A stretch of DNA of 64,000 bases from Cyanobacteria bacterium RM1_2_2 (GTDB lineage: Bacteria; Cyanobacteriota; Cyanobacteriia; Elainellales; Elainellaceae): contig JAAUQT010000002.1 in the NCBI GenBank assembly GCA_012033495.1, forward strand, positions 16,658 through 80,657, written 5' to 3'. This document shows positions 1 to 64,000 of this stretch, piece after piece. How positions within the stretch are numbered: the first letter of the stretch is position 1; each line of letters opens with the position of its first letter. The notes beneath the pieces are model-generated. The model ran no database searches, was not told the DNA's origin, and saw only the letters and a program-made list of their open reading frames with translations. The translations under genes were made by a program, and so were the position numbers.

Positions 1-1013
1 GTCAACACATCGGCAATTTCGCGCCCAATGCTGACCGTGAGATAGTCGCGTTCTTGCGACAGCACTTCCTCAAACAGCGGAATCGCCTCATCGGTGTAGT
101 AGTCATCGTCGCTATAGCGCCCAATCGCAATCAAGGAACGCGACAAAATCATCCGGGAATCGCGCCGCCCGCGCAGCGGTTCCAGCACATCTAAGGCTTG
201 GTTAATCTGATCAATCGCCGCATAATTCACCGCCAGTTCTGCCCGCTGCCGGATGGTGATGCCGTCGAGTTCGTTGGATTGACGCAACTCTCGCTCTAGA
301 ATCTGGATGGCGACATCAGAATTGCCCGTTTCCCGCAGCGCCACCGCATAAGCTGTTGCCGAACCGCCCCGAATCACGCCGCCTCGCTCTTGATAACGGC
401 TGAACAGATCCAAACTGCGGTCATAGTCACCGCTGTAGGCAAACACTTCTGCTGCGCCCACTAAGGCTTCGGGGGTTGGTGTGCCTCGCAGCACGATTTC
501 GTAGTCAGCAATGGCAGCGCCAAACCGTCCCTGATAGCCATATAGCAAGGCGCGCTGGCTGCGGGCTTCAGTGTCGCCGGGTTCCAGTTCCAGTAAATAG
601 GTTAAGGCTTCGATGCCGCGTTCCTGCCATTCGGGACGGAAACCGCCCAAGACGCCTAAACTAGAGAGCGCCAGTCGGTTATTGGGGTCGAGGATCAGCA
701 CCCGCCCGTAAGCGCTGAAGGCATCGTCGATTCGCCCGGCCCGACGGTAGGCAATCGCCAAGCCTAACTGGGCATCGACTGAATTGGGACTGGATTGCAA
801 AATTTGCTCAAACTGGACAATCGCCTGATTCACCAAGCCTTGATCCAGCAGAGCATAGGCCGCTTGCACACTGGCTGATCTGACCTGTGCAAGGGCAGGG
901 GGGGAAATCAACGTTAGGGAGAATGTCAGGGAGATAGTTTCCAGGAACACTAAGCCGAGCAAGCCGCTCCACCCTAGACGACTCCAGCTTTGGCTGCGAT
1001 GATGCACGCTCAT
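1..1013 (-). CDS. TPR-repeat protein with N-terminal signal sequence; 3' end runs off the window start
   Basis: Reverse strand reads MSVHHRSQSWSRLGWSGLLGLVFLE...ALAQVRSASVQAAYALLDQGLVNQAIVQFEQILQSSPNSVDAQLG...; its ATG overlaps the TGA of the upstream porin-like ORF (ATGA). Confidence 0.8.
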   Translation of the reverse strand, partial: MSVHHRSQSWSRLGWSGLLGLVFLETISLTFSLTLISPPALAQVRSASVQAAYALLDQGLVNQAIVQFEQILQSSPNSVDAQLGLAIAYRRAGRIDDAFSAYGRVLILDPNNRLALSSLGVLGGFRPEWQERGIEALTYLLELEPGDTEARSQRALLYGYQGRFGAAIADYEIVLRGTPTPEALVGAAEVFAYSGDYDRSLDLFSRYQERGGVIRGGSATAYAVALRETGNSDVAIQILERELRQSNELDGITIRQRAELAVNYAAIDQINQALDVLEPLRGRRDSRMILSRSLIAIGRYSDDDYYTDEAIPLFEEVLSQERDYLTVSIGREIADVL

Positions 1014-2452
1014 TGCGTCCTCCGAGGTACGAGATCAAAATCAGTCCGAACCCGAACGCCGCCGATGGTTTCCGAGAATTCATCCAATCCTTGGAAGGTG
1101 AATCCTAGGCGCAGTCCGGGTAGAAGGCGGAAGTCATAAAATGCTTCAAACACATCGGGATTATCGCCATCCCGTAGGTCGTCACTCGACAACGCTCGAC
1201 CGTAGGCAACGCCCAACCGATCGGCACTCATAAACACGTCGAGAAAGTTTACGCCAACGCTATAAGTTGTGCCGCCTTCGTCTAATTCGCGGTTGTTATA
1301 CCAGCCATAGCGCCCAAAAATGCCCATGTTGATTTCGGGGATGAAGAACTCAGCGTTGATGCCGTAAGCATCTTCGCGGTCGCCATCTCGCGGGCCAAAG
1401 TCGCCGTTGCTGCGGGCAATTTGAAAGCTTTCCTCAAAGCTGGTGTTGGCTCCGGCATCTTCAGCCGTCACATAAGTGCCGCGAATAATAAAGTTGCCTA
1501 AGCGAGCGCCCACCTCTCCGGCAAAGGCATTCACTTCAAAATCGCTGATGCTGCGATCAGACGAGAACACCGCCGCTTTGACTTCCACTTCGTCGATGAT
1601 TGTCCAGTTCACCAGCGCCCCTTGCCGCGAACCAATTGCCGCAGCCGAAAGCGCCGGATTGGTGGCAAACACCGGGTTGAAGAAATGAGTTGCCGAATCT
1701 TTAGCAAAGCTATTGCGATCAAAATAGGAAGTTAGATCCATTTGCCCGACCACCAGCCGCAGGTTCGGATAATCGGGAAGATAGCCCGTTACATAGAGTT
1801 CGTTGATTTCTAAGCCGTCTCCTGAATCCCCAACAGCCCCGCCTGAGTCGCCAAATACATCGCCTGTCGTGAAATCAACGCTGGCTCCCACCTGCAATTC
1901 CGGCAGAATTGGGTAAACGCCAGTCACCCGTGCCCGCGCTGAATCTTCGCCGCCTTGATAGAGGTAAACGCCTTGAAACTGAAGCGTTGGCTGAGTCACC
2001 GGACGCCGAGAATCGGCCGTTTCAACGGAGGCAGGTGCAACTTCTGGAGAAACTGCCGGGCGCTGAGCCTGAGTCTGAACCGAATCCCGCTGATTGGCAA
2101 CTCGGTTGGGCGGTGGTGGCAAGCTTCCTTCTGCGGTTGATGGCACACTTGGCACAGGCACTCGTTCGGCAATCGCAGGACGCTCGTAGGAGGGCAGCGA
2201 TCGCGGCGGAATGGCAATATTTGGCGGATCGAAGTCAAACCGAGCCGTGGGATTACAGTCTGCCAGACATTCGTTAGCGCTAACGGTGATGTTGGCATTC
2301 GGCAGCGGGTCAGCTTGGCTGATTTGCTCAACTTGCTCAACCTGCTCAACCTGCTCAACCTGCTCAACCTGCGATTGAAAATCGGACTCAGTATTCGCCT
2401 CAACCTCTGCTAAAGGAGCGGCTGGTTCAATGCCAGATGGTTTAACAGCCAC
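1010..2452 (-). CDS. Outer-membrane porin-like beta-barrel protein (carbohydrate porin-like); N-terminal part apparently frameshifted
   Basis: Long barrel-like C-terminus (LRLVVGQMDLTSYFDRNSFAKDSATHFFNPVF..., YGINAEFFIPEINMGIFGRYGWYNN...). Annotated start is GTG with no signal peptide. Confidence 0.65.
   Translation of the reverse strand: MAVKPSGIEPAAPLAEVEANTESDFQSQVEQVEQVEQVEQVEQISQADPLPNANITVSANECLADCNPTARFDFDPPNIAIPPRSLPSYERPAIAERVPVPSVPSTAEGSLPPPPNRVANQRDSVQTQAQRPAVSPEVAPASVETADSRRPVTQPTLQFQGVYLYQGGEDSARARVTGVYPILPELQVGASVDFTTGDVFGDSGGAVGDSGDGLEINELYVTGYLPDYPNLRLVVGQMDLTSYFDRNSFAKDSATHFFNPVFATNPALSAAAIGSRQGALVNWTIIDEVEVKAAVFSSDRSISDFEVNAFAGEVGARLGNFIIRGTYVTAEDAGANTSFEESFQIARSNGDFGPRDGDREDAYGINAEFFIPEINMGIFGRYGWYNNRELDEGGTTYSVGVNFLDVFMSADRLGVAYGRALSSDDLRDGDNPDVFEAFYDFRLLPGLRLGFTFQGLDEFSETIGGVRVRTDFDLVPRRTQ
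2326..2372 (-). repeat. In-frame 9-bp tandem repeat (ctcaacctg) encoding EQV repeats
   Basis: Consecutive ctcaacctg units in the sequence; protein VEQVEQVEQVEQVEQ. Confidence 0.9.
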
Positions 2453-2580
2453 GATCGGTTCAGAAACGTCGTACCGATTGATTCGATCTGCTGAACTTGC
2501 AGACTGCCCTTCAGAAGTTGCGTCTGGCTGAGCATGAATCCCACTTGCAACTTGAACTGGCGATCTCTGCTGATTCGGCT

Positions 2581-2829
2581 TTATGATCGGAGCTGATGAT
2601 TGAAATTGGGTGCAACATCTACCAGAGTGGCAGACTGATCATCACATGTGACCAAGTGGGGTGCAATTAAGCTGTCCACGGCATGGTTTGTCGCTGGAGT
2701 TCGGCCGGGATGAGCCGCTGCTGGAGACGCTACTGCAATTAGATTGAATCCTAAGGAATAAATAATCCAGGAACTGAAAGTCATCCAACCGCCAGGGGGA
2801 ACGGTCTTAGATAGACTAGGCATGATCAC
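2581..2829 (-). pseudogene. Signal-peptide-bearing N-terminal fragment of the porin-like gene, different frame
   Basis: MPSLSKTVPPGGWMTFSSWIIYSLGFNLIAVASPAAAHPG... stops at 2581 while the porin frame is open up to 2638. Confidence 0.55.
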
Positions 2830-3136
2830 TCTCTGAAGTAGTAGGAAAGGTTAGCGCTTGAGGGAAATTGTTCTGAACAACCCACACAATTACCCAAAAG
2901 CATTGATGGAATAAATGCGTTGATGTCCACGGTCACGGCGTTACTGTCCCCAGGGTTGATAATTAGCGATAGTTGAACGATTCATCAACACGCTTAAGTC
3001 TAAACTTGAATGCGATCGTTTGAAGCAGAATACAGCCAAATTTCACCCGATCCAGATGTTTTTCAATGCTCGTTGCTAATTTCTCTGAATTCCTATGCTA
3101 TTAATAGACTCCGTTCGATGTATCCTTACTCACGCC

Positions 3137-3883
3137 ATGGCTCGTCTCAATCCACTGCAACAGTTGCGACGATCTCTTGTCATGGTAGGGCTGTCCGCGC
3201 TCTTACTAATGAGCAGTGGCTGTAATACTCTTGCTCGGCTGAACCCCACCTTTGCGCCTCGCCCAGTTGATTTAACAATTTTGCGAGTTGAACCTGAAAA
3301 CAGTGGCAGATATAGCGTTTCCGGAAACACAACCCTTCCCGACAAAACTCAGATTACTGTTTCTGCGGTTCGCTACTTTCAGAACGGCACCCAAGCTACG
3401 GGTTCATCTACCCCTGAACGCAACTACGCGATTTTGGATCGGCAAGTTGCAGAGGTGACTCAAGGCAACTGGGAGACGCGATTGAATCTTTGGCAAAGTT
3501 CAGCAAGTGGACAGTTTCAGGAAGCATGGCAAGTCAAATTAGACTCCGAGCAGCGCGTTGAACCTGAAGCAGACGTTACCTTTCTGGCAACCCTTGAACC
3601 CGCTAATCAGCCAGCTTCTCTAAGGAGGCAAGTCGAGGCTTTAGAATCCTCCCAGCAGGTAGCCATTACTCGCTTTACAACCGACGGTGAGCTTTATCTG
3701 CAAGCCGTCAAAACGCTTCCTGTTCCACCACCTCAAGGGGTATCCTCAGCCGTATTCAAGATTGTTAACTCAACACAAGCTGATCAGCCCAAAAAAGCAG
3801 AGACAAACGCTAATGCTTCTGAGGCGCAACAAGTGCAACAACAAATTGATATGCCGCTGTCACCAGATGCCTTTGTTCGCTAA
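3137..3883 (+). CDS. Putative lipoprotein
   Basis: MARLNPLQQLRRSLVMVGLSALLLMSSGCN: basic n-region, hydrophobic core, lipobox-like Cys. Confidence 0.65.
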   Translation: MARLNPLQQLRRSLVMVGLSALLLMSSGCNTLARLNPTFAPRPVDLTILRVEPENSGRYSVSGNTTLPDKTQITVSAVRYFQNGTQATGSSTPERNYAILDRQVAEVTQGNWETRLNLWQSSASGQFQEAWQVKLDSEQRVEPEADVTFLATLEPANQPASLRRQVEALESSQQVAITRFTTDGELYLQAVKTLPVPPPQGVSSAVFKIVNSTQADQPKKAETNANASEAQQVQQQIDMPLSPDAFVR

Positions 3884-3885
3884 GC

Positions 3886-4419
3886 TCAAGTCCAATAGCT
3901 TTTAGAAGTGAAGGCTGCTTGAGGTTGCGCTTTGCCATTGGTTTTCTCGCTGCCATTCGACTGTTGTATTACGGTTTCGCTGGACATAACGGTAGTGGCT
4001 GGCTGAACGCTAACCCAAGCGGCTTGCTTTTCATCCTGGTTTTTTCTCTCAGGCAAGAACTGTTCTAACCCAGACGCTTGCAACCGAGTGGGTGAAAATC
4101 TCAAATTTTCAATCAGAGTTTCTTGCTCAGTGAGTTGCTGTTTCAGTGCAGTCATCTGATGATTGACCGTTCCTAGTTTCCGAGCAGATTGGTGCCATCG
4201 CATCACTGCAAGATGAGTGACCCCTGCTCCAATGCTCATCGCCAGCACTAATCCAAGATAAGGTGCAGCGAGTTCCTTAAACTGTCCTGTGAAGACTGGC
4301 TTACTTTCTAGTTGAATTGCAACTGGCTTGGAGCCAAACGTTGCTAGAGGGAGAGTTGCTGCCACAAAAACGGTTCCCGCTAAGAAAACAGAGGACAGCA
4401 AATGCTTGGAAAAACTCAT
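3886..4419 (-). CDS. Hypothetical membrane protein with coiled-coil segment
   Basis: Two hydrophobic segments then MTALKQQLTEQETLIENLRF. Confidence 0.5.
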   Translation of the reverse strand: MSFSKHLLSSVFLAGTVFVAATLPLATFGSKPVAIQLESKPVFTGQFKELAAPYLGLVLAMSIGAGVTHLAVMRWHQSARKLGTVNHQMTALKQQLTEQETLIENLRFSPTRLQASGLEQFLPERKNQDEKQAAWVSVQPATTVMSSETVIQQSNGSEKTNGKAQPQAAFTSKSYWT

Positions 4420-4743
4420 AGTTCAAGCCTTGGTGTTGGATAAGTTAATCGAACTCAACCTAGCAGAGCCAAAAGAGCAACTTATTTGTTCCCCCTTGCT
4501 ATCTTCAAAACCAGAGACACACCCACACTTTGAATGCTAGAAAGCAACGCTCTCTAAAAGTTAAAGTTAATCTGAGAATCCGCGATTTGGCGTAAGGATT
4601 CTACCAAAAACGCAGGTTTTCTTTAAATTTTCTGTGAATTTCGCTGATGAGTAATGTAGGAGAATCTACTGAAAACTTCTCTTAGTCTAGGTTCCAACAC
4701 CTACTTGCAAATCTCGCATCTGGATCTTTGCTCCCCTTTGCCC

Positions 4744-4823
4744 GTAGCTTCACCAGTTGCTCTACAGCCGCCCTAAGTCAACCGTAGTTTCACCAGTTGC
4801 TCTACAGCCGCCCTAAGTCAACC
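4744..4823. repeat. Perfect-length 40-bp tandem duplication (one mismatch)
   Basis: gtag(c/t)ttcaccagttgctctacagccgccctaagtcaacc occurs twice head-to-tail. Confidence 0.95.
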
Positions 4824-5078
4824 TGAAATAGCCAACCTAAAAATAGCCAACCTGAATGCTGACTGAAAGACACAGAACAGCGCCCACTCAGCCCACTTGC
4901 CATGATGTAGATCTCACTTTGACCCAATTCTGTATTTACATCAGTCCGTAAATCTATTAGAGTCCAGGATCGAAGAAATTTGCGTAGCCTCCTGGTTTCA
5001 GATCGCGGATCTGTTTCAGAGACTTGCTTGATGACGTACTTCTTCTCATCCTTCCGCCTCACTCCTCCAGCGAACCCC

Positions 5079-5792
5079 ATGCCTCAAAATTGGCTCTCTT
5101 CAAGTCATCTCATCATGTTCGGACTGCTACTAGGGTTTGCGGTTGCCCATAGCGGTTTAGCAGCTCTGCGCCCTCGTGGTGAGAAGCTCATTGGCCCTAG
5201 GCTCTACCGCATTTTGTTTGCCCTCATCAGCATTCCGTTTGCAACCGTGCTGATCATCTATTTCATCAACCATCGCTATGACGGTTTGCGCCTTTGGAAT
5301 CTTCAAGGCGTTGCCGGAATCGAGCCTCTGGTTTGGATACTGTCGGCAATTTCGTTTTTGTTTCTCTATCCGGCGACCTTTAACCTCCTAGAAGTTGCGG
5401 CCGTTCAAAAACCGCAGGTTCATCTCTACGAAACAGGGATCATTCGGATTACCCGCCACCCGCAAATGGTAGGACAAGTGATTTGGTGTCTTGCTCACAC
5501 GCTATGGGTAGGAACAAGCTTCATGATTGTCACCTCCTTAGGGCTGATTTTGCATCACTTATTCGCGGTCTGGCACGGGGATCGCCGCCTACAGGCTCGA
5601 TATGGCGAATCTTTTGAAACCTTGAAATCTCGCACTTCAGTCATACCTTTTTTAGCGGTTGTTCAAGGGCGGCAAACCCTCACCCTCAAAGAGTTTCTGC
5701 GTCCTGCCTATGGGGGCGTCACCCTATTTGTCCTGATATTTTGGTGGGCACATCCCATAATCATTCGTGCGACAGGCAACGTAGGCTGGTAG
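5079..5792 (+). CDS. NnrU-family integral membrane protein (relative of zeta-carotene isomerase Z-ISO)
   Basis: MPQNWLSSSHLIMFGLLLGFAVAHSGLAALRPRGEKLIGPRLYRILFALISIPF...TRHPQMVGQVIWCLAHTLWVG; multiple TM segments typical of NnrU. Confidence 0.75.
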   Translation: MPQNWLSSSHLIMFGLLLGFAVAHSGLAALRPRGEKLIGPRLYRILFALISIPFATVLIIYFINHRYDGLRLWNLQGVAGIEPLVWILSAISFLFLYPATFNLLEVAAVQKPQVHLYETGIIRITRHPQMVGQVIWCLAHTLWVGTSFMIVTSLGLILHHLFAVWHGDRRLQARYGESFETLKSRTSVIPFLAVVQGRQTLTLKEFLRPAYGGVTLFVLIFWWAHPIIIRATGNVGW

Positions 5793-5843
5793 CATGATCC
5801 CAAAGCAGATATTAAAATTTGACAGACTGACTTAAGAGGTGTC

Positions 5844-6203
5844 ATGGCGCTAGCAGTGAACGAACTAACCTTTAAACAAGAAGTTTTAGGATCGGCAACC
5901 CCTGTTTTAGTAAATTTTTGGGCCCCCTGGTGTGGCGTTTGCCGAATGGTAAACCCCATGCTGACCGAGATTCAGTCTGAGTGGAACGGTCAAATTAAAT
6001 TAGTCAGTGTTAATGCTGATGAAAACTTACGTCTTGCCAGCCTTCACAAACTCACCACCTTGCCAACGGTGATCCTGTTTGAGCGCGGGCAAGTGCTGTG
6101 TCGGTTAGAACAATTTAAAGGGCGAGATGATTTTCGCCATGCTTCAGCCGATTTACAAAAAAGCCTGGAACAAATTATGCTGCGCTACAGCTATTCTGCT
6201 TGA
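5844..6203 (+). CDS. Thioredoxin-family protein
   Basis: VLVNFWAPWCGVCRMVNPML active site and LPTVILFERGQ cis-Pro region. Confidence 0.88.
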   Translation: MALAVNELTFKQEVLGSATPVLVNFWAPWCGVCRMVNPMLTEIQSEWNGQIKLVSVNADENLRLASLHKLTTLPTVILFERGQVLCRLEQFKGRDDFRHASADLQKSLEQIMLRYSYSA

Positions 6204-6204
6204 G

Positions 6205-6345
6205 GTCTGCTTGAGGAGATTTCTGAGCCAAGATATGCCTGTAGGGTTGGGGCAGGTTTTGCTTAAGGATTCGTGGCAAAGCGATGATTTCATTACTGAA
6301 CCTGCCCGTACAGGGCTTTTGGCTGCTAAAAATTTCGTGAGGTAG
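6205..6345 (+). repeat. Dispersed intergenic repeat family 2, copy A
   Basis: tgaggagatttctgag...ggggcaggttttgc...aacctgcccgtacagggctttt...aaaaatttcgtgagg. Confidence 0.7.
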
Positions 6346-6808
6346 TGCTGCTAAGAGTATCGCGCTGCTGAAGCTCGGCTTGAAAGATGCCAGCCTGTCC
6401 AGGTTGACAGATTGAAAGGTATTGGCTGACAAAATATCAGCTAGAACACTTGCATCTGCCAGTTTTTTATGATTTTCTGATGAGAGGTTTTGTGTTGCTC
6501 AAACCACGATCTGAACAACAGGCAAGTTAACCTCACGCATTAGGGTGTAACACGTAAGTGAGCTAGTCGCAAATTAGCCGCAATTAGCTTCTAGGTGCAA
6601 AGTTGGTCTAGGCTGTATCCATTCAGAATTTTTGATAACAAAACTCAGTCATGTTCTTGATTTGCGACATATGATCGGTCGTCGCTCTTCAGAAATTGAA
6701 ATTCAATTGCAGCTACCAAGTTAAGTTTGAGACGAACGAATCAGGGCAACTATCGGCTGGTGAGACTGCACCAGTCTTATATTCGTTCACCTTATCTTTT
6801 TAGCAACC

Positions 6809-8566
6809 ATGAACGGTTTTCCAGATTTTTCGAGTTATGGCTATCAGGTCGAAAAGGAGTTGGGCTGTAATCGAGCAGGGGGCAGAGTGACCTATCTAGC
6901 TCAAGCAAATGATTCCAACCTGTGGGTAGTCATTAAACAATTTCAGTTTGCTCGCTCGTCCGGCGGTTGGGAAAGCTATGACCTCTATCGTCGAGAGATT
7001 GAAGTTTTGCGCGGGCTGAACCATCCTGGAATTCCCCGATATCTTAACTCGTTTCAAACTGAGGCAGGCTTCTGTATTGTGCAAGAGTACAAGCCTGCTA
7101 TCTCTTTGGGAATTAGCCGCAGCTTTAGCTCAGATGAGATTTGTCAAATTGCTAAGTCTGTTCTAGAAATTTTGGTTTATCTGCAAAACCGAATTCCTCT
7201 TGTCATTCACCGAGATATTAAACCTGAAAATATTTTGGTAGATGAACAGATGAATGTTTACCTAATCGATTTTGGGTTTGCCAGAATTGGCGAAGGCGAG
7301 GTGGGCATCAGCAGTGCGGTGAAAGGAACGCTAGGCTTTATGCCGCCAGAACAGCTATTCAACCGTCAGCTTACCGAAGCCTCTGACCTGTATAGCCTTG
7401 GAATGACGCTGATTTGCTTGCTGACTCGCACAAAATCGGACCAAATTGGCAATTTGATTGACGTTAACTACCAAATTCGTTTCAAACCGCTACTGCCCAA
7501 ACTCAACTTTCAGTGGGCAACCTGGCTAGAAACCCTAGTTGAGCCGAATCTTAAGGCTCGCTATCCAAATGCAAGCGCTGCTCTAGAAGAGATGCCAGCC
7601 ATTCCGTTACGGTCGCCGGAAGTCAAATGCAGTCAAGCCCAGCTTGTGTTTACAGCCGCCAAACTGGGCGAACAGCTAAGCCAAACCATCACAATTGCCA
7701 ACTTCGTGCCCGAAACGCTGCTTCAAGGCGCTTGGGAGGTAGTGGCTCATCCCAGTGACCCGCCCCATACACCCGATGCCCATGCTTGGATCAACTTGCA
7801 TCCAGCAACGTTTAGTGGCAACCAAATTGAGTGTCAGATCTCAGTCAACACCTATAAGCTCATGGCAGGCACGACTTATCAGCGCACGATTCGGCTAAAA
7901 ACCAACGCATTTCCCAAAACTTATACTTTGGACGTTCAAGTCAAAACTGCGCCTGTGCCGATTCAGCATCTCCGCCTACCCTACGGATTTCTGATGCTGA
8001 TTTTCCTGGGCTTTGGGGCGGCTGCTTGGCTGGCGACTTTGGCTCTATTTGGCGTGGAGCTTGCGTTACAAAATTCCATGACGGTCGGGTTTGGCATCAC
8101 TGTGGGAGCAGCAATCGGCTTTCAAGTGGTCACTTGGATGTTGATTACATTGAGAGCAACCGCAGGGGTTATTGCGCCTGTATTGGCTGGATTGCTGTCT
8201 GGATTGTTGGCCTTGCTGAGTGTACTGGTGACAGACATCACCTTAACGACTACACCACTGATGTTGGGCATCGGCATCGGCATTGTTGGCAGTGTGAGTG
8301 CAGGTTTGGCAATTGGGGATGGGATGGAACGGTTAGTGAAGCAAGGTTTCGGTCGTTTTTTTGCTGCAAGTCTTGCTTTTGCAACTGCTGCTGCTGGCTT
8401 TTCCATCGGGTTATGTCTTGCACCGAGATTCATTAACCCTGTCCTAGTTTTAACATCTGGCGGGATTGGCGCGCTATGGACAATCATTGCCGCCTATGTG
8501 CCCCTTCGACGTAAAGAAATGATTGCTGCCTATCGCCAATTTGAGCAGCACTTAATTCGACCGTAG
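6809..8566 (+). CDS. Ser/Thr protein kinase with C-terminal multi-TM domain
   Basis: VIHRDIKPENILVDE, YLIDFGFARIG, GTLGFMPPEQ; hydrophobic C-terminal region. Confidence 0.92.
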   Translation: MNGFPDFSSYGYQVEKELGCNRAGGRVTYLAQANDSNLWVVIKQFQFARSSGGWESYDLYRREIEVLRGLNHPGIPRYLNSFQTEAGFCIVQEYKPAISLGISRSFSSDEICQIAKSVLEILVYLQNRIPLVIHRDIKPENILVDEQMNVYLIDFGFARIGEGEVGISSAVKGTLGFMPPEQLFNRQLTEASDLYSLGMTLICLLTRTKSDQIGNLIDVNYQIRFKPLLPKLNFQWATWLETLVEPNLKARYPNASAALEEMPAIPLRSPEVKCSQAQLVFTAAKLGEQLSQTITIANFVPETLLQGAWEVVAHPSDPPHTPDAHAWINLHPATFSGNQIECQISVNTYKLMAGTTYQRTIRLKTNAFPKTYTLDVQVKTAPVPIQHLRLPYGFLMLIFLGFGAAAWLATLALFGVELALQNSMTVGFGITVGAAIGFQVVTWMLITLRATAGVIAPVLAGLLSGLLALLSVLVTDITLTTTPLMLGIGIGIVGSVSAGLAIGDGMERLVKQGFGRFFAASLAFATAAAGFSIGLCLAPRFINPVLVLTSGGIGALWTIIAAYVPLRRKEMIAAYRQFEQHLIRP

Positions 8567-8609
8567 CTCTATCCCTGTAGCCCCATCCCTACTACTGAAG
8601 GTTACAGCC

Positions 8610-10556
8610 TCAAAACACGAGATCAAGCCCCAGCAAGCGTAGATCCAAACTATACAGGCTGCCCGTTGCTCCATCCCAAGTCGCCAAAAGTAAGCCATGA
8701 GGTTGAACTGGAGTCATCGCCACAATCGGGGCTGGGCTAGTCGTTGCGCCAATTAAACGTCCAGCTTGATCAAGAAAAACAATTTGTCCTTGAGACTCGG
8801 CTACAATGTAGCCCCAAACGGTGGTTGCCAAAAATTGAGGCGTGCTATCAACCCAGAGCCTTCTGACTCGGTAGGGTTTGAGGTCGATCAACAGCACCGT
8901 TCCAGATTGCTCTTCGTCGGTTGCCAAAAGTTGATAGGGGGTAGAGGTTAAGACCATCTGCCGCAGCCGCAGCGCGACCCACAGAGACCCTAACGGATTG
9001 CCGCGCCGATTCATGATTTGAATTTGAGTTCCAGTTGTTTCTTCTCCACTTGAATGGAGGGATGCCGTTGAAGCAACTCCTGCCGTCACGATAGCAAAAT
9101 GCCGGTCATCTAGCGCCAATAAATGAGTTGTCTGTCCATCTTGCTGATTACCATTGTTGTGCTGATCGAGCGGAATAGATGCCGCCAATTGAAACCCTTG
9201 TCTACCCAAAAGCCTCAGAAACTTTAGACATCTGCCTTCGCTAGAGGTTGGAAGGGGCAACCTCACCAGCCAGCGTCCGGTTGGATCGATGGTGGTCAAG
9301 CAGTCTTCTGCCCACGCGGCAAGGGGCGCTAATCGAGTAGGCTGTCTAATCTGACCCACCTCCTCTGTCCCGGAGGTCAACACTCCAACAGAGCGACGGG
9401 TAACGACATAGCAGCCGTGAGGACGGATTAGCAAATGTTCGACTGGCTCTGAGGTGGCTGCAATTTGCACCGAGGGTTGTTTGCCTTGGGTCGGAATCAA
9501 CCAATCCGCGTGATAAGTCTGCTGCCATAGGTGGTGCTGGGTAGCTTGCAGTAGACGAACCGTCTCAAACGGTGCGGTGACTGACTCAGAATCATTTTCT
9601 AAACAGAATGCAGTGGCAACCAATTTAGGCGTTACGGCCAAAGCGGTGATTTGCTGATGGACAATCTCTTGGTGTTGAGGTTGAAAAGGACATTCGGTGA
9701 GATCGGTTGTTGCTAAAAAGTAGGGCTGCGCGAGCGGAATTTGGGAGCCTGTTGCTGCCGTTCCAGCGACCGCACGAATCTCAGCTAGCATTTCTCCGGC
9801 TGAGTGAAACCGCCGGGCCGGTAACTTTTGCAGCGCTCGCATAATGATGGGTCGCCACGCCACCGGAATGGCCGCAGGAAGCTGAACGGGCACATTCAAA
9901 TGAGCCGACATCAGTTCAGCAGGCGTACCGGAAAAAGGGCGATATCCGGCGATTAACTCAAACAGGAGAATTCCAACCGAATACAAATCAGAGCCAACGG
10001 AATACTGCCCATAAAACCGTTCCGGAGCCATGTATGCAGGCGATCCCACAGGTCCATCCTGCTGAGACATTTCTTGGCTGAGCCGAGCAATGCCGAAATC
10101 AGAGATGCAAGCTGTCCAGCCTTTAGCGTGAACATGCAGCAAAATATTTTCTGGCTTGATGTCGCAGTGCACAATTCCACGCTGATGAGCTTGTTCTAAC
10201 CCAGCCAACACATCTGCTACTAACCGAATGCTATGGGGCAAACTTGGACGGATTTCCTCCGTGAGCAGATTCCGCAAAGTCCCACCTTCGCAGTAGTCCA
10301 TCACGAGGTAACGACCTGTTGGAGTATGTTCCAAGGATTGAAACGTCACGATATTAGGATGTTGGAGGCTCAGCAAAAATCGCAGTTCGCGTAGAAACTT
10401 ATGGGTAGGGAAGCGATCCTGTTCTAGATTTTTGAGGGCTACCAAACGCCCAGTTTGCCGATGGATGGCACAAAAGACTTGCCCAAACTGACCCTGTCCA
10501 ATTAGCCCCAGGAGTCGATATTTGGAACGTTTTGGCTCACCTAGATGTTGCGGCAC
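8610..10556 (-). CDS. Ser/Thr protein kinase (SpkG-like) with C-terminal repeat/propeller-like region
   Basis: IVHCDIKPENILLH, CISDFGIARLS, GSPAYMAPERF; last gene of an slr0144-slr0152-like cluster. Confidence 0.88.
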   Translation of the reverse strand: MPQHLGEPKRSKYRLLGLIGQGQFGQVFCAIHRQTGRLVALKNLEQDRFPTHKFLRELRFLLSLQHPNIVTFQSLEHTPTGRYLVMDYCEGGTLRNLLTEEIRPSLPHSIRLVADVLAGLEQAHQRGIVHCDIKPENILLHVHAKGWTACISDFGIARLSQEMSQQDGPVGSPAYMAPERFYGQYSVGSDLYSVGILLFELIAGYRPFSGTPAELMSAHLNVPVQLPAAIPVAWRPIIMRALQKLPARRFHSAGEMLAEIRAVAGTAATGSQIPLAQPYFLATTDLTECPFQPQHQEIVHQQITALAVTPKLVATAFCLENDSESVTAPFETVRLLQATQHHLWQQTYHADWLIPTQGKQPSVQIAATSEPVEHLLIRPHGCYVVTRRSVGVLTSGTEEVGQIRQPTRLAPLAAWAEDCLTTIDPTGRWLVRLPLPTSSEGRCLKFLRLLGRQGFQLAASIPLDQHNNGNQQDGQTTHLLALDDRHFAIVTAGVASTASLHSSGEETTGTQIQIMNRRGNPLGSLWVALRLRQMVLTSTPYQLLATDEEQSGTVLLIDLKPYRVRRLWVDSTPQFLATTVWGYIVAESQGQIVFLDQAGRLIGATTSPAPIVAMTPVQPHGLLLATWDGATGSLYSLDLRLLGLDLVF

Positions 10557-10583
10557 GCTTACTCACAAAGGCATCTAGCAAAT

Positions 10584-11237
10584 TTAAGCACAAAGCTGCT
10601 GCATAATTGCATCGTGATCGAGGTTGAGCACCATCGTTTCTATTGGTTCAAGCCGTTTAGGAAGACCCAGCAAAAAGCGGTTACAGTCTGCTCCCATCGA
10701 TTCGCAAGAGGTTTGAATGCAACCAAGTTCTTTGCCTGTTAATTGGCTGAAGAAAGAGGCTAGAATGCCTGCCTCTAGATGGCAAGCAGGCTGATTGTGT
10801 TGGGGTGCCAGACGCGCAAAGGCAGAGTTTTGAATTTTTACGATTAAAAAACCACGCTGTTGATAGGTCTGATCCATTTCAATTTTGCCCCATCCATGCG
10901 CCATCCAGCATTCTTGCAGGGCTTGAATGAATTCAACCATCGGCATATCAGCCAACGGCAGGCTGTAGTAGCCAGTAACTTGCTCGCAGAAGCGGGTGTA
11001 GAAACTTTTGCCCCACCACTTGCCGCAGTTGAACAACACCAGCCGATTTGCCTGTCCGGTCTCTTTATATAAGCCGGAATAGATTGCTTGAATTAAGGTT
11101 TCTGGAACGGCGAGTAGCCGATCGCCTTGGCGATTTTCGAGTAGCCCGACTTCTAAGTCCCCCCGCACATATACATCAGGGGTGAAGAAATTGCCCGGAA
11201 TTCGGTTGTTGACGAGAAGATCAGCGACGGAAATCAT
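10584..11237 (-). CDS. V4R (4-vinyl reductase-like) domain protein, Slr0144-like
   Basis: C-terminal ...ACHLEAGILASFFSQLTGKELGCIQTSCESMGADCNRFLLG, typical V4R motif; paralogous to 12520-13200. Confidence 0.8.
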   Translation of the reverse strand: MISVADLLVNNRIPGNFFTPDVYVRGDLEVGLLENRQGDRLLAVPETLIQAIYSGLYKETGQANRLVLFNCGKWWGKSFYTRFCEQVTGYYSLPLADMPMVEFIQALQECWMAHGWGKIEMDQTYQQRGFLIVKIQNSAFARLAPQHNQPACHLEAGILASFFSQLTGKELGCIQTSCESMGADCNRFLLGLPKRLEPIETMVLNLDHDAIMQQLCA

Positions 11238-11277
11238 AAGAGTGGCAGTGGGTGAATAGAACTAGGCGGTGGTTATG

Positions 11278-11365
11278 GCGCTACGCAAAAAGTTTAGGAC
11301 TCAGGGGGATGGGAGATGTGCCCCGTCAGGGATGGAATCCCTACACCCCGTCTAAACCCAGACAT
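11278..11365 (+). repeat. Dispersed intergenic repeat family 3, copy A
   Basis: gcgctacgca...aggactcagggggatgggag...gtcagggatggaatccctacaccccgtctaaacc. Confidence 0.75.
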
Positions 11366-11488
11366 TGATGGCTATCGCGGATGGTAGGTTTGCAGGCAGG
11401 ATTTGCAGGCAGGATTTGCAGAAATTACTTTCGCAAGAATTAGGCTGAACTTCAGCACATTAGCTGTCATTTTTGCTGTCAAGCTGTT

Positions 11489-11980
11489 TTAGTGGCTGAC
11501 GACCATCTGTGGAGTAGATGATTGCGACAGTAAGGCTTCTTGAGCCAATGACAAACTAGGGCTTAGATAGCTTAACTGTTTTGCGGTAAGCATTTTAGAC
11601 AACTGCTGATTCAGCAATCGATAGAGCTTCGCATCAATTGCTTTGGTGTCATACACTTTTGCTAAGGGGCTAACCCAAGCCAAAAACCGCCGTTCAACCA
11701 GGCTTTCGTCGTTCACCAGTAAGCTGAGGGCACAGTAGCGCAACATCAACAGTGCGTTTTTAAGACAACGTTCCAGGGTTTCCTCTGATTCTTGCGGTGA
11801 GGCTGCTTCTAGTTGATCAGCCACCGCTTGCACGATTTCCAATTCTCGATCGCGCAGGCTGCGGTATGCATCCAACCGTTCTGGCATGGAAGCGACATAC
11901 TGGCTGATGAGCTTCAACTCTTCGGGTTTGAGGTAGCGATTTTCCGCCTCATCAAAGACGGCTGCAATTTGAGGGTGCAT
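11489..11980 (-). CDS. Phycobiliprotein-fold-like protein (cluster paralogue A)
   Basis: CLKNALLMLRYCALSLLVND aligns without gaps to the phycobiliprotein CxRDxxYYLRxxxYxxxxGD segment. Confidence 0.6.
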   Translation of the reverse strand: MHPQIAAVFDEAENRYLKPEELKLISQYVASMPERLDAYRSLRDRELEIVQAVADQLEAASPQESEETLERCLKNALLMLRYCALSLLVNDESLVERRFLAWVSPLAKVYDTKAIDAKLYRLLNQQLSKMLTAKQLSYLSPSLSLAQEALLSQSSTPQMVVSH

Positions 11981-12223
11981 AAGCGGATGAAATGGGTAAA
12001 TGAGTAAAGAGGAAATGCCCAGAAATCAGTTTCTTTTAGCCCAATGAATCCCCCATGGAATTCGGAATGACGGAGTTGAATAGTCGTATCCGTCGGTAGG
12101 GGTTGGTGGGTTGCCTCATTTTGAGAATTGGCAGCGGGCTGGACTAGCAAGCCTTGGCTAAAACAAGTCAGTTAAAACAAATTGGTTAAACCAAATCAGT
12201 CCAAATCAGTCCAAATAAACCAG

Positions 12224-12523
12224 TCAAAACAAGTCGGTAAATTCTTCTAACGTGAGGGCATCGTCGGCTTCAGCAGATGCGACTGAGGGCGGTTTGAGCG
12301 GAACCGCTGCATCGCCTTCCCAGTTGATGGTGCTAAAAAACTGGCTGACCGTGAGCAGCAGGGGCGAGTGAGACTCGTTGCGAGCAGCTAGCCGCAAGGT
12401 TTGGATCTCTGGCGGATGGTCGTCCCAGTTGATGGCATTAAAAAACTGCTGTACTGTTTGCCTCAGCCAAGCTTGCGGGGGATGGGCACTTGAGCCATTT
12501 TTAGGCAATGTTGCTTGAGTCAT
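12224..12523 (-). CDS. Small cluster protein with internal two-fold repeat, Slr0145-like
   Basis: VQQFFNAINWDDHPP and VSQFFSTINWEGDAA; 4-nt ATGA overlap with the preceding V4R ORF. Confidence 0.7.
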   Translation of the reverse strand: MTQATLPKNGSSAHPPQAWLRQTVQQFFNAINWDDHPPEIQTLRLAARNESHSPLLLTVSQFFSTINWEGDAAVPLKPPSVASAEADDALTLEEFTDLF

Positions 12524-13200
12524 CGCAAGATTTCTCCAGACCGTAAGCGCTTCTCAATGTCGCGGGCAGTGGCTCCTTCATTCATCCAAAAGGCAGCAGC
12601 ATCAATCCGATCTTGCCCGCCGATCAAGAATTTGCAGTAGGTTTCGCCCATTGAGTAACATTGGATTTCAATGCAGCTTAGCTGTTTTTTGACCAACTCT
12701 GTAAAAAAGCCAGCAAACAGTCCGGCGTAGAGGTAGCAAACGGGCTTACCAACATCGCCTAGAGTACGCGCCACAGCAGAGTCAAAAATATTGATAAACA
12801 TGAAGCCCTGCTTGCGGTCGCCCATGTCAATTTCCCAGCGCCCCCAGCCCTGAGCCGTGAAGGGCCACCACCAAGTTTCGAGCAAGAATAATAGGTTGGT
12901 TTGCCGCATACTGCGCTCAAACTCTTTCTCAAACCAGTTTTCAAAGAAGAAGGCATCTTTTAAGCCCCACTCGCAGCCGATCGTGTACATTGTGGCAGCA
13001 GAGGCATCCCCTACTTCTTCTTGCAGCCCTTCAACCAAGCCAATAATAAAATCTTCGGTGGTGAGGATGTTCTGACCTTGGTTCCAGTCCAGAATGGTTC
13101 CTTTGTCGGGGTCAAACTGGAAAAAATCACGGAAGCCGTAGTGGTTGTGCTTTTTAGGATGTTTGCGTTTGACTGAATTTTGTGCAGTTGCAATTACCAT
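12520..13200 (-). CDS. V4R domain protein, Slr0147-like
   Basis: VCYLYAGLFAGFFTELVKKQLSCIEIQCYSMGETYCKFLIGG. Confidence 0.82.
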   Translation of the reverse strand: MVIATAQNSVKRKHPKKHNHYGFRDFFQFDPDKGTILDWNQGQNILTTEDFIIGLVEGLQEEVGDASAATMYTIGCEWGLKDAFFFENWFEKEFERSMRQTNLLFLLETWWWPFTAQGWGRWEIDMGDRKQGFMFINIFDSAVARTLGDVGKPVCYLYAGLFAGFFTELVKKQLSCIEIQCYSMGETYCKFLIGGQDRIDAAAFWMNEGATARDIEKRLRSGEILR

Positions 13201-13314
13201 AATTGATCCTTCGTTGATTCTGGTGACAGATGCTAGTTACAGAGGGGTTGAAAAAAGGGGTTGAAAAAAAACAAAGCCTTGCTGCAATTGCAGGTCATGA
13301 CAGCCCGTAGGCTG

Positions 13315-13791
13315 CTAGGTGAGGGTTCCCAAGGTGCGACGGCTCAATTCCAAAAGAGGACACACTAAATTAGCTTGTGGAGCCGTCAGCGACTGTTTCA
13401 CGACTTCTTGGAGCACTTGATAGGTTAAGTTGCAACTGCGCTGGGCGCCAAATGCTCGCATGATGGTTTGAAACCAGAGCAACAGCCGTTCCCGAAATGT
13501 CTCGGTATCATCCATGAGGACAGCAACAGCAACGTAACGCATGACTCGCAGAGTATCACGCTTCCACTTCGCGCTGAGGTCGTCTCCCCCATGGCTGAAC
13601 ACACTCGGATCGATGGAGCGCATTTTGGTATAGGTTTGCTGAACGAGGGTTGTTTCTAACTCTTGAAGTCTCTGATAAGTCTGAACACGCAAGTTGAAGG
13701 AGCGCACATAGTCGATAGCAAAGGTCAATTCAGCATCGCTGGCGTAGCGACCGTCGATTTCACGGGTGAGGCGTTCAAGCTGGCTCAACAT
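13315..13791 (-). CDS. Phycobiliprotein-fold-like protein (cluster paralogue B)
   Basis: WKRDTLRVMRYVAVAVLMDDTETFRERLLLWFQTIMRAFG aligns to the bilin-site helix of allophycocyanin-type proteins; Cys replaced by Trp. Confidence 0.6.
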   Translation of the reverse strand: MLSQLERLTREIDGRYASDAELTFAIDYVRSFNLRVQTYQRLQELETTLVQQTYTKMRSIDPSVFSHGGDDLSAKWKRDTLRVMRYVAVAVLMDDTETFRERLLLWFQTIMRAFGAQRSCNLTYQVLQEVVKQSLTAPQANLVCPLLELSRRTLGTLT

Positions 13792-14263
13792 GGACAGAAT
13801 CTCTCTGAATGGAATGCTAGCAGAAGGTCAGATTGAGATGAAGCTAATTAGACAGGTCCTTGGACAAATTGGACAATTTGTAGCAACAGTTGCTTTCGTG
13901 GAAAGGAAATAGGGGCTTACCATTAGCAGATCATGGAACCCCTTACCTCCCATTGTTTTCAAGTCTGCAACTGAGTACCATCAAGTCTAAAATTCCTCCT
14001 TCATCATAAAAGTAGGAACTTTTTTCAGTATTCCCTGGTTTGCTATTCTCAATGCAACAATGAGAAAGTTTAAGCATGGCTGCTGTTTGTCAGATCTGAA
14101 ATATAGCAATAGATATAGCAGTCCTAAAGGATCGGTAGAAGAGGGTAGAGGGAGTAAAACCCTCTCCTTGGAAAGGACTCAAACCTCTCTTGTTTTTTTC
14201 ATATTCATAGATGATTTGGGATGGCTATAGATCTGTTGAAAAGATCTGTTGAAATCACTCTGC

Positions 14264-14749
14264 CTAAACATCACTGCTGCGGGAAAAGAATTCACCAAAG
14301 TTAAGATTAGTGCTTTTCTCAATCTGTTTCAGCATCGAGCGGGTAATCAGCTTGCCTTCTTCGACCAGCACTTGCCCTGTGATCGGATGCAGGAGATTTT
14401 GCTCAGCCCGGCGTCCAATTAAGGCTTCGATGTCTTGAATGGAGTTAATGTACATACCGGGCGGCAGTTCCACCACCACACCGTTAGAGACGACCCTGGC
14501 CTGACAGGCCAGCCGCGAATTATTCTGGCAGGAAGTAATGACTTCTAGGGTTCTTTGCTCTCGACGGTTGATGGGGGTCAGAGCTGCCATGCCATCTTTA
14601 ACATAGACATGGCAGGTAGCACACATTCCCCGACCACCGCATTCTCGCAGTACATCTAGATCTTTCGAGATCAAGACAGATAATAAATTGCCATTCGTTT
14701 CGACGGCTGTTTCTTGGGCAATCGGTTCTAGCCGCACGATCTTCACCAT
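14264..14749 (-). CDS. 2Fe-2S ferredoxin, Slr0148-like
   Basis: CGGRGMCATCHVYV...SRLACQARV (CX5CX2C...C). Confidence 0.85.
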   Translation of the reverse strand: MVKIVRLEPIAQETAVETNGNLLSVLISKDLDVLRECGGRGMCATCHVYVKDGMAALTPINRREQRTLEVITSCQNNSRLACQARVVSNGVVVELPPGMYINSIQDIEALIGRRAEQNLLHPITGQVLVEEGKLITRSMLKQIEKSTNLNFGEFFSRSSDV

Positions 14750-14843
14750 TCCACCTTTGCTCCTTAACTCTGTACTTGAAAAAAGTTTTAGCCAGAACTG
14801 ACATTATTCAACTTCAGCAAAGCTCAACATAGGTCAAACTCAA

Positions 14844-14946
14844 CTTAGGATCGTGGATTGAATCAATCCGTCAACTGGACAGGCGGGGTTTGCAGATCAA
14901 TGGGCATCCTGCAATGGATTTGATAGCAAAACCTGCCCCTACCAAT
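14844..14946 (+). repeat. Dispersed intergenic repeat family 1, copy A
   Basis: cttaggatcgtggattgaatcaatccgtcaactggacaggcgggg...cagatcaatgggcatcctgcaatggatttga... Confidence 0.85.
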
Positions 14947-15054
14947 TATTGAACTTATTTCATTCCCATTCCTTAGCCAAATCCCACTGGGATTGTAACG
15001 CTTACAGTCTTCACCTTCAGTCCTACAAGCTTCAGTTCTACTTGCCTTAAAGCA

Positions 15055-16071
15055 TTAATCAACTGAGCGAGGTGGCTGAAATAAGATCGCTTTTTGCTGT
15101 TCGGTCAAGACTTGCTGCGCGATTTTAGTGAAATCTCGGATGACCTTAGAACATCGTTCCATGAAAGCTGCAACCCACACTTGAAGCCATCTATGCTGTT
15201 CGGGCGTTAGACTGGGAAGAGGCTGAGAAGGATTTTCCACTGAGAAGGTCATCTGAGTTGAGCGCTCGATCTGAAAGTGATTGAGCCAATCAATTGCAGG
15301 ACGAGTAGACTTCCAATAGTTCGCAACTACCAGAGTTCCCAAATATTGGGTGGTTAGCTGATTGAGCGCATTAACTGCTGCCAGCACATCTTTCATGTCT
15401 ATAGACAGATCTGGCGGCAGGTCTACAAGATGCGAGGCTGAAGCAGCAATCTGGGATGGATTGAGTTGCTCCTCCGGCAAGGCAATCGGTGGATGAGCTG
15501 AGGGTGAGGTCGCTTGGAATGGAGTGGGCTGTTTGTGGATAGGCACGACCTGCACAGTTTCAGTCTTAGCTTTGGTTTCAGTCTTAGCTTTGTGCAGATT
15601 AGCGGGTTGATGATTTGGCGACTCATCTGCTGGTGCAGAGGGTTGTGCAGGTTCGAGGACGGGTTTTGAATTTTGCTGTACGGGTTGCCAAACCAGAGGA
15701 ATTTGGGCGGCAATGGCTTGAAAAGCGGTAATTGGATCTCCTTGATCAAGCTGCAACTCTAAGAGCACCCGCCTCACAGCTTGCGTATAGGTCGCTTGGG
15801 GTAGGGTGTTGCCAGTGAGCACCAGCAGGGTAATACCTCGATTCAATTTGTGTAGGTAAATGCGGTAGAAGTCGAACTGAAACTCGAAGGAATTGAAGCC
15901 GTCTGGTGTGGTTTCGAGGACTTGCTGAATGCCCTGCGCAATTGCCTTTTGTTGAGAAGCGTCAAAATTAGCACCGAACCCGTGAAAATAGGGACGAGAT
16001 AGCCCATCAATGAGAGCAATGCCCGCAATTCCTGGTACAGTCAAAAAATCCTGAATAACCTCCTGTTTCAT
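15055..16071 (-). CDS. Hypothetical protein, roadblock/LC7-like N-terminus; first gene of the cluster
   Basis: MKQEVIQDFLTVPGIAGIALIDGLSRPYFHGFG...; co-directional with the V4R cluster. Confidence 0.55.
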   Translation of the reverse strand: MKQEVIQDFLTVPGIAGIALIDGLSRPYFHGFGANFDASQQKAIAQGIQQVLETTPDGFNSFEFQFDFYRIYLHKLNRGITLLVLTGNTLPQATYTQAVRRVLLELQLDQGDPITAFQAIAAQIPLVWQPVQQNSKPVLEPAQPSAPADESPNHQPANLHKAKTETKAKTETVQVVPIHKQPTPFQATSPSAHPPIALPEEQLNPSQIAASASHLVDLPPDLSIDMKDVLAAVNALNQLTTQYLGTLVVANYWKSTRPAIDWLNHFQIERSTQMTFSVENPSQPLPSLTPEQHRWLQVWVAAFMERCSKVIRDFTKIAQQVLTEQQKAILFQPPRSVD

Positions 16072-16365
16072 AAATGTTTGATCAAGCTTCCCCCATCGAC
16101 CTGAGATCCCCTATTCATTATGATTCTTTATAGCTAGATCCTTCTAGCGAGATTTTGCTTAGCGAGATCTTTTACTGATTCCGACGATTCTAGTCCGACT
16201 GCAAAAGAATTTGCCTCTTTTAGAACACAAATTCTTTTGCACGCTTGGTGTTGTACTTCTTTAACTTAAGCGTTCAATTATCCGAATCCCTTGTATGATG
16301 TCCATCTCAGGGAGTACGGTTTACCGAGTGTTACGGCTTTCCTTCCAAATTTGGATTTAACAGCC

Positions 16366-17376
16366 ATGTCTGATCTTCCTTTTACTCTGGATCAGTTACG
16401 CATTCTTAAGGCAATTGCTGCTGAAGGAAGCTTTAAGCGTGCGGCTGATAGCCTTTATGTTTCTCAGCCTGCTGTGAGTCTTCAGGTACAAAACCTGGAA
16501 CGCCAGCTTGATGTGCCTTTGTTCGACCGGGGTGGCCGCCGCGCCCAGTTGACCGAGGCAGGTCATTTGCTGCTGAGCTATGGCGATCGCATTTTGAGCC
16601 TGTGTGAGGAAACCTGCCGCGCCATTGAAGACCTACAGAACCTGCAAGGTGGAACTTTAATTGTAGGAGCTAGCCAAACCACCGGCACTTATCTGCTGCC
16701 GCGCATGTTGGGCTTGTTTCGCCAAAAATATCCGGATGTAGCAGTTCAACTGCATGTTCATTCCACCCGGCGCACGGCTTGGAGTGTGGCAAATGGGCAG
16801 ATTGATCTGGCGATTATTGGGGGTGAGATTCCGCCCGAACTCCAAGATTCTCTGGAGGTTGCCCCTTATGCTGAAGACGAAATGGCGCTGATTCTGCCGA
16901 TGTTTCATCCGTTTACTCGTCTGCATCAGATCGAAAAAGACGACTTGTATAAGCTGCAATTTATTGCGCTTGATTCCCAATCTACGATTCGCAAAGTGAT
17001 TGATCAGGTGTTGACGCGCTGTGGCATTGAAACGCGACGGCTCAAGATCGAGATGGAGCTAAACACGATTGAAGCCATCAAAAACGCAGTCCAGGCTGGT
17101 TTAGGTGCAGCTTTTGTCTCGATTTCAGCAATTGAGAAGGAGTTGCAGATGGGCGTTTTGCATCGGGCGCGGATTGAAGGCGTAGTTGTAAATCGCACGC
17201 TGTCGGTCATTTTTAACCCGAATCGCTATCGATCAAAAGCCGCAGAAGCCTTTACCAAGGAGATTTTGCCACAGTTTGCTACGTATGAAGCCTCTGTGAC
17301 GGAAGAGGTCGCTGCCCTGACTGTAGCGGAACATTCCTTGCCCCTTGAAGCCACCACGTCTCATCCGGGTAGCTAA
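16366..17376 (+). CDS. rbcR: LysR-family transcriptional regulator, RbcR/CbbR type
   Basis: [61 protein letters not shown]; divergent from the V4R cluster. Confidence 0.82.
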
Positions 17377-17628
17377 TGACTAGCCATCGGTGAGGAGGTT
17401 GAAACTTGAGTTTAGCCTGGCATTTAGACAAGCCATCCGGCTTTTTGTCTGTTCTTTTCAATTGTCTTGAAAATTAAACCCTAGGATTCCAAACTGTTTT
17501 GCTCCTGAAATTGCGGAACTGGCTGCATCCGTCACTGATTGGCATGGTTTAGGCTAGTTATCAAGGAGCAGAACCTGACTCCTGTACGCCAGCCGTTGTT
17601 GTGTCCTCCCTTTTAGTAGCCAACATTC

Positions 17629-19200
17629 ATGGAGATCTACTGCACTCGTCCGGGCTGTTTGCGACCGCTGAATCAATTTCCTGACCTGGATGACAGTACC
17701 AAATTGAAGGCAGTGCCCCAAAAATATTGCACTGCTTGCGGAATGCCACTGATTCTAGACAATCGCTACTTTGCAACCAAGCTGTTGGGTAGGGGTGGAT
17801 TTGGGGCCGCTTTTTTGGCAAGAGATCGGCGAACTCCAGGGATGCGCTACTGCGTGGTCAAGCAGTTTCTGCCTGCCGGCAACCTGACACCGGATCAGCT
17901 ACAAACGGCGCTAAAACTCTTTGAACGAGAAGCAGAAGTTTTAGAGGATTTAGGCAATCGGCATTTGCAAATTCCCGATTTGTTGGCATTTTTTCCGCTG
18001 GATGTGCCGAGCCAGTCGGGGCAGGCACATCAGGGAAGTCAGGCAAATCAGGCAAATCAGTTTTTCTACATCGTGCAGGAATTTGTCGATGGGGAAGACA
18101 TGGAAACAGAGCTAGCCCAAAAAGGTCGGTTTTCTGAGGCGGAAGTCTTAGAAATCTTGACAGAAATGCTGAAAATCTTGCAATTTGTCCACGAAAATCA
18201 CTCGATTCACCGCGACATCAAGCCTTCCAACATCATGCGACGACGGGATGGGCTGCTGTTTTTGCTAGATTTTGGAGCCGTTAAGCAAGTCACTGCTGGA
18301 GCCGGAGCCGCCCAAGCTGGACGCTCGACAGGCATTTATTCTATGGGTTTTGCCCCACCCGAACAAATGCGCGGCGACAAGGTGTATCCGGCAACTGATT
18401 TATATGCGCTGGCGGTTACTTGCATCACCCTCCTCACCGGCAAACAGCCCAACGAACTCCACGACACCTACAGCGATACCTGGAACTGGCGCAGCTATGC
18501 TCAAGTCAGCGACCGACTCGAAGCCATCCTAAACCGACTGCTTTTACCAACTCCCAATCAACGCTTTCAATCGGCAGCCGAAGTGCTTGCAGCCCTCCAA
18601 CCACTGCCATCGCCTCATTTTGCCCCCAGCCCAACTCCCAGCACAACTCCTAGCGTCACGCCTCCCGTCCCGCTTCCCGCCAGTCCAGCCAAACCCAGCG
18701 CCACCAAGCTGCAATCCGCTCCCCCGTCTTCTCCCCCCGCCCCGTCTCCGCCACCGCCACCGCCCATCGTCCGCTCCAGGACAACCTCATTCGCCCTTTG
18801 GGAAGTCCTGGCGAGCGCGGCTTTTACCGGATTTGAAGGTGGTTTGCTAGCGATTGCGGTTGCCAGTTTGCTGGGTACGGTGGGGCTTTCGCCTGTGTTT
18901 TGGATGGTTTTGATGGCTTTAGTTGCGGTGATGGTGTATGCCCAAACTCGACGCTGGCTAGAGAAGGTGGATTTGCTGATCATTGCAGGCGTAACCTTAT
19001 TTTTGGTGCGTTTTCTGCCCTTTGCGCTGTTACACAAAATTGTCTTGTTACCGCCGCTCAGCACGGTTGCTCAAGTGTTAGGAATTGGCAACAGTCCACT
19101 GGCACTCATTTTGCTGATTGCTGGCTTCACTGGCTTAATTGCCATTGCCGCAACGGCAGCTTTTCGGCTGATTTATAACCTGCTCTCTCGGCTATTGTGA
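17629..19200 (+). CDS. Ser/Thr protein kinase with N-terminal Cys-rich (zinc-ribbon-like) segment and C-terminal TM region
   Basis: CTRPGCLRPL...KYCTACGMPL; SIHRDIKPSNIMRR; LLDFGAVKQV. Confidence 0.9.
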   Translation: MEIYCTRPGCLRPLNQFPDLDDSTKLKAVPQKYCTACGMPLILDNRYFATKLLGRGGFGAAFLARDRRTPGMRYCVVKQFLPAGNLTPDQLQTALKLFEREAEVLEDLGNRHLQIPDLLAFFPLDVPSQSGQAHQGSQANQANQFFYIVQEFVDGEDMETELAQKGRFSEAEVLEILTEMLKILQFVHENHSIHRDIKPSNIMRRRDGLLFLLDFGAVKQVTAGAGAAQAGRSTGIYSMGFAPPEQMRGDKVYPATDLYALAVTCITLLTGKQPNELHDTYSDTWNWRSYAQVSDRLEAILNRLLLPTPNQRFQSAAEVLAALQPLPSPHFAPSPTPSTTPSVTPPVPLPASPAKPSATKLQSAPPSSPPAPSPPPPPPIVRSRTTSFALWEVLASAAFTGFEGGLLAIAVASLLGTVGLSPVFWMVLMALVAVMVYAQTRRWLEKVDLLIIAGVTLFLVRFLPFALLHKIVLLPPLSTVAQVLGIGNSPLALILLIAGFTGLIAIAATAAFRLIYNLLSRLL

Positions 19201-19207
19201 CTTTGGC

Positions 19208-20629
19208 ATGTCTCAGAAGAACGAAACCCCCGCTTTATTGCTTGCCCTACTGTTGACGATCGGCTTGATCGGCGGAGTCGCCTGGTGGTTGACCAGGGGC
19301 ATGACGACTCAATTGCTGCCTGGTGAGCAAAATACTCAAACTGGTGTAGAACCGACATTAACCGGAAATCGCACGCCTTTTTCAGAGCGCTGGAGTTTGG
19401 GCGCAAGGTCGCTGGCTCAAAGCCCGTCGGAAGACAAACTATCGGGTATCACTGCAATTGCTAGTCAGGACTATGCTGCGGCTGTGGCTGCCCTAGAAGC
19501 AGCTTTGGAAAACAATCGGAACGATCCAGAAGCCTTAATTTATCTCAACAATGCTCGGATTGGAGAGCAGGAAGCCTACACCATCGCGGTTTCTGTGCCC
19601 GTCGCCACTGCGCCTGATCCAGCCCTGGAAATTTTGCGCGGTGTTGCCCAAGCTCAAGATGAGGTGAATCGACGGGGCGGCATTGCAGGAGTGCCGCTGA
19701 AAGTGATGATTGTCAGCGACGACAATGATCCAACAGTTTCCCAGAATGTGGCCAATGGTTTAGTGAAAGACGAGTCGGTGTTGGGAGTAATTGGGCATTT
19801 TGGCAGTGATGCTACCCTCGCCGCGGGGCAAATTTATGAACAGGGCAACCTGCCGATGATTTCGCCCACCAGCACTTCGGTACAGATTGCTAATTTAGGA
19901 GACTACGTATTTCGCACTGTACCCAGCGATCGGTTTACGGCAACTTCGCTGTCTCGCCATCTGCTGAGCGGGTTGGGTCAACAAAATGCTGCGATTTATT
20001 ACAACTCCACCAGCAGCTATAGCCAATCGCTGAAAAACGAATTTGTCACCGCGCTGACCAGTGACGGCGGGCAGGTTGTCGCTGAATTTGATCTGAGTGG
20101 CTCTGGCTTTAATGCTCTGGATACATTACGCCAAGCAAAAGCGCAAGGAGCCGAAGCAATTGTGTTAGCGGCAAACACCGACACACTCGATGCCGCTTTG
20201 TTGGTGGTTGCGGTGAATCGTCAGGAGTTGCCCATTTTAGGGGGAGACAGCATTTACAATCCAAAGACCCTGCAAGCCGTCGGAGACTCTGCTGGCAATC
20301 TGGTCGTTGCTGTCCCCTGGATCTTGCTCTCCGATCCTCAATCTACCTTTGTCAGAACATCTGCCTCCCTCTGGGGTGGAGACGTGAACTGGCGGACGGC
20401 AATGGCTTACGATGCGGCTCAGGTTTTCATTGCGGCAATGCAGCAAAATCCTACCCGTACCGGGATTCAGCAAGTCATCGACGATCCTGGCTTTTCGACA
20501 CTAGGGGCGACGGGTACAATCCGGTTTTTGCCATCAGGAGATCGCAATCAGCCGATGCAGCTTGTGACCGTAGAAGCCGGATCACGGTCGGGCTACGGCT
20601 ACGACTTTGTGCCCCTGCCTGTCCCGTAG
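19208..20629 (+). CDS. Branched-chain amino-acid-type periplasmic binding protein / receptor ligand-binding protein, membrane anchored
   Basis: N-terminal TM; QAQDEVNRRGGIAGVPLKVMIVSDDNDP, VIGHFGSDATLAAGQIYEQGNLPMISPTST. Confidence 0.82.
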   Translation: MSQKNETPALLLALLLTIGLIGGVAWWLTRGMTTQLLPGEQNTQTGVEPTLTGNRTPFSERWSLGARSLAQSPSEDKLSGITAIASQDYAAAVAALEAALENNRNDPEALIYLNNARIGEQEAYTIAVSVPVATAPDPALEILRGVAQAQDEVNRRGGIAGVPLKVMIVSDDNDPTVSQNVANGLVKDESVLGVIGHFGSDATLAAGQIYEQGNLPMISPTSTSVQIANLGDYVFRTVPSDRFTATSLSRHLLSGLGQQNAAIYYNSTSSYSQSLKNEFVTALTSDGGQVVAEFDLSGSGFNALDTLRQAKAQGAEAIVLAANTDTLDAALLVVAVNRQELPILGGDSIYNPKTLQAVGDSAGNLVVAVPWILLSDPQSTFVRTSASLWGGDVNWRTAMAYDAAQVFIAAMQQNPTRTGIQQVIDDPGFSTLGATGTIRFLPSGDRNQPMQLVTVEAGSRSGYGYDFVPLPVP

Positions 20630-20689
20630 CTGGCAATTCTAACCAGGGTTGGTGATCAAGAACCGCTAGATGAGTCAGCAGAAAAGGCA

Positions 20690-21403
20690 CTAGCCGTTGC
20701 GAGCCACCGATTCGGCAGGGAGACATAGCAAATTGTCGCCATAGGTACGGATCAGCCCGCGCTGGCGCAGTTTACCCATCAGACGTGTAACTGTCACCCG
20801 CGTTGAGCCAATGGCGCTACCGATCTGAGCGTGGGTTAATGCCCAAGGCAGACAGTAGCCTTCTTCGCAGGGTTCACCAAATTCTTCAATCAACAGGGTC
20901 AGGAAGCCCAGCAGCCGATCGATAGTGCGACGCTGCCCCAAAGTGCTGAGCCAGAGTAGCTTACGTTGATGTTGATAGCGGAAGGCATCCAGCACCTCTC
21001 GGCGGAAGTGGGGCCAATTGTCGAGATCATGCCAATAGAGCCAGATCACTGAAGTTTGATCGACGTGAGCGAAACTCTGGATCGTAAAAGGAGACTGAGC
21101 CACAATTTCAAACGGTTGTCCAGCTCCAACGAACCCCAGGAAAGCCTCTTCAGAATTGATTCTCGGAACGCGAGACGAACCGGAAGTAGCGCTAACTTGG
21201 GCTTCTCCGACCAACCGGACAGCGCCGCGCTGCACTAAATAGAGGAGTCCTGCTCGTGTGGGAATCTTTTCGTCTTTGGTGAAGGTGCGGCAACGATAGT
21301 GTTCCTGTGCCCAGTCTAGGATTCTCTGCCAGGTCAGGAAAGGTCGAGACGAGTCAGAGGGCGATGGCGATGACACTGAAAACATAGGCAAGAGCGCTAA
21401 CAA
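20690..21403 (-). CDS. Crp/Fnr-family transcriptional regulator
   Basis: C-terminal HTH LTHAQIGSAIGSTRVTVTRLMGKLRQRGLI; N-terminal cNMP-like barrel. Confidence 0.85.
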   Translation of the reverse strand: MLALLPMFSVSSPSPSDSSRPFLTWQRILDWAQEHYRCRTFTKDEKIPTRAGLLYLVQRGAVRLVGEAQVSATSGSSRVPRINSEEAFLGFVGAGQPFEIVAQSPFTIQSFAHVDQTSVIWLYWHDLDNWPHFRREVLDAFRYQHQRKLLWLSTLGQRRTIDRLLGFLTLLIEEFGEPCEEGYCLPWALTHAQIGSAIGSTRVTVTRLMGKLRQRGLIRTYGDNLLCLPAESVARNG

Positions 21404-21674
21404 TAAGTCGGGATAGGAGAAACCTGCATCGAGGCTAACTGTGGAAGTTTACCTCATTCGTGTCTTGACCATTCAAACTACTCAACCAGCTTAACCTCAC
21501 ACTTCTTTCATGAAGTAGAGAGAACTACTGAGCTAACCTACGCATTAGGTGCACATTAGCTGCGTTAGGCTAGCGTTCTCAGATATAGCATTATTTTACA
21601 GTTGCAAAAAATCAACAATTCACACACTTAAGTTGATGTTACATCAGAATTTCTGAGTTTTTTAACACATTACT

Positions 21675-22655
21675 GTGAATCCACTGACTTCCCCCATCCT
21701 ATATCCCGCCTTACAGCCGCTACTAGTCAATAGATTACAAAAGAGTATTAATTTTACGGAACTTGTCCCCTCTGAGACAACTCAAATTTGCCCTCAAAAA
21801 ACAACGGCGAACGCAAAGGGCGAGAACCCCTCAGTCGTCAAATTAAACGATTTTTTAGAGATTCCATTAAGACAAATTAACGCCAGAACTCAGATTGAAT
21901 ATGTTTCAGCGTTGGCATTCAAACTTTCCCAAGGGCAGTCTTTTTCGTCTCAAGGGCTGGCAGAACAAATCCAAGCCAACCTTCATGCTCAAACACAGGC
22001 TGTAACAATTGACACGCCGCCAGAACGAATTTGGCAGAACTTTATCGTAACAGTTGTTGAGCCTGGGTGGATTCACTTACGTTTAACCGACACTGGTTTA
22101 GCGGAATGGTTACAGTGGGCGATTGACTTTCCCTGGCAGATCGATAGACCAGACCATAACCGCCCTGCCTCCTTCGCTGGGGCTGATCGACATTCGGTCA
22201 TTGCCTTTGAAATTCTTCATGCCTTTGCACGCTGCAACAGTCTGTTACATCTCGGACGGGAGAGCAGGCTGATTCAGTTCTCGTCTGCACAGGATCAGTC
22301 CGGGCAGGAGATTATCCACCTGAGTCACCCCATCCCTTGGCTAAACGGTGAACAAACTTTTGTGGGGCAACATCCGCAGGACTGGGCTTTGATCCGGCAA
22401 CTTAGTGAGGCGATCGACGCGCTTGCTGCTACGCCAAAAACTGCCTCTCCTCAAGCAGATCGGCAGGCGTTAAAACTTGCCCATCGCTTAAGTCAGGCTT
22501 TTCAGCGTTTTCATGCTGCCTGTCGCATTTGGGGTATGGATTCTCAGAACCCATCTCTGACTCAGGTGAGGCTAGGTCTAGTGTGGCTGACTCAAAGGGT
22601 TTTGCAGATTTTGATCGAAACTCGGCTTCAGTGGAGCGCAACTCCCATCTTTTAG
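21675..22655 (+). CDS. Stand-alone DALR-anticodon-binding (ArgS-like) domain protein
   Basis: C-terminal helical region ...FHAACRIWGMD...LTQVRLGLVWLTQRVLQILIETRLQW resembles DALR domains; no HIGH/KMSKS synthetase core seen. Confidence 0.5.
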   Translation: MNPLTSPILYPALQPLLVNRLQKSINFTELVPSETTQICPQKTTANAKGENPSVVKLNDFLEIPLRQINARTQIEYVSALAFKLSQGQSFSSQGLAEQIQANLHAQTQAVTIDTPPERIWQNFIVTVVEPGWIHLRLTDTGLAEWLQWAIDFPWQIDRPDHNRPASFAGADRHSVIAFEILHAFARCNSLLHLGRESRLIQFSSAQDQSGQEIIHLSHPIPWLNGEQTFVGQHPQDWALIRQLSEAIDALAATPKTASPQADRQALKLAHRLSQAFQRFHAACRIWGMDSQNPSLTQVRLGLVWLTQRVLQILIETRLQWSATPIF

Positions 22656-22665
22656 AGTGATATAG

Positions 22666-22755
22666 CGTTACGCATTGAGCTTAAAACATAGGGGGTGTGA
22701 GGGCTACGCCCCCGGCTAGGGGTGGAACCCCTACACCCCGTCCTAACCTGAGGCA
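22666..22755 (+). repeat. Dispersed intergenic repeat family 3, copy B
   Basis: gcgttacgca...acatagggggtgtgag...gctaggggtggaacccctacaccccgtcctaacc. Confidence 0.75.
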
Positions 22756-22865
22756 GTACTGCTATAAAACTTCGTTATATTTCACTAGCAAAATATTTGT
22801 CACGTCTATGCAACATTAATGTCAAAGAGATGACAAATTAGATTGAGGTCTGCTATGCTATTTAG

Positions 22866-22936
22866 CGTGTGAGGAGCGAACCAGCAAGGGCACCGAGACG
22901 AAACACGGTCAGTCGTCGGTGCTCTTTCTGATTTTA
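22866..22936 (+). ncRNA. Candidate ~70-nt small RNA with own promoter and terminator hairpin
   Basis: TGACAA-17-TATGCT promoter with TGn extension; hairpin GGGCACCGA...TCGGTGCTC followed by TTTCTGATTTT; no good ORF. Confidence 0.35.
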
Positions 22937-22970
22937 AAGCTGGCCGCCAATTGATTTTCAGAAGCTTTTC

Positions 22971-23762
22971 TCAGTCCGTTCTCGTCAGGGCCGCAGGCAT
23001 GTAGCTCTTCATCACTCGACCTGCCCCCCGAAGCTGACGGTAATAGGTTTGGCTCACTGTACCACCCTGCTCTGATAAAGCATCAATACCAATGCCGTTC
23101 CGTCCCTGTTCTTTACCTGAACTGTGGATGTAGTGCTGTTCTCCTAGGTAAAGCCCGACATGGGTGGCGCGATCGGGTCTGCCAAAGAAAATCAGATCGC
23201 CTGGCTGCAAGAGTTCCATCTCGATCGGTTGCACAAACGCCTCTTGCTGATAGGCATCCCGTGGCAGCCAAATCCCAAAAGCGGCAAAAGCAGTTTGCAT
23301 TAGCCCAGAGCAGTCATAGTTGGGGCCAACTGTGCCCCCCCAGAGGTAGTGATTAGGCTGCGCCATGGCTCGATGGGTGTAGGCAATGATTTGGGGGAGC
23401 CGTTGATAAATTTCGGGTTGAGAAACCAGGATCGGTTGATAGGGGGTTTCAGCTACTTCTAAGTTGTCCAAATCTTCTATCGCCAGCCAACCCGGATAAT
23501 CATCTTCACTAAGCTGCACTTGGATCGCAGTAGGATTGGGTTCAGTGATGCGGACTACAACTTTTAGCTGTCGCCCTGCCACCGCCTGAGTCGCCAAACT
23601 CGATAAGTTTGCAGAATCGTACAAATTTAAATTCGTAAGACAGAGATATTCCAGCCCTTGTTTGGCTGTTTGCATTTGGGTGAACGAAACCATGACTTGA
23701 TCAAAAGTGACAACTCCCGACGCTGATTGCAAGCAATACAGCGCGGGCTTCTTGAACCTCAC
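22971..23762 (-). CDS. NlpC/P60-family cell-wall endopeptidase; native start probably Met24 at about 23693
   Basis: YLWGGTVGPNYDCSGLMQTAFAAFGIWLPRDAYQQ...GDLIFFGRPDRATHVGLYLG. Confidence 0.88.
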   Translation of the reverse strand: MRFKKPALYCLQSASGVVTFDQVMVSFTQMQTAKQGLEYLCLTNLNLYDSANLSSLATQAVAGRQLKVVVRITEPNPTAIQVQLSEDDYPGWLAIEDLDNLEVAETPYQPILVSQPEIYQRLPQIIAYTHRAMAQPNHYLWGGTVGPNYDCSGLMQTAFAAFGIWLPRDAYQQEAFVQPIEMELLQPGDLIFFGRPDRATHVGLYLGEQHYIHSSGKEQGRNGIGIDALSEQGGTVSQTYYRQLRGAGRVMKSYMPAALTRTD

Positions 23763-25150
23763 AATTCAAGTTTCTGCTTCAAAGACACTTGGCTAGGGCT
23801 TTGCCCCCCGCCAGCCCGTCTCCACAGACATTTTCCTTCGCCGCGTATCCCACGGCTGCACTGAGTCCACGATTCCGAATCACCTGACCACTGGCAACAT
23901 CTCTGGGCTTGATGGACTTACACTCACCGCAATGATGAACCCGAACGCTCAAATCCTTTTTAACTACAGCGCCACAATCAGGGCATTCCTGACTCGTGCC
24001 GTTGGGGTCAACCTTGCCATAGAAGACATCGCGCTTCCAGCATACCCAAGGCAATACTTCATTAACGAACTGCCCCAAGCCAGCATCCAGAGTATGTTTA
24101 CCCAACATTCCTTTCGCCATGATGCGGAAATCAATGTCTTCGACAAAGATCATCCCGGCATGATCGCAGAGATGATGAGCCAGCTTGAAATGAAAATCGC
24201 CTCTACAGTTGGCAATTTCCTCATACACTCTGCCAATCTTCTGCATCAATTTGCGACGGTTAGACGAGCCTTTTTGCTTGGTCTTCAATCTGCGTTGCAG
24301 CAATTTCAGCTTGCGGTGCAGTTGGTTGAAAAAGCGAGGTCGCTTCACCTGTTCGCCATCAGAAGTAGACAGAAAATACTCCAGCCCGACATCAATTCCC
24401 AAAGCGTGACCCTGTGGCATTGGCTCAGGAACAAAGACATCTGCCTGAATTACCAGAGCCACATACCAACCCGAAGCCTTGCGGATCATCCGTGCCGTCT
24501 TCACCCTGAATCCATCAGGAATGGGACGATGCAGATTAATCGCAATCTTGCCAAGCTTGGGCAACTTGATTTGATTGCCAGTCATGGCATCATTGTCAAT
24601 CTGGGGAAACAAAAACGATTTGAACTGTCCAAACTTCTTGAATCTGGGAAATCCGTATCCTCTCTGCTTCATCGCAGCAAAGGCAGCATCAACCCTGCCA
24701 ATCACGTCTTGAAGCACCTGAGAGTGTACAGCTTTCAGTCCTGGATTGGTTTTCTTGGCTTCAGTCAACGCCTTTTTCTGTCTGTAGTAGTCAGGATAGG
24801 GCGTATCTGCCGGAATGATGTATTCCGACTGGAGAGAGCAGGCATTGACGGAGCATTTTCGACTGTTAATCCAGTCTTTACGCTCTCGCAGCGCATAGTT
24901 ATAGACCTTGCGGCACGTCTCCAGCCAATGAAGCATCTGGAGTTCTTGCTGCAAATCTGGATATATGCGGTAGCGATAAGTCAGGGTCAGCATAGCTCAA
25001 TTATATCAATTTTAGGGAACTTGCATCTACTCCCTAAGCAAAGACCGTGTGTTGAGTTGCCCAGCGCGGATTGTTCGCCTACGGCTCACGCGGCTCTCAT
25101 CCCGACGCTGACCTTTCAGGTACAGCGCGGGGCTTCCCGTCTAAGAGCTA
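23700..25150 (-). mobile_element. IS200/IS605-type tnpB-only element with same-strand end hairpins
   Basis: tnpB ORF flanked by two similar hairpin-bearing end sequences (23715-23751 and 25099-25142) sharing tcccgacgctga...tacagcgcggg(g)cttc. Confidence 0.7.
23779..24993 (-). CDS. tnpB: TnpB (IS605 OrfB) RNA-guided nuclease family protein
   Basis: GIDVGLEYF, FVEDIDF, CPDCG...HHCGEC zinc motif, RDVASGQVIRNRG. Confidence 0.9.
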   Translation of the reverse strand: MLTLTYRYRIYPDLQQELQMLHWLETCRKVYNYALRERKDWINSRKCSVNACSLQSEYIIPADTPYPDYYRQKKALTEAKKTNPGLKAVHSQVLQDVIGRVDAAFAAMKQRGYGFPRFKKFGQFKSFLFPQIDNDAMTGNQIKLPKLGKIAINLHRPIPDGFRVKTARMIRKASGWYVALVIQADVFVPEPMPQGHALGIDVGLEYFLSTSDGEQVKRPRFFNQLHRKLKLLQRRLKTKQKGSSNRRKLMQKIGRVYEEIANCRGDFHFKLAHHLCDHAGMIFVEDIDFRIMAKGMLGKHTLDAGLGQFVNEVLPWVCWKRDVFYGKVDPNGTSQECPDCGAVVKKDLSVRVHHCGECKSIKPRDVASGQVIRNRGLSAAVGYAAKENVCGDGLAGGKALAKCL

Positions 25151-25201
25151 AAATGCTTTATCCTTAATCGATGCTTTGTTACTTGTCCAGCATCCTCGAT
25201 T

Positions 25202-26140
25202 ATGCTTTTCTTCCACCAAGATGACCAACTCGACCACTGGGGCGACCGCATTCTAGCAGCAACTTGGGCTGCTTTTCCTCAGTTAGCGCCAGATCAGATT
25301 GCCCTCACCTGGATCGTCTACGATGAGCCAGTGCCCGTCAACACCGGAGCCGCCCTCACGCCCGAAGAATTTTGGCGCTACTCCATGCGCGGATTTGCCT
25401 ACCGGGGTGCAGAGCCAATCTATCCAGCCAGCGTCGTGAAGTTGTTTTATCTAGTGGCAATGCAGGAATGGTTGGAAAAGGGCATGACGCAGACTTCTGC
25501 CGAACTCGAACGAGCCATGCACGACATGATTGTCGATTCCAGCAATGATGCCACTAGCCTCGTGATGGACGTGCTCAGCGGCACCACCAGCGGCCCCGAT
25601 CTGCCGCCCGGCCCGTTTGAGACGTGGCAATATCAGCGAAATATCGTCAATCGCTATTTTGAAACCCTAGGCTGGATCGAGCTACAAAACATCAACGTCA
25701 ACCAAAAAACTTGGTGTGATGGAGCCTATGGCCGTGAGCGAGCTTTTCTCGGCGACCAGCGACAAAATCGGAATCGCCTGACGACCAATGCGGCGGCTCG
25801 GTTGCTCCACAGTATTGTCGGCGGAGTTGCGGTGTCGTCTCCGCGTTCGCAGGGGATGATGTCATTGATGCAGCGCAGCCTAGACTCAGATGCTTTAGCT
25901 GCCAATCCAGAAAACCAAGTCAGCGGTTTTTTGGGTAGCGGACTGCCTGCAACCGCGCAGTTATGGTCGAAAGCAGGTTGGATGAGCCAGGTTCGGCACG
26001 ATGCGGCTTACATCGAAGTGCCGGGTTTGTGTCCCTATCTATTGGTGGTCTTCACGGAAGGCAGGGCCCAAAGTCAGGACGAAACCCTGTTGCCGTTTGT
26101 CTCTCAACAAGTCGTGCAGGCGATGGCAGCATTAGGCTAG
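25202..26140 (+). CDS. Class A beta-lactamase-like serine hydrolase
   Basis: YPASVVKLFYL (SxxK), MIVDSSNDATSLVMD (SxN-like). Confidence 0.75.
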   Translation: MLFFHQDDQLDHWGDRILAATWAAFPQLAPDQIALTWIVYDEPVPVNTGAALTPEEFWRYSMRGFAYRGAEPIYPASVVKLFYLVAMQEWLEKGMTQTSAELERAMHDMIVDSSNDATSLVMDVLSGTTSGPDLPPGPFETWQYQRNIVNRYFETLGWIELQNINVNQKTWCDGAYGRERAFLGDQRQNRNRLTTNAAARLLHSIVGGVAVSSPRSQGMMSLMQRSLDSDALAANPENQVSGFLGSGLPATAQLWSKAGWMSQVRHDAAYIEVPGLCPYLLVVFTEGRAQSQDETLLPFVSQQVVQAMAALG

Positions 26141-26149
26141 CAGGCTCTC

Positions 26150-26689
26150 TTAATTTCGCTTAATCAACTCCACCGCATCGCGTCCGTCTGGGTCTTGCAG
26201 GTAAACCTTCACCTTCTCTTCTTTAGCAGTCGGCAGAACTTTGCCAATAAAGTCTGGGTGGATCGGCACTTCACGATGACCACGATCCACCAGCACCGCC
26301 AGCCGGATCACTTCCGGTCGCCCATATTCGGTGACGGCATTTAGGGCAGCGCGAATCGTGCGTCCTTTGAAGATCACATCATCCACCAGCACGACAGTTT
26401 GACCGGAAAGATCAAACGGAATTTCAGTTTTTTCGGGGGTGCGGAGATCAATTTGATCCAGATCATCTCGATAAAACGTAATATCGAGGGAGCCAACCGG
26501 AACCTGCACTTGCTCTAATATTTCGATCTGCCGAGCCAACATCGCCGCCAACGGCACACCGCGCGTATAAATTCCCAGCAGCACCAGCTTCGACAGATCT
26601 CCAGAGCGTTCTACAATCTGGGAAGCGAGACGGTTTAAGGTTCGACGAATCTCATCCGATGAGAGAATCTCCACAACTTCAGGGGGCAT
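26150..26689 (-). CDS. pyrR: Bifunctional pyr operon regulator / uracil phosphoribosyltransferase PyrR
   Basis: [26 protein letters not shown] motif; [18 protein letters not shown]. Confidence 0.9.
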
Positions 26690-26802
26690 AGTTCTATAGA
26701 GGCGATGATGATAGAGAAGTGATCAGCTTTCATTGTCTCCGTATTATCTCTTTGATGCCTCACAGCTTGCATCAAACCCTAAACCGATTTAAACAGTGAT
26801 GC

Positions 26803-29313
26803 ATGACTAATCAATCTGATACCAGCGCTGCTTCCTCCTTCGGGCTGCCGGCTGGGGTAACTGCTGGAGTACCTGCCGGGTTAACTGAACCAGAAGCAAT
26901 CGCTCGACGCAATGCGGGAGCAGGCAACACAGCGAAACTGCAAACCAGCCGCTCCTATCGCCAAATTCTCCAAGAGAACCTGTTTACCGTTATCAACACG
27001 ATCTTTTTTGCGATCAGTTTGGTGATGTTTCGGCTCGGCCGGTTCAGCGATGGCATTCTTGTTGTGATTGTGATTTTTGGCGGCGTTTTGGTCAACATCT
27101 ATCAGGAGATTTGGGCGAAGCAACAGTTGGATCGAATTGCGCTGCTGAGCCGCCCGAAGGCAACCGTGATTCGAGAAGGCAAAGAGCGCCTGATCGATCC
27201 GAGTGAGATTGTGTTGGGCGACATTTTGCTGGTGCATCCGGGCGATCAGATTGTAGTAGACGGGCAGTTGGTAGGCAACGGGCGCATGGAGGTAGACGAA
27301 TCGCTGCTGACAGGCGAATCAGACTTGATTCCGAAACATACCGATGATCCCGTTTATTCCGGCAGTTTTTGCGTCAGCGGCACGGCTTGCTATGAAGCGC
27401 AAAAAGTCGGAGTCGATACGGTTGCTTATAAGTTGATGTCGGGGGCGCGTGTGTTTCGCCGTTCGCTGACCCCGCTGCAAGTCGAAATTAATGTGGTGAT
27501 CCGGATTTTTATGCTGATTGCCATTTTTCTGTGGACGCTGGTAGGCATCAGCTTTCTCAGCAGCAGCTATTCGGCGAACGAAATTATTCAGCGCTTTGCC
27601 GTGATTGCCGGACTTGTGCCTGCGGGTTTGCTATTGGCAATTACGTTAGCTTACGGGCTAGGAGCCGTCCGCATGGTGGGGCAGGATGTGTTGATCCAAC
27701 AGTCGAACGCGGTGGAGTCGCTCAGCAACGTCGATACGCTTTGCCTCGACAAAACCGGAACCCTGACCACGAACCAGATTCACCTTCAGGAACTCTACCC
27801 GATTGGCATGGGTGAGCCAGAACTACGGGAACTTTTGGGCGATTTTGCCGCCAACCTCAGCACCAGCAACCGCACCAGCGAAGCGATCGCTGCCGCCTGT
27901 CCTGGAAAAGCCCGTTACTTAAAAGCCGAAGTGCCGTTCTCCTCGGCTCGAAAATGGAGCGCGGTTGCCTTCGATGATGTGGATCGACGCGGCGTTTATA
28001 TTCTCGGTGCGCCGGAAGTTGTCCTGACGACGACCGGACTGATCAGCCCTGAAATGACCGAATATATTCAAGCTGGCGTCGAGCAAGGCTTGCGGGTGGT
28101 GTTGTTTGCCCACAGCCCTGAGCCGACCGCAATCCAACCCGATGCACCCCATTTACCCGCCGACATTACGCCGCTGGGAATTCTGCGATTTAGCGATCAG
28201 CTTCGCCCCGAAGCCTACGAAACCCTGGAAGGCTTTGCCCAAGCCGGAATTCGGGTGAAAATCATTTCGGGTGACAATCCGCAAACGGTGGCAGCGCTGG
28301 CCAGACAGGCGGGTTTAGGCGCAGAAATCAGTGTGGTGTCAGGGGCGCAGTTGGCGCAGATGGACGAGGCTCAAGTGGCTCAGGCGGCGCAGACTTGCAC
28401 GGTGTTTGGGCGAATCAGTCCAGAGCAGAAGGCAATGCTGGTGCGACAGTTACGCAAGGCGGGCTGCTATGTGGCGATGATCGGCGATGGTGTCAACGAT
28501 GTGCTGTCGCTGAAGCAGGCAAATTTGGCGATTGCGATGGAAAGCGGCAGTAAGGCGACGCGAGGCGTGGCGGATATTGTGCTGCTGAAGGATTCGTTTG
28601 GGGCACTGCCGCGAGCTTTCTTGGAAGGACAACGGATTCGCAACGGCATCCAGGATGTGCTGAAGCTGTTTCTAGTCAGAACATTTTGCGTGACGCTGCT
28701 GATTTTTGCCGTGGCGCTGGTGACGGACAGTTTCCCGTTGCAAAACAAACAGAGCGCCATCGTTGCCCTGATTGGGGTCGGCTTCCCGACGATGTGTATC
28801 CCCATTTGGGCCCAACCCGGACTGTTGCCGCGCCGCAGTATGGTGCGATCGATGCTGCATTTTGTGATTCCGGCCACCCTTTCCCTAACGTTGGTGTCGC
28901 TGCTGGTCTATTTGTTCTACCTCGTCGTGGCAGTGTTGGATCTGCCTCCCGGTGCTACCCTCACCCAAGTCAATCATGCCATTCCCCGCAGTGCGCTGGT
29001 CGCAATTTTGGTGATGGGCGAATTATTGCTGATTCCGTTCCTCAAACCACCAACGCGGGCTTGGGTCGGCGGCGAACGACTGAGCGGTGATTGGCGCTAT
29101 TCGATTGTCGCCTTACTGCTGTTGATCATGTATCTCGTGATTGTGGCTGTCCCTCCCCTGCGGCGCTTTTTTGAACTCTACCCCCTCGATCCGCTGCACT
29201 ATTTGTTTATCGGACTGGTGGCAATTGAGTGGTGCTACATTTTGCGGCTTATTTGGCGCACCCGGTTTTGGATCGATTCCTGGGCGTTGATTTGCGGTAA
29301 TGGTAGATTGTGA
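26803..29313 (+). CDS. P-type ATPase, HAD-IC cation transporter
   Basis: LCLDKTGTLTTN, LLTGESDLIPK, MIGDGVNDVLSLKQANLAIAM. Confidence 0.92.
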   Translation: MTNQSDTSAASSFGLPAGVTAGVPAGLTEPEAIARRNAGAGNTAKLQTSRSYRQILQENLFTVINTIFFAISLVMFRLGRFSDGILVVIVIFGGVLVNIYQEIWAKQQLDRIALLSRPKATVIREGKERLIDPSEIVLGDILLVHPGDQIVVDGQLVGNGRMEVDESLLTGESDLIPKHTDDPVYSGSFCVSGTACYEAQKVGVDTVAYKLMSGARVFRRSLTPLQVEINVVIRIFMLIAIFLWTLVGISFLSSSYSANEIIQRFAVIAGLVPAGLLLAITLAYGLGAVRMVGQDVLIQQSNAVESLSNVDTLCLDKTGTLTTNQIHLQELYPIGMGEPELRELLGDFAANLSTSNRTSEAIAAACPGKARYLKAEVPFSSARKWSAVAFDDVDRRGVYILGAPEVVLTTTGLISPEMTEYIQAGVEQGLRVVLFAHSPEPTAIQPDAPHLPADITPLGILRFSDQLRPEAYETLEGFAQAGIRVKIISGDNPQTVAALARQAGLGAEISVVSGAQLAQMDEAQVAQAAQTCTVFGRISPEQKAMLVRQLRKAGCYVAMIGDGVNDVLSLKQANLAIAMESGSKATRGVADIVLLKDSFGALPRAFLEGQRIRNGIQDVLKLFLVRTFCVTLLIFAVALVTDSFPLQNKQSAIVALIGVGFPTMCIPIWAQPGLLPRRSMVRSMLHFVIPATLSLTLVSLLVYLFYLVVAVLDLPPGATLTQVNHAIPRSALVAILVMGELLLIPFLKPPTRAWVGGERLSGDWRYSIVALLLLIMYLVIVAVPPLRRFFELYPLDPLHYLFIGLVAIEWCYILRLIWRTRFWIDSWALICGNGRL

Positions 29314-29797
29314 AGCTGTTCAATAGTAAATAATCTCCAACGCTCATCAATGCGTTCTATTCCTTTACATAAACGTGATTAGACAGCTTGTTAGACAATG
29401 TTCACTCAAAAATTAGCATCCTAGTTAAATATATTATTTGCCACCCTTACAGTTGAGTCTAAAAACTCTATTTTTCCTACTCTACAACTTGAGCAGTTAA
29501 AAGAATCTAAAACTTTAGTTCTGCTGAGTAGCAGGTCGTCTGCGCTGGAAGCATTATTTGGCTAAAAATGCAGGGTAGTGCTATGGCTCTGTTGTTATTG
29601 TTTAGATCGTGAGTCCAACCTCAAAGCGATTGATGAACAACCCGATTGCCACATTATGCATGACTACTAACTTGGAAAAACAAACCGTTTTGCGAGCTAG
29701 CCGCTTAATTCGCGTACGCAACGTTAAATGCTTGCGCTCATCTTCTGCCTATTGCGTTTGCCAATTGTATCGAACACAGGCTCGATATGACATATGC

Positions 29798-30007
29798 CTA
29801 CGGCAGGCTACGCCAATATAAGCACCCCAGCCTAAGCCTGCGGCACGCTACGTGAACACTATAGAATTGCGTAATGTCCAATGGTTCCCACAGCGCTTTT
29901 AACGCTAACAATGCATCATCGCTGTGCCCTGCCAGTCCATACGCCAACACTTCACCCGTTGCATGATCATAGAGCTTCGCTCCGCCCAAGGGTACGCCCA
30001 CCATCAC
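29798..30007 (-). pseudogene. Degenerate IS1-family transposase fragment
   Basis: LYDHATGEVLAYGLAGHSDDALLALKALWEPLDITQFYS resembles the IS1 catalytic domain, then a divergent tail. Confidence 0.5.
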
Positions 30008-30419
30008 CAGCGTTGATTTTGCTTCGATTGCCTAAAGCTCCACATTTCGTCTACCTCCGCCTCGACATCCGCATCCTCAACACAGCCGCACAATCGTTTG
30101 GGTCGGTTCTAGGGGAGCTAATCCCCCTTCATTAGGTAAATACTTTGTTTTCGAGGGCTACGGAGTCCGTAAATTTGCTTATCTTGCTTTGCTGCCTAAC
30201 TTGCCTGCCTTGATGCGCGGGTAGAGGGATGAGGGGCAACAAGCTGGATTGACACAAAAACCTGGACAAACTCTAGCTCTGTCATGCCCTACAGCCTGCC
30301 GTGTTTGCGAGATAGCCGACTTCCATCAACTGAAAGAGGCAAGAATATTAATTTCTTGTTAGATTGTTTAATAAATCTAAACAATTCGCACTCTTAGTTA
30401 TTCTGCTTTGAGGACAATC

Positions 30420-31109
30420 ATGAAAACTCTGAGCTACTCTTTCATCCTTCGACGGCTCGCTACCCTTTTGGCGGTGATTGCGCTCACCCTAGTTTTATTA
30501 GCTGGAATCACGGGCGTGCTGTTAGCGTTTTACTATGAGCCAAGCGCCGGCGGAGCTTATGACTCGCTGAAATTCATTACTGAATCGGTTCCGGGTGGCG
30601 TTTTAATTCGGAGCCTTCACGACATTGCTGGCAATCTGATTATTGGGGTAGCGCTGCTGCAAATCGCTGTCATGTTTTTGGGCCGTCAAGCGAACCGAGA
30701 CTGGTTTCTTGCCTGGCTAAGCGGCGGGTTCTTGGCGCTTTTTGCGATTGGGCTGGGTTGGACGGCCATCATCCTAGATTGGGATCAGATTGGCTATTGG
30801 CGGCTCAAAATTGAGATCGGAACGATTAGCAGTCTGCCCATTGTTGGTGAATACATTCGTACCATTTTGTTAGGCGGCGACAGCATCGGTTCGACGACGG
30901 TTGCCCACATGTATGCAATTCATAGCTACCTACTGTCGGCGATTGCAGTGGTATTGGCAATTGTGCATTTTGTTGCCTTAGTGAATCAAGAGCGCCGTCA
31001 AATTGGGCTGTCAGCGGCTTCAGAAGCACTGCCTGAATCCGGTTCTACCGTCACCTCTACCACTCCAGAAAAGCCGGAACCCGTTTCGGTAGGAGGCGGA
31101 GTTGGTTAG
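30420..31109 (+). CDS. Cytochrome b6 N-terminal-like membrane protein
   Basis: GVLLAFYYEPSAGGAYDSLKFITESVPGGVLIRSLHDIAGNLII... and YAIHSYLLSAIAVVLAIVHFVAL. Confidence 0.75.
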   Translation: MKTLSYSFILRRLATLLAVIALTLVLLAGITGVLLAFYYEPSAGGAYDSLKFITESVPGGVLIRSLHDIAGNLIIGVALLQIAVMFLGRQANRDWFLAWLSGGFLALFAIGLGWTAIILDWDQIGYWRLKIEIGTISSLPIVGEYIRTILLGGDSIGSTTVAHMYAIHSYLLSAIAVVLAIVHFVALVNQERRQIGLSAASEALPESGSTVTSTTPEKPEPVSVGGGVG

Positions 31110-31126
31110 CCATCGCTTGCTAGGGT

Positions 31127-31573
31127 ATGGATCAAGCAACTGAGCGGATTGAATCTCTTAAGGCAGGGTGGGTAGGAGCCGTGGCAACTGCAATTGAGTT
31201 TGTTGCGGCTTCAGCACTGCAAGTCTTAGCTCACCTTCCTGCTACAAATGGCACTGCTGCAAATGGCATAGAGCATTGGATGCAACCTGAAACGCTGGGG
31301 TCGGCAGCCATTGCTGTCCTGAGCGGCGGACTGTTTGGCATCACCTATCGCTATGTCGTTAGAACCGATAGCAACCTTCAGCTTCAGGCAGGCGCGGTTG
31401 GAGCCTTCGGTTTAGTGCGCGGCTTAGGGCAAATCGAGGCAACTTGGGCAACTTCTCCCTACTGGCTGACCGGCATCAGGCTGTTGGCGAGCTTGTTGAT
31501 GTTTGCAACGGCAGCCCTGCTGTTGAACTGGTCAATGCGGCAAGGTTGGATTAAGCGATTTGAGGAATCATGA
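31127..31573 (+). CDS. Hypothetical small membrane protein
   Basis: Several hydrophobic segments; 17 nt downstream of the cyt b-like gene, same strand. Confidence 0.5.
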   Translation: MDQATERIESLKAGWVGAVATAIEFVAASALQVLAHLPATNGTAANGIEHWMQPETLGSAAIAVLSGGLFGITYRYVVRTDSNLQLQAGAVGAFGLVRGLGQIEATWATSPYWLTGIRLLASLLMFATAALLLNWSMRQGWIKRFEES

Positions 31574-31586
31574 ACTCGCCTAAAAA

Positions 31587-31614
31587 TCCCCGACTCAGAT
31601 GACCGAATCGGGGA
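31587..31614 (-). terminator. Rho-independent terminator of glgP
   Basis: Minus strand TCCCCGA...TCGGGGA stem followed by TTTTT. Confidence 0.7.
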
Positions 31615-31642
31615 AGGCGTGACATTAATTCTCGAAAAATCG

Positions 31643-32731
31643 TTAACTCATTTCGGGTGTTTTCGTGACTTTGAGACCTGCTGCTTCTTGCGAGTAGGCT
31701 CCCAAATCAACCGGCATTGGCTCAACTTTCCAGATATCACGACAGTATTCTGCGATGGTTCGGTCAGAGGAGAACTTGCCCATCCGCGCCACATTCAGAA
31801 TCGACATGCGTGTCCAGTTGTCCTGATCGCGGAAAGCTTGGCTCACCCGATCCTGACAGTCTAAGTAAGATTGGAAGTCAGCCAGCAGCATATATTCATC
31901 GCTGTGCAGCAACGAATCAACAATCGACATAAACAAACCTGGCTCTTTGGGCGAGAAGAAGCCCGACGCAAGCTGATCGATCACCTGCTTCAGTTCAGGA
32001 TTGGACTGGTAGTAGCTTGCCGGACTGTAGCCCGACGCTTTCTTGTCCATCACTTCTTGGGCCGTTAACCCAAACAAGAAGAAGTTTTCTGCGCCCACTT
32101 CCTCCCGAATTTCGACGTTTGCGCCATCGAGTGTGCCAATGGTGAGGGCGCCATTCATCGAGAACTTCATGTTGCCTGTGCCAGAAGCCTCTTTGCCAGC
32201 GGTCGAAATTTGCTCCGATAGGTCGGCGGCAGGGTAAGCAAATTGTCCAGAAGAAACTGAATAATTTGCCATGAACACGACCTTCAATCGGTCGGCTACA
32301 TCCGGGTCGTTGTTGACCACATCGCCCACTGAGTTGATTAACTTCACAACCATTTTGGCCATGAAATAGCCCGGAGCCGCTTTGCCGCCAAAAATAAAGG
32401 TGCGAGGCAAGATGTCCTGACTGGGATCAGCTTTCAGGCGGTTATAAAGCGCGATGATATGCAGCACATTGAGCAACTGCCGCTTATATTCGTGAATCCG
32501 CTTGATTTGCACATCAAACAGCGAATCAATATTCAACTCAATCCCGTTGTTACGCAGGATGTAGTCAGCAAGATGGGATTTATTCGCTTGCTTGATTTGC
32601 CGCCACTGCGCTCGAAACTGAGGATCATCAGCATAGGGTTCAATCCGGCGCAGTTCATCGAGATTCTTGATCCAACCGTCGCCGATTTTCTCGCTGATCA
32701 GATTCGACAGCTTCGGATTACTCATCATCAA
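31643..32731 (-). CDS. glgP: Glycogen/starch phosphorylase, C-terminal part (frameshifted from N-terminal part)
   Basis: [62 protein letters not shown]. Confidence 0.92.
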
Positions 32732-32786
32732 CCAGCGACGCGGCGTGACACCATTGGTTTTGTTTTGGAACTTTTCGGGCCAAAGC

Positions 32787-34187
32787 TCATAAAAAGTCCC
32801 GCATGAGTTCCTGCTTGATTAGCTCCGTATGTAAGGCTGCTACACCATTCACCGTATGGCTACCGACGCAAGCCAAATGAGCCATCCGCACCTGCTTTTC
32901 TTGCCCTTCTTCAATCAACGACATCCGCGCCAATTTAGAACTATCGCTGGGATACCTGAGGCGCACTTCATCCAAAAACACTTGGTTAATTTCGTAGATT
33001 AGCTCTAGATGGCGCGGCAACAACCGACCAAACAAGCTGACCGGCCATTTCTCCAGGGCTTCCGACAGCAGCGTATGATTGGTGTAGGCAAACGTGCGAC
33101 GAGTCAGATCCCAAGCCTGATTCCATTCCAACTCATAGTCGTCTAGGAACAGCCGCATCAGTTCGGCGACCCCAATGGCTGGATGGGTGTCGTTTAGCTG
33201 AATTGCCACCTTGTCAGGGAAGGCATCGAACGTGTCATGATTGCGCAGGTAAAGGCGAATGATGTCTTGTAACGAACAAGAAACGAAGAAGTACTGCTGC
33301 TGCAAACGCAACTCTTTTCCTTGCGGCGTGTGATCGTTGGGATACAGCACCTTGGAAATATTTTCGGAGAAGGTTTTGGCGGCAACGGCTTGAGTGTAGT
33401 CGCCTGCATTGAACACATGAAAATCAAAGTCTTCGCCTGCTCTGGCTGCCCAGAGACGCAGAGTGTTGACCGTATTGTTGCCATATCCTGGAACAGGCGT
33501 GTCGTAAGGTGTGCCAAACACCGTGACCCGAGGCGACCAACGAACTCTAGATTTGCCCGATTCGTCGATCAACACTTCGGTGTGACCACCAAATTTGATT
33601 TCCACCATGTAGTCGGGGCGCGGAATTTCCCACGGATTGCCGAACCGCAGCCAGTTATCGGGATGTTCCACCTGCCATCCATCGCAGATCAACTGGTCAA
33701 AGATGCCAAATTCATAGCGAATCCCGTAGCCCATTGCTGGAATTTCGAGCGTAGCCATCGAGTCTAGGAAGCAGGCAGCGAGTCGCCCCAAACCGCCATT
33801 CCCTAGCCCCGGCTCTTCTTCGCGCTCGATCAGGTCATCTAGATTTAAGCCTGATTCTTTCAGCGCCTGCTGCATTTGGTCATAAAGACCCAGGTTAATT
33901 AAGTTATTCAGTAACAGCCGCCCGATCAAAAATTCTGCCGAGAGATAATAAACCCCTTTGGCGTCTTTGTCAAAGTAAGCTTGGGCTGTTTTGATGCGAC
34001 GGTGCACTAGACGATCGCGCACCGTATATGCCAGTGCCATGTAATAGTCATAAAGGGTTGCAAAGTTTTCGTCTTTGCCCTGAATGTAATACAGGTTATC
34101 GGCGAGTGCTCGTTTAAGGGTTGACACGGTTGTTCCTGTGCGATCGTCTTCGATATGCACACGAACATCAATTGGCTGACTGGTCAT
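32787..34187 (-). CDS. glgP: Glycogen/starch phosphorylase, N-terminal part
   Basis: [55 protein letters not shown]. Confidence 0.93.
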
Positions 34188-34568
34188 AAGCTAAAGTTGA
34201 GTGATAATTCAACTAAACTAACGCACACTACAACTCTAATTGACAAGGAATCGTGTTGAAAACTACATCCAGCTTGAACTTAAGCAATTCTTAGGATTGC
34301 GATGCCAAATCTATCCAAATTCGGTTTTGTTCCGTTTTGCTGCCATTGGCGGCTGAGCGGACTGGTGCTGAGCGGGCTGGTTTTTAACGATGAAGTGTAG
34401 CGGCAGAAATTGACCCAATTCCCCCTTCTGCCCTTTCTTCCCGCTTTACCTTCCTGCCAAGGTTCAAGTTGTGAGTCTCAGATTAAAAGTTCCCTTATCT
34501 CCCCATCCTGACCCGTGGCACAATGATTCAATTGATTTGTTGATGATTTTGCCAACCACAGGAACACC

Positions 34569-35315
34569 ATGACGATTCATCCTTCTCTCCATCAGGCGTT
34601 TGCTCAACAGCGAGCGCTCAAAGTAATCAGTGGCTTAACCAACTTTAATGCCGAACAGGTTGCCATGATTGTCAGAGCAGCCGAGCGCGGCGGTGCAACG
34701 TTTGTCGATATTGCTGCCGAGCCTAGCTTGGTTAAGCTAACGAAGCAATTGATCCAAATTCCCGTTTGTGTCTCTGCGGTGGAACCCGAACAATTTGTTG
34801 CTGCTGTTGCTGCCGGGGCAGACTTGATTGAAATTGGCAACTTTGATGCTTTCTATGCTCAGGGGCGGCGGTTTGAGGCAGCCGAAGTTTTGGAACTGAC
34901 GCGGCAAACCCGAACACGCCTGCCAGAAACCACCCTTTCTGTAACCGTCCCTCACACGCTCGAACTGGATCAGCAAGTTCATCTAGCCGAAGAACTGGTC
35001 AAAGCTGGAGCCGACTTGATTCAAACCGAAGGCGGCACGAGCAGCCAACCGACTCATGCAGGCACTTTAGGACTGATTGAAAAAGCGGCTCCGACTCTGG
35101 CATCTGCCCACGCAATCTCACGGGCTGTTTCTGTCCCTGTGCTCTGTGCGTCTGGGCTTTCGGATGTGACTGCACCGATGGCGATTGCGGCGGGCGCATC
35201 TGGAATCGGTGTTGGCTCTGCCATTAACCGGCTCAATGATGAGTTGGCAATGGTTGCTGCTGTGCGGCGGTTCGTAGAAGCCCTGACAGCCGCTAATCTG
35301 CGCGTCAACGCATAA
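34569..35315 (+). CDS. ycf23: Ycf23 / DUF561 TIM-barrel protein
   Basis: ALKVISGLTNFNAEQVAMIVRAAERGGATFVDIAAEP; DLIQTEGGTSS; VPVLCASGLSDVTAPMAIAAGASGIGVGSA. Confidence 0.85.
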   Translation: MTIHPSLHQAFAQQRALKVISGLTNFNAEQVAMIVRAAERGGATFVDIAAEPSLVKLTKQLIQIPVCVSAVEPEQFVAAVAAGADLIEIGNFDAFYAQGRRFEAAEVLELTRQTRTRLPETTLSVTVPHTLELDQQVHLAEELVKAGADLIQTEGGTSSQPTHAGTLGLIEKAAPTLASAHAISRAVSVPVLCASGLSDVTAPMAIAAGASGIGVGSAINRLNDELAMVAAVRRFVEALTAANLRVNA

Positions 35316-35485
35316 GTCTTGCCCTCCAAATTTCCCTGGGATGTGAGGTTCACAAAAGCCCAGCGCTGCGGAAGTGAGGAGGGCTGAATCAACCTGATTG
35401 ACACTGATTAGAGCAATCTTAAGGCTAGAAGAAGCGTGTGGCTGAATCGGAGGATGAATCTAGAAGCGCCTCAGCTTCTCAGTCG

Positions 35486-35538
35486 GCGTCACATCCTCAC
35501 ATACGTCCCATCCTCACATACGTCACATCGTCACATAA
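35486..35538. repeat. Short ~17-bp tandem repeat (catcctcacatacgtca)
   Basis: cacatcctcacatacgtcccatcctcacatacgtcacatcgtcacat. Confidence 0.8.
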
Positions 35539-35689
35539 TTGTCGTCAACTCATGATGGCAGCCGGGACTCTGTGCTGAAGAATCAGGATGATCAGGCAGC
35601 AACGCCAAAACAAGTTAGGAGAAACAACGCTGCTCAAAACCCCGTAATCGGAATGACACCTGCTGTAAGCCTCGCTAAGATGAAGAAGT

Positions 35690-36538
35690 GTGAAGCATTG
35701 GTTTACAGTTGAGCAGATTGGTCGAGCAGACTGGTTGAGCAGATCGTTTTCTCTAGTTGCAATGGTAGAGCCTGAATCGAATCAAGCGTTAAATCGAGAA
35801 TTGGCAGCGCCAGCCGCAGAAATGTCGTCGCTAGAGCAGCCTACCCGTCCGATTACAACTCCGACCGAAGCCATCAAGCAGGCTGAAAAGTCCTTGAAGG
35901 ACATTTACTTTATTAGCGGTTTAGGTGCTGATGAACGAGTGTTTCGGTTGCTGAAATTTGAGGGCTATCGACCTGTGCATATTCATTGGCTAGAACCAAA
36001 GCACAGAGAGCCAATTGCCGACTATGCCAAGCGTTTAGCAGTTCAAATTCAGTCAAATAGTCCTATTGTGATCGGGCTGTCGTTTGGTGGCATGATTGCC
36101 GTAGAGATCGCCAAACAAATCGAAGTCGAAAAGGTTATTTTAATCTCCAGCGTCAAAGATAAGTTTGAAGTGCCGTTCTATTTCAGACTGTTTCGCTGGT
36201 TTCAAATTCACCGCATCCTTCCTTACAAAAACTTGCGCTGGTTGGGTTACATCATCGCCTGCTGGCTCTTTGGTCTAGAAAGCTTGGCTGAACGTACCCT
36301 CATGAAAGCAATTCTGCTCGATACTGACATTCGATTTATGAAGTGGGCGCTTCACCAACTCATAACCTGGGATAACGAAACTGTGCCCGACCATCTTTAT
36401 CAAATTCATGGCACAAGCGACCGAGTTTTTCCTATCTGCTTTGTCCAGCCAAATTTTGTCCTAGAACGCGGCGGACATTTCATGATTATGAATCGCGCTA
36501 ACCAAATCTCAGCCTTACTGGAAAAAATCATGGCTTAG
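35690..36538 (+). CDS. Alpha/beta hydrolase
   Basis: DIYFISGLGADERVFRLL; IVIGLSFGGMIAVEIAK; IHGTSDRVFP; GGHFMIM. Confidence 0.75.
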   Translation: MKHWFTVEQIGRADWLSRSFSLVAMVEPESNQALNRELAAPAAEMSSLEQPTRPITTPTEAIKQAEKSLKDIYFISGLGADERVFRLLKFEGYRPVHIHWLEPKHREPIADYAKRLAVQIQSNSPIVIGLSFGGMIAVEIAKQIEVEKVILISSVKDKFEVPFYFRLFRWFQIHRILPYKNLRWLGYIIACWLFGLESLAERTLMKAILLDTDIRFMKWALHQLITWDNETVPDHLYQIHGTSDRVFPICFVQPNFVLERGGHFMIMNRANQISALLEKIMA

Positions 36539-36739
36539 CCTAGTTCTAATGCCCCGCCGCATTGCATAAGGTGGTGCAGTATCGCCTCAACGCCTCCTCG
36601 AAAGAAGAAATGATGCAAACGGCGATGGCTTTGATGGTGGGTTGGGCTTTTATCTCGGAAGTGCTATCCATAGCCCAACTTTAAGGAATCGCTATTAGTT
36701 TATGCTTTGGCTTTAGCTTCATAGCTCGATGCTTAGAAC

Positions 36740-36850
36740 CTGTTTGAAAAGCCCCCTAAATTCCCCATTCTGGGGGACTTCTCCGAGCCGATGATGCCTT
36801 CAAAGTCCCCTACCCGTGGGGGATTTAGGGGCTGAGAGGAGTTGTGTGTA
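36740..36850. repeat. Cyanobacterial intergenic palindromic repeat of the GCCCCCTAAATCCCC type
   Basis: gccccctaaattccccattctgggggactt...agtcccctacccgtgggggatttaggggc. Confidence 0.65.
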
Positions 36851-36972
36851 CACCAAGTCTCTTCTACATGGTGTTTCATACGAATTCACCTAGGGAGCAA
36901 CCTTTCAAATGAAAATCCTCTACTTAAAGCGCTGACGCGGATTCGAGCGGCGTTCTCTTAAGAAAATTGTGG

Positions 36973-38028
36973 CTAGCGTGAGTACCGTAATTGGGAGTAC
37001 AAACCAGAGCATGACGCTACTGTAAAGGGTAAACTATCGTGCTGGGTTGAAGCCAAGATTAGATAAACCGTATAGGCAATGTAGTAGCCCATGAAGATGG
37101 AGCCTTCCCAGCGGGCAATCAGGTTGCCAGTGAAGAACACTGGGAGACAGGCAATTGCCACGGCAATCATGACTGGAATATCGAAACCCAAAGCCGCATC
37201 TGAAACCGCAATTCCCGCAGGAGCAACAGTTCCTGACAGCCCCAGCACTGCCAGAATGTTGAAAATATTGCTACCAACTACGTTGCCTACCGCAATATCG
37301 CGCTCACCTTTCAAGCTCGCCACTACGGATGTTGCTAACTCTGGTAGCGAAGTTCCGGCAGCAACGATCGTAAGCCCAATCACCAGTTCGCTGATGCCAA
37401 AGGCACGAGCAATTGTAACGGCGCTGTCTACCAACCAGCGAGAACCCAAAACCAGCAAAACTAAACCCAACAGAATGTAACCTACATTAATCAATAGCTG
37501 CTTCGTTGACCGATCGGATGCATTAGGCTGTTGCCCATATTCCTGGCTATATTCTGCCTGCACCTCTGGGTTGGATTCGCTACGACTTTGGTAGATTTGA
37601 AAAATGGTGTAGGTTACGGCAAGCGTGAATAGAATAATTCCGTCAACGCGGCCGATGGTGCCATCTAGCCCAAACACCAGCATCAAAATCGACACGCCAA
37701 TCATGATTGGCACATCCAGTCGAATCAACTGCTGAGCCACAATCAGCGGAGATAACAACGCCGACAAGCCCAGGATAAACAGCACGTTGAAAATATTGCT
37801 GCCCACCACATTCCCGACTGAGATATCTGCTTGACCTGCGAAGCTGGCGATCACACTGACTGCCATCTCAGGCGCACTTGTGCCGTAGGCCACAATCGTC
37901 AACCCAATCACCAGCGGCGAAATTCCGGCAATGATTGCGATTTTAGATGCCCCTCGCACCAGAGCTTCTGCACCAAGCACCAACAGTGCTAATCCGGCAA
38001 TTAACAATAACAGCACTGTGATGCTCAT
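36973..38028 (-). CDS. Calcium/sodium antiporter (CaCA family, YrbG-like)
   Basis: Two repeats: ISPLVIGLTIVAYGTSAPEMAVSV...GNVVGSNIFNVL and ISELVIGLTIVAAGTSLPELATSV...GNVVGSNIFNIL. Confidence 0.92.
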   Translation of the reverse strand: MSITVLLLLIAGLALLVLGAEALVRGASKIAIIAGISPLVIGLTIVAYGTSAPEMAVSVIASFAGQADISVGNVVGSNIFNVLFILGLSALLSPLIVAQQLIRLDVPIMIGVSILMLVFGLDGTIGRVDGIILFTLAVTYTIFQIYQSRSESNPEVQAEYSQEYGQQPNASDRSTKQLLINVGYILLGLVLLVLGSRWLVDSAVTIARAFGISELVIGLTIVAAGTSLPELATSVVASLKGERDIAVGNVVGSNIFNILAVLGLSGTVAPAGIAVSDAALGFDIPVMIAVAIACLPVFFTGNLIARWEGSIFMGYYIAYTVYLILASTQHDSLPFTVASCSGLYSQLRYSR

Positions 38029-38463
38029 ATTTCTTTACTCTCAGTTCAATCATGTGGGGTTTCAACGGTTAGGAGATTTCTAGGAAAAAGTTGTTGCCAC
38101 GTTGGGGCAGTGGACTCAGTCTTGCGTCGCCCAGATGATTGATCTGCAAAACCTGCCCGTACCAGGGGAGAGGGTTTCCTAGAAATTAGTGCTCACTAGC
38201 TTCTCGTGAGCGGCTTCCCGATCAGCAGATTTGGTCTCTAAATCCCTGGGTAGGGTTAAGAAAACAGGCGTTGCTGAATGAAAGCTTAAACGATGATGGC
38301 TCCGATATCCCCCTCCAGCCCTCAAAATGGGAGCCTAGGAAGATCCGGAAGCCCCCAAGTTTGGCGGGTTGGGGGGCAAATGCATCCCGTGAATCAGCAA
38401 CGCCGAAAAGCACTGCTTAAAGCCAAGTTTTAAGCCAATGCTGTCTTAGCAAGGTGGAGCAGC

Positions 38464-39636
38464 TTAATACTGCGGCACCGAGGAGTCAACTTCTTGGCTC
38501 CAAGCGTTGATGCCACCTTTGACATTGATGCCGTCAATACCTGATTCTTTCAGAATGCCAATGGCTTTTGCAGAACGACCACCCAGTTTGCAATGAACAA
38601 TCAGTTTGTGACCGTTCAGCAATTCTTTGACCTTGGCGGCTCCGTCTCCGTTTTCAATATCGGGAAGCGGCACGAGCACAGAACCAGGAATTTTGGCAAT
38701 TTCGTATTCATTAGGGTTGCGGACATCCAGCAGAACATAATCGTTTGCGCCGCTGTCTAGAATTTGCTTGAGTTCTTGAACTGTAATTTCTTCCATAGAT
38801 GCCTGCTGTTGAGCTTCTGCTGCTTTGGCTTGCGGAATGCCGCAAAACTCTTCGTAGTCGATCAGTTTTTCGATCACAGGGCGCACCGGATTCGGGCGCA
38901 GTTTCAACTCACGGAAAGACATATTCAGGGCGTTATACAGCAGCAGCCGTCCGCTTAAGGTATTGCCTTGCCCCAAGATAATTTTAATCGTCTCAGTGGC
39001 TTGGATCGTACCAATGATGCCGCATAGAACACCCAGCACACCGCCCTCAGCGCAAGAAGGAACCAATCCGGGTGGCGGTGGTTCGGGATACAGATCGCGG
39101 TAGTTGGGGCCCTCTTCATAGTTGAATACGGTTGCTTGCCCCTCAAACCGGAAAATTGAGCCGTAGACGTTGGGTTTGTTCAAAAGCACGCAAGCATCGT
39201 TGACCAGATACCGCGTCGGGAAGTTATCCGTTCCATCAACGACAATATCGTAGGGTTCGACGATACCCAACGCATTTTCAGCGCTGAGGCGAGTTTCGTA
39301 CAGATCAATCTGACAGTGAGGGTTGATTTCCAGGATACGGTTTTTGGCAGATTGGATCTTCGGCTTGCCGACCCAGGACGTGCCGTGGATCACCTGCCGC
39401 TGAAGGTTTGAGCTATCTACAATATCAAAATCAACAATGCCAATTCGCCCAATGCCAGCCGCCGCCAAATAGAGCAGCAGGGGGGAACCCAGCCCGCCCG
39501 TCCCAATACACAAAACGCTGGCGGCTTTTAAGCGCTTTTGCCCCTCTAACCCCACCTCTGGCAGGATTAAATGGCGCGAGTAGCGCTCATACTCGTCTTT
39601 GCTCAATTGGATCTCATCCAAATTTGGATTTAGCAT
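38464..39636 (-). CDS. moeB: Molybdopterin-synthase adenylyltransferase MoeB/ThiF with C-terminal rhodanese domain
   Basis: YSRHLILPEVGLEGQKRLKAASVLCIGTGGLGSPLLLYLAAAG; rhodanese loop VHCKLGGRSAKA. Confidence 0.92.
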   Translation of the reverse strand: MLNPNLDEIQLSKDEYERYSRHLILPEVGLEGQKRLKAASVLCIGTGGLGSPLLLYLAAAGIGRIGIVDFDIVDSSNLQRQVIHGTSWVGKPKIQSAKNRILEINPHCQIDLYETRLSAENALGIVEPYDIVVDGTDNFPTRYLVNDACVLLNKPNVYGSIFRFEGQATVFNYEEGPNYRDLYPEPPPPGLVPSCAEGGVLGVLCGIIGTIQATETIKIILGQGNTLSGRLLLYNALNMSFRELKLRPNPVRPVIEKLIDYEEFCGIPQAKAAEAQQQASMEEITVQELKQILDSGANDYVLLDVRNPNEYEIAKIPGSVLVPLPDIENGDGAAKVKELLNGHKLIVHCKLGGRSAKAIGILKESGIDGINVKGGINAWSQEVDSSVPQY

Positions 39637-39840
39637 GGTAACTCTGTGAGATGAAGAGAGATTAAGGGTTTCAGAACTGATGCACAAGCTAACCCCTCCT
39701 CAGTTTTCCGGTCAAGGAAGTCTAAGGTTTGCTTCCCGCAAGGGGAGATTCAGGGGCAAGGGCGTCAATCCTGACAAAGTTTGAGGGGATGAGACGGATG
39801 ACTTTTGCCTCTCTCTATTAAAGCAGGTCTAGTCCAGGAA

Positions 39841-40362
39841 CTACGATTGGGCTGTTAGACTCAACATTTCTTCAGCCTCGAATTGGTTTTGTTCGTTCAA
39901 GCACCAGCATCGTGTCTCTTGGGCTTTGCCCTGCACCACTGACACAATGATGTAAGAGTAGCTTGACCACGCAACCGCCCGATCGCTCTCCGAGGGCACA
40001 GCCGCCTGATCAGGATGGGAATGATAGACGCCAATAATTTCTAGATTCTGTTCTCGCGCTTGGCGTTGCGCCTGAAAAATTTCGCCAGGATCGATCCAGT
40101 AACGCCGGATTTTGGTCATCTTGTCCTGATTCGTCTCCGTCAGTTCTGCCATGGCCGCAGCCGCTTCTAGATTCCAAGCATTTTGAGTTTGCCACACTTT
40201 GACCAAACAGCGCACCTGAGGCTGTTGGCAGCGGTTAACCTGGCCAAGCAACAAGCCGCAGCATTCTTCTGGGTAAGTTTGTTGAGCATGAGCCGTAATG
40301 GTTTCGATCTGCTCGGCAGTATACTTGAGCACTACGGGTTGCCTCCGCAAAAAATAGAACAT
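39841..40362 (-). CDS. JAMM/MPN+ (M67-type) metallopeptidase
   Basis: PEECCGLLLG; IIGVYHSHPDQAAVPSESDRA. Confidence 0.88.
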   Translation of the reverse strand: MFYFLRRQPVVLKYTAEQIETITAHAQQTYPEECCGLLLGQVNRCQQPQVRCLVKVWQTQNAWNLEAAAAMAELTETNQDKMTKIRRYWIDPGEIFQAQRQAREQNLEIIGVYHSHPDQAAVPSESDRAVAWSSYSYIIVSVVQGKAQETRCWCLNEQNQFEAEEMLSLTAQS

Positions 40363-40378
40363 TGCCGTAAAAAATGCG

Positions 40379-41065
40379 TTATTCCACGGTAATTAACCGC
40401 TGTTGCAAGAAGGCTACCGTCCGGTTCCAAGCGTCCTCGGCCGCCGCAGGATTGTAGGCTTCGGGGCGGGTGTCGTTGAAAAAAGCGTGTCCAGCATTCG
40501 GGTAAACATGAGCTTCAATGGTTCCGCCAGCCTGCTGAATTTGGGCTGCTAACTGCTGCACGGCTGCCGGCGGCACAAAATCGTCTTGCTCGCCAAACAG
40601 CCCCAACACCGGAGCCGTCAGCTTAGAAAAATCGGGATGAACATTGGGATGGATGCCATAGAAATCGACGACGGCTCCAATTTGATCGCTGACGGTCGCT
40701 GCCAGCAGCGCCAACTGTCCGCCTAAACAAAACCCCACAACCCCAAGCTTTTTATGCGTCACGCTAGGATGCTTCAGCAAGCAATCAACAGCAGATTCTA
40801 GCTCTTTTGCAGTTTGCTCAATGTTCAACGCCATAAACATGCGCTGAGCTTCATCGGGCGACGTTGCGGTTTCGCCTTGGTATAAATCGGGCGCAAGGGC
40901 AGCAAAACCCGCCTCAGCAAATCGATCGCTAATGGACTGAATGTGCGGCACAAGCCCCCACCATTCCTGAATCACAATCACTCCCATGCCCAGCGGATTT
41001 TCAGGAATCGCCAGATAATAATTCGTTCCAGGAATCTGCTGCCCCACGTTGCCTCCTTTTACCAT
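40379..41065 (-). CDS. Dienelactone hydrolase family protein
   Basis: VIVIQEWWGLVPHIQSISDRFAEAGFAALAPDLYQGE; VGFCLGGQLALLAA; HAFFND. Confidence 0.92.
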   Translation of the reverse strand: MVKGGNVGQQIPGTNYYLAIPENPLGMGVIVIQEWWGLVPHIQSISDRFAEAGFAALAPDLYQGETATSPDEAQRMFMALNIEQTAKELESAVDCLLKHPSVTHKKLGVVGFCLGGQLALLAATVSDQIGAVVDFYGIHPNVHPDFSKLTAPVLGLFGEQDDFVPPAAVQQLAAQIQQAGGTIEAHVYPNAGHAFFNDTRPEAYNPAAAEDAWNRTVAFLQQRLITVE

Positions 41066-41140
41066 TGATTTTTGATCATCCTTATCCTAGCGGGGATGGG
41101 AAAAATTCGGGTTAAGAGATAATTTTGCCCTGAAATTGCG

Positions 41141-41294
41141 CTGAGGAGATTTCTGAGCTATCTCGCTGGAGTGGGGCAGGTTGTTGAGGCAGGTTTTGCC
41201 CAAAGGATAGGTTGCAGGCGAGGATTGCAGGACTAAACCGGCCCGCACAGGGATTTATAGCTTCCATAGCAATCCTAAAATGATTCGTGAAGGC
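41141..41294 (+). repeat. Dispersed intergenic repeat family 2, copy B
   Basis: tgaggagatttctgag...gaggcaggttttgc...aaccggcccgcacagggattt...aaaatgattcgtgaagg. Confidence 0.7.
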
Positions 41295-41335
41295 AAGATT
41301 CCGGGGATCTGAATGGCTACATGATAGAAATCTGC

Positions 41336-41917
41336 TTATAGGAAAGTGCGCATTGCATAGGGAAGATGACCCGTATCGTTGTGGGAAATCAGCATAGTTC
41401 TGCCGTCTGTTTCAATTAATACTTCGCTGATACCGCAGTTGTGGATATCGGCGTTAATCCAAGCTTCTGGAGATACTTGCAGCGCTCGGCAAATTAAATA
41501 GCGTAAGATATTACCATGACAGACCAAAACATCGTACTCTTCCCTGTCCTCAGTTGCTGCAAAGTAATGTGCAAAGACGTATTCTAACCGCTGTTGATTT
41601 TCCTGAACTTTTTCCGGTGAAAGGTTGGCAGCCCAAGCAAGAGGGCGAGACGGAACGCAGGGAATACATTCCCTTAATAGGGCGGTTGAATGTAGCGGCA
41701 CATGGGGCAACTGTTTGGCAATCAGTTCAGCAGTTTCGGTAGCGCGTTTGAGATCGCTGTGGTGAATGGAGGTAATTGGCAGTTGGGCTAACCGCTTTGC
41801 GGCTAAGTGGGCTTGTTGGCGACCTAGCTCCGTCAAATAGCCATGCGCATCCTTAGGTTGGGTTTCTGCATAAGCGGTTTGTCCATGACGTACCAAATAA
41901 ATGATTTTTCGCCCCAT
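41336..41917 (-). CDS. Histidine phosphatase (phosphoglycerate-mutase-like) family protein
   Basis: MGRKIIYLVRHGQTAYAETQ (RHG), HSDLKRATETAELIA, VLVCHGNILRYL. Confidence 0.88.
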   Translation of the reverse strand: MGRKIIYLVRHGQTAYAETQPKDAHGYLTELGRQQAHLAAKRLAQLPITSIHHSDLKRATETAELIAKQLPHVPLHSTALLRECIPCVPSRPLAWAANLSPEKVQENQQRLEYVFAHYFAATEDREEYDVLVCHGNILRYLICRALQVSPEAWINADIHNCGISEVLIETDGRTMLISHNDTGHLPYAMRTFL

Positions 41918-42302
41918 AGCTTCATTACTTTGGTTGAATTTTGACAGTTGAATTTTGACAGTAGGTGTCTTCACTATCGCATTTGCAAAGTGCAAAACTC
42001 GAAGGGGTAAGACCAATTCGCATTGACAGAATTCGATCTGGTCAGATCTTTGCATTCCTGGTCTAAGAGACTATTTTTGAACAAACATAAATGCTAGACC
42101 TCGCTCTGTGGCTCAATCATCCCTAACCCCTCTGACAAAAGCTACCGTGTACACCCATCCTGCAATGTGGATTCAAACCCCTGTCTGATCCGCCTCCATC
42201 TCCCTTTTTCGAGATGCGAAACCGCTTCCCGCAGGGTAAGAGAATTTAGGGTGATTGCAACCTGGATTTACAAACAGTCTCTAAACCTTATTCTGATTAA
42301 GT

Positions 42303-43886
42303 CTAGACTGTGTAGATGGGTACGCCCAACAGCTTTTCAAACAGCGCGAGTCGCTGGGTTTCGGCTGCATCGTAAACGCCGTAAACCTTGGGAAGCCGAC
42401 CCGTAGCGACCAAAATGCTGCGAATTTCGGGGTTGTTAAAGCTGTTGAGATTGCGGTTCGTCAAAAGCGCCAAGCAAGCCGCGATCCCCACTGCCTGCCC
42501 GACGGCTACATTGTATTCGATGATGCGTCCTGCTGTGCTAGCATTGCCATCAAACCCCGATCCGGGGCCCAAAACCGCTAAATTAGGGACATTTTTCAGC
42601 AGCGCGTGTTTTATGCCCACATTGAAGAGCGGTTTTTTGAACGTCGGAGCAGGAGCACCCACTTCAACCGCCCGCTGATCGAGTCCCTCAATGCCGCCAC
42701 GAGCATCAAACGCATAGCCAAATGTGCCAAGAGCTTCGTAGTCATAAACACCACCTGCCATCATTTGAGCGCCCGTCAGCGGCACAACGGCATCTGCAAT
42801 GTTTCCAGCATGACGGATATATAGCTCTGAAGCCCGTTTCACCGCAGTTGCCCCCATGCTTTTTAGCCAGCGCTCCACATAGCCAAACTCGTTCAGCATC
42901 GCTTGTGTGGGTTTAGCGTTGTTGCGAGCCAGCGTTTCTGCCTCAGCCGCCGTGACAAAAAACAGCAGACAGTTCCAAGACAGCCGGTTTGTTCCTGGCA
43001 AGATGGCAATATTGGCGTTGTCAAACACTGCGCCAGTTTCAGCCAGGGCCATTTTAGTGCCACGAAAGGAATGATAAGCAATCGATAAAGCCTTGCTGTA
43101 GATATCTACATAATCTTTCCCGATGTCCATCCGCTTGAGGCGACCGTCTGCAAAATAGAGATCCCGCACGATCCGCCGTTTATAGTCCGGATCAGATCCG
43201 GCGACAATATCAAGCCAGCCCTGCGCTTCAGCATCATTTGGGTTGGTAAAGCGACGTAAATAGGCATCTTCAGTCGATCTGAGGGTTGGGGTGCTCAGCC
43301 CTTCGGTCTCAAACACTAGCGTCACCGAGAGTTCGGCCGTAGGCAAGCCCAGACTGGCAAAACCAGGCAGTTTTTTGACCCCCGCTAGCTGCGCCAACTC
43401 AGCGTTCACCGTACAGTCAAAAAACTGTCGCCCTAAATAGGTTTCGCCGCGCTTCAGCTTGATGCCAGCAATTTGAGCGCCACTCATGACCAGCGAATCC
43501 ACATCCACTAGACTAAGAATGTCTACCCCTGATTCAGCTAGCATTTGTCGCAACACGGTATTGGCGCGACCCGGATCGAGCGACACTTTGACCACTCCGG
43601 CGCGAGTGATAAATTCCTTGTAGATGGCAGGCGGATCGCCAAAATCATCCAACTGCAATGCTTGCCGCACCCCAAACGGCACACTGCTGCGATCCAAATA
43701 GGCGAGCCTGCCCCGCACCAGATGGCCGCCCACCCCTTCCTGTGAGTTGCCCTTAAACATCAGTAAACTGGACGGAAATTTGTTCATGCGACGGCGATAT
43801 TCCCGTGCGGCAGTCACAATTGCCAGAATGCCAGGAACCTCATCACCAAAACAAATAAAATCGTAGGAGCGAGTAGATTGGGTCAT
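42303..43886 (-). CDS. FAD-dependent oxidoreductase
   Basis: YDFICFGDEVPGILAIVTAAREY N-terminal Rossmann-like; VLGPGSGFDGNASTAGRIIEYNVAVGQAVGIAACLAL. Confidence 0.7.
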   Translation of the reverse strand: MTQSTRSYDFICFGDEVPGILAIVTAAREYRRRMNKFPSSLLMFKGNSQEGVGGHLVRGRLAYLDRSSVPFGVRQALQLDDFGDPPAIYKEFITRAGVVKVSLDPGRANTVLRQMLAESGVDILSLVDVDSLVMSGAQIAGIKLKRGETYLGRQFFDCTVNAELAQLAGVKKLPGFASLGLPTAELSVTLVFETEGLSTPTLRSTEDAYLRRFTNPNDAEAQGWLDIVAGSDPDYKRRIVRDLYFADGRLKRMDIGKDYVDIYSKALSIAYHSFRGTKMALAETGAVFDNANIAILPGTNRLSWNCLLFFVTAAEAETLARNNAKPTQAMLNEFGYVERWLKSMGATAVKRASELYIRHAGNIADAVVPLTGAQMMAGGVYDYEALGTFGYAFDARGGIEGLDQRAVEVGAPAPTFKKPLFNVGIKHALLKNVPNLAVLGPGSGFDGNASTAGRIIEYNVAVGQAVGIAACLALLTNRNLNSFNNPEIRSILVATGRLPKVYGVYDAAETQRLALFEKLLGVPIYTV

Positions 43887-44072
43887 AAATTAAAGAGGTG
43901 CGTAGAGACGTGATGGGCGTGCCTGATAGGGTTCGCCAACGGGGTTTCGCAGATTGAGCGGATCAAAGGGTGGGTTGTAACACCCTAAGCAAGGACAATT
44001 GCAGCTTTAGACAAGATTTGTATACCGGATGACTGCATGGGCTGACAAGACGCTAGCAAACGGCGCAGGCAA

Positions 44073-44150
44073 TGGCAAGGGACAGTGGCAAGGGACAGTG
44101 ACAAGGGACAGTGGCAAGGGACAGTGGCAAGGGACAGTGACTAGGGACAA
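44073..44150. repeat. Six-copy 13-bp tandem repeat (tggcaagggacag)
   Basis: tggcaagggacag repeated head-to-tail with few mismatches just upstream of the ORF at 44172. Confidence 0.95.
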
Positions 44151-44171
44151 TCACGAGGAGTAAAGGGACGG

Positions 44172-45035
44172 ATGATGGACGACTTGAAAGAAGCTTTGTC
44201 GGCTCAATCGGATCAAGAGTCTGAAATTCAGCGTTTGCGAGCCGAATTACAGCGTACCCAGCTTGCCTATCACATGGCGAAAGAGGCAGAACAGTTTAAG
44301 GCAGGTTTTTTGGCTCGCACTTCCCATGAGCTTCGCTCGCCGCTCAATAGCGTGATGAGCTTACAGCAGTTAATTTTGTCAGATTTGTGTGAGGATGCGG
44401 ACGAAGAACGGGAATTTGTCGCTCAGGCTTACGCAGCGGCTCAGAAGCTACTCAACCTCTTAGATAAACTAATCAGCGTTTCTAAGGCAACCTACGGCAC
44501 TGAAAAGCTCCACCTACAGCCAGTTCTCCTCGAAGATGTGTTTATGGAAGTGCAGAGCCTAACCATGATGCCAGCCCAAAACCGCAGCCAACGGCTGGAG
44601 ATTGAATATCCCGATCCTGATGTGCAGGTGATCGCCGATCCGCGCTGGCTGCGGCAGGTGCTTGTTAGCCTCGTTGATACGCCCATTGCGTTGATGCAGG
44701 AGGGCACAATCCGCGTGACTTCTCAAGTTGAGCCTGCCGAAAACATGGCTCACATTCAAATTGAAGACGAGCGCCCTGCCAGCTTTTGGAGCGAGCCAAT
44801 TGATTTGCTGCAATCTTTGCAGACACGCGGGCAAATTTCCGATGCGGCTGGAAAACAAGCTGCCCAAACCCTTCCCGATTTGCTAGAACAATCTCCTTCT
44901 CCTGGCATTTCGCTGCTCGTAAACCAGACCCTCATTGACCTGATGGGCGGACGGTTGGAAGTGCTGCAAGTGTCCACATCGGCTGAAGCAAAGACCTGCA
45001 TTCAATGCTCGATGCGGCTTGCAGGGGAAATGTAG
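44172..45035 (+). CDS. Histidine-kinase-like protein (HisKA present, ATPase domain degenerate)
   Basis: FLARTSHELRSPLNSVMSLQQLIL H-box; N-box position reads DPRWLRQVLVSLVDTPIAL. Confidence 0.75.
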   Translation: MMDDLKEALSAQSDQESEIQRLRAELQRTQLAYHMAKEAEQFKAGFLARTSHELRSPLNSVMSLQQLILSDLCEDADEEREFVAQAYAAAQKLLNLLDKLISVSKATYGTEKLHLQPVLLEDVFMEVQSLTMMPAQNRSQRLEIEYPDPDVQVIADPRWLRQVLVSLVDTPIALMQEGTIRVTSQVEPAENMAHIQIEDERPASFWSEPIDLLQSLQTRGQISDAAGKQAAQTLPDLLEQSPSPGISLLVNQTLIDLMGGRLEVLQVSTSAEAKTCIQCSMRLAGEM

Positions 45036-45051
45036 AACAATTGTCTAGAGT

Positions 45052-45603
45052 CTAGAACGGTAAAGAACGTTGAGTGAACTGAGTTACCTTTGCAGTTGTA
45101 GTCTTCTTGCTGTTTGTTTCAGGCACCCACTCAAGCCGATCGCCTTTAAAGTCAGGATGAAGAGCGGCCAGTTTTGGAATCATTTCTAGAGCCGACTCAT
45201 AATAGTGCTGATCAATTTCAATTCCCAAAGCGGTGTAACCAACCGCCGCCGCTGCCGCAATCGTTGAGCCAGAACCCATGAAGGGATCAAGCAAAATGCC
45301 TTCTCCTAGCGGCAATAAAGATCGCACAATGATTCGCATAAATTGCTGAGGTTTCAGACATGGATGATCGGAAATTTCCGTTTCGACAACAGGAGTTCGA
45401 GTGCTAGGTATCGCTTCAGGCAGGGGTTTGCCTATGGCAAGACGGCGCAACCCCCCTGTTTTCCACTGACGCAGATTATCGGCTACAGTCCGCTCACTGA
45501 TCGGTTTACGAAATAACATCCAAGGTTCGTAGGCGCTTCGAGGCGTAACACAAACTTCTGGAAAGTCTTGTTCTGCCCCTTTAGAGGTAAAAGCAACTGT
45601 CAA
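45052..45603 (-). pseudogene. C-terminal fragment of a DNA N4/N6-methyltransferase
   Basis: GILLDPFMGSGSTIAAAAAVGYTALGIEIDQHYYESAL; no N-terminal catalytic DPPY/SPPY motif. Confidence 0.7.
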
Positions 45604-45655
45604 TGTTACAAAGGGAGGGGAAAGTCACAACGGACACAGCGGTTGGCATACGATT

Positions 45656-45940
45656 GTGTGCTATGAAATTAACGAAAAATGGGACATTGATTTCACACTC
45701 ATCATGTTTGCTAATCTGAATGGGCATCAAGCGGCTGAACCTGACTGGGAATATGTGAAGAGTACCATCAACGTGGAAACTGGCAGCCAACGTACCGAAA
45801 CTTACATCACCAATCTTTTTGGTAAAACAAAACTTCGTGATGGTTCAGTTTATCTAGACCCTACGAAAGTAAACCATCGTCGTTGGCGTCAAGCACGAAG
45901 AGGCGACAAAACTGCTCCTCCTTGGTCAATCTTCTTCTAA
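45656..45940 (+). CDS. Hypothetical protein, possibly a 5'-truncated remnant
   Basis: Open frame GWHTIVCYEINEKWDIDFTLIMFANLNGHQ...; no credible ATG start; frame open upstream. Confidence 0.35.
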   Translation: MCYEINEKWDIDFTLIMFANLNGHQAAEPDWEYVKSTINVETGSQRTETYITNLFGKTKLRDGSVYLDPTKVNHRRWRQARRGDKTAPPWSIFF

Positions 45941-45995
45941 AAGATTGTTCAACCCCGTTTAAACTCACCATCAGTACGACTGCAACCCTTGTACT

Positions 45996-46553
45996 ATGCC
46001 GCGAATTCCCATCAGAGCAATAGTGATTATGGCATCTGCGCTGTTTGGATTCAGCACTGCCTGCTCTGCCAATCGCTACAGAACTTACTACATTCCCTCT
46101 GAGTCGATGGCTCCGACCCTTGCGGTGAATGATCGAATTGTCACCGATCGCGCAATTTATCACACCACCTCTCCTCAGCGCGGGGATATTGTACTCTTCC
46201 GCCCAACCGATCGGTTACTTGAAATGATGCAGGGAGCCAACATTCACTCAGACACGCCTTTTGTGAAACGAGTGATTGGTCTTCCCGGCGACACGATCGA
46301 AATCAAGCAAGGCACAGTTTACATCAACAACCAACCGCTTCAGGAAACCTACATTGCTGCACCACCAGACTACGCTTGGGGCCCTGAAACCCTTCCATCT
46401 GATGCTTTTTTCGTGCTGGGTGACAACCGCAACAACGCCTTTGATAGCCATTTTTGGGGATATGTGCCCCGCGATCGGCTGATCGGAAAAGCGTTTATGC
46501 GCTATTGGCCACCCAATCGGTTTGGATCGCTGGAGCCAGAAATAGCAAACTGA
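45996..46553 (+). CDS. lepB: Signal peptidase I
   Basis: YYIPSESMAPTLAVNDRI; FVKRVIGLPGDTIEI; FFVLGDNRNNAFDSHFWGYVP. Confidence 0.93.
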   Translation: MPRIPIRAIVIMASALFGFSTACSANRYRTYYIPSESMAPTLAVNDRIVTDRAIYHTTSPQRGDIVLFRPTDRLLEMMQGANIHSDTPFVKRVIGLPGDTIEIKQGTVYINNQPLQETYIAAPPDYAWGPETLPSDAFFVLGDNRNNAFDSHFWGYVPRDRLIGKAFMRYWPPNRFGSLEPEIAN

Positions 46554-46674
46554 TTCACTGTAACCAAACCTGATTCAAGGTTAATCATAGAAAATTCCTC
46601 AGTCGGCTCTCAGCGAATCTAATCACGCTTTCGTTACAATCATCCTAACCTTTGAAGTATGGTTAATTGCGCCT

Positions 46675-47664
46675 GTGAATCCTGTCATTGATTACCTTCG
46701 CATCAGCCTGATTGATCGCTGTAATTTTCAGTGCCAGTATTGTATGCCGGAAGGCGAAGAATTAGCGTCTCTTCAACAGCAGGAAATGTTGACCAATGCA
46801 GAACTCTTAACGCTCCTGCAAGCGGTGTTTATTCCCTGTGGCTTTACTCGCTTTCGGCTGACGGGGGGCGAACCGTTGTTGCGTTCGGGTGTCGTGGAAA
46901 TTGTTCGCTCGATTGCTGCCTTTCCTGAAACCCAAGATCTATCTATGACAACTAACGCTTTTTTGCTAGCGAATCTAGCGCAGAGCTTACATGAAGCCGG
47001 ACTTCGCCGCATTAACATTAGTTTAGATTCTCTAGAACCTGAAACCTTTGATCGGATCATTGGGCGGCGAGGACGCTCTCGCTGGCAACAGGTTTGGAAC
47101 GGCATTCAGGCAGCCTATCAAGTCGGGTTTAATCCGCTAAAACTCAATGTTGTTGTGATTCCTGGAATCAACGATCATGAAGTCTTAAATTTGGCAGCCC
47201 TTAGCCTTGATCAAGAATGGCATGTCCGGTTCATCGAATTCATGCCAATCGGCAACGCAGCCTTATTTGACCAGAAAGGTTGGGTTGATTCTGAATTTTT
47301 GCGACAACAAATCCGAGAACGCTGGGGACTGACAGAAGGACAAGTGAAAGGAAACGGCCCCGCTGATGTATTTAGAATTCCAGGAGCAAAAGGAACACTC
47401 GGCTTCATTAGCCAAATGTCGGAATGCTTTTGTGATCGCTGTAACCGCATGAGGCTCTCAGCAGACGGTTGGCTCCGCCCTTGTCTACTGAACGAAACTG
47501 CCCAGCTTAACCTCAAGGCAATGCTTCGCGCCAATGTCCCATTAGAAGAGATCCGTATCCAAGTGAGGGAATTAATGTCGGCAAAACCTGACATTAACTT
47601 CAAGATGCGAGAGTCAGGCGCAACCGGAGCCTATGCTCGCACCATGTCGCAAATTGGAGGATAA
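46675..47664 (+). CDS. moaA: GTP 3',8-cyclase MoaA
   Basis: [22 protein letters not shown] (CX3CX2C); [28 protein letters not shown]. Confidence 0.94.
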
Positions 47665-47806
47665 GGCAGAGGGTGGGAAAGCCGGAGTTAAAAGAATTTG
47701 CGTGTCCTCAAGCTCCTCCTCTTCTTTCCTTCTGCCTCAATCTCCTATTTCTTGACTGACCTACGTTTTCCCTACGCTGCCTGTCCCTTGCCTTCCCCAC
47801 AACAAA

Positions 47807-47835
47807 AGCCTTCTGATCGACGGAATCAGAAGGCT
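47807..47835 (-). terminator. Terminator hairpin between convergent moaA and rpsD
   Basis: AGCCTTCTGAT...ATCAGAAGGCT; minus strand followed by TTTTGTTG. Confidence 0.75.
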
Positions 47836-47911
47836 CTGAGGAATAGCTAAATACTAGATGGCGCATCGCAGCCGCGCAGATGCAGCCAAATTTGACATAA
47901 GCAGCAAATTG

Positions 47912-48520
47912 TTAGGCTTGACGGGAGTAATACTCAACCACAAGCAGTTCATTAATTGGCAAAGCCACCCATTCGCGCTCTACCACACCGTTCACTTTTC
48001 CTTCCATTTTGTTCTTATCGAACTCTAGGTGGCTAGGCAAGTGAGCCAAACCGGGAAACTGTAAATTCGCCTCCGCCAGTTTACGTGATCGATCGCTATC
48101 TCGCACACCAATCACATCACCGGCTCGACACTGATAGCTTGGAATGTCTACCACTCTGCCATTGACCGTCACGTGACCATGATTCACCAACTGACGTGCT
48201 CCCGGAATTGTCGGGCCTAAGCCCATCCGAAACACCGTATTATCCAAACGCATTTCCAGCAGTTGTAGCAACACCTGTCCAGTTGAACCAGCAGCTCGGC
48301 GTGCCTTCCGCACATAGCGGAGGAGTTGCCGTTCTGAAACACCATAGTTGAAGCGCAGTTTTTGCTTTTCTTCCAAACGAATCGCATATTCTGAGCGTTT
48401 CTTGCGAGCCTGTCCATGTTGACCAGGCGGATATGCCCGTTTTGCACTTTTGCGCGTTAACCCTGGCAATTCACCCAGGCGGCGTGCAATCCTGAGGCGT
48501 GGGCCCCTATATCGCGACAT
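47912..48520 (-). CDS. rpsD: 30S ribosomal protein S4
   Basis: [36 protein letters not shown]...; S4 domain [32 protein letters not shown]. Confidence 0.97.
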
Positions 48521-48785
48521 CTAGCTTCCTCTCTAAAATTCAAAAACTTACCCAAAGCTATCATTCTACCGTCGGCACACTAGAAATGAAAACCCCTGAA
48601 TCAGTTTCATCTAGTTGCCGCTTAAAATCCTAATGATTTCTGATAGGCAGGATCAGAAAAATAACCATATATAAGTGAAAGTGATTTTCTGCTTAGCAAA
48701 GATTAGGACAAATCATAGCTTAACGAGGAAATCAGCATTTTGGTAGGTCAAAAATTCCTTGTGCTAGGATTAATATATTGAGAAC

Positions 48786-48850
48786 GTGCTCTCGCACCAA
48801 TACAGTCGAAAAGCTACATCTTGACTCACGCTGTATTCGACTGAGAGCGC
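48786..48850 (+). promoter_or_regulatory. Structured 5' leader candidate upstream of DUF4327 gene
   Basis: GTGCTCTC/GAGAGCGC outer stem and AATACAG/CTGTATT inner stem. Confidence 0.4.
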
Positions 48851-48891
48851 CCTAGTTAACTGAAGAATTTGCAAAATTCAATTTTTGACCT

Positions 48892-49128
48892 ATGACTGAA
48901 GGTGTTATGAACCAGCAGGTTGCTCACCCGATGGAAAAGTTTCAGCGTCAAGTTCGATCGCTTGTGCAATCCAAAGCCGTGAAACCAACCGACCATCTGT
49001 GGAAGATTGCTCTGCTCTATGGAGATGAATGGTCTTATTGGAAGAAAGAACTCCAAGAGTTTGACTTCTCAATGCAAGACCCAATCAGCGATTTGCTAGC
49101 GGTTGAAACTTGGGAAGAAGATACATAA
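48892..49128 (+). CDS. DUF4327 family small cyanobacterial protein
   Basis: HPMEKFQRQVRSLVQSKAVKPTDHLWKIALLYGDEWSYWKKELQEFDFSMQDPISDLLAVE. Confidence 0.75.
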   Translation: MTEGVMNQQVAHPMEKFQRQVRSLVQSKAVKPTDHLWKIALLYGDEWSYWKKELQEFDFSMQDPISDLLAVETWEEDT

Positions 49129-49263
49129 GAGGTCTGATTGCAGTCTAATTACAGGCTGCCAAGCTGCAAACGGTGATGCAGCGATGGCTCAAGCTCGAAT
49201 CAAGTTCAAACCTAGATCATGTTCCAGCTTGCATCAGCGCTGCTTCTCGTTCTGAGTTTGGCT

Positions 49264-50361
49264 TCACAGATAGCTGCGAGCAGACAAATCTCCTATCTCA
49301 AAACTGTTTGTCTCAAAGCTATTTGAATCCTCATCTGAATTGAGGCTAGATTCTGCGCTGGAGCTTTCTGCTTCCAAGTGTTGCCAAACCTGTTGCAGCA
49401 TTGGCTCCAACCCAATTTTTGCTACCGCCGAAATCCGGAAAATTGGCGTATGAGTCAACTGCTGCAACTGAGCCGTCATCTCTTCGACGATAGAACTATC
49501 AGAAGGCAAAGCATCAATTTTGCTGAGGGCTACAACTTGCGGGCGCTCGGATAATCCACGTCCGTAGGCTTGCAGTTCAGCTTGAATCGTTTGGTAAGCG
49601 CCAATCGGATCAGGCTGGGTTACATCGATTAAATGTAGCAAAACGCGGGTGCGTTCAATATGGCGTAGAAAATCATGTCCTAAACCTGTCCCCAAATGCG
49701 CTCCTTCAATGAGTCCTGGAATATCTGCGAAAACCGTACCATCGCCAGTGGGCTTCCGCACTACGCCTAAGTTGGGTATGAGTGTGGTGAAGGGATAATC
49801 GGCAATTTTGGGACGCGCCGCCGACAGCGCCGAAATTAAGGTTGACTTGCCGGCATTTGGCAACCCAATAATGCCTACCTCAGCCAGCAGCTTTAGCTCC
49901 AGTCGAATCGAGCGTTCTTCTCCGGGCAATCCGGGGAGCGCGCGTTCAGGAGCACGATTGTGGTTGCTGAGGAAATGTCGATTGCCTAAGCCGCCCTTGC
50001 CGCCCTTTGCGACACACAATTCCTGTCCGGGGTTGATCAAATCGCCTAAAAACTCGTCTGTCTCTGCGTCGTAGACCACCGTTCCACAAGGAACTTCAAT
50101 TCTCAGATCGTCTGCTGATGCCCCAGTCATGTTTTTGGGTCCACCTTTTTTGCCGTCTTCGGCTTTAAACTGGCGAGCATACTGAAAATCCAACAAAGTT
50201 TGTAACCGCTCTACGGCCACAAAAATTACTGAGCCGCCGTGCCCTCCGTTGCCGCCGGCCGGCCCGCCAGCCGGAACATACTTTTCGCGGCGGAAGGCCA
50301 CCATGCCGTCGCCTCCCTTACCTGCGATTACATCAACTTTTGCCTGATCAATAAATTGCAT
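49264..50361 (-). CDS. obg: Obg/CgtA GTPase
   Basis: [82 protein letters not shown]. Confidence 0.97.
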
Positions 50362-50976
50362 AGCGCTTAACCTCCAACTTTGATGGTAGGCGATCGAACT
50401 CCTGGTTAACCTAATCTTCCTGAAGGAGGCATCTATGGCATGAATAAAGTGAAAACGACTGCATAGAGGCTAAGATTCGTCTAAGTCTGATTGCAAACGA
50501 TGAAAAATCCCTGATAGTTAGCAAATTGATCAGCTTTGACTGGAGTTGCATTGCCCTGCTCGCGCACCTTTTAGCTTAATCTAGCTCAGTTAATCAGTGC
50601 GATTTGCCCATTTCTTTACAAAACCTACATTGTTTGTTTGATCGAGAATTGGCGACATTTGACCATCCATCTGATAGGTTAGTAAAGAAAAATTAAGGAT
50701 TGGTCATCTACCTGAATTCAACGCCCTGTTCATTGAGGCTGATTCAACACCGAAGCTGATTCGACACCAAGAACAGCAAATTCTGTATTTAGCTTCTTTG
50801 TTCAAAATAGGCAGAGTTGTGCTTCCTCAGTTTTTGGGAATTCTACGGAGTGAAGTTTTGGAAATTTGCCCCGGTTAGAGATCCACTAGAGCGAAGAGTA
50901 CTCTTCTTTTAGAGTCCGATCTTCCAGGCTAGGAGACGGTCTTTCTTACCCATGTGATTCATAGGGAATATTTAGC

Positions 50977-52056
50977 ATGACGACACAACGGAAACGCGCT
51001 CTGATTACAGGTATTACAGGACAAGATGGCTCCTACCTCAGCGAACTGCTGTTGGAAAAAGGATATGAAGTGCATGGCATTATTCGCCGGACTTCCACCT
51101 TCAACACTGATCGGATTGATCACATTTACGAAGACCCCCATGAAGAACAGCCTCATCTGTTCTTGCATTATGGCGATCTGACAGATGGCACAACGCTGCG
51201 TCGAATTTTGGAAGAAGTGCAGCCTTGCGAAATCTATAACTTGGGTGCGCAATCCCATGTGCGGGTCAGTTTTGATTCTCCTGAATACACCGTAGATGCG
51301 GTCGGAATGGGCGTGCTGCGCCTGCTCGAAGCCATCCGCGACTATCAGCAGCGCACCGGCAACGAAGTGCGTTTTTACCAGGCTGGCTCTTCGGAAATGT
51401 TTGGTAAGGTTCAGGAAGTGCCTCAAACCGAAACCACGCCGTTCTATCCTCGTAGTCCTTATGCTTGCGCCAAAGTGTACGGGCACTGGCAAACCGTGAA
51501 CTACCGAGAATCCTATGGGTTGTTTGCCTGCAACGGCATTCTGTTTAACCATGAATCTCCTCGCCGTGGCGAAACCTTTGTGACGCGCAAAATTACCCGT
51601 GCTCTGGCTCGGATTGTGGCTGGTCAACAGAAGAAGCTCTACATGGGCAACCTCGACTCGAAGCGCGACTGGGGTTATGCCAAAGACTATGTGCGGGCAA
51701 TGTGGCTGATGCTTCAGCAAGACCAGCCGGATGATTACGTGGTAGCAACGGGCGAAACCCATGAAATCCGCAAATTTTTGGATCTGGCATTCGGCTATGT
51801 CAACCTAGACTGGCACGACTACGTTGAGTTTGACGAACGGTATCTGCGCCCGGCAGAAGTAGACTTGCTGATTGGTGATCCGACCAAAGCGAAGCAAAAG
51901 TTAGGCTGGGAGCCTTCTGTCACATTCGAGCAGTTGGTTTACCTGATGGTAGAAGCCGACCTGAAGGCAATGGGACTGATTCCCCTCAATGGTCATACTG
52001 TGCAGCCCGTTTCTGACTATGCAACCGTGCGCCAAGCTGTTGGTGGCATGATGTAA
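50977..52056 (+). CDS. gmd: GDP-mannose 4,6-dehydratase
   Basis: [62 protein letters not shown]. Confidence 0.96.
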
Positions 52057-52142
52057 ATGAGTTGGAATGGTCGGGGTGGCACGGCGCGCTCTGCCCCTCG
52101 GCACTTTTCTTTTGCAAGCATTCTAAATAAGCAATCTCAACC

Positions 52143-53093
52143 ATGACTTCAACCCCCCTAGATCTGACCAACCAGCGCATTTTGGTGACAGGTGGAGCCG
52201 GATTTCTCGGTCGGCAGGTGGTCGATCAACTGTGCCAAGCTGGAGCCAATCCTAACAAAATTACGATTCCTCGCTCACGAGATTTTAACCTGTGTGAAAT
52301 GGAAGCCTGCCAGCAAGCCGTTGATCAGCACGACATTGTGGTTCACCTGGCGGCGCATGTGGGCGGCATTGGCTTGAACCGAGAAAAGCCTGCTGAACTG
52401 TTCTATGACAACTTAATGATGGGCACCCAGTTGATTCATGCGGCTTATCAAGCGGGTGTCAAAAAGTTTGTCTGCGTGGGCACCATTTGCGCTTATCCCA
52501 AGTTCACGCCTGTACCGTTCAAGGAAGATGACCTTTGGAATGGGTATCCTGAAGAAACCAATGCACCTTATGGCGTAGCGAAAAAAGCCCTGTTGGTGCA
52601 GCTTCAAGCTTACCGTCAGCAGTATGGCTTTGATGGAATTTATTTGCTGCCGGTGAACCTGTATGGGCCGGAAGATAATTTTGATCCGCGTAGTTCTCAC
52701 GTAATTCCGGCTTTGATCCGCAAGGTGCATGAAGCGCAGCAACGCGGCGATGCTCAAATTCCGGTTTGGGGTGACGGCAGCCCAACTCGTGAGTTTCTCT
52801 ATTCCACCGATGCGGCTCGTGGGATTGTGATGGGAACTCAGTTGTACAGCGAATCAGAACCCGTTAATTTGGGAACCGGCTATGAGATCTCAATCAAAGA
52901 CCTGATTACGCTAATCTGCGAACTGATGGGCTATGAGGGCGAGTTGGTTTGGGAAACTGATAAACCAAACGGGCAACCGCGTCGCTGCCTCGACACTCAA
53001 CGCGCTCAAGAGAAGTTTGGCTTCGTTGCTGAGATGGAATTTAGGCAGGGGTTGAAGAACACCATTGATTGGTATCGCCAGCACGCGGCCTAA
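52143..53093 (+). CDS. fcl: GDP-L-fucose synthase
   Basis: [74 protein letters not shown]. Confidence 0.95.
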
Positions 53094-53120
53094 GTGACAG
53101 TTGAGCTTAACCAAAATCAT

Positions 53121-53158
53121 GAGCGAGATTAGAAAATGTTCTCTGATCCCGCTCTTTC
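53121..53158 (+). terminator. Possible terminator after fcl
   Basis: GAGCGAGAT...ATCCCGCTC followed by TTTC. Confidence 0.4.
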
Positions 53159-53211
53159 AAGTATTGAGCCTAGTTACAAGTACTGAGCCTGATGACTCAA
53201 CGACGAACCCG

Positions 53212-53406
53212 CTAAACCTTCGGGTCTTCGCTGACTTCAGGAACCACATCAGGACGCTCTTTGTCTTCCCAACCGGGGGGACGCTTAGAGTTATACCAAG
53301 CGATTGATCCGATCGTAACGGCAGCAATGAAGCCGATGACGTAAACAGCAGTGAACGCAAGTGGGAAAGAAGATCCTTCACCTGTCGCAACTTGAAGTAA
53401 AATCAT
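53212..53406 (-). CDS. Small single-TM cyanobacterial protein, possibly Psb35-like
   Basis: FPLAFTAVYVIGFIAAVTIGSIAWYNSKRPPGWEDKERPDVVPEV. Confidence 0.5.
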   Translation of the reverse strand: MILLQVATGEGSSFPLAFTAVYVIGFIAAVTIGSIAWYNSKRPPGWEDKERPDVVPEVSEDPKV

Positions 53407-53565
53407 GCCTGTTTTGTCCCCCCTAGGTTTGAAATCATTAATTTTTTTACCGTATCACTCAATTTACCGTATCTCTTTGCTACCAGCCTCTCTCTAGATC
53501 AGTATTCTCAAAAGATCAGTTGGTCAAACGCCAGTTCCTAGGGAATGGGAATTCAATCCGTTCGA

Positions 53566-53666
53566 TCGTGGGGAGGGGCTTTGCGGTCAAATCGATTGCC
53601 GGATGCCCATTGATCTGTTGAACCCACCTGTCCAGTTTACGGATTGATTCAATCCACGATCCTAAG
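53566..53666 (-). repeat. Dispersed intergenic repeat family 1, copy B (inverted)
   Basis: Reverse complement cttaggatcgtggattgaatcaatccgtaaactggacaggtgggttcaacagatcaatgggcatccggcaatcgatttga... Confidence 0.85.
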
Positions 53667-53764
53667 GGTTCGCAGGGGCAACGAGCGGCGGCGGGGCAGG
53701 TTCGACAATCGAAGGTGGAGCGTCCAGCGGCGGCGGTTCAGAAATGGGAGCTTGCACAGGTTCC

Positions 53765-56008
53765 TCAATGATGGCAGCAGGTGGGGCAACCTCCTCCATC
53801 GGTGGGGCTGGTTCTACAGGAGGGGCTGGTTCGTCCGGGGATAACGGCTGCCTCTGGCACAGCGGGTTCGGGCGGAGGAGCCTCACTGGGTTCAGGAGCA
53901 GCCTCACTGCTGCTAGAAGAACCTGAAGAATAGGAACCGCTATCGGCATTAGAGCCAGACGAATAGCTGTCGGAATCGCTCCAGCTACTTTCGCTATCGT
54001 CGCTCCATTCATCCTGACTTTCGCTTTCACCTTTTGAAGGATAGGGATTATTGCTTGCGTAAACCCGTCCTGGCTTCACGGGCTGAGCTTTGATGCTGCC
54101 TTCATGCGCCTCAATATCGGGTAATTCGGGAAAATCTTCAACGGGCATTCCGTCGGTTGCTTCCACCATAAAGTCGTACCAAGTGAGGGCGGCAGTGCTG
54201 CTCTGACCATAGGTGGGGCTACTGTCATCATTGCCTAACCACACACCAGTCACTAATTGCGGAATGTAGCCCACAAACCACAGGTCACGCCGCTTTTCTG
54301 AAGTGCCTGTTTTGCCTGCCACCTGCCGATCTGACAAGTAAGCGCTGCGTCCTGTCCCATTGGCGACTACTCCTTCCAGCATCCAAGTCATGATTGAGGT
54401 GCTGTCGGCGTCTAGGGCCCGCTGGGGCTGGAATTTTGCTTCGTAAATGAGCTGACCAAAGCGATCGTAAACCTTCGTGATGCCATGCACTTCAACATGG
54501 TTGCCTTCGTTAGCTAGAGTACCGTAAGCACTCGTTAATTCCAGCAAATTCACCTCGGACGTACCCAAAGCTAAAGAATAGGCAGGTAATAATGTTGACT
54601 TAATTCCCATCTTCTCTGCTAGCTTCACCACCGGATCAAACCCAACATCTACCAAGGCTTTAACGGCCACAATGTTGATAGACGAGGTCAGGGCATCGCG
54701 CATGGAAACAGAGCCACGATAGTTTTTGCCGTAGTTTTGCGGTTCGTAGCCGTCTACAACATACTTGCCGTCAATGTAGCCCCGGTAGGGCGAAAATCCG
54801 GCGGCGATGGCGGCTGAGTAAACAAAAGCTTTGAAGGTTGAACCCGGCTGCCGCTGGGCTTGGGTAGCTCGATTAAACTGGCTTTTACCAAAATCATCAC
54901 CGCCAATCAGGGCACGAATTTGACCGTTGCGAGGATCAATCGACACCAGAGCCGCCTGCTCGAAAGCTTCGCCTGGCCCGTAGTTAGCAATGGCGTAATC
55001 TACCGTATCTTGAGCCAGTTTTTGCCACTTCAAATTCAGCGTCGTTTCAACGGTTAAACCGCCCAGTTCCAACTCCTCTTTAGAGACAAGATTGGGCAAC
55101 TGCTGCTGCACATAGGAAGTAAAGTAAGGCGCTTCGCTCTTTACATATTTCTGTGCACCTGGCTTCACGGCGATGGGCGCAGACTTAGCCGCTTCAAATT
55201 CGGCAGGCGTAATGAAGCCAACATAAGCCATCCGCTCCAGCACAATATCCCGGCGCTGACGGGCTAGATCGGGGTTGATCAACGGCGAGTAGTCGCTGGG
55301 TGCAGGAGCCATGCCTGCGATCATTGCCATTTCGCTTAACGTCAGTTGCTCGACCGTTTTGCTGAAATAGATCCAGGCAGCATCAGCGACACCGTAAGCC
55401 CCCGAACCGAGATACACCAAGTTGAGGTAGCGCTCCAAGATCTGCTCTTTGGTTAGCTCTCCCTCCATTTTTTGAGCCAGCAGCGCTTCTCGCACCTTTC
55501 GCCCCAGACTGCGTTCTTGTCCTAGGAACACAATTCGCGCTAGCTGCTGGGTAATGGTGCTGCCGCCTTCAACCACTTCGCGGGCGAGCAGATTTTTTAA
55601 GCTGGCTCGCATGATGGCATCATAGTCAACGCCATCATGTTCATAAAAGTCCTGATCTTCTGAAGCAATAAAGGCTTCCGTCAGGCTTTCTGGCATTTTC
55701 TGGAGATTGACTTTTTCCCGTGTCGCGGGGCCAATCTGCTGTAAAACCGTGCCGTCTGCTGATTTGATGGTCAAAGAGCCAGTACGAACATAAGTAAGTA
55801 CCGCCGAAGTATCGGGCAAGTCGCGCTTAATCGATTCAAGAGTTGACCAGGTAGCTAATCCTAGCCCAGCCGCCCCAAATCCAAGCCCTGTCAGCCCCCA
55901 TGCCCACCAGCGTTGATGAAGGGGCGCGCCCCTTTGGAATGGGAGCAGATTGGTGGTTTGAGTCCTCTGATGCTTGCCAAAACTTGCTGGCTTGCGGCAA
56001 CCATCCAT
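53765..56008 (-). CDS. Class A penicillin-binding protein (PBP1A family), N- and C-terminal frames apparently shifted
   Basis: IASEDQDFYEHDGVDYDAIMRA; EVVEGGSTITQQLARIVFL; QPGSTFKAFVYSAA; VAGKTGTSEKRRDLWFVGY. Confidence 0.93.
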   Translation of the reverse strand: MDGCRKPASFGKHQRTQTTNLLPFQRGAPLHQRWWAWGLTGLGFGAAGLGLATWSTLESIKRDLPDTSAVLTYVRTGSLTIKSADGTVLQQIGPATREKVNLQKMPESLTEAFIASEDQDFYEHDGVDYDAIMRASLKNLLAREVVEGGSTITQQLARIVFLGQERSLGRKVREALLAQKMEGELTKEQILERYLNLVYLGSGAYGVADAAWIYFSKTVEQLTLSEMAMIAGMAPAPSDYSPLINPDLARQRRDIVLERMAYVGFITPAEFEAAKSAPIAVKPGAQKYVKSEAPYFTSYVQQQLPNLVSKEELELGGLTVETTLNLKWQKLAQDTVDYAIANYGPGEAFEQAALVSIDPRNGQIRALIGGDDFGKSQFNRATQAQRQPGSTFKAFVYSAAIAAGFSPYRGYIDGKYVVDGYEPQNYGKNYRGSVSMRDALTSSINIVAVKALVDVGFDPVVKLAEKMGIKSTLLPAYSLALGTSEVNLLELTSAYGTLANEGNHVEVHGITKVYDRFGQLIYEAKFQPQRALDADSTSIMTWMLEGVVANGTGRSAYLSDRQVAGKTGTSEKRRDLWFVGYIPQLVTGVWLGNDDSSPTYGQSSTAALTWYDFMVEATDGMPVEDFPELPDIEAHEGSIKAQPVKPGRVYASNNPYPSKGESESQDEWSDDSESSWSDSDSYSSGSNADSGSYSSGSSSSSEAAPEPSEAPPPEPAVPEAAVIPGRTSPSCRTSPTDGGGCPTCCHH

Positions 56009-56485
56009 GTCGCCGTTTCCGTGCCAAGCGAGGCTTAGCGCCAGGAACTGGAAGAGGTCGATCGAGAGATTCGGAGGAGGGAGTTGCCGAATTTGAAGCG
56101 TTCCGATTCGACTTTGAGATTGCTCTCAGCTTGGTCAGAAAATCTGTCACTACAATTCCTCACAAACCATCACAAAGCATATCAAGCAGTCCCCAATCTG
56201 GTGTCGAGCTCATGACCAAAACCATGGCGATTGGGGCTTTTGCCAAACAACTGTTGCCAGATCGACTGCTCACAAGAGAAGCGTTAGCAGGCGAGTTTTG
56301 AAGAAACAAAATCATAACCCAAGATTTGCTCTAACTGCTGCAACATTAGCCAAACCTCATGCCGAGCAGTGCTACAGGCGAATTTTAACGATCCAGGGAG
56401 ACTTCCGTTAACTTCATCCAAACTTAGTCTTTTTTGAAATAAAACGCAACCGCAAGCGCTCAGTTCTGTGTTATGCAATTGGCTA

Positions 56486-57403
56486 CTAGATGCCAGCATG
56501 TCCAAACGCCAAGGCCGTCACCAACATACCCAGCACCAGGAAGGGCTGAGCACTAGCCTGATATTTGACATCATTTTTGAGCGGGTCGCGCAGGAAGTAC
56601 ATATCTTGGAAGGTAATTTGCGGAATGATCAGCAAGATTAAGAGCACCGCATACAGATTTTGATGGATGCCAATCAAGTAGGCTGCGATGCCCGATTGAA
56701 ACACATCGATCATTAGCACACAGATCCAGGCGGCAGTTGTAATGCCAAACATTACAGGCAAAGACTTCAACCCCAGTTGTCGATCGCCCTCAACGCTCTT
56801 AAAGTCGTTGACAATCGCAATGCCCAAGCCTGCCAAGCTGTAGAACAACGTCAAAATTGCTACCGTCCAGGTGAGGTCGCCAAACAGAGCGTGACCCGTC
56901 CACCAAGGCAGCGCAATGTAGCTGGCTCCGAGCGCATAGTTTCCTAACCAGCCGTTCTGCTTCAGCTTCAGCGGTGGGGCAGAGTAGATATAAGCCAAAA
57001 ACGCGCCGCCAACGGCAATCAGGGTAATGGTGGGAAACTCGTGCCCTGCCCAAACATCCAGCCCGTAGGACAAAGCCATGCCACCAACCAGCAAAACCAG
57101 AATTTGGGCCGTCACTTGTGGAATCGAAATCGCGCCGGAAGGAATCGGTCGATATGGCTCATTGATGGCATCAATTTCCCGGTCGTAAAAGTCGTTGAGC
57201 GTTTGGGTGTAGCCCGTCATCAGCGGCCCGGACAGCAACATACAGGCGGCTGAAATCAGCACATTTTCTAGCGTCCAGGTAAAGTTGCCCGAAGAAGCCG
57301 CGCCGCAAACCACGCCCCAGATGAGTGGAATCCAGGTGATGGGCTTCATCAACTGCAAGCGAATCTTCCAAATCGAAGTTTCTCCAGGCTGAGCGCCCTT
57401 CAT
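56486..57403 (-). CDS. chlG: Chlorophyll a synthase (true start probably 57534, separated by a frameshift)
   Basis: MKGAQPGETSIWKIRLQLMKPITWIPLIWGVVCGAASSG; GYTQTLNDFYDREIDAINEPYRPIPSGAIS. Confidence 0.96.
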   Translation of the reverse strand: MKGAQPGETSIWKIRLQLMKPITWIPLIWGVVCGAASSGNFTWTLENVLISAACMLLSGPLMTGYTQTLNDFYDREIDAINEPYRPIPSGAISIPQVTAQILVLLVGGMALSYGLDVWAGHEFPTITLIAVGGAFLAYIYSAPPLKLKQNGWLGNYALGASYIALPWWTGHALFGDLTWTVAILTLFYSLAGLGIAIVNDFKSVEGDRQLGLKSLPVMFGITTAAWICVLMIDVFQSGIAAYLIGIHQNLYAVLLILLIIPQITFQDMYFLRDPLKNDVKYQASAQPFLVLGMLVTALAFGHAGI

Positions 57404-57656
57404 ACCGAGCAGTTGGCGAGTTTTGCAGTCCGATCGACCGCAGCACCTGTCCCAGGGTTTGCCACAGCATTAGTCTCAGCCTGGGTGACAGGATCGGTGG
57501 GAGAACCAGAAGATGGGATAGGAGACTCAGACATGGTAAATCACGGTTAGCGTTGAATGAACAAGCCTGCTCGTCAAATTAACAGGTGTCCAGCTTCCTA
57601 GCCTACCGCATTGCTAGAAAAAAACATGAAGGAAAATTAACTTTCCGCAACCCCTC

Positions 57657-58469
57657 TCAACGTCGCTTTTTGGTTTTAGTCGATTTAGGTTGAAAGCCAG
57701 GCTTAGATGAAGGGGGCTGAGCGGCTTGACTTGAATTGGCATCGGGGGAATTCGCCAAATATTGACGGTTGCGTTCTCGCACCAGCGCGTCTCCGTCACC
57801 GTAGAAAAAGGAAAGCAGCGCAAACCGATGCCCTTGCGTGACCGGCGTGGCCTCATGCAGCAACGAACAAGAGAAAATCACTGCCTCTCCGGTGTCTGGA
57901 CGGTACAACTGCGAGCCGTATTCTGGAAACCGCAGGCAGCCACCTTCATAGTCTCCGGTGTTCAGGTTGAGCGACATCGCAAAGCGGCGGTGGGCTGTGC
58001 CTTTGGTCGTGTTGTCACGATGACGGTTGAAAAAGCCCTGATTTGCAGCATCGTAACGCGCCACAATATGACGTTCAAACCGGGTAATGCTGAACTGAAA
58101 CACTTTTTCAATTTCCGGCTTGACGCGCCGAATCACAGCCTGATTGATTGCCTCTAACCAAGGCGTCTCTGAGAGGTTGATATCCTGTCGCTTTTTGAAC
58201 CCCGGATCGAGAATTTCGACCGTTTTGCCGTCCACCTCTCGCATGAAGCCAGAATCTCGCGCCTTGCCTGTCTCAAATAGCTGCACCAGCGTTTGGCAAA
58301 GCTCTGGATCGAGCACTCGCGGAATCAACAAAACTGGCGCTTGCCGAGCGGCTAGGATAGGGGGCGGAAATGGCGGAAACTGACGAACATAGTTAAGAAT
58401 TTCAGCCACATAATTTTCGGACTGCTCCAGCGGAAAGACTTTCAGCACACGCAGGGTTGGATCGAGCAC
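57657..58469 (-). CDS. 2OG-Fe(II) oxygenase (prolyl-4-hydroxylase-like), C-terminal part of a redoxin-oxygenase fusion
   Basis: FFNRHRDNTTKGTAHRRFAMSLNLN..GGCLRFPEY...FSCSLLHEATPVTQGHRFALLSFFYG (HxD...H...R). Confidence 0.82.
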   Translation of the reverse strand: MLDPTLRVLKVFPLEQSENYVAEILNYVRQFPPFPPPILAARQAPVLLIPRVLDPELCQTLVQLFETGKARDSGFMREVDGKTVEILDPGFKKRQDINLSETPWLEAINQAVIRRVKPEIEKVFQFSITRFERHIVARYDAANQGFFNRHRDNTTKGTAHRRFAMSLNLNTGDYEGGCLRFPEYGSQLYRPDTGEAVIFSCSLLHEATPVTQGHRFALLSFFYGDGDALVRERNRQYLANSPDANSSQAAQPPSSKPGFQPKSTKTKKRR

Positions 58470-58681
58470 AAAAGTCGTGGGACTGTAAGTAAATTCTTTG
58501 GTTTTAGCTGTGCTTAAAGCAGATGTGCCGGAAGTAGTAGATGTGCCGGAAGCAGATTTACTGGAAGTAGGGGTACAAACGCCGTACTGTTGGCTAACAG
58601 TTTGTTCAAAATCCCACAGAAATTTACAGTAGGTTGGGTGAGTGATTTCGTCGGCTAAAAACTGGTCATTGGGATCGATAC

Positions 58682-58903
58682 CTACCCCAAAAAAGGCACT
58701 TCTTGCGCTGCTAGTTCAGATTGCATGGCGCAAAAATCTCGAACCGCCTGAGCCGACTGCGGAATTTGAGTGCTGCCAAAAAAGAACAAGATAATCTGAT
58801 AGCCGCCAACCGTATCAAAGTTGTAGTTCGGGTTAGAAGTGGAAGGCAGCCTAAACCAGGGAACCGGATCGCCAACTGTCAGAGAAACCATACGAGTCAT
58901 CAA
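58682..58903 (-). CDS. AhpC/TSA-like redoxin domain, N-terminal part of the same gene
   Basis: VGDPVPWFRLPSTSNPNYNFDTVGGYQIILFFFGSTQIPQSAQAVRDF; reading continues in another frame into FGVGIDPNDQFLADEITHPTYCKFLWDFEQTVSQQYGV. Confidence 0.7.
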   Translation of the reverse strand: MMTRMVSLTVGDPVPWFRLPSTSNPNYNFDTVGGYQIILFFFGSTQIPQSAQAVRDFCAMQSELAAQEVPFLG

Positions 58904-59235
58904 AAGACACCATATTTCTAATTCATACTGACTGCTCTCAAATCCGCAATTTGCAGCAAGACAGGTTCAAACAGCACAAATCAGAAATGAGATCAATATA
59001 GCTTCATCTCGGTGTAAATCAGCACTCACGTTCAGATCCTTTAATTCTTCGAGAATTGAGGAATCTAAACCCTTGGACTCGGTTTCGACAGGTTTGCACA
59101 AACGGTTGCTAGGGGCTGTGATCAATTTCAGCTAAAACCCTGACAATGACTAGGCGACAGCCCCCAGCCTGTCTTGGGGAGCGAGTGCGATCCGGTGGAT
59201 GCGGCAAGCGTTTGACCCTGAATGGACGACGCGCC

Positions 59236-60333
59236 TTACAGCGAAATAATCAGGTAGCTATCCTGAAATTTGGCTCCGGTCACTTGCCGCCCGCGCAGTT
59301 CAGGAGGCAGCAAAATATTGCGCCGCTGATCGCCTGCTTCGATGGTGACTTCTGGGCCGTATTGAGTCAGTTTGACCTGCTTCTTATCAAATCCGGGCAA
59401 AAACAAGTAAACTTTGCGCTCGGCGACGTCAACGCGGATAGGTCTGGGCGCTTGTGTTGCTGCACTGAAGTCGGGCATAGCTTGCATCAAGGGCTGCCAG
59501 TCTTGGCTGGTGCGGTTAGGAAGCTGATGCACTGGCAAAGGCGCAAATTCTGGCTGCACTGCTTCCCGACGTTCTGATCGGTTGAGCAAAACGCCGCCAA
59601 TCGTTAAGCCAATTTGCTGCGCACTACCCCAGAGATACTTGGCTACAGCAATCGCATCTGGGGCGTCGGTGGTGACGAGGTAAGCAGCGACTCGATTTGG
59701 GTCGGCAACGGCAGCTTTGCCCTGCTCTAGGGTCGAGTTCATTTGGTTTGCCCCAGGCTGATTCAACAAATCGCCTGTCCAGTTAACATTCAGCACTGAG
59801 GCGGCCACAGGCTGCACAAAAGGCGCGATGGCTTTACCGAGATCAGAGTCGGCAAAAACCTGACGAAACCGCCGAATGTACCAACTCATAATTTCAGGTG
59901 TGCCCAATATGCGCAAAGTGGACTGGTCGCCGTCGCTGTCAAACACAATCGCGTCATAGTTGCCGCTGCCGTCATAGCGACGGATGGCATCAAGAGCCAG
60001 CGCCCCATCCATTCCCGGCAGCACTCCCAACTCTTGACCATACACCACTTTGAAGAAAGGCGACCGTAGGTATTGCGCTTCTAACTTTTTTAATTCTTCC
60101 CAGCTTTGCTCTAGCAGCGCTGTGGTTTGAAGCTGTACGGCTTTCAGGTTAGGCCCAATCTCCTGGGGTTCTGCACTGAGGGGCATCCCCAACAGCACCG
60201 ACAAAGCAGGGCTGGTGTCCTGACTAGCGAACAAAACCCGTTTGCCTTGAGTTGCCAACTGTTTTGCCGCTGCAATTGCTACCGTCGTGCGACCTGTTCC
60301 ACCCTTGCCCAGGAATGTCAGAACCAATGCCAT
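59236..60333 (-). CDS. ArsA/Get3-type ATPase with C-terminal Hsp20-like domain
   Basis: LVLTFLGKGGTGRTTVAIAAAKQLATQGKRVLFASQD; C-terminus VDVAERKVYLFLPGFDKKQVKLTQYGPEVTIEAGDQRRNILLPPELRGRQVTGAKF. Confidence 0.85.
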   Translation of the reverse strand: MALVLTFLGKGGTGRTTVAIAAAKQLATQGKRVLFASQDTSPALSVLLGMPLSAEPQEIGPNLKAVQLQTTALLEQSWEELKKLEAQYLRSPFFKVVYGQELGVLPGMDGALALDAIRRYDGSGNYDAIVFDSDGDQSTLRILGTPEIMSWYIRRFRQVFADSDLGKAIAPFVQPVAASVLNVNWTGDLLNQPGANQMNSTLEQGKAAVADPNRVAAYLVTTDAPDAIAVAKYLWGSAQQIGLTIGGVLLNRSERREAVQPEFAPLPVHQLPNRTSQDWQPLMQAMPDFSAATQAPRPIRVDVAERKVYLFLPGFDKKQVKLTQYGPEVTIEAGDQRRNILLPPELRGRQVTGAKFQDSYLIISL

Positions 60334-60586
60334 AGTGAATATCCTTGCTTGTGAGAAGCAACTCCAGTTAAAGACAACTAAAGCTGCACGTCATTCCAAT
60401 CTTGCTAATGCTCAGCCTTGCTGCAATGAGACAGGCTTCCTCATGCTACCGAACATCAAAAAGGGGATGCCTCGCCTGATGGAAATAAACCTGCCCTCCA
60501 ACCTGCAATCAATCCCCGTATTCTGAATTTTAGAATGGGTGTTGTGAACCAGCCCTAAAAGCCAGAGCCAGAGCCAGTTCTTTCCC

Positions 60587-60784
60587 CTAACCAGGTTCTA
60601 ACTCATCTTCAAAAAACCAGGTGATGAAGTTGTCTTCAAATTTCACCACGACACCCACGCCGCTACCGTCAACCATTTTGAACTCTTTAATCACACCCGT
60701 TTTACCTAACCGCTCAATCACCTCTTTAGGGGAGCGATCGCGTAACCGACGCACGCGCACCTTTTGACCGATTTCCATCTCCAC
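60587..60784 (-). CDS. petP: Cytochrome b6f-associated PetP / DUF2862 protein
   Basis: MEIGQKVRVRRLRDRSPKEVIERLGKTGVIKEFKMVDGSGVGVVVKFEDNFITWFFEDELEP. Confidence 0.8.
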   Translation of the reverse strand: MEMEIGQKVRVRRLRDRSPKEVIERLGKTGVIKEFKMVDGSGVGVVVKFEDNFITWFFEDELEPG

Positions 60785-60985
60785 TCCACAAAGGATAAAC
60801 CATGAACCAATATATCAGTGCTTGTCCGTATTTACGCGATTTTGAACCGCCGATCCGCGATCCTCGGTACTCTGGTACGGGTCTGTGAGATGGTGAATGG
60901 GTGGATAGGTGTAAGCTGCTTGCTTAAGTTCAATTAAAATCAGTTCAATTAAAATTCAATCTGCCAACTGCCCTCCCTTCAAATC

Positions 60986-61756
60986 ATGCTTGCTAAAAGA
61001 ATTTTGCCTTGCCTTGATGTCAAAGCTGGACGAGTCGTTAAAGGGGTTAACTTTGTTAACTTGCGCGATGCGGGCGATCCGGTTGAACTGGCCCAAATTT
61101 ATAACGAAGCGGGGGCTGATGAGTTGGTTTTTTTGGACATCACGGCAACCCACGAAGATCGAGACATTATTTTTGATGTGGTTTACCGCACGGCTGAACA
61201 GGTATTCATTCCGCTGACGGTGGGTGGCGGCATCCAATCCTTAGAAACAATCAAAAAATTGTTAAGAGCCGGGGCTGATAAAGTCAGCATTAACTCGACT
61301 GCGGTACGCGATCCAGACTTCGTGAATCGAGCCAGCCAGCGGTTTGGCAATCAGTGCATTGTGGTGGCCATTGATGCACGGCGCAGGCACGATCCAGTCA
61401 ATCCAGGCTGGGATGTGTATGTGCGCGGTGGGCGAGAGAATACGGGCATTGATGCGGTTGCGTGGGCGAAAGAAGTAGAGCAACGCGGGGCGGGAGAATT
61501 GCTGCTCACCAGTATGGATGCCGATGGCACGCAAGCGGGCTATGACCTAGATTTGACCCGCACCATCGCCGAGCAAGTGCAGATTCCGGTGATTGCTTCC
61601 GGTGGAGCAGGCAACTGTGCCCACATTCATGCTGCTCTAACAGACGGCAAAGCTGAAGCCGCCCTCCTTGCCTCACTACTGCATTACGGACAGCTAACGG
61701 TAGCAGAAATTAAGTCCTATCTGAATCAACAGCAAGTGCCCGTTAGATTGTTGTAG
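60986..61756 (+). CDS. hisF: Imidazole glycerol phosphate synthase subunit HisF
   Basis: [66 protein letters not shown]. Confidence 0.97.
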
Positions 61757-61764
61757 TCCGACTG

Positions 61765-61829
61765 TCTGGGCTAATTATCTGGGCTAATTATCTGGGCTAA
61801 TTATCTGGGCTAATTATCTGGGCTAAGCT
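61765..61829. repeat. 13-bp tandem repeat (tctgggctaatta, four full copies plus a partial) just after hisF stop
   Basis: tctgggctaatta x4 then tctgggctaagct. Confidence 0.95.
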
Positions 61830-62161
61830 GCCCTAGTTTTTGTGAGCGTTGTTTGACTCAAGGCGCATCTGCTGGGTCTTGCAGATGCCGAAATTGCTCT
61901 GCTTCATTGAGGTTGCGCTTTGCTCTGAAGATAAGCCAATATTTATTGCAAATTGTTGAATTTGCAGTACACTGAACGCGGCTTAAAACCCGGCAAACCA
62001 AATTTGGAGCAGCTCTCGCCTGTCCAAACAGTCGCTCTGGCTTAAGTTTCACCTACTACAGACTTAAAAGACTCTCATCTTTGGAGAATGAATACCTAGA
62101 GACAGCTTTCTGAGAGTTTGTTAATATGTGTAAATATTACATTTCGTAAAATTGTTTAAGA

Positions 62162-62473
62162 ATGTTTTTCATTCTATTTGTTGTAATTGGACTCGTAGCA
62201 TGGGCACTGCATCTGATGCAGGAAGCCATTCAGCGTCGAGAATTTTCTTTGATGTTGGCTGGGTTCCTGGTTTCAACTGCGGCCGCTGGCATGATGGCTG
62301 TTTATTTTTTAATGAACCATTATGTAGGCTACATGTCTGAGATGGCGCATCGCTCCTATGTGATGCAAGAGTCATCCGATTCGATTGTTTGGTCGGGTTA
62401 CGTTGATCCCTATACAGGTCGCCTGCTTGAACCCGCAGAACTATCTGCCCTGATGGATTACAGAGCCAACTGA
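62162..62473 (+). CDS. Hypothetical small membrane protein
   Basis: Two N-terminal hydrophobic segments; MFFILFVVIGLVAWALHLMQEAIQRREFSLMLAGFLVSTAAAGMMAVYFLM. Confidence 0.55.
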   Translation: MFFILFVVIGLVAWALHLMQEAIQRREFSLMLAGFLVSTAAAGMMAVYFLMNHYVGYMSEMAHRSYVMQESSDSIVWSGYVDPYTGRLLEPAELSALMDYRAN

Positions 62474-62789
62474 AAGAACCAATTGAAAGAATAAATTTAA
62501 GAACACACAGATTTTTTTATTGGAGTAGGGAGAAGTAAAAAACAGAAGGCGGAAGCAGGTTTATTTGGGTGTGGGTTGCGGTGCACCCAATTCATTGGCT
62601 CTACTGAGCGTTGAGCGCAACCTCGTAATAGGCTGACTCGCTGTTTTCGATAGGTTTTGCCTCAGAAATTGCCCTACATTCACTTAGATACAATCTTTCA
62701 TTTCTATCTCTTCATCCTCCCTAACTCTTCATTTTTCTCCTACCGCTGCCCTTTGCCTTCTTCCTCTCGCCTCAACAAAGGAACTCCCC

Positions 62790-63833
62790 ATGCACGATTC
62801 TCTCCTCAGTCGATTTCGTGGCGCTTTTCTGGGTGTACTTTTGGGTGAAATGGTGGGAGTTCATTCCTTGCCGCCTCAACATTCCAGATGGACAGGGCAG
62901 AAATTTTTTCAAGGGCAGTTTGGCAAAGGATGGGGTCGGGCGGCTCGCTCAAATCATGCAGTGAGGCTGATGCTAGCGCAAACTGCTGCGCTAATCGGCT
63001 CTGAAGAACACTCTGCAAGAAGCTCTGAGCCAGAGTCCTCAAATGATTTAAGAGAACTGGCTTCAGTCGAGTATCCAGAAAACTGGACTAGCGCTCCCAT
63101 TGATAGGGCTGGAGAAATGATGCTGGCGACGCTGCCGCTGGCTTTGTTCTATCACGATCAGCCCTTGCGCTACAGAATGGCTTTGCAGGCAATTAACCGA
63201 CCTGCCGCGAATAGATTAACAAATGAAGCCATGTCCGCCTCGACGCTGGCAGCAACAACTGTGATCGGGCAAGCAGTTTCTCTGATTCTGCGGGAGCGGT
63301 TTACCCAGTTTGAACTCATTCCTCAAGTGGTGAAGGATCTCGATCTTTGGGACTCCTCGCCGGAGCTAGCGCAGGATTTGATGCAGATGCAAGGCTGGCT
63401 CGAACAGCGGAGTGCTCTTGCTAACGTTGTTCGTCACGCTAAGCAAATGGCTACTCGCTCTACAGCAAATCCAGCTTCTCTAGTCGCTGTGTCAGCCCTA
63501 TACAGCTTTCTTTCTACCCCAGATGATTTTCGGCTTTCCTTATTGCGTTCTACTCAGTTGCATTCATCTATCTTGCTTCCAACCCTGACAGGTGCAATTT
63601 CTGGGCTATATAACGGCATATCAGGCTTACCCGTGTTTTGGCGACAGCAGGTGTGGACGGGTGAGGTTGCTGAATTGAACCAGCGTTGGGGGATCGCTTC
63701 AGAGGCAGAGGTTGAGCATTTTGCCGATCGGTTGCTGGCTTGCTGGTCGGGAGCTAACGACCCGATGGCTTGGCTACAGCAGCCCCAATTTAACCGCATT
63801 ACCGCCGCCCCACGCGCGATTCGACCTGACTAG
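62790..63833 (+). CDS. ADP-ribosylglycohydrolase-fold-like protein, apparently lacking metal ligands
   Basis: LLSRFRGAFLGVLLGEMVG and LTGAISGLYNGISGLPVFWR resemble the family start and end motifs. Confidence 0.5.
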   Translation: MHDSLLSRFRGAFLGVLLGEMVGVHSLPPQHSRWTGQKFFQGQFGKGWGRAARSNHAVRLMLAQTAALIGSEEHSARSSEPESSNDLRELASVEYPENWTSAPIDRAGEMMLATLPLALFYHDQPLRYRMALQAINRPAANRLTNEAMSASTLAATTVIGQAVSLILRERFTQFELIPQVVKDLDLWDSSPELAQDLMQMQGWLEQRSALANVVRHAKQMATRSTANPASLVAVSALYSFLSTPDDFRLSLLRSTQLHSSILLPTLTGAISGLYNGISGLPVFWRQQVWTGEVAELNQRWGIASEAEVEHFADRLLACWSGANDPMAWLQQPQFNRITAAPRAIRPD

Positions 63834-63954
63834 GCATCAGGCTGGATATCAGATTTGATATCGGTTTAAGTATTGGGTAGTGCTATTTAGGAAAGGACGT
63901 AGAAAAAAGAGCGAGGGAGAATAGAAAAGTAGACCAATATTTCCCCTCCTATCG

Positions 63955-64000
63955 ATGATTAAACCTCTGTTGCAATGTCCGAGTTGCGGCTCCAACGACA
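63955..64000 (+). CDS. Start of a zinc-ribbon ORF (IS1 InsA-like?), truncated by window end
   Basis: MIKPLLQCPSCGSND... Confidence 0.4.
   Translation, partial: MIKPLLQCPSCGSND

Follow-up and report, generated by a model that had tools for sequence, protein, structure and literature searches.

As listed below in the order of transcription, eight genes on the minus strand of the window (the whole stretch of DNA that was analysed, 64,000 nt from Cyanobacteria bacterium RM1_2_2) form a cluster that includes two phycobiliprotein-like proteins, called WKRD and CLKN here after the residues at their bilin-attachment motif. The former is a bilin biosynthesis-associated globin (BBAG), a group of which Slr0149 has been named as a member (PMC10151467).

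15055 to 16071, minus strand: ORF of 338 aa, first gene of the conserved cluster, from a family without assignment and without Pfam or NCBIfam match
14264 to 14749, minus strand: 2Fe-2S ferredoxin-like protein, Slr0148/Fd5-like (Fer2, PF00111, E=5.7e-9), kept in the cluster
13315 to 13791, minus strand: Slr0149-like cyanobacterial BBAG of the W-type (WKRD), 158 aa (PF00502, E=4.5e-21; AlphaFold2; tree)
12520 to 13200, minus strand: V4R-domain protein, Slr0144-like (PF02830, E=2.7e-22)
12224 to 12523, minus strand: ORF of 99 aa, Slr0145-like, conserved at the same position in most clusters
11489 to 11980, minus strand: Slr0146-like phycobiliprotein-fold protein (CLKN), 163 aa (PF00502, E=4.4e-12; AlphaFold2; motif columns)
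10584 to 11237, minus strand: V4R-domain protein, Slr0147-like (PF02830, E=3.9e-18), conserved
8610 to 10556, minus strand: Ser/Thr protein kinase (PF00069, E=2.3e-50), SpkG/Slr0152-like by position

Transcription runs from the 338-aa ORF through the genes for the Fe-S protein, WKRD, a V4R protein, the 99-aa ORF, CLKN and the second V4R protein to the kinase gene, and the start of the 99-aa ORF (12224-12523) overlaps the stop codon of the V4R gene upstream of it. In many cyanobacterial clusters the 338-aa ORF adjoins the Fe-S gene, and in most of those compared the kinase gene lies downstream of the V4R gene. The first-pass annotation had described the two phycobiliprotein-like ORFs as both matching the spacing of the bilin-site motif. 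Both lie where it placed them, on the minus strand at 11980-11489 (163 aa) and 13791-13315 (158 aa). It gave the motif strings CLKNALLMLRYCALSLLVND and WKRDTLRVMRYVAVAVLMDD exactly, and the motifs are in register, the family alignment placing C/W, K/R and N/D in the same columns. The neighbours it had named, two V4R proteins, a ferredoxin and a kinase, agree with the Pfam matches; the strand and the conserved ORFs of 99 and 338 aa did not figure in it. By eye, the N-terminal half of the 338-aa protein (15055-16071) looks roadblock/LC7-like. The Slr0144-like V4R protein (12520-13200) is unusually conserved for a protein with no assigned role, with a mean column identity of 66% over 12 diverse cyanobacterial loci and invariant Cys residues in the V4R domain among these loci.

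The locus is a pap operon of the slr0144-slr0152 type, reportedly described for Synechocystis sp. PCC 6803 by Wegener et al. 2008, and at the same time the cyanobacterial BBAG operon; WKRD is the orthologue of Slr0149, and CLKN that of Slr0146. The pap-type gene set (Fe-S, two V4R and phycobiliprotein-like proteins) is present in a single cluster. Compared with the Synechocystis operon, with its gene order as given in the literature, the set of genes is the same (Fe-S protein, two V4R proteins, two phycobiliprotein-like proteins, small ORF and kinase) and the local order slr0144-145-146-147 is identical, whereas the genes for the Fe-S protein and for Slr0149 precede that for Slr0144 in the window and follow that for Slr0147 in Synechocystis. 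Unlike in Synechocystis, a 338-aa ORF precedes the Fe-S and Slr0149 genes in the window. When genome contigs were scanned with an alignment of Slr0144-like proteins, 80 loci were obtained, with no Synechocystis among them. The block of V4R, small ORF, Slr0146 and V4R genes was intact in most of these 80 loci, and the Slr0149 gene was adjacent in about half. Clear Slr0146-like orthologues occurred in 144/242 sampled genomes of the class, and Slr0149-like ones in 152/242.

In Synechocystis, slr0144-slr0152 encode V4R proteins, phycobiliprotein-like proteins, the ferredoxin Fd5 and the kinase SpkG, and their products, named Pap, have been tied to the assembly of photosystems II (PSII) and I (PSI) (PMC4853703, PMC9145668, PMC12382314). 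A role in PSII/PSI assembly or repair has been reported from Synechocystis only, and the identity of the operon supports the photosystem-assembly context that the first-pass annotation had suggested (PMC4853703, PMC9145668). Interactions among Slr0144-Slr0149, which are reported to be located at the thylakoid, were validated by affinity purification-mass spectrometry (AP-MS) with Slr0149-GFP (PMC9880817), and SpkG (Slr0152) takes part in the phosphorylation of Fd5, according to a passage in PMC7860145 that cites Angeleri 2018.

According to Rockwell et al. 2023, the cyanobacterial cluster descends from clusters of non-photosynthetic bacteria, in which genes for pre-PcyA bilin reductases and heme oxygenase accompany those for V4R pairs and for the globins termed BBAGs; BBAG-1, -2 and -3 of other bacteria bind bilins, and the role of the cyanobacterial BBAGs was left open (PMC10151467). 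The window holds a globin of the phycobiliprotein superfamily that falls outside the antenna proteins and is clustered with a V4R pair and an Fe-S protein. The BBAG trait C-x-R-D is absent from this Slr0149-like protein, which reads W-K-R-D; since C-x-R-D occurs in only some cyanobacterial BBAGs (PMC10151467), it is no required BBAG feature. The cluster resembles those of the BBAGs in joining a globin to an Fe-S protein and two V4R proteins, and in that the globin clade is distinct from the light-harvesting phycobiliproteins (PMC10151467), and differs from them in that a conserved Trp replaces the attaching Cys and in having no heme oxygenase or bilin reductase. Antenna genes and a single gene for a ferredoxin-dependent bilin reductase do occur in the genome, on contigs other than that of the window. 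The window holds another member of a known cluster with known globins.

A phycobiliprotein fold had been proposed for both proteins, with structure prediction as the check. This prediction was run, and both AlphaFold2 models adopt the fold, in agreement with the PF00502 matches (4.4e-12 and 4.5e-21), which are well outside what chance would give. The model of the Slr0149-like protein (pLDDT 94.9, built on 53 orthologues) matched phycobiliproteins in a Foldseek search of the PDB, with allophycocyanin-type chains first and TM scores up to 0.86; that of the Slr0146-like protein (pLDDT 92.7, 55 orthologues) also matched phycobiliproteins, with allophycocyanin on top at a TM score of about 0.72. 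The two families are homologous to each other (profile comparison: probability 99.9%, E 1.8e-31). With allophycocyanin and other phycobiliproteins (PF00502), the pair shares the fold (TM about 0.7-0.86), an Asp13-like acid, an Arg at motif position +9 and the register of the bilin helix. It differs from them in the absence of the light-harvesting attachment motif Cys-x-Arg-Asp from both proteins, in the absence of an antenna gene context, in a deletion of 4 or 8 residues before the motif, and in a nearly invariant Trp at position 106 (Slr0149) and 102 (Slr0146).

Among 110 Slr0149-like sequences the attaching position is occupied by Trp in 75, Cys in 33, Phe in 1 and Ser in 1, and the Asp of C-x-R-D (Asp79) is invariant (110/110). 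The Arg is present in 85/108 of the Trp and Cys forms. The W-types, of which the protein in the window is a typical example, share the signature K-W-x-R-D-T-x-R and a new Cys120, and K-W-x-x-D-T can be read in 71/75 of them. K75, T80 and R82 are found in 74/75, 71/75 and 68/75 W-types, respectively, compared to 3/33 C-types for K75 and 1/33 for T80, with mostly other residues at position 82, and Cys120 in 72/75 W-types versus 6/33 C-types. When all positions of the protein are compared, W- and C-types differ most clearly at 76, 82, 80, 116, 107 and 75, and Cys120 also belongs to this set: W-types have K75, W76, T80, R82, F107, A116 and C120 where C-types have I/V, C, M/R, a variable residue, Y/L, D/Y and A. 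In an ungapped alignment to an antenna protein from the motif onward, positions 75, 76, 80, 82, 107, 116 and 120 correspond to phycocyanin-beta 81, 82, 86, 88, 113, 122 and 126, most of which probably line the bilin pocket. A usable literature source on pocket residues was not found; for interface residues, Asp13 is documented (PMC4553884).

In the tree, most Trp forms group together and the Cys forms include deep-branching families; two Cys pairs are nested inside the Trp group (L055 with L097, and L107 with L113). The best tree requires six Trp/Cys changes, at least two of them on well-supported branches, and tests for correlated change could draw on only two Trp/Cys contrasts that were both independent and well supported, not enough to reach significance. 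BBAG-1 and BBAG-3 (PMC10151467), together with the position of the deep families in a tree without inferred root, support Cys as the ancestral state of the attaching position. In genomes of one family (f26: L199-L202, L205 and L206), two C-x-R-D Slr0149-like genes lie adjacent in tandem, and in L205 this pair is downstream of a V4R gene.

The Slr0146 family presents another picture at the motif. Its members are without the Asp of C-x-R-D, and what is conserved is Lys or Arg at position +2 (59 K and 11 R among 81 sequences) and Asn at position +3 (52 of the 81). The stretch from Tyr39 to the motif, which covers the bilin in phycobiliproteins, measures 33 residues in Slr0146-like proteins (88/98) and 37 in Slr0149-like proteins (105/110). 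An ApcF-like antenna protein encoded in the same genome has 41, so that Slr0146-like proteins have lost eight residues from the loop that precedes the motif. To judge from these columns, the canonical bilin site has been lost in the Slr0146 lineage. Tyr16 is kept in both families, as are an acidic residue at position 13 (D/E13 in 107/110 Slr0149-like and E/D13 in 93/98 Slr0146-like sequences) and the Arg at motif +9 (R85 in 105/109 and R81 in 97/98). In the alpha subunit, Asp13 has an important role in the alpha-beta dimer (PMC4553884). Because the acid at residue 13 and the +9 Arg are kept in both families, an alpha/beta-like Slr0146-Slr0149 heterodimer is credible and, with the AP-MS of Slr0149-GFP (PMC9880817), plausible.

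Beyond the homology, fold, gene order and family-wide motif patterns documented above, the following course of events may be envisaged. The ancestral globin of the cluster, with C-x-R-D, would have bound a bilin covalently and by self-assembly. Its gene would then have been duplicated; one copy, Slr0146, would have shed the Asp and some of the loop ahead of the motif to become a pigment-free partner, and in most cyanobacteria the other, Slr0149, would have exchanged Cys for Trp within a coordinated change that kept the tetrapyrrole-contacting Asp. W-type Slr0149 would most likely hold a bilin or another tetrapyrrole non-covalently, and C-types would hold it covalently. Slr0149 and Slr0146 probably pair by way of an alpha/beta interface of the phycobiliprotein kind, and at the thylakoid the pair may cooperate with both V4R proteins and the Fe-S protein in photosystem assembly and repair, while the kinase possibly controls this module of globins, V4R and Fe-S proteins. 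A bilin-handling origin for this module finds support in a cluster from a member of the Cyanobacteriota outside the photosynthetic class (G258), with the order Fe-S, V4R, 270-aa ORF, globin, V4R, heme oxygenase and kinase. By its position, the 270-aa ORF of this cluster (L254 6187-6996) was a candidate for a bilin reductase, and it was not assigned as one, having no support in Pfam, NCBIfam or the PDB. In the same cluster (L254:1596-8762) the globin has the motif VSRD, and a nearby protein of 291 aa looks like two tandem globin-like domains.

Taken as a whole, a pap/BBAG operon in which W-type Slr0149 holds a tetrapyrrole non-covalently next to a pigment-free Slr0146 partner is the best explanation we can offer, at slightly below an even chance. 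The more specific proposal we put forward only tentatively, as possible but rather unlikely: most cyanobacterial Slr0149 proteins might constitute a separate class of the phycobiliprotein fold, in which the covalent bilin site was rebuilt by coordinated changes (Cys-to-Trp and the new Cys120) for non-covalent binding, in the course of photosystem assembly, of a different tetrapyrrole such as a chlorophyll precursor; now and then the Cys form would have returned. If W-types do bind a non-bilin tetrapyrrole, the phycobiliprotein fold would be linked to pigment delivery and not to light harvesting. For the role of the pap operon and of the cyanobacterial BBAGs, the split into W- and C-types offers a concrete handle, consisting of few co-changing positions, an invariant Asp and a partner, Slr0146, with a visibly lost site; the nested Cys forms allow paired ligand-binding comparisons between close relatives. 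The Trp-type signature, the loss of the Slr0146 site and the statistics on a split site are not described in the literature found, supplements (including the BBAG alignment of PMC10151467) aside, and we claim no priority for them. Some points count against the best explanation. W-types do not always keep the Arg of C-x-R-D (55/75), the lining of the pocket by the switching positions depends on an ungapped alignment to an antenna protein and on general features of phycocyanin structure, and some work suggests that the PSII phenotypes arise from the adjacent genes slr0150-slr0152 (PMC10151467).

The strongest rival is that both globins are pigment-free structural adaptors, the fold having been kept for dimerisation and docking within a complex for photosystem assembly, with the old bilin cavity filled by Trp76. 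The lack of the Asp and of part of the loop in Slr0146, the bulky Trp in place of Cys in Slr0149 of most lineages and the protein complex found by AP-MS (PMC9880817) all fit this explanation. The invariant Asp argues against it, as Asp79 in 110/110 sequences and the Arg in 55/75 W-types would be unexpected for a merely filled pocket, and Cys reappears in lineages nested among the W-types, which points to continued selection on the site for a ligand. On balance we judge the adaptor explanation unlikely, although it deserves serious weight. Covalent attachment of a bilin by W-type Slr0149 at the new thiol Cys120 instead of Cys76 would be in keeping with the distribution of this residue between W- and C-types and with its correspondence to phycocyanin-beta 126 in the ungapped alignment. 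It is improbable, however, since Cys120 is also present in several C-types and could be structural or redox active, and we know of no lyase or chemistry for this position.

The first-pass annotation had read the two proteins as carrying complementary halves of the bilin-attachment motif, Cys in one and Arg-Asp in the other; taken literally, they would make up one bilin site that needs both. The window pair itself fits this reading, and Cys in Slr0146 occurs together with Trp in Slr0149 in 9/82 genomes in which both proteins could be read; Ser with Trp, however, occurs in 37/82, and these genomes are not independent samples. The reading fails in the family alignments. Whether the Cys position varies had been raised as a check, and in the Slr0146 family it does, with Ser in 53, Ala in 14, Cys in 12, Val in 10 and Gly in 6 of 98 sequences; the Cys of the window protein thus appears to be one of several small residues allowed there. 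In the Slr0149 family, R-D is not tied to the loss of Cys: 33/110 sequences read C-x-(R/Q/Y)-D. A genome of the window's own genus (G003) has Cys in both proteins, and in many of the deep-branching genomes Slr0149 has a complete C-x-R-D where Slr0146 has Val, Ala or Ser. In addition, a single helix within one subunit supplies Cys, Arg and Asp in the phycobiliprotein fold. The alignments of 98 and 110 sequences and the 82-genome table exclude a conserved split site, and for the window pair we consider it very improbable. Least credible of all is that both proteins are light-harvesting antenna subunits (ApcA/ApcD-like): apart from the distant similarity to allophycocyanin and the annotation of some Acaryochloris homologues as apcA (PMC6002478), it is contradicted by the NCBIfam antenna-subunit models (21-23 bits for ApcA against a cut-off of 270, and about 20 bits for ApcA/ApcB against 228-270), by the tree, where the antenna proteins group in a clade of their own, apart from the Slr0149 rows (branches are long and support is only local), by the full antenna genes elsewhere in the same genome and by groups with antenna genes and no pap-type cluster (PMC10151467). 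The cut-offs and the tree rule this identity out, and the non-antenna character assumed in the first-pass annotation is supported by the separation from the antenna proteins in the tree and by the literature (PMC10151467).

BBAG-like genes were also seen away from the pap cluster. In several genomes the gene of a separate BBAG-like paralogue immediately precedes one for a short CpcG-like linker (PF00427, 124-133 bits), namely in L213 (2204-3486), L214, L215, L256 and L259, with the motif CKYD in L213-L215. Another genome, G058, carries a second, smaller cluster besides its pap genes (L258:1437-6157), composed of an Fe-S protein, V4R-A, a single BBAG and V4R-B.
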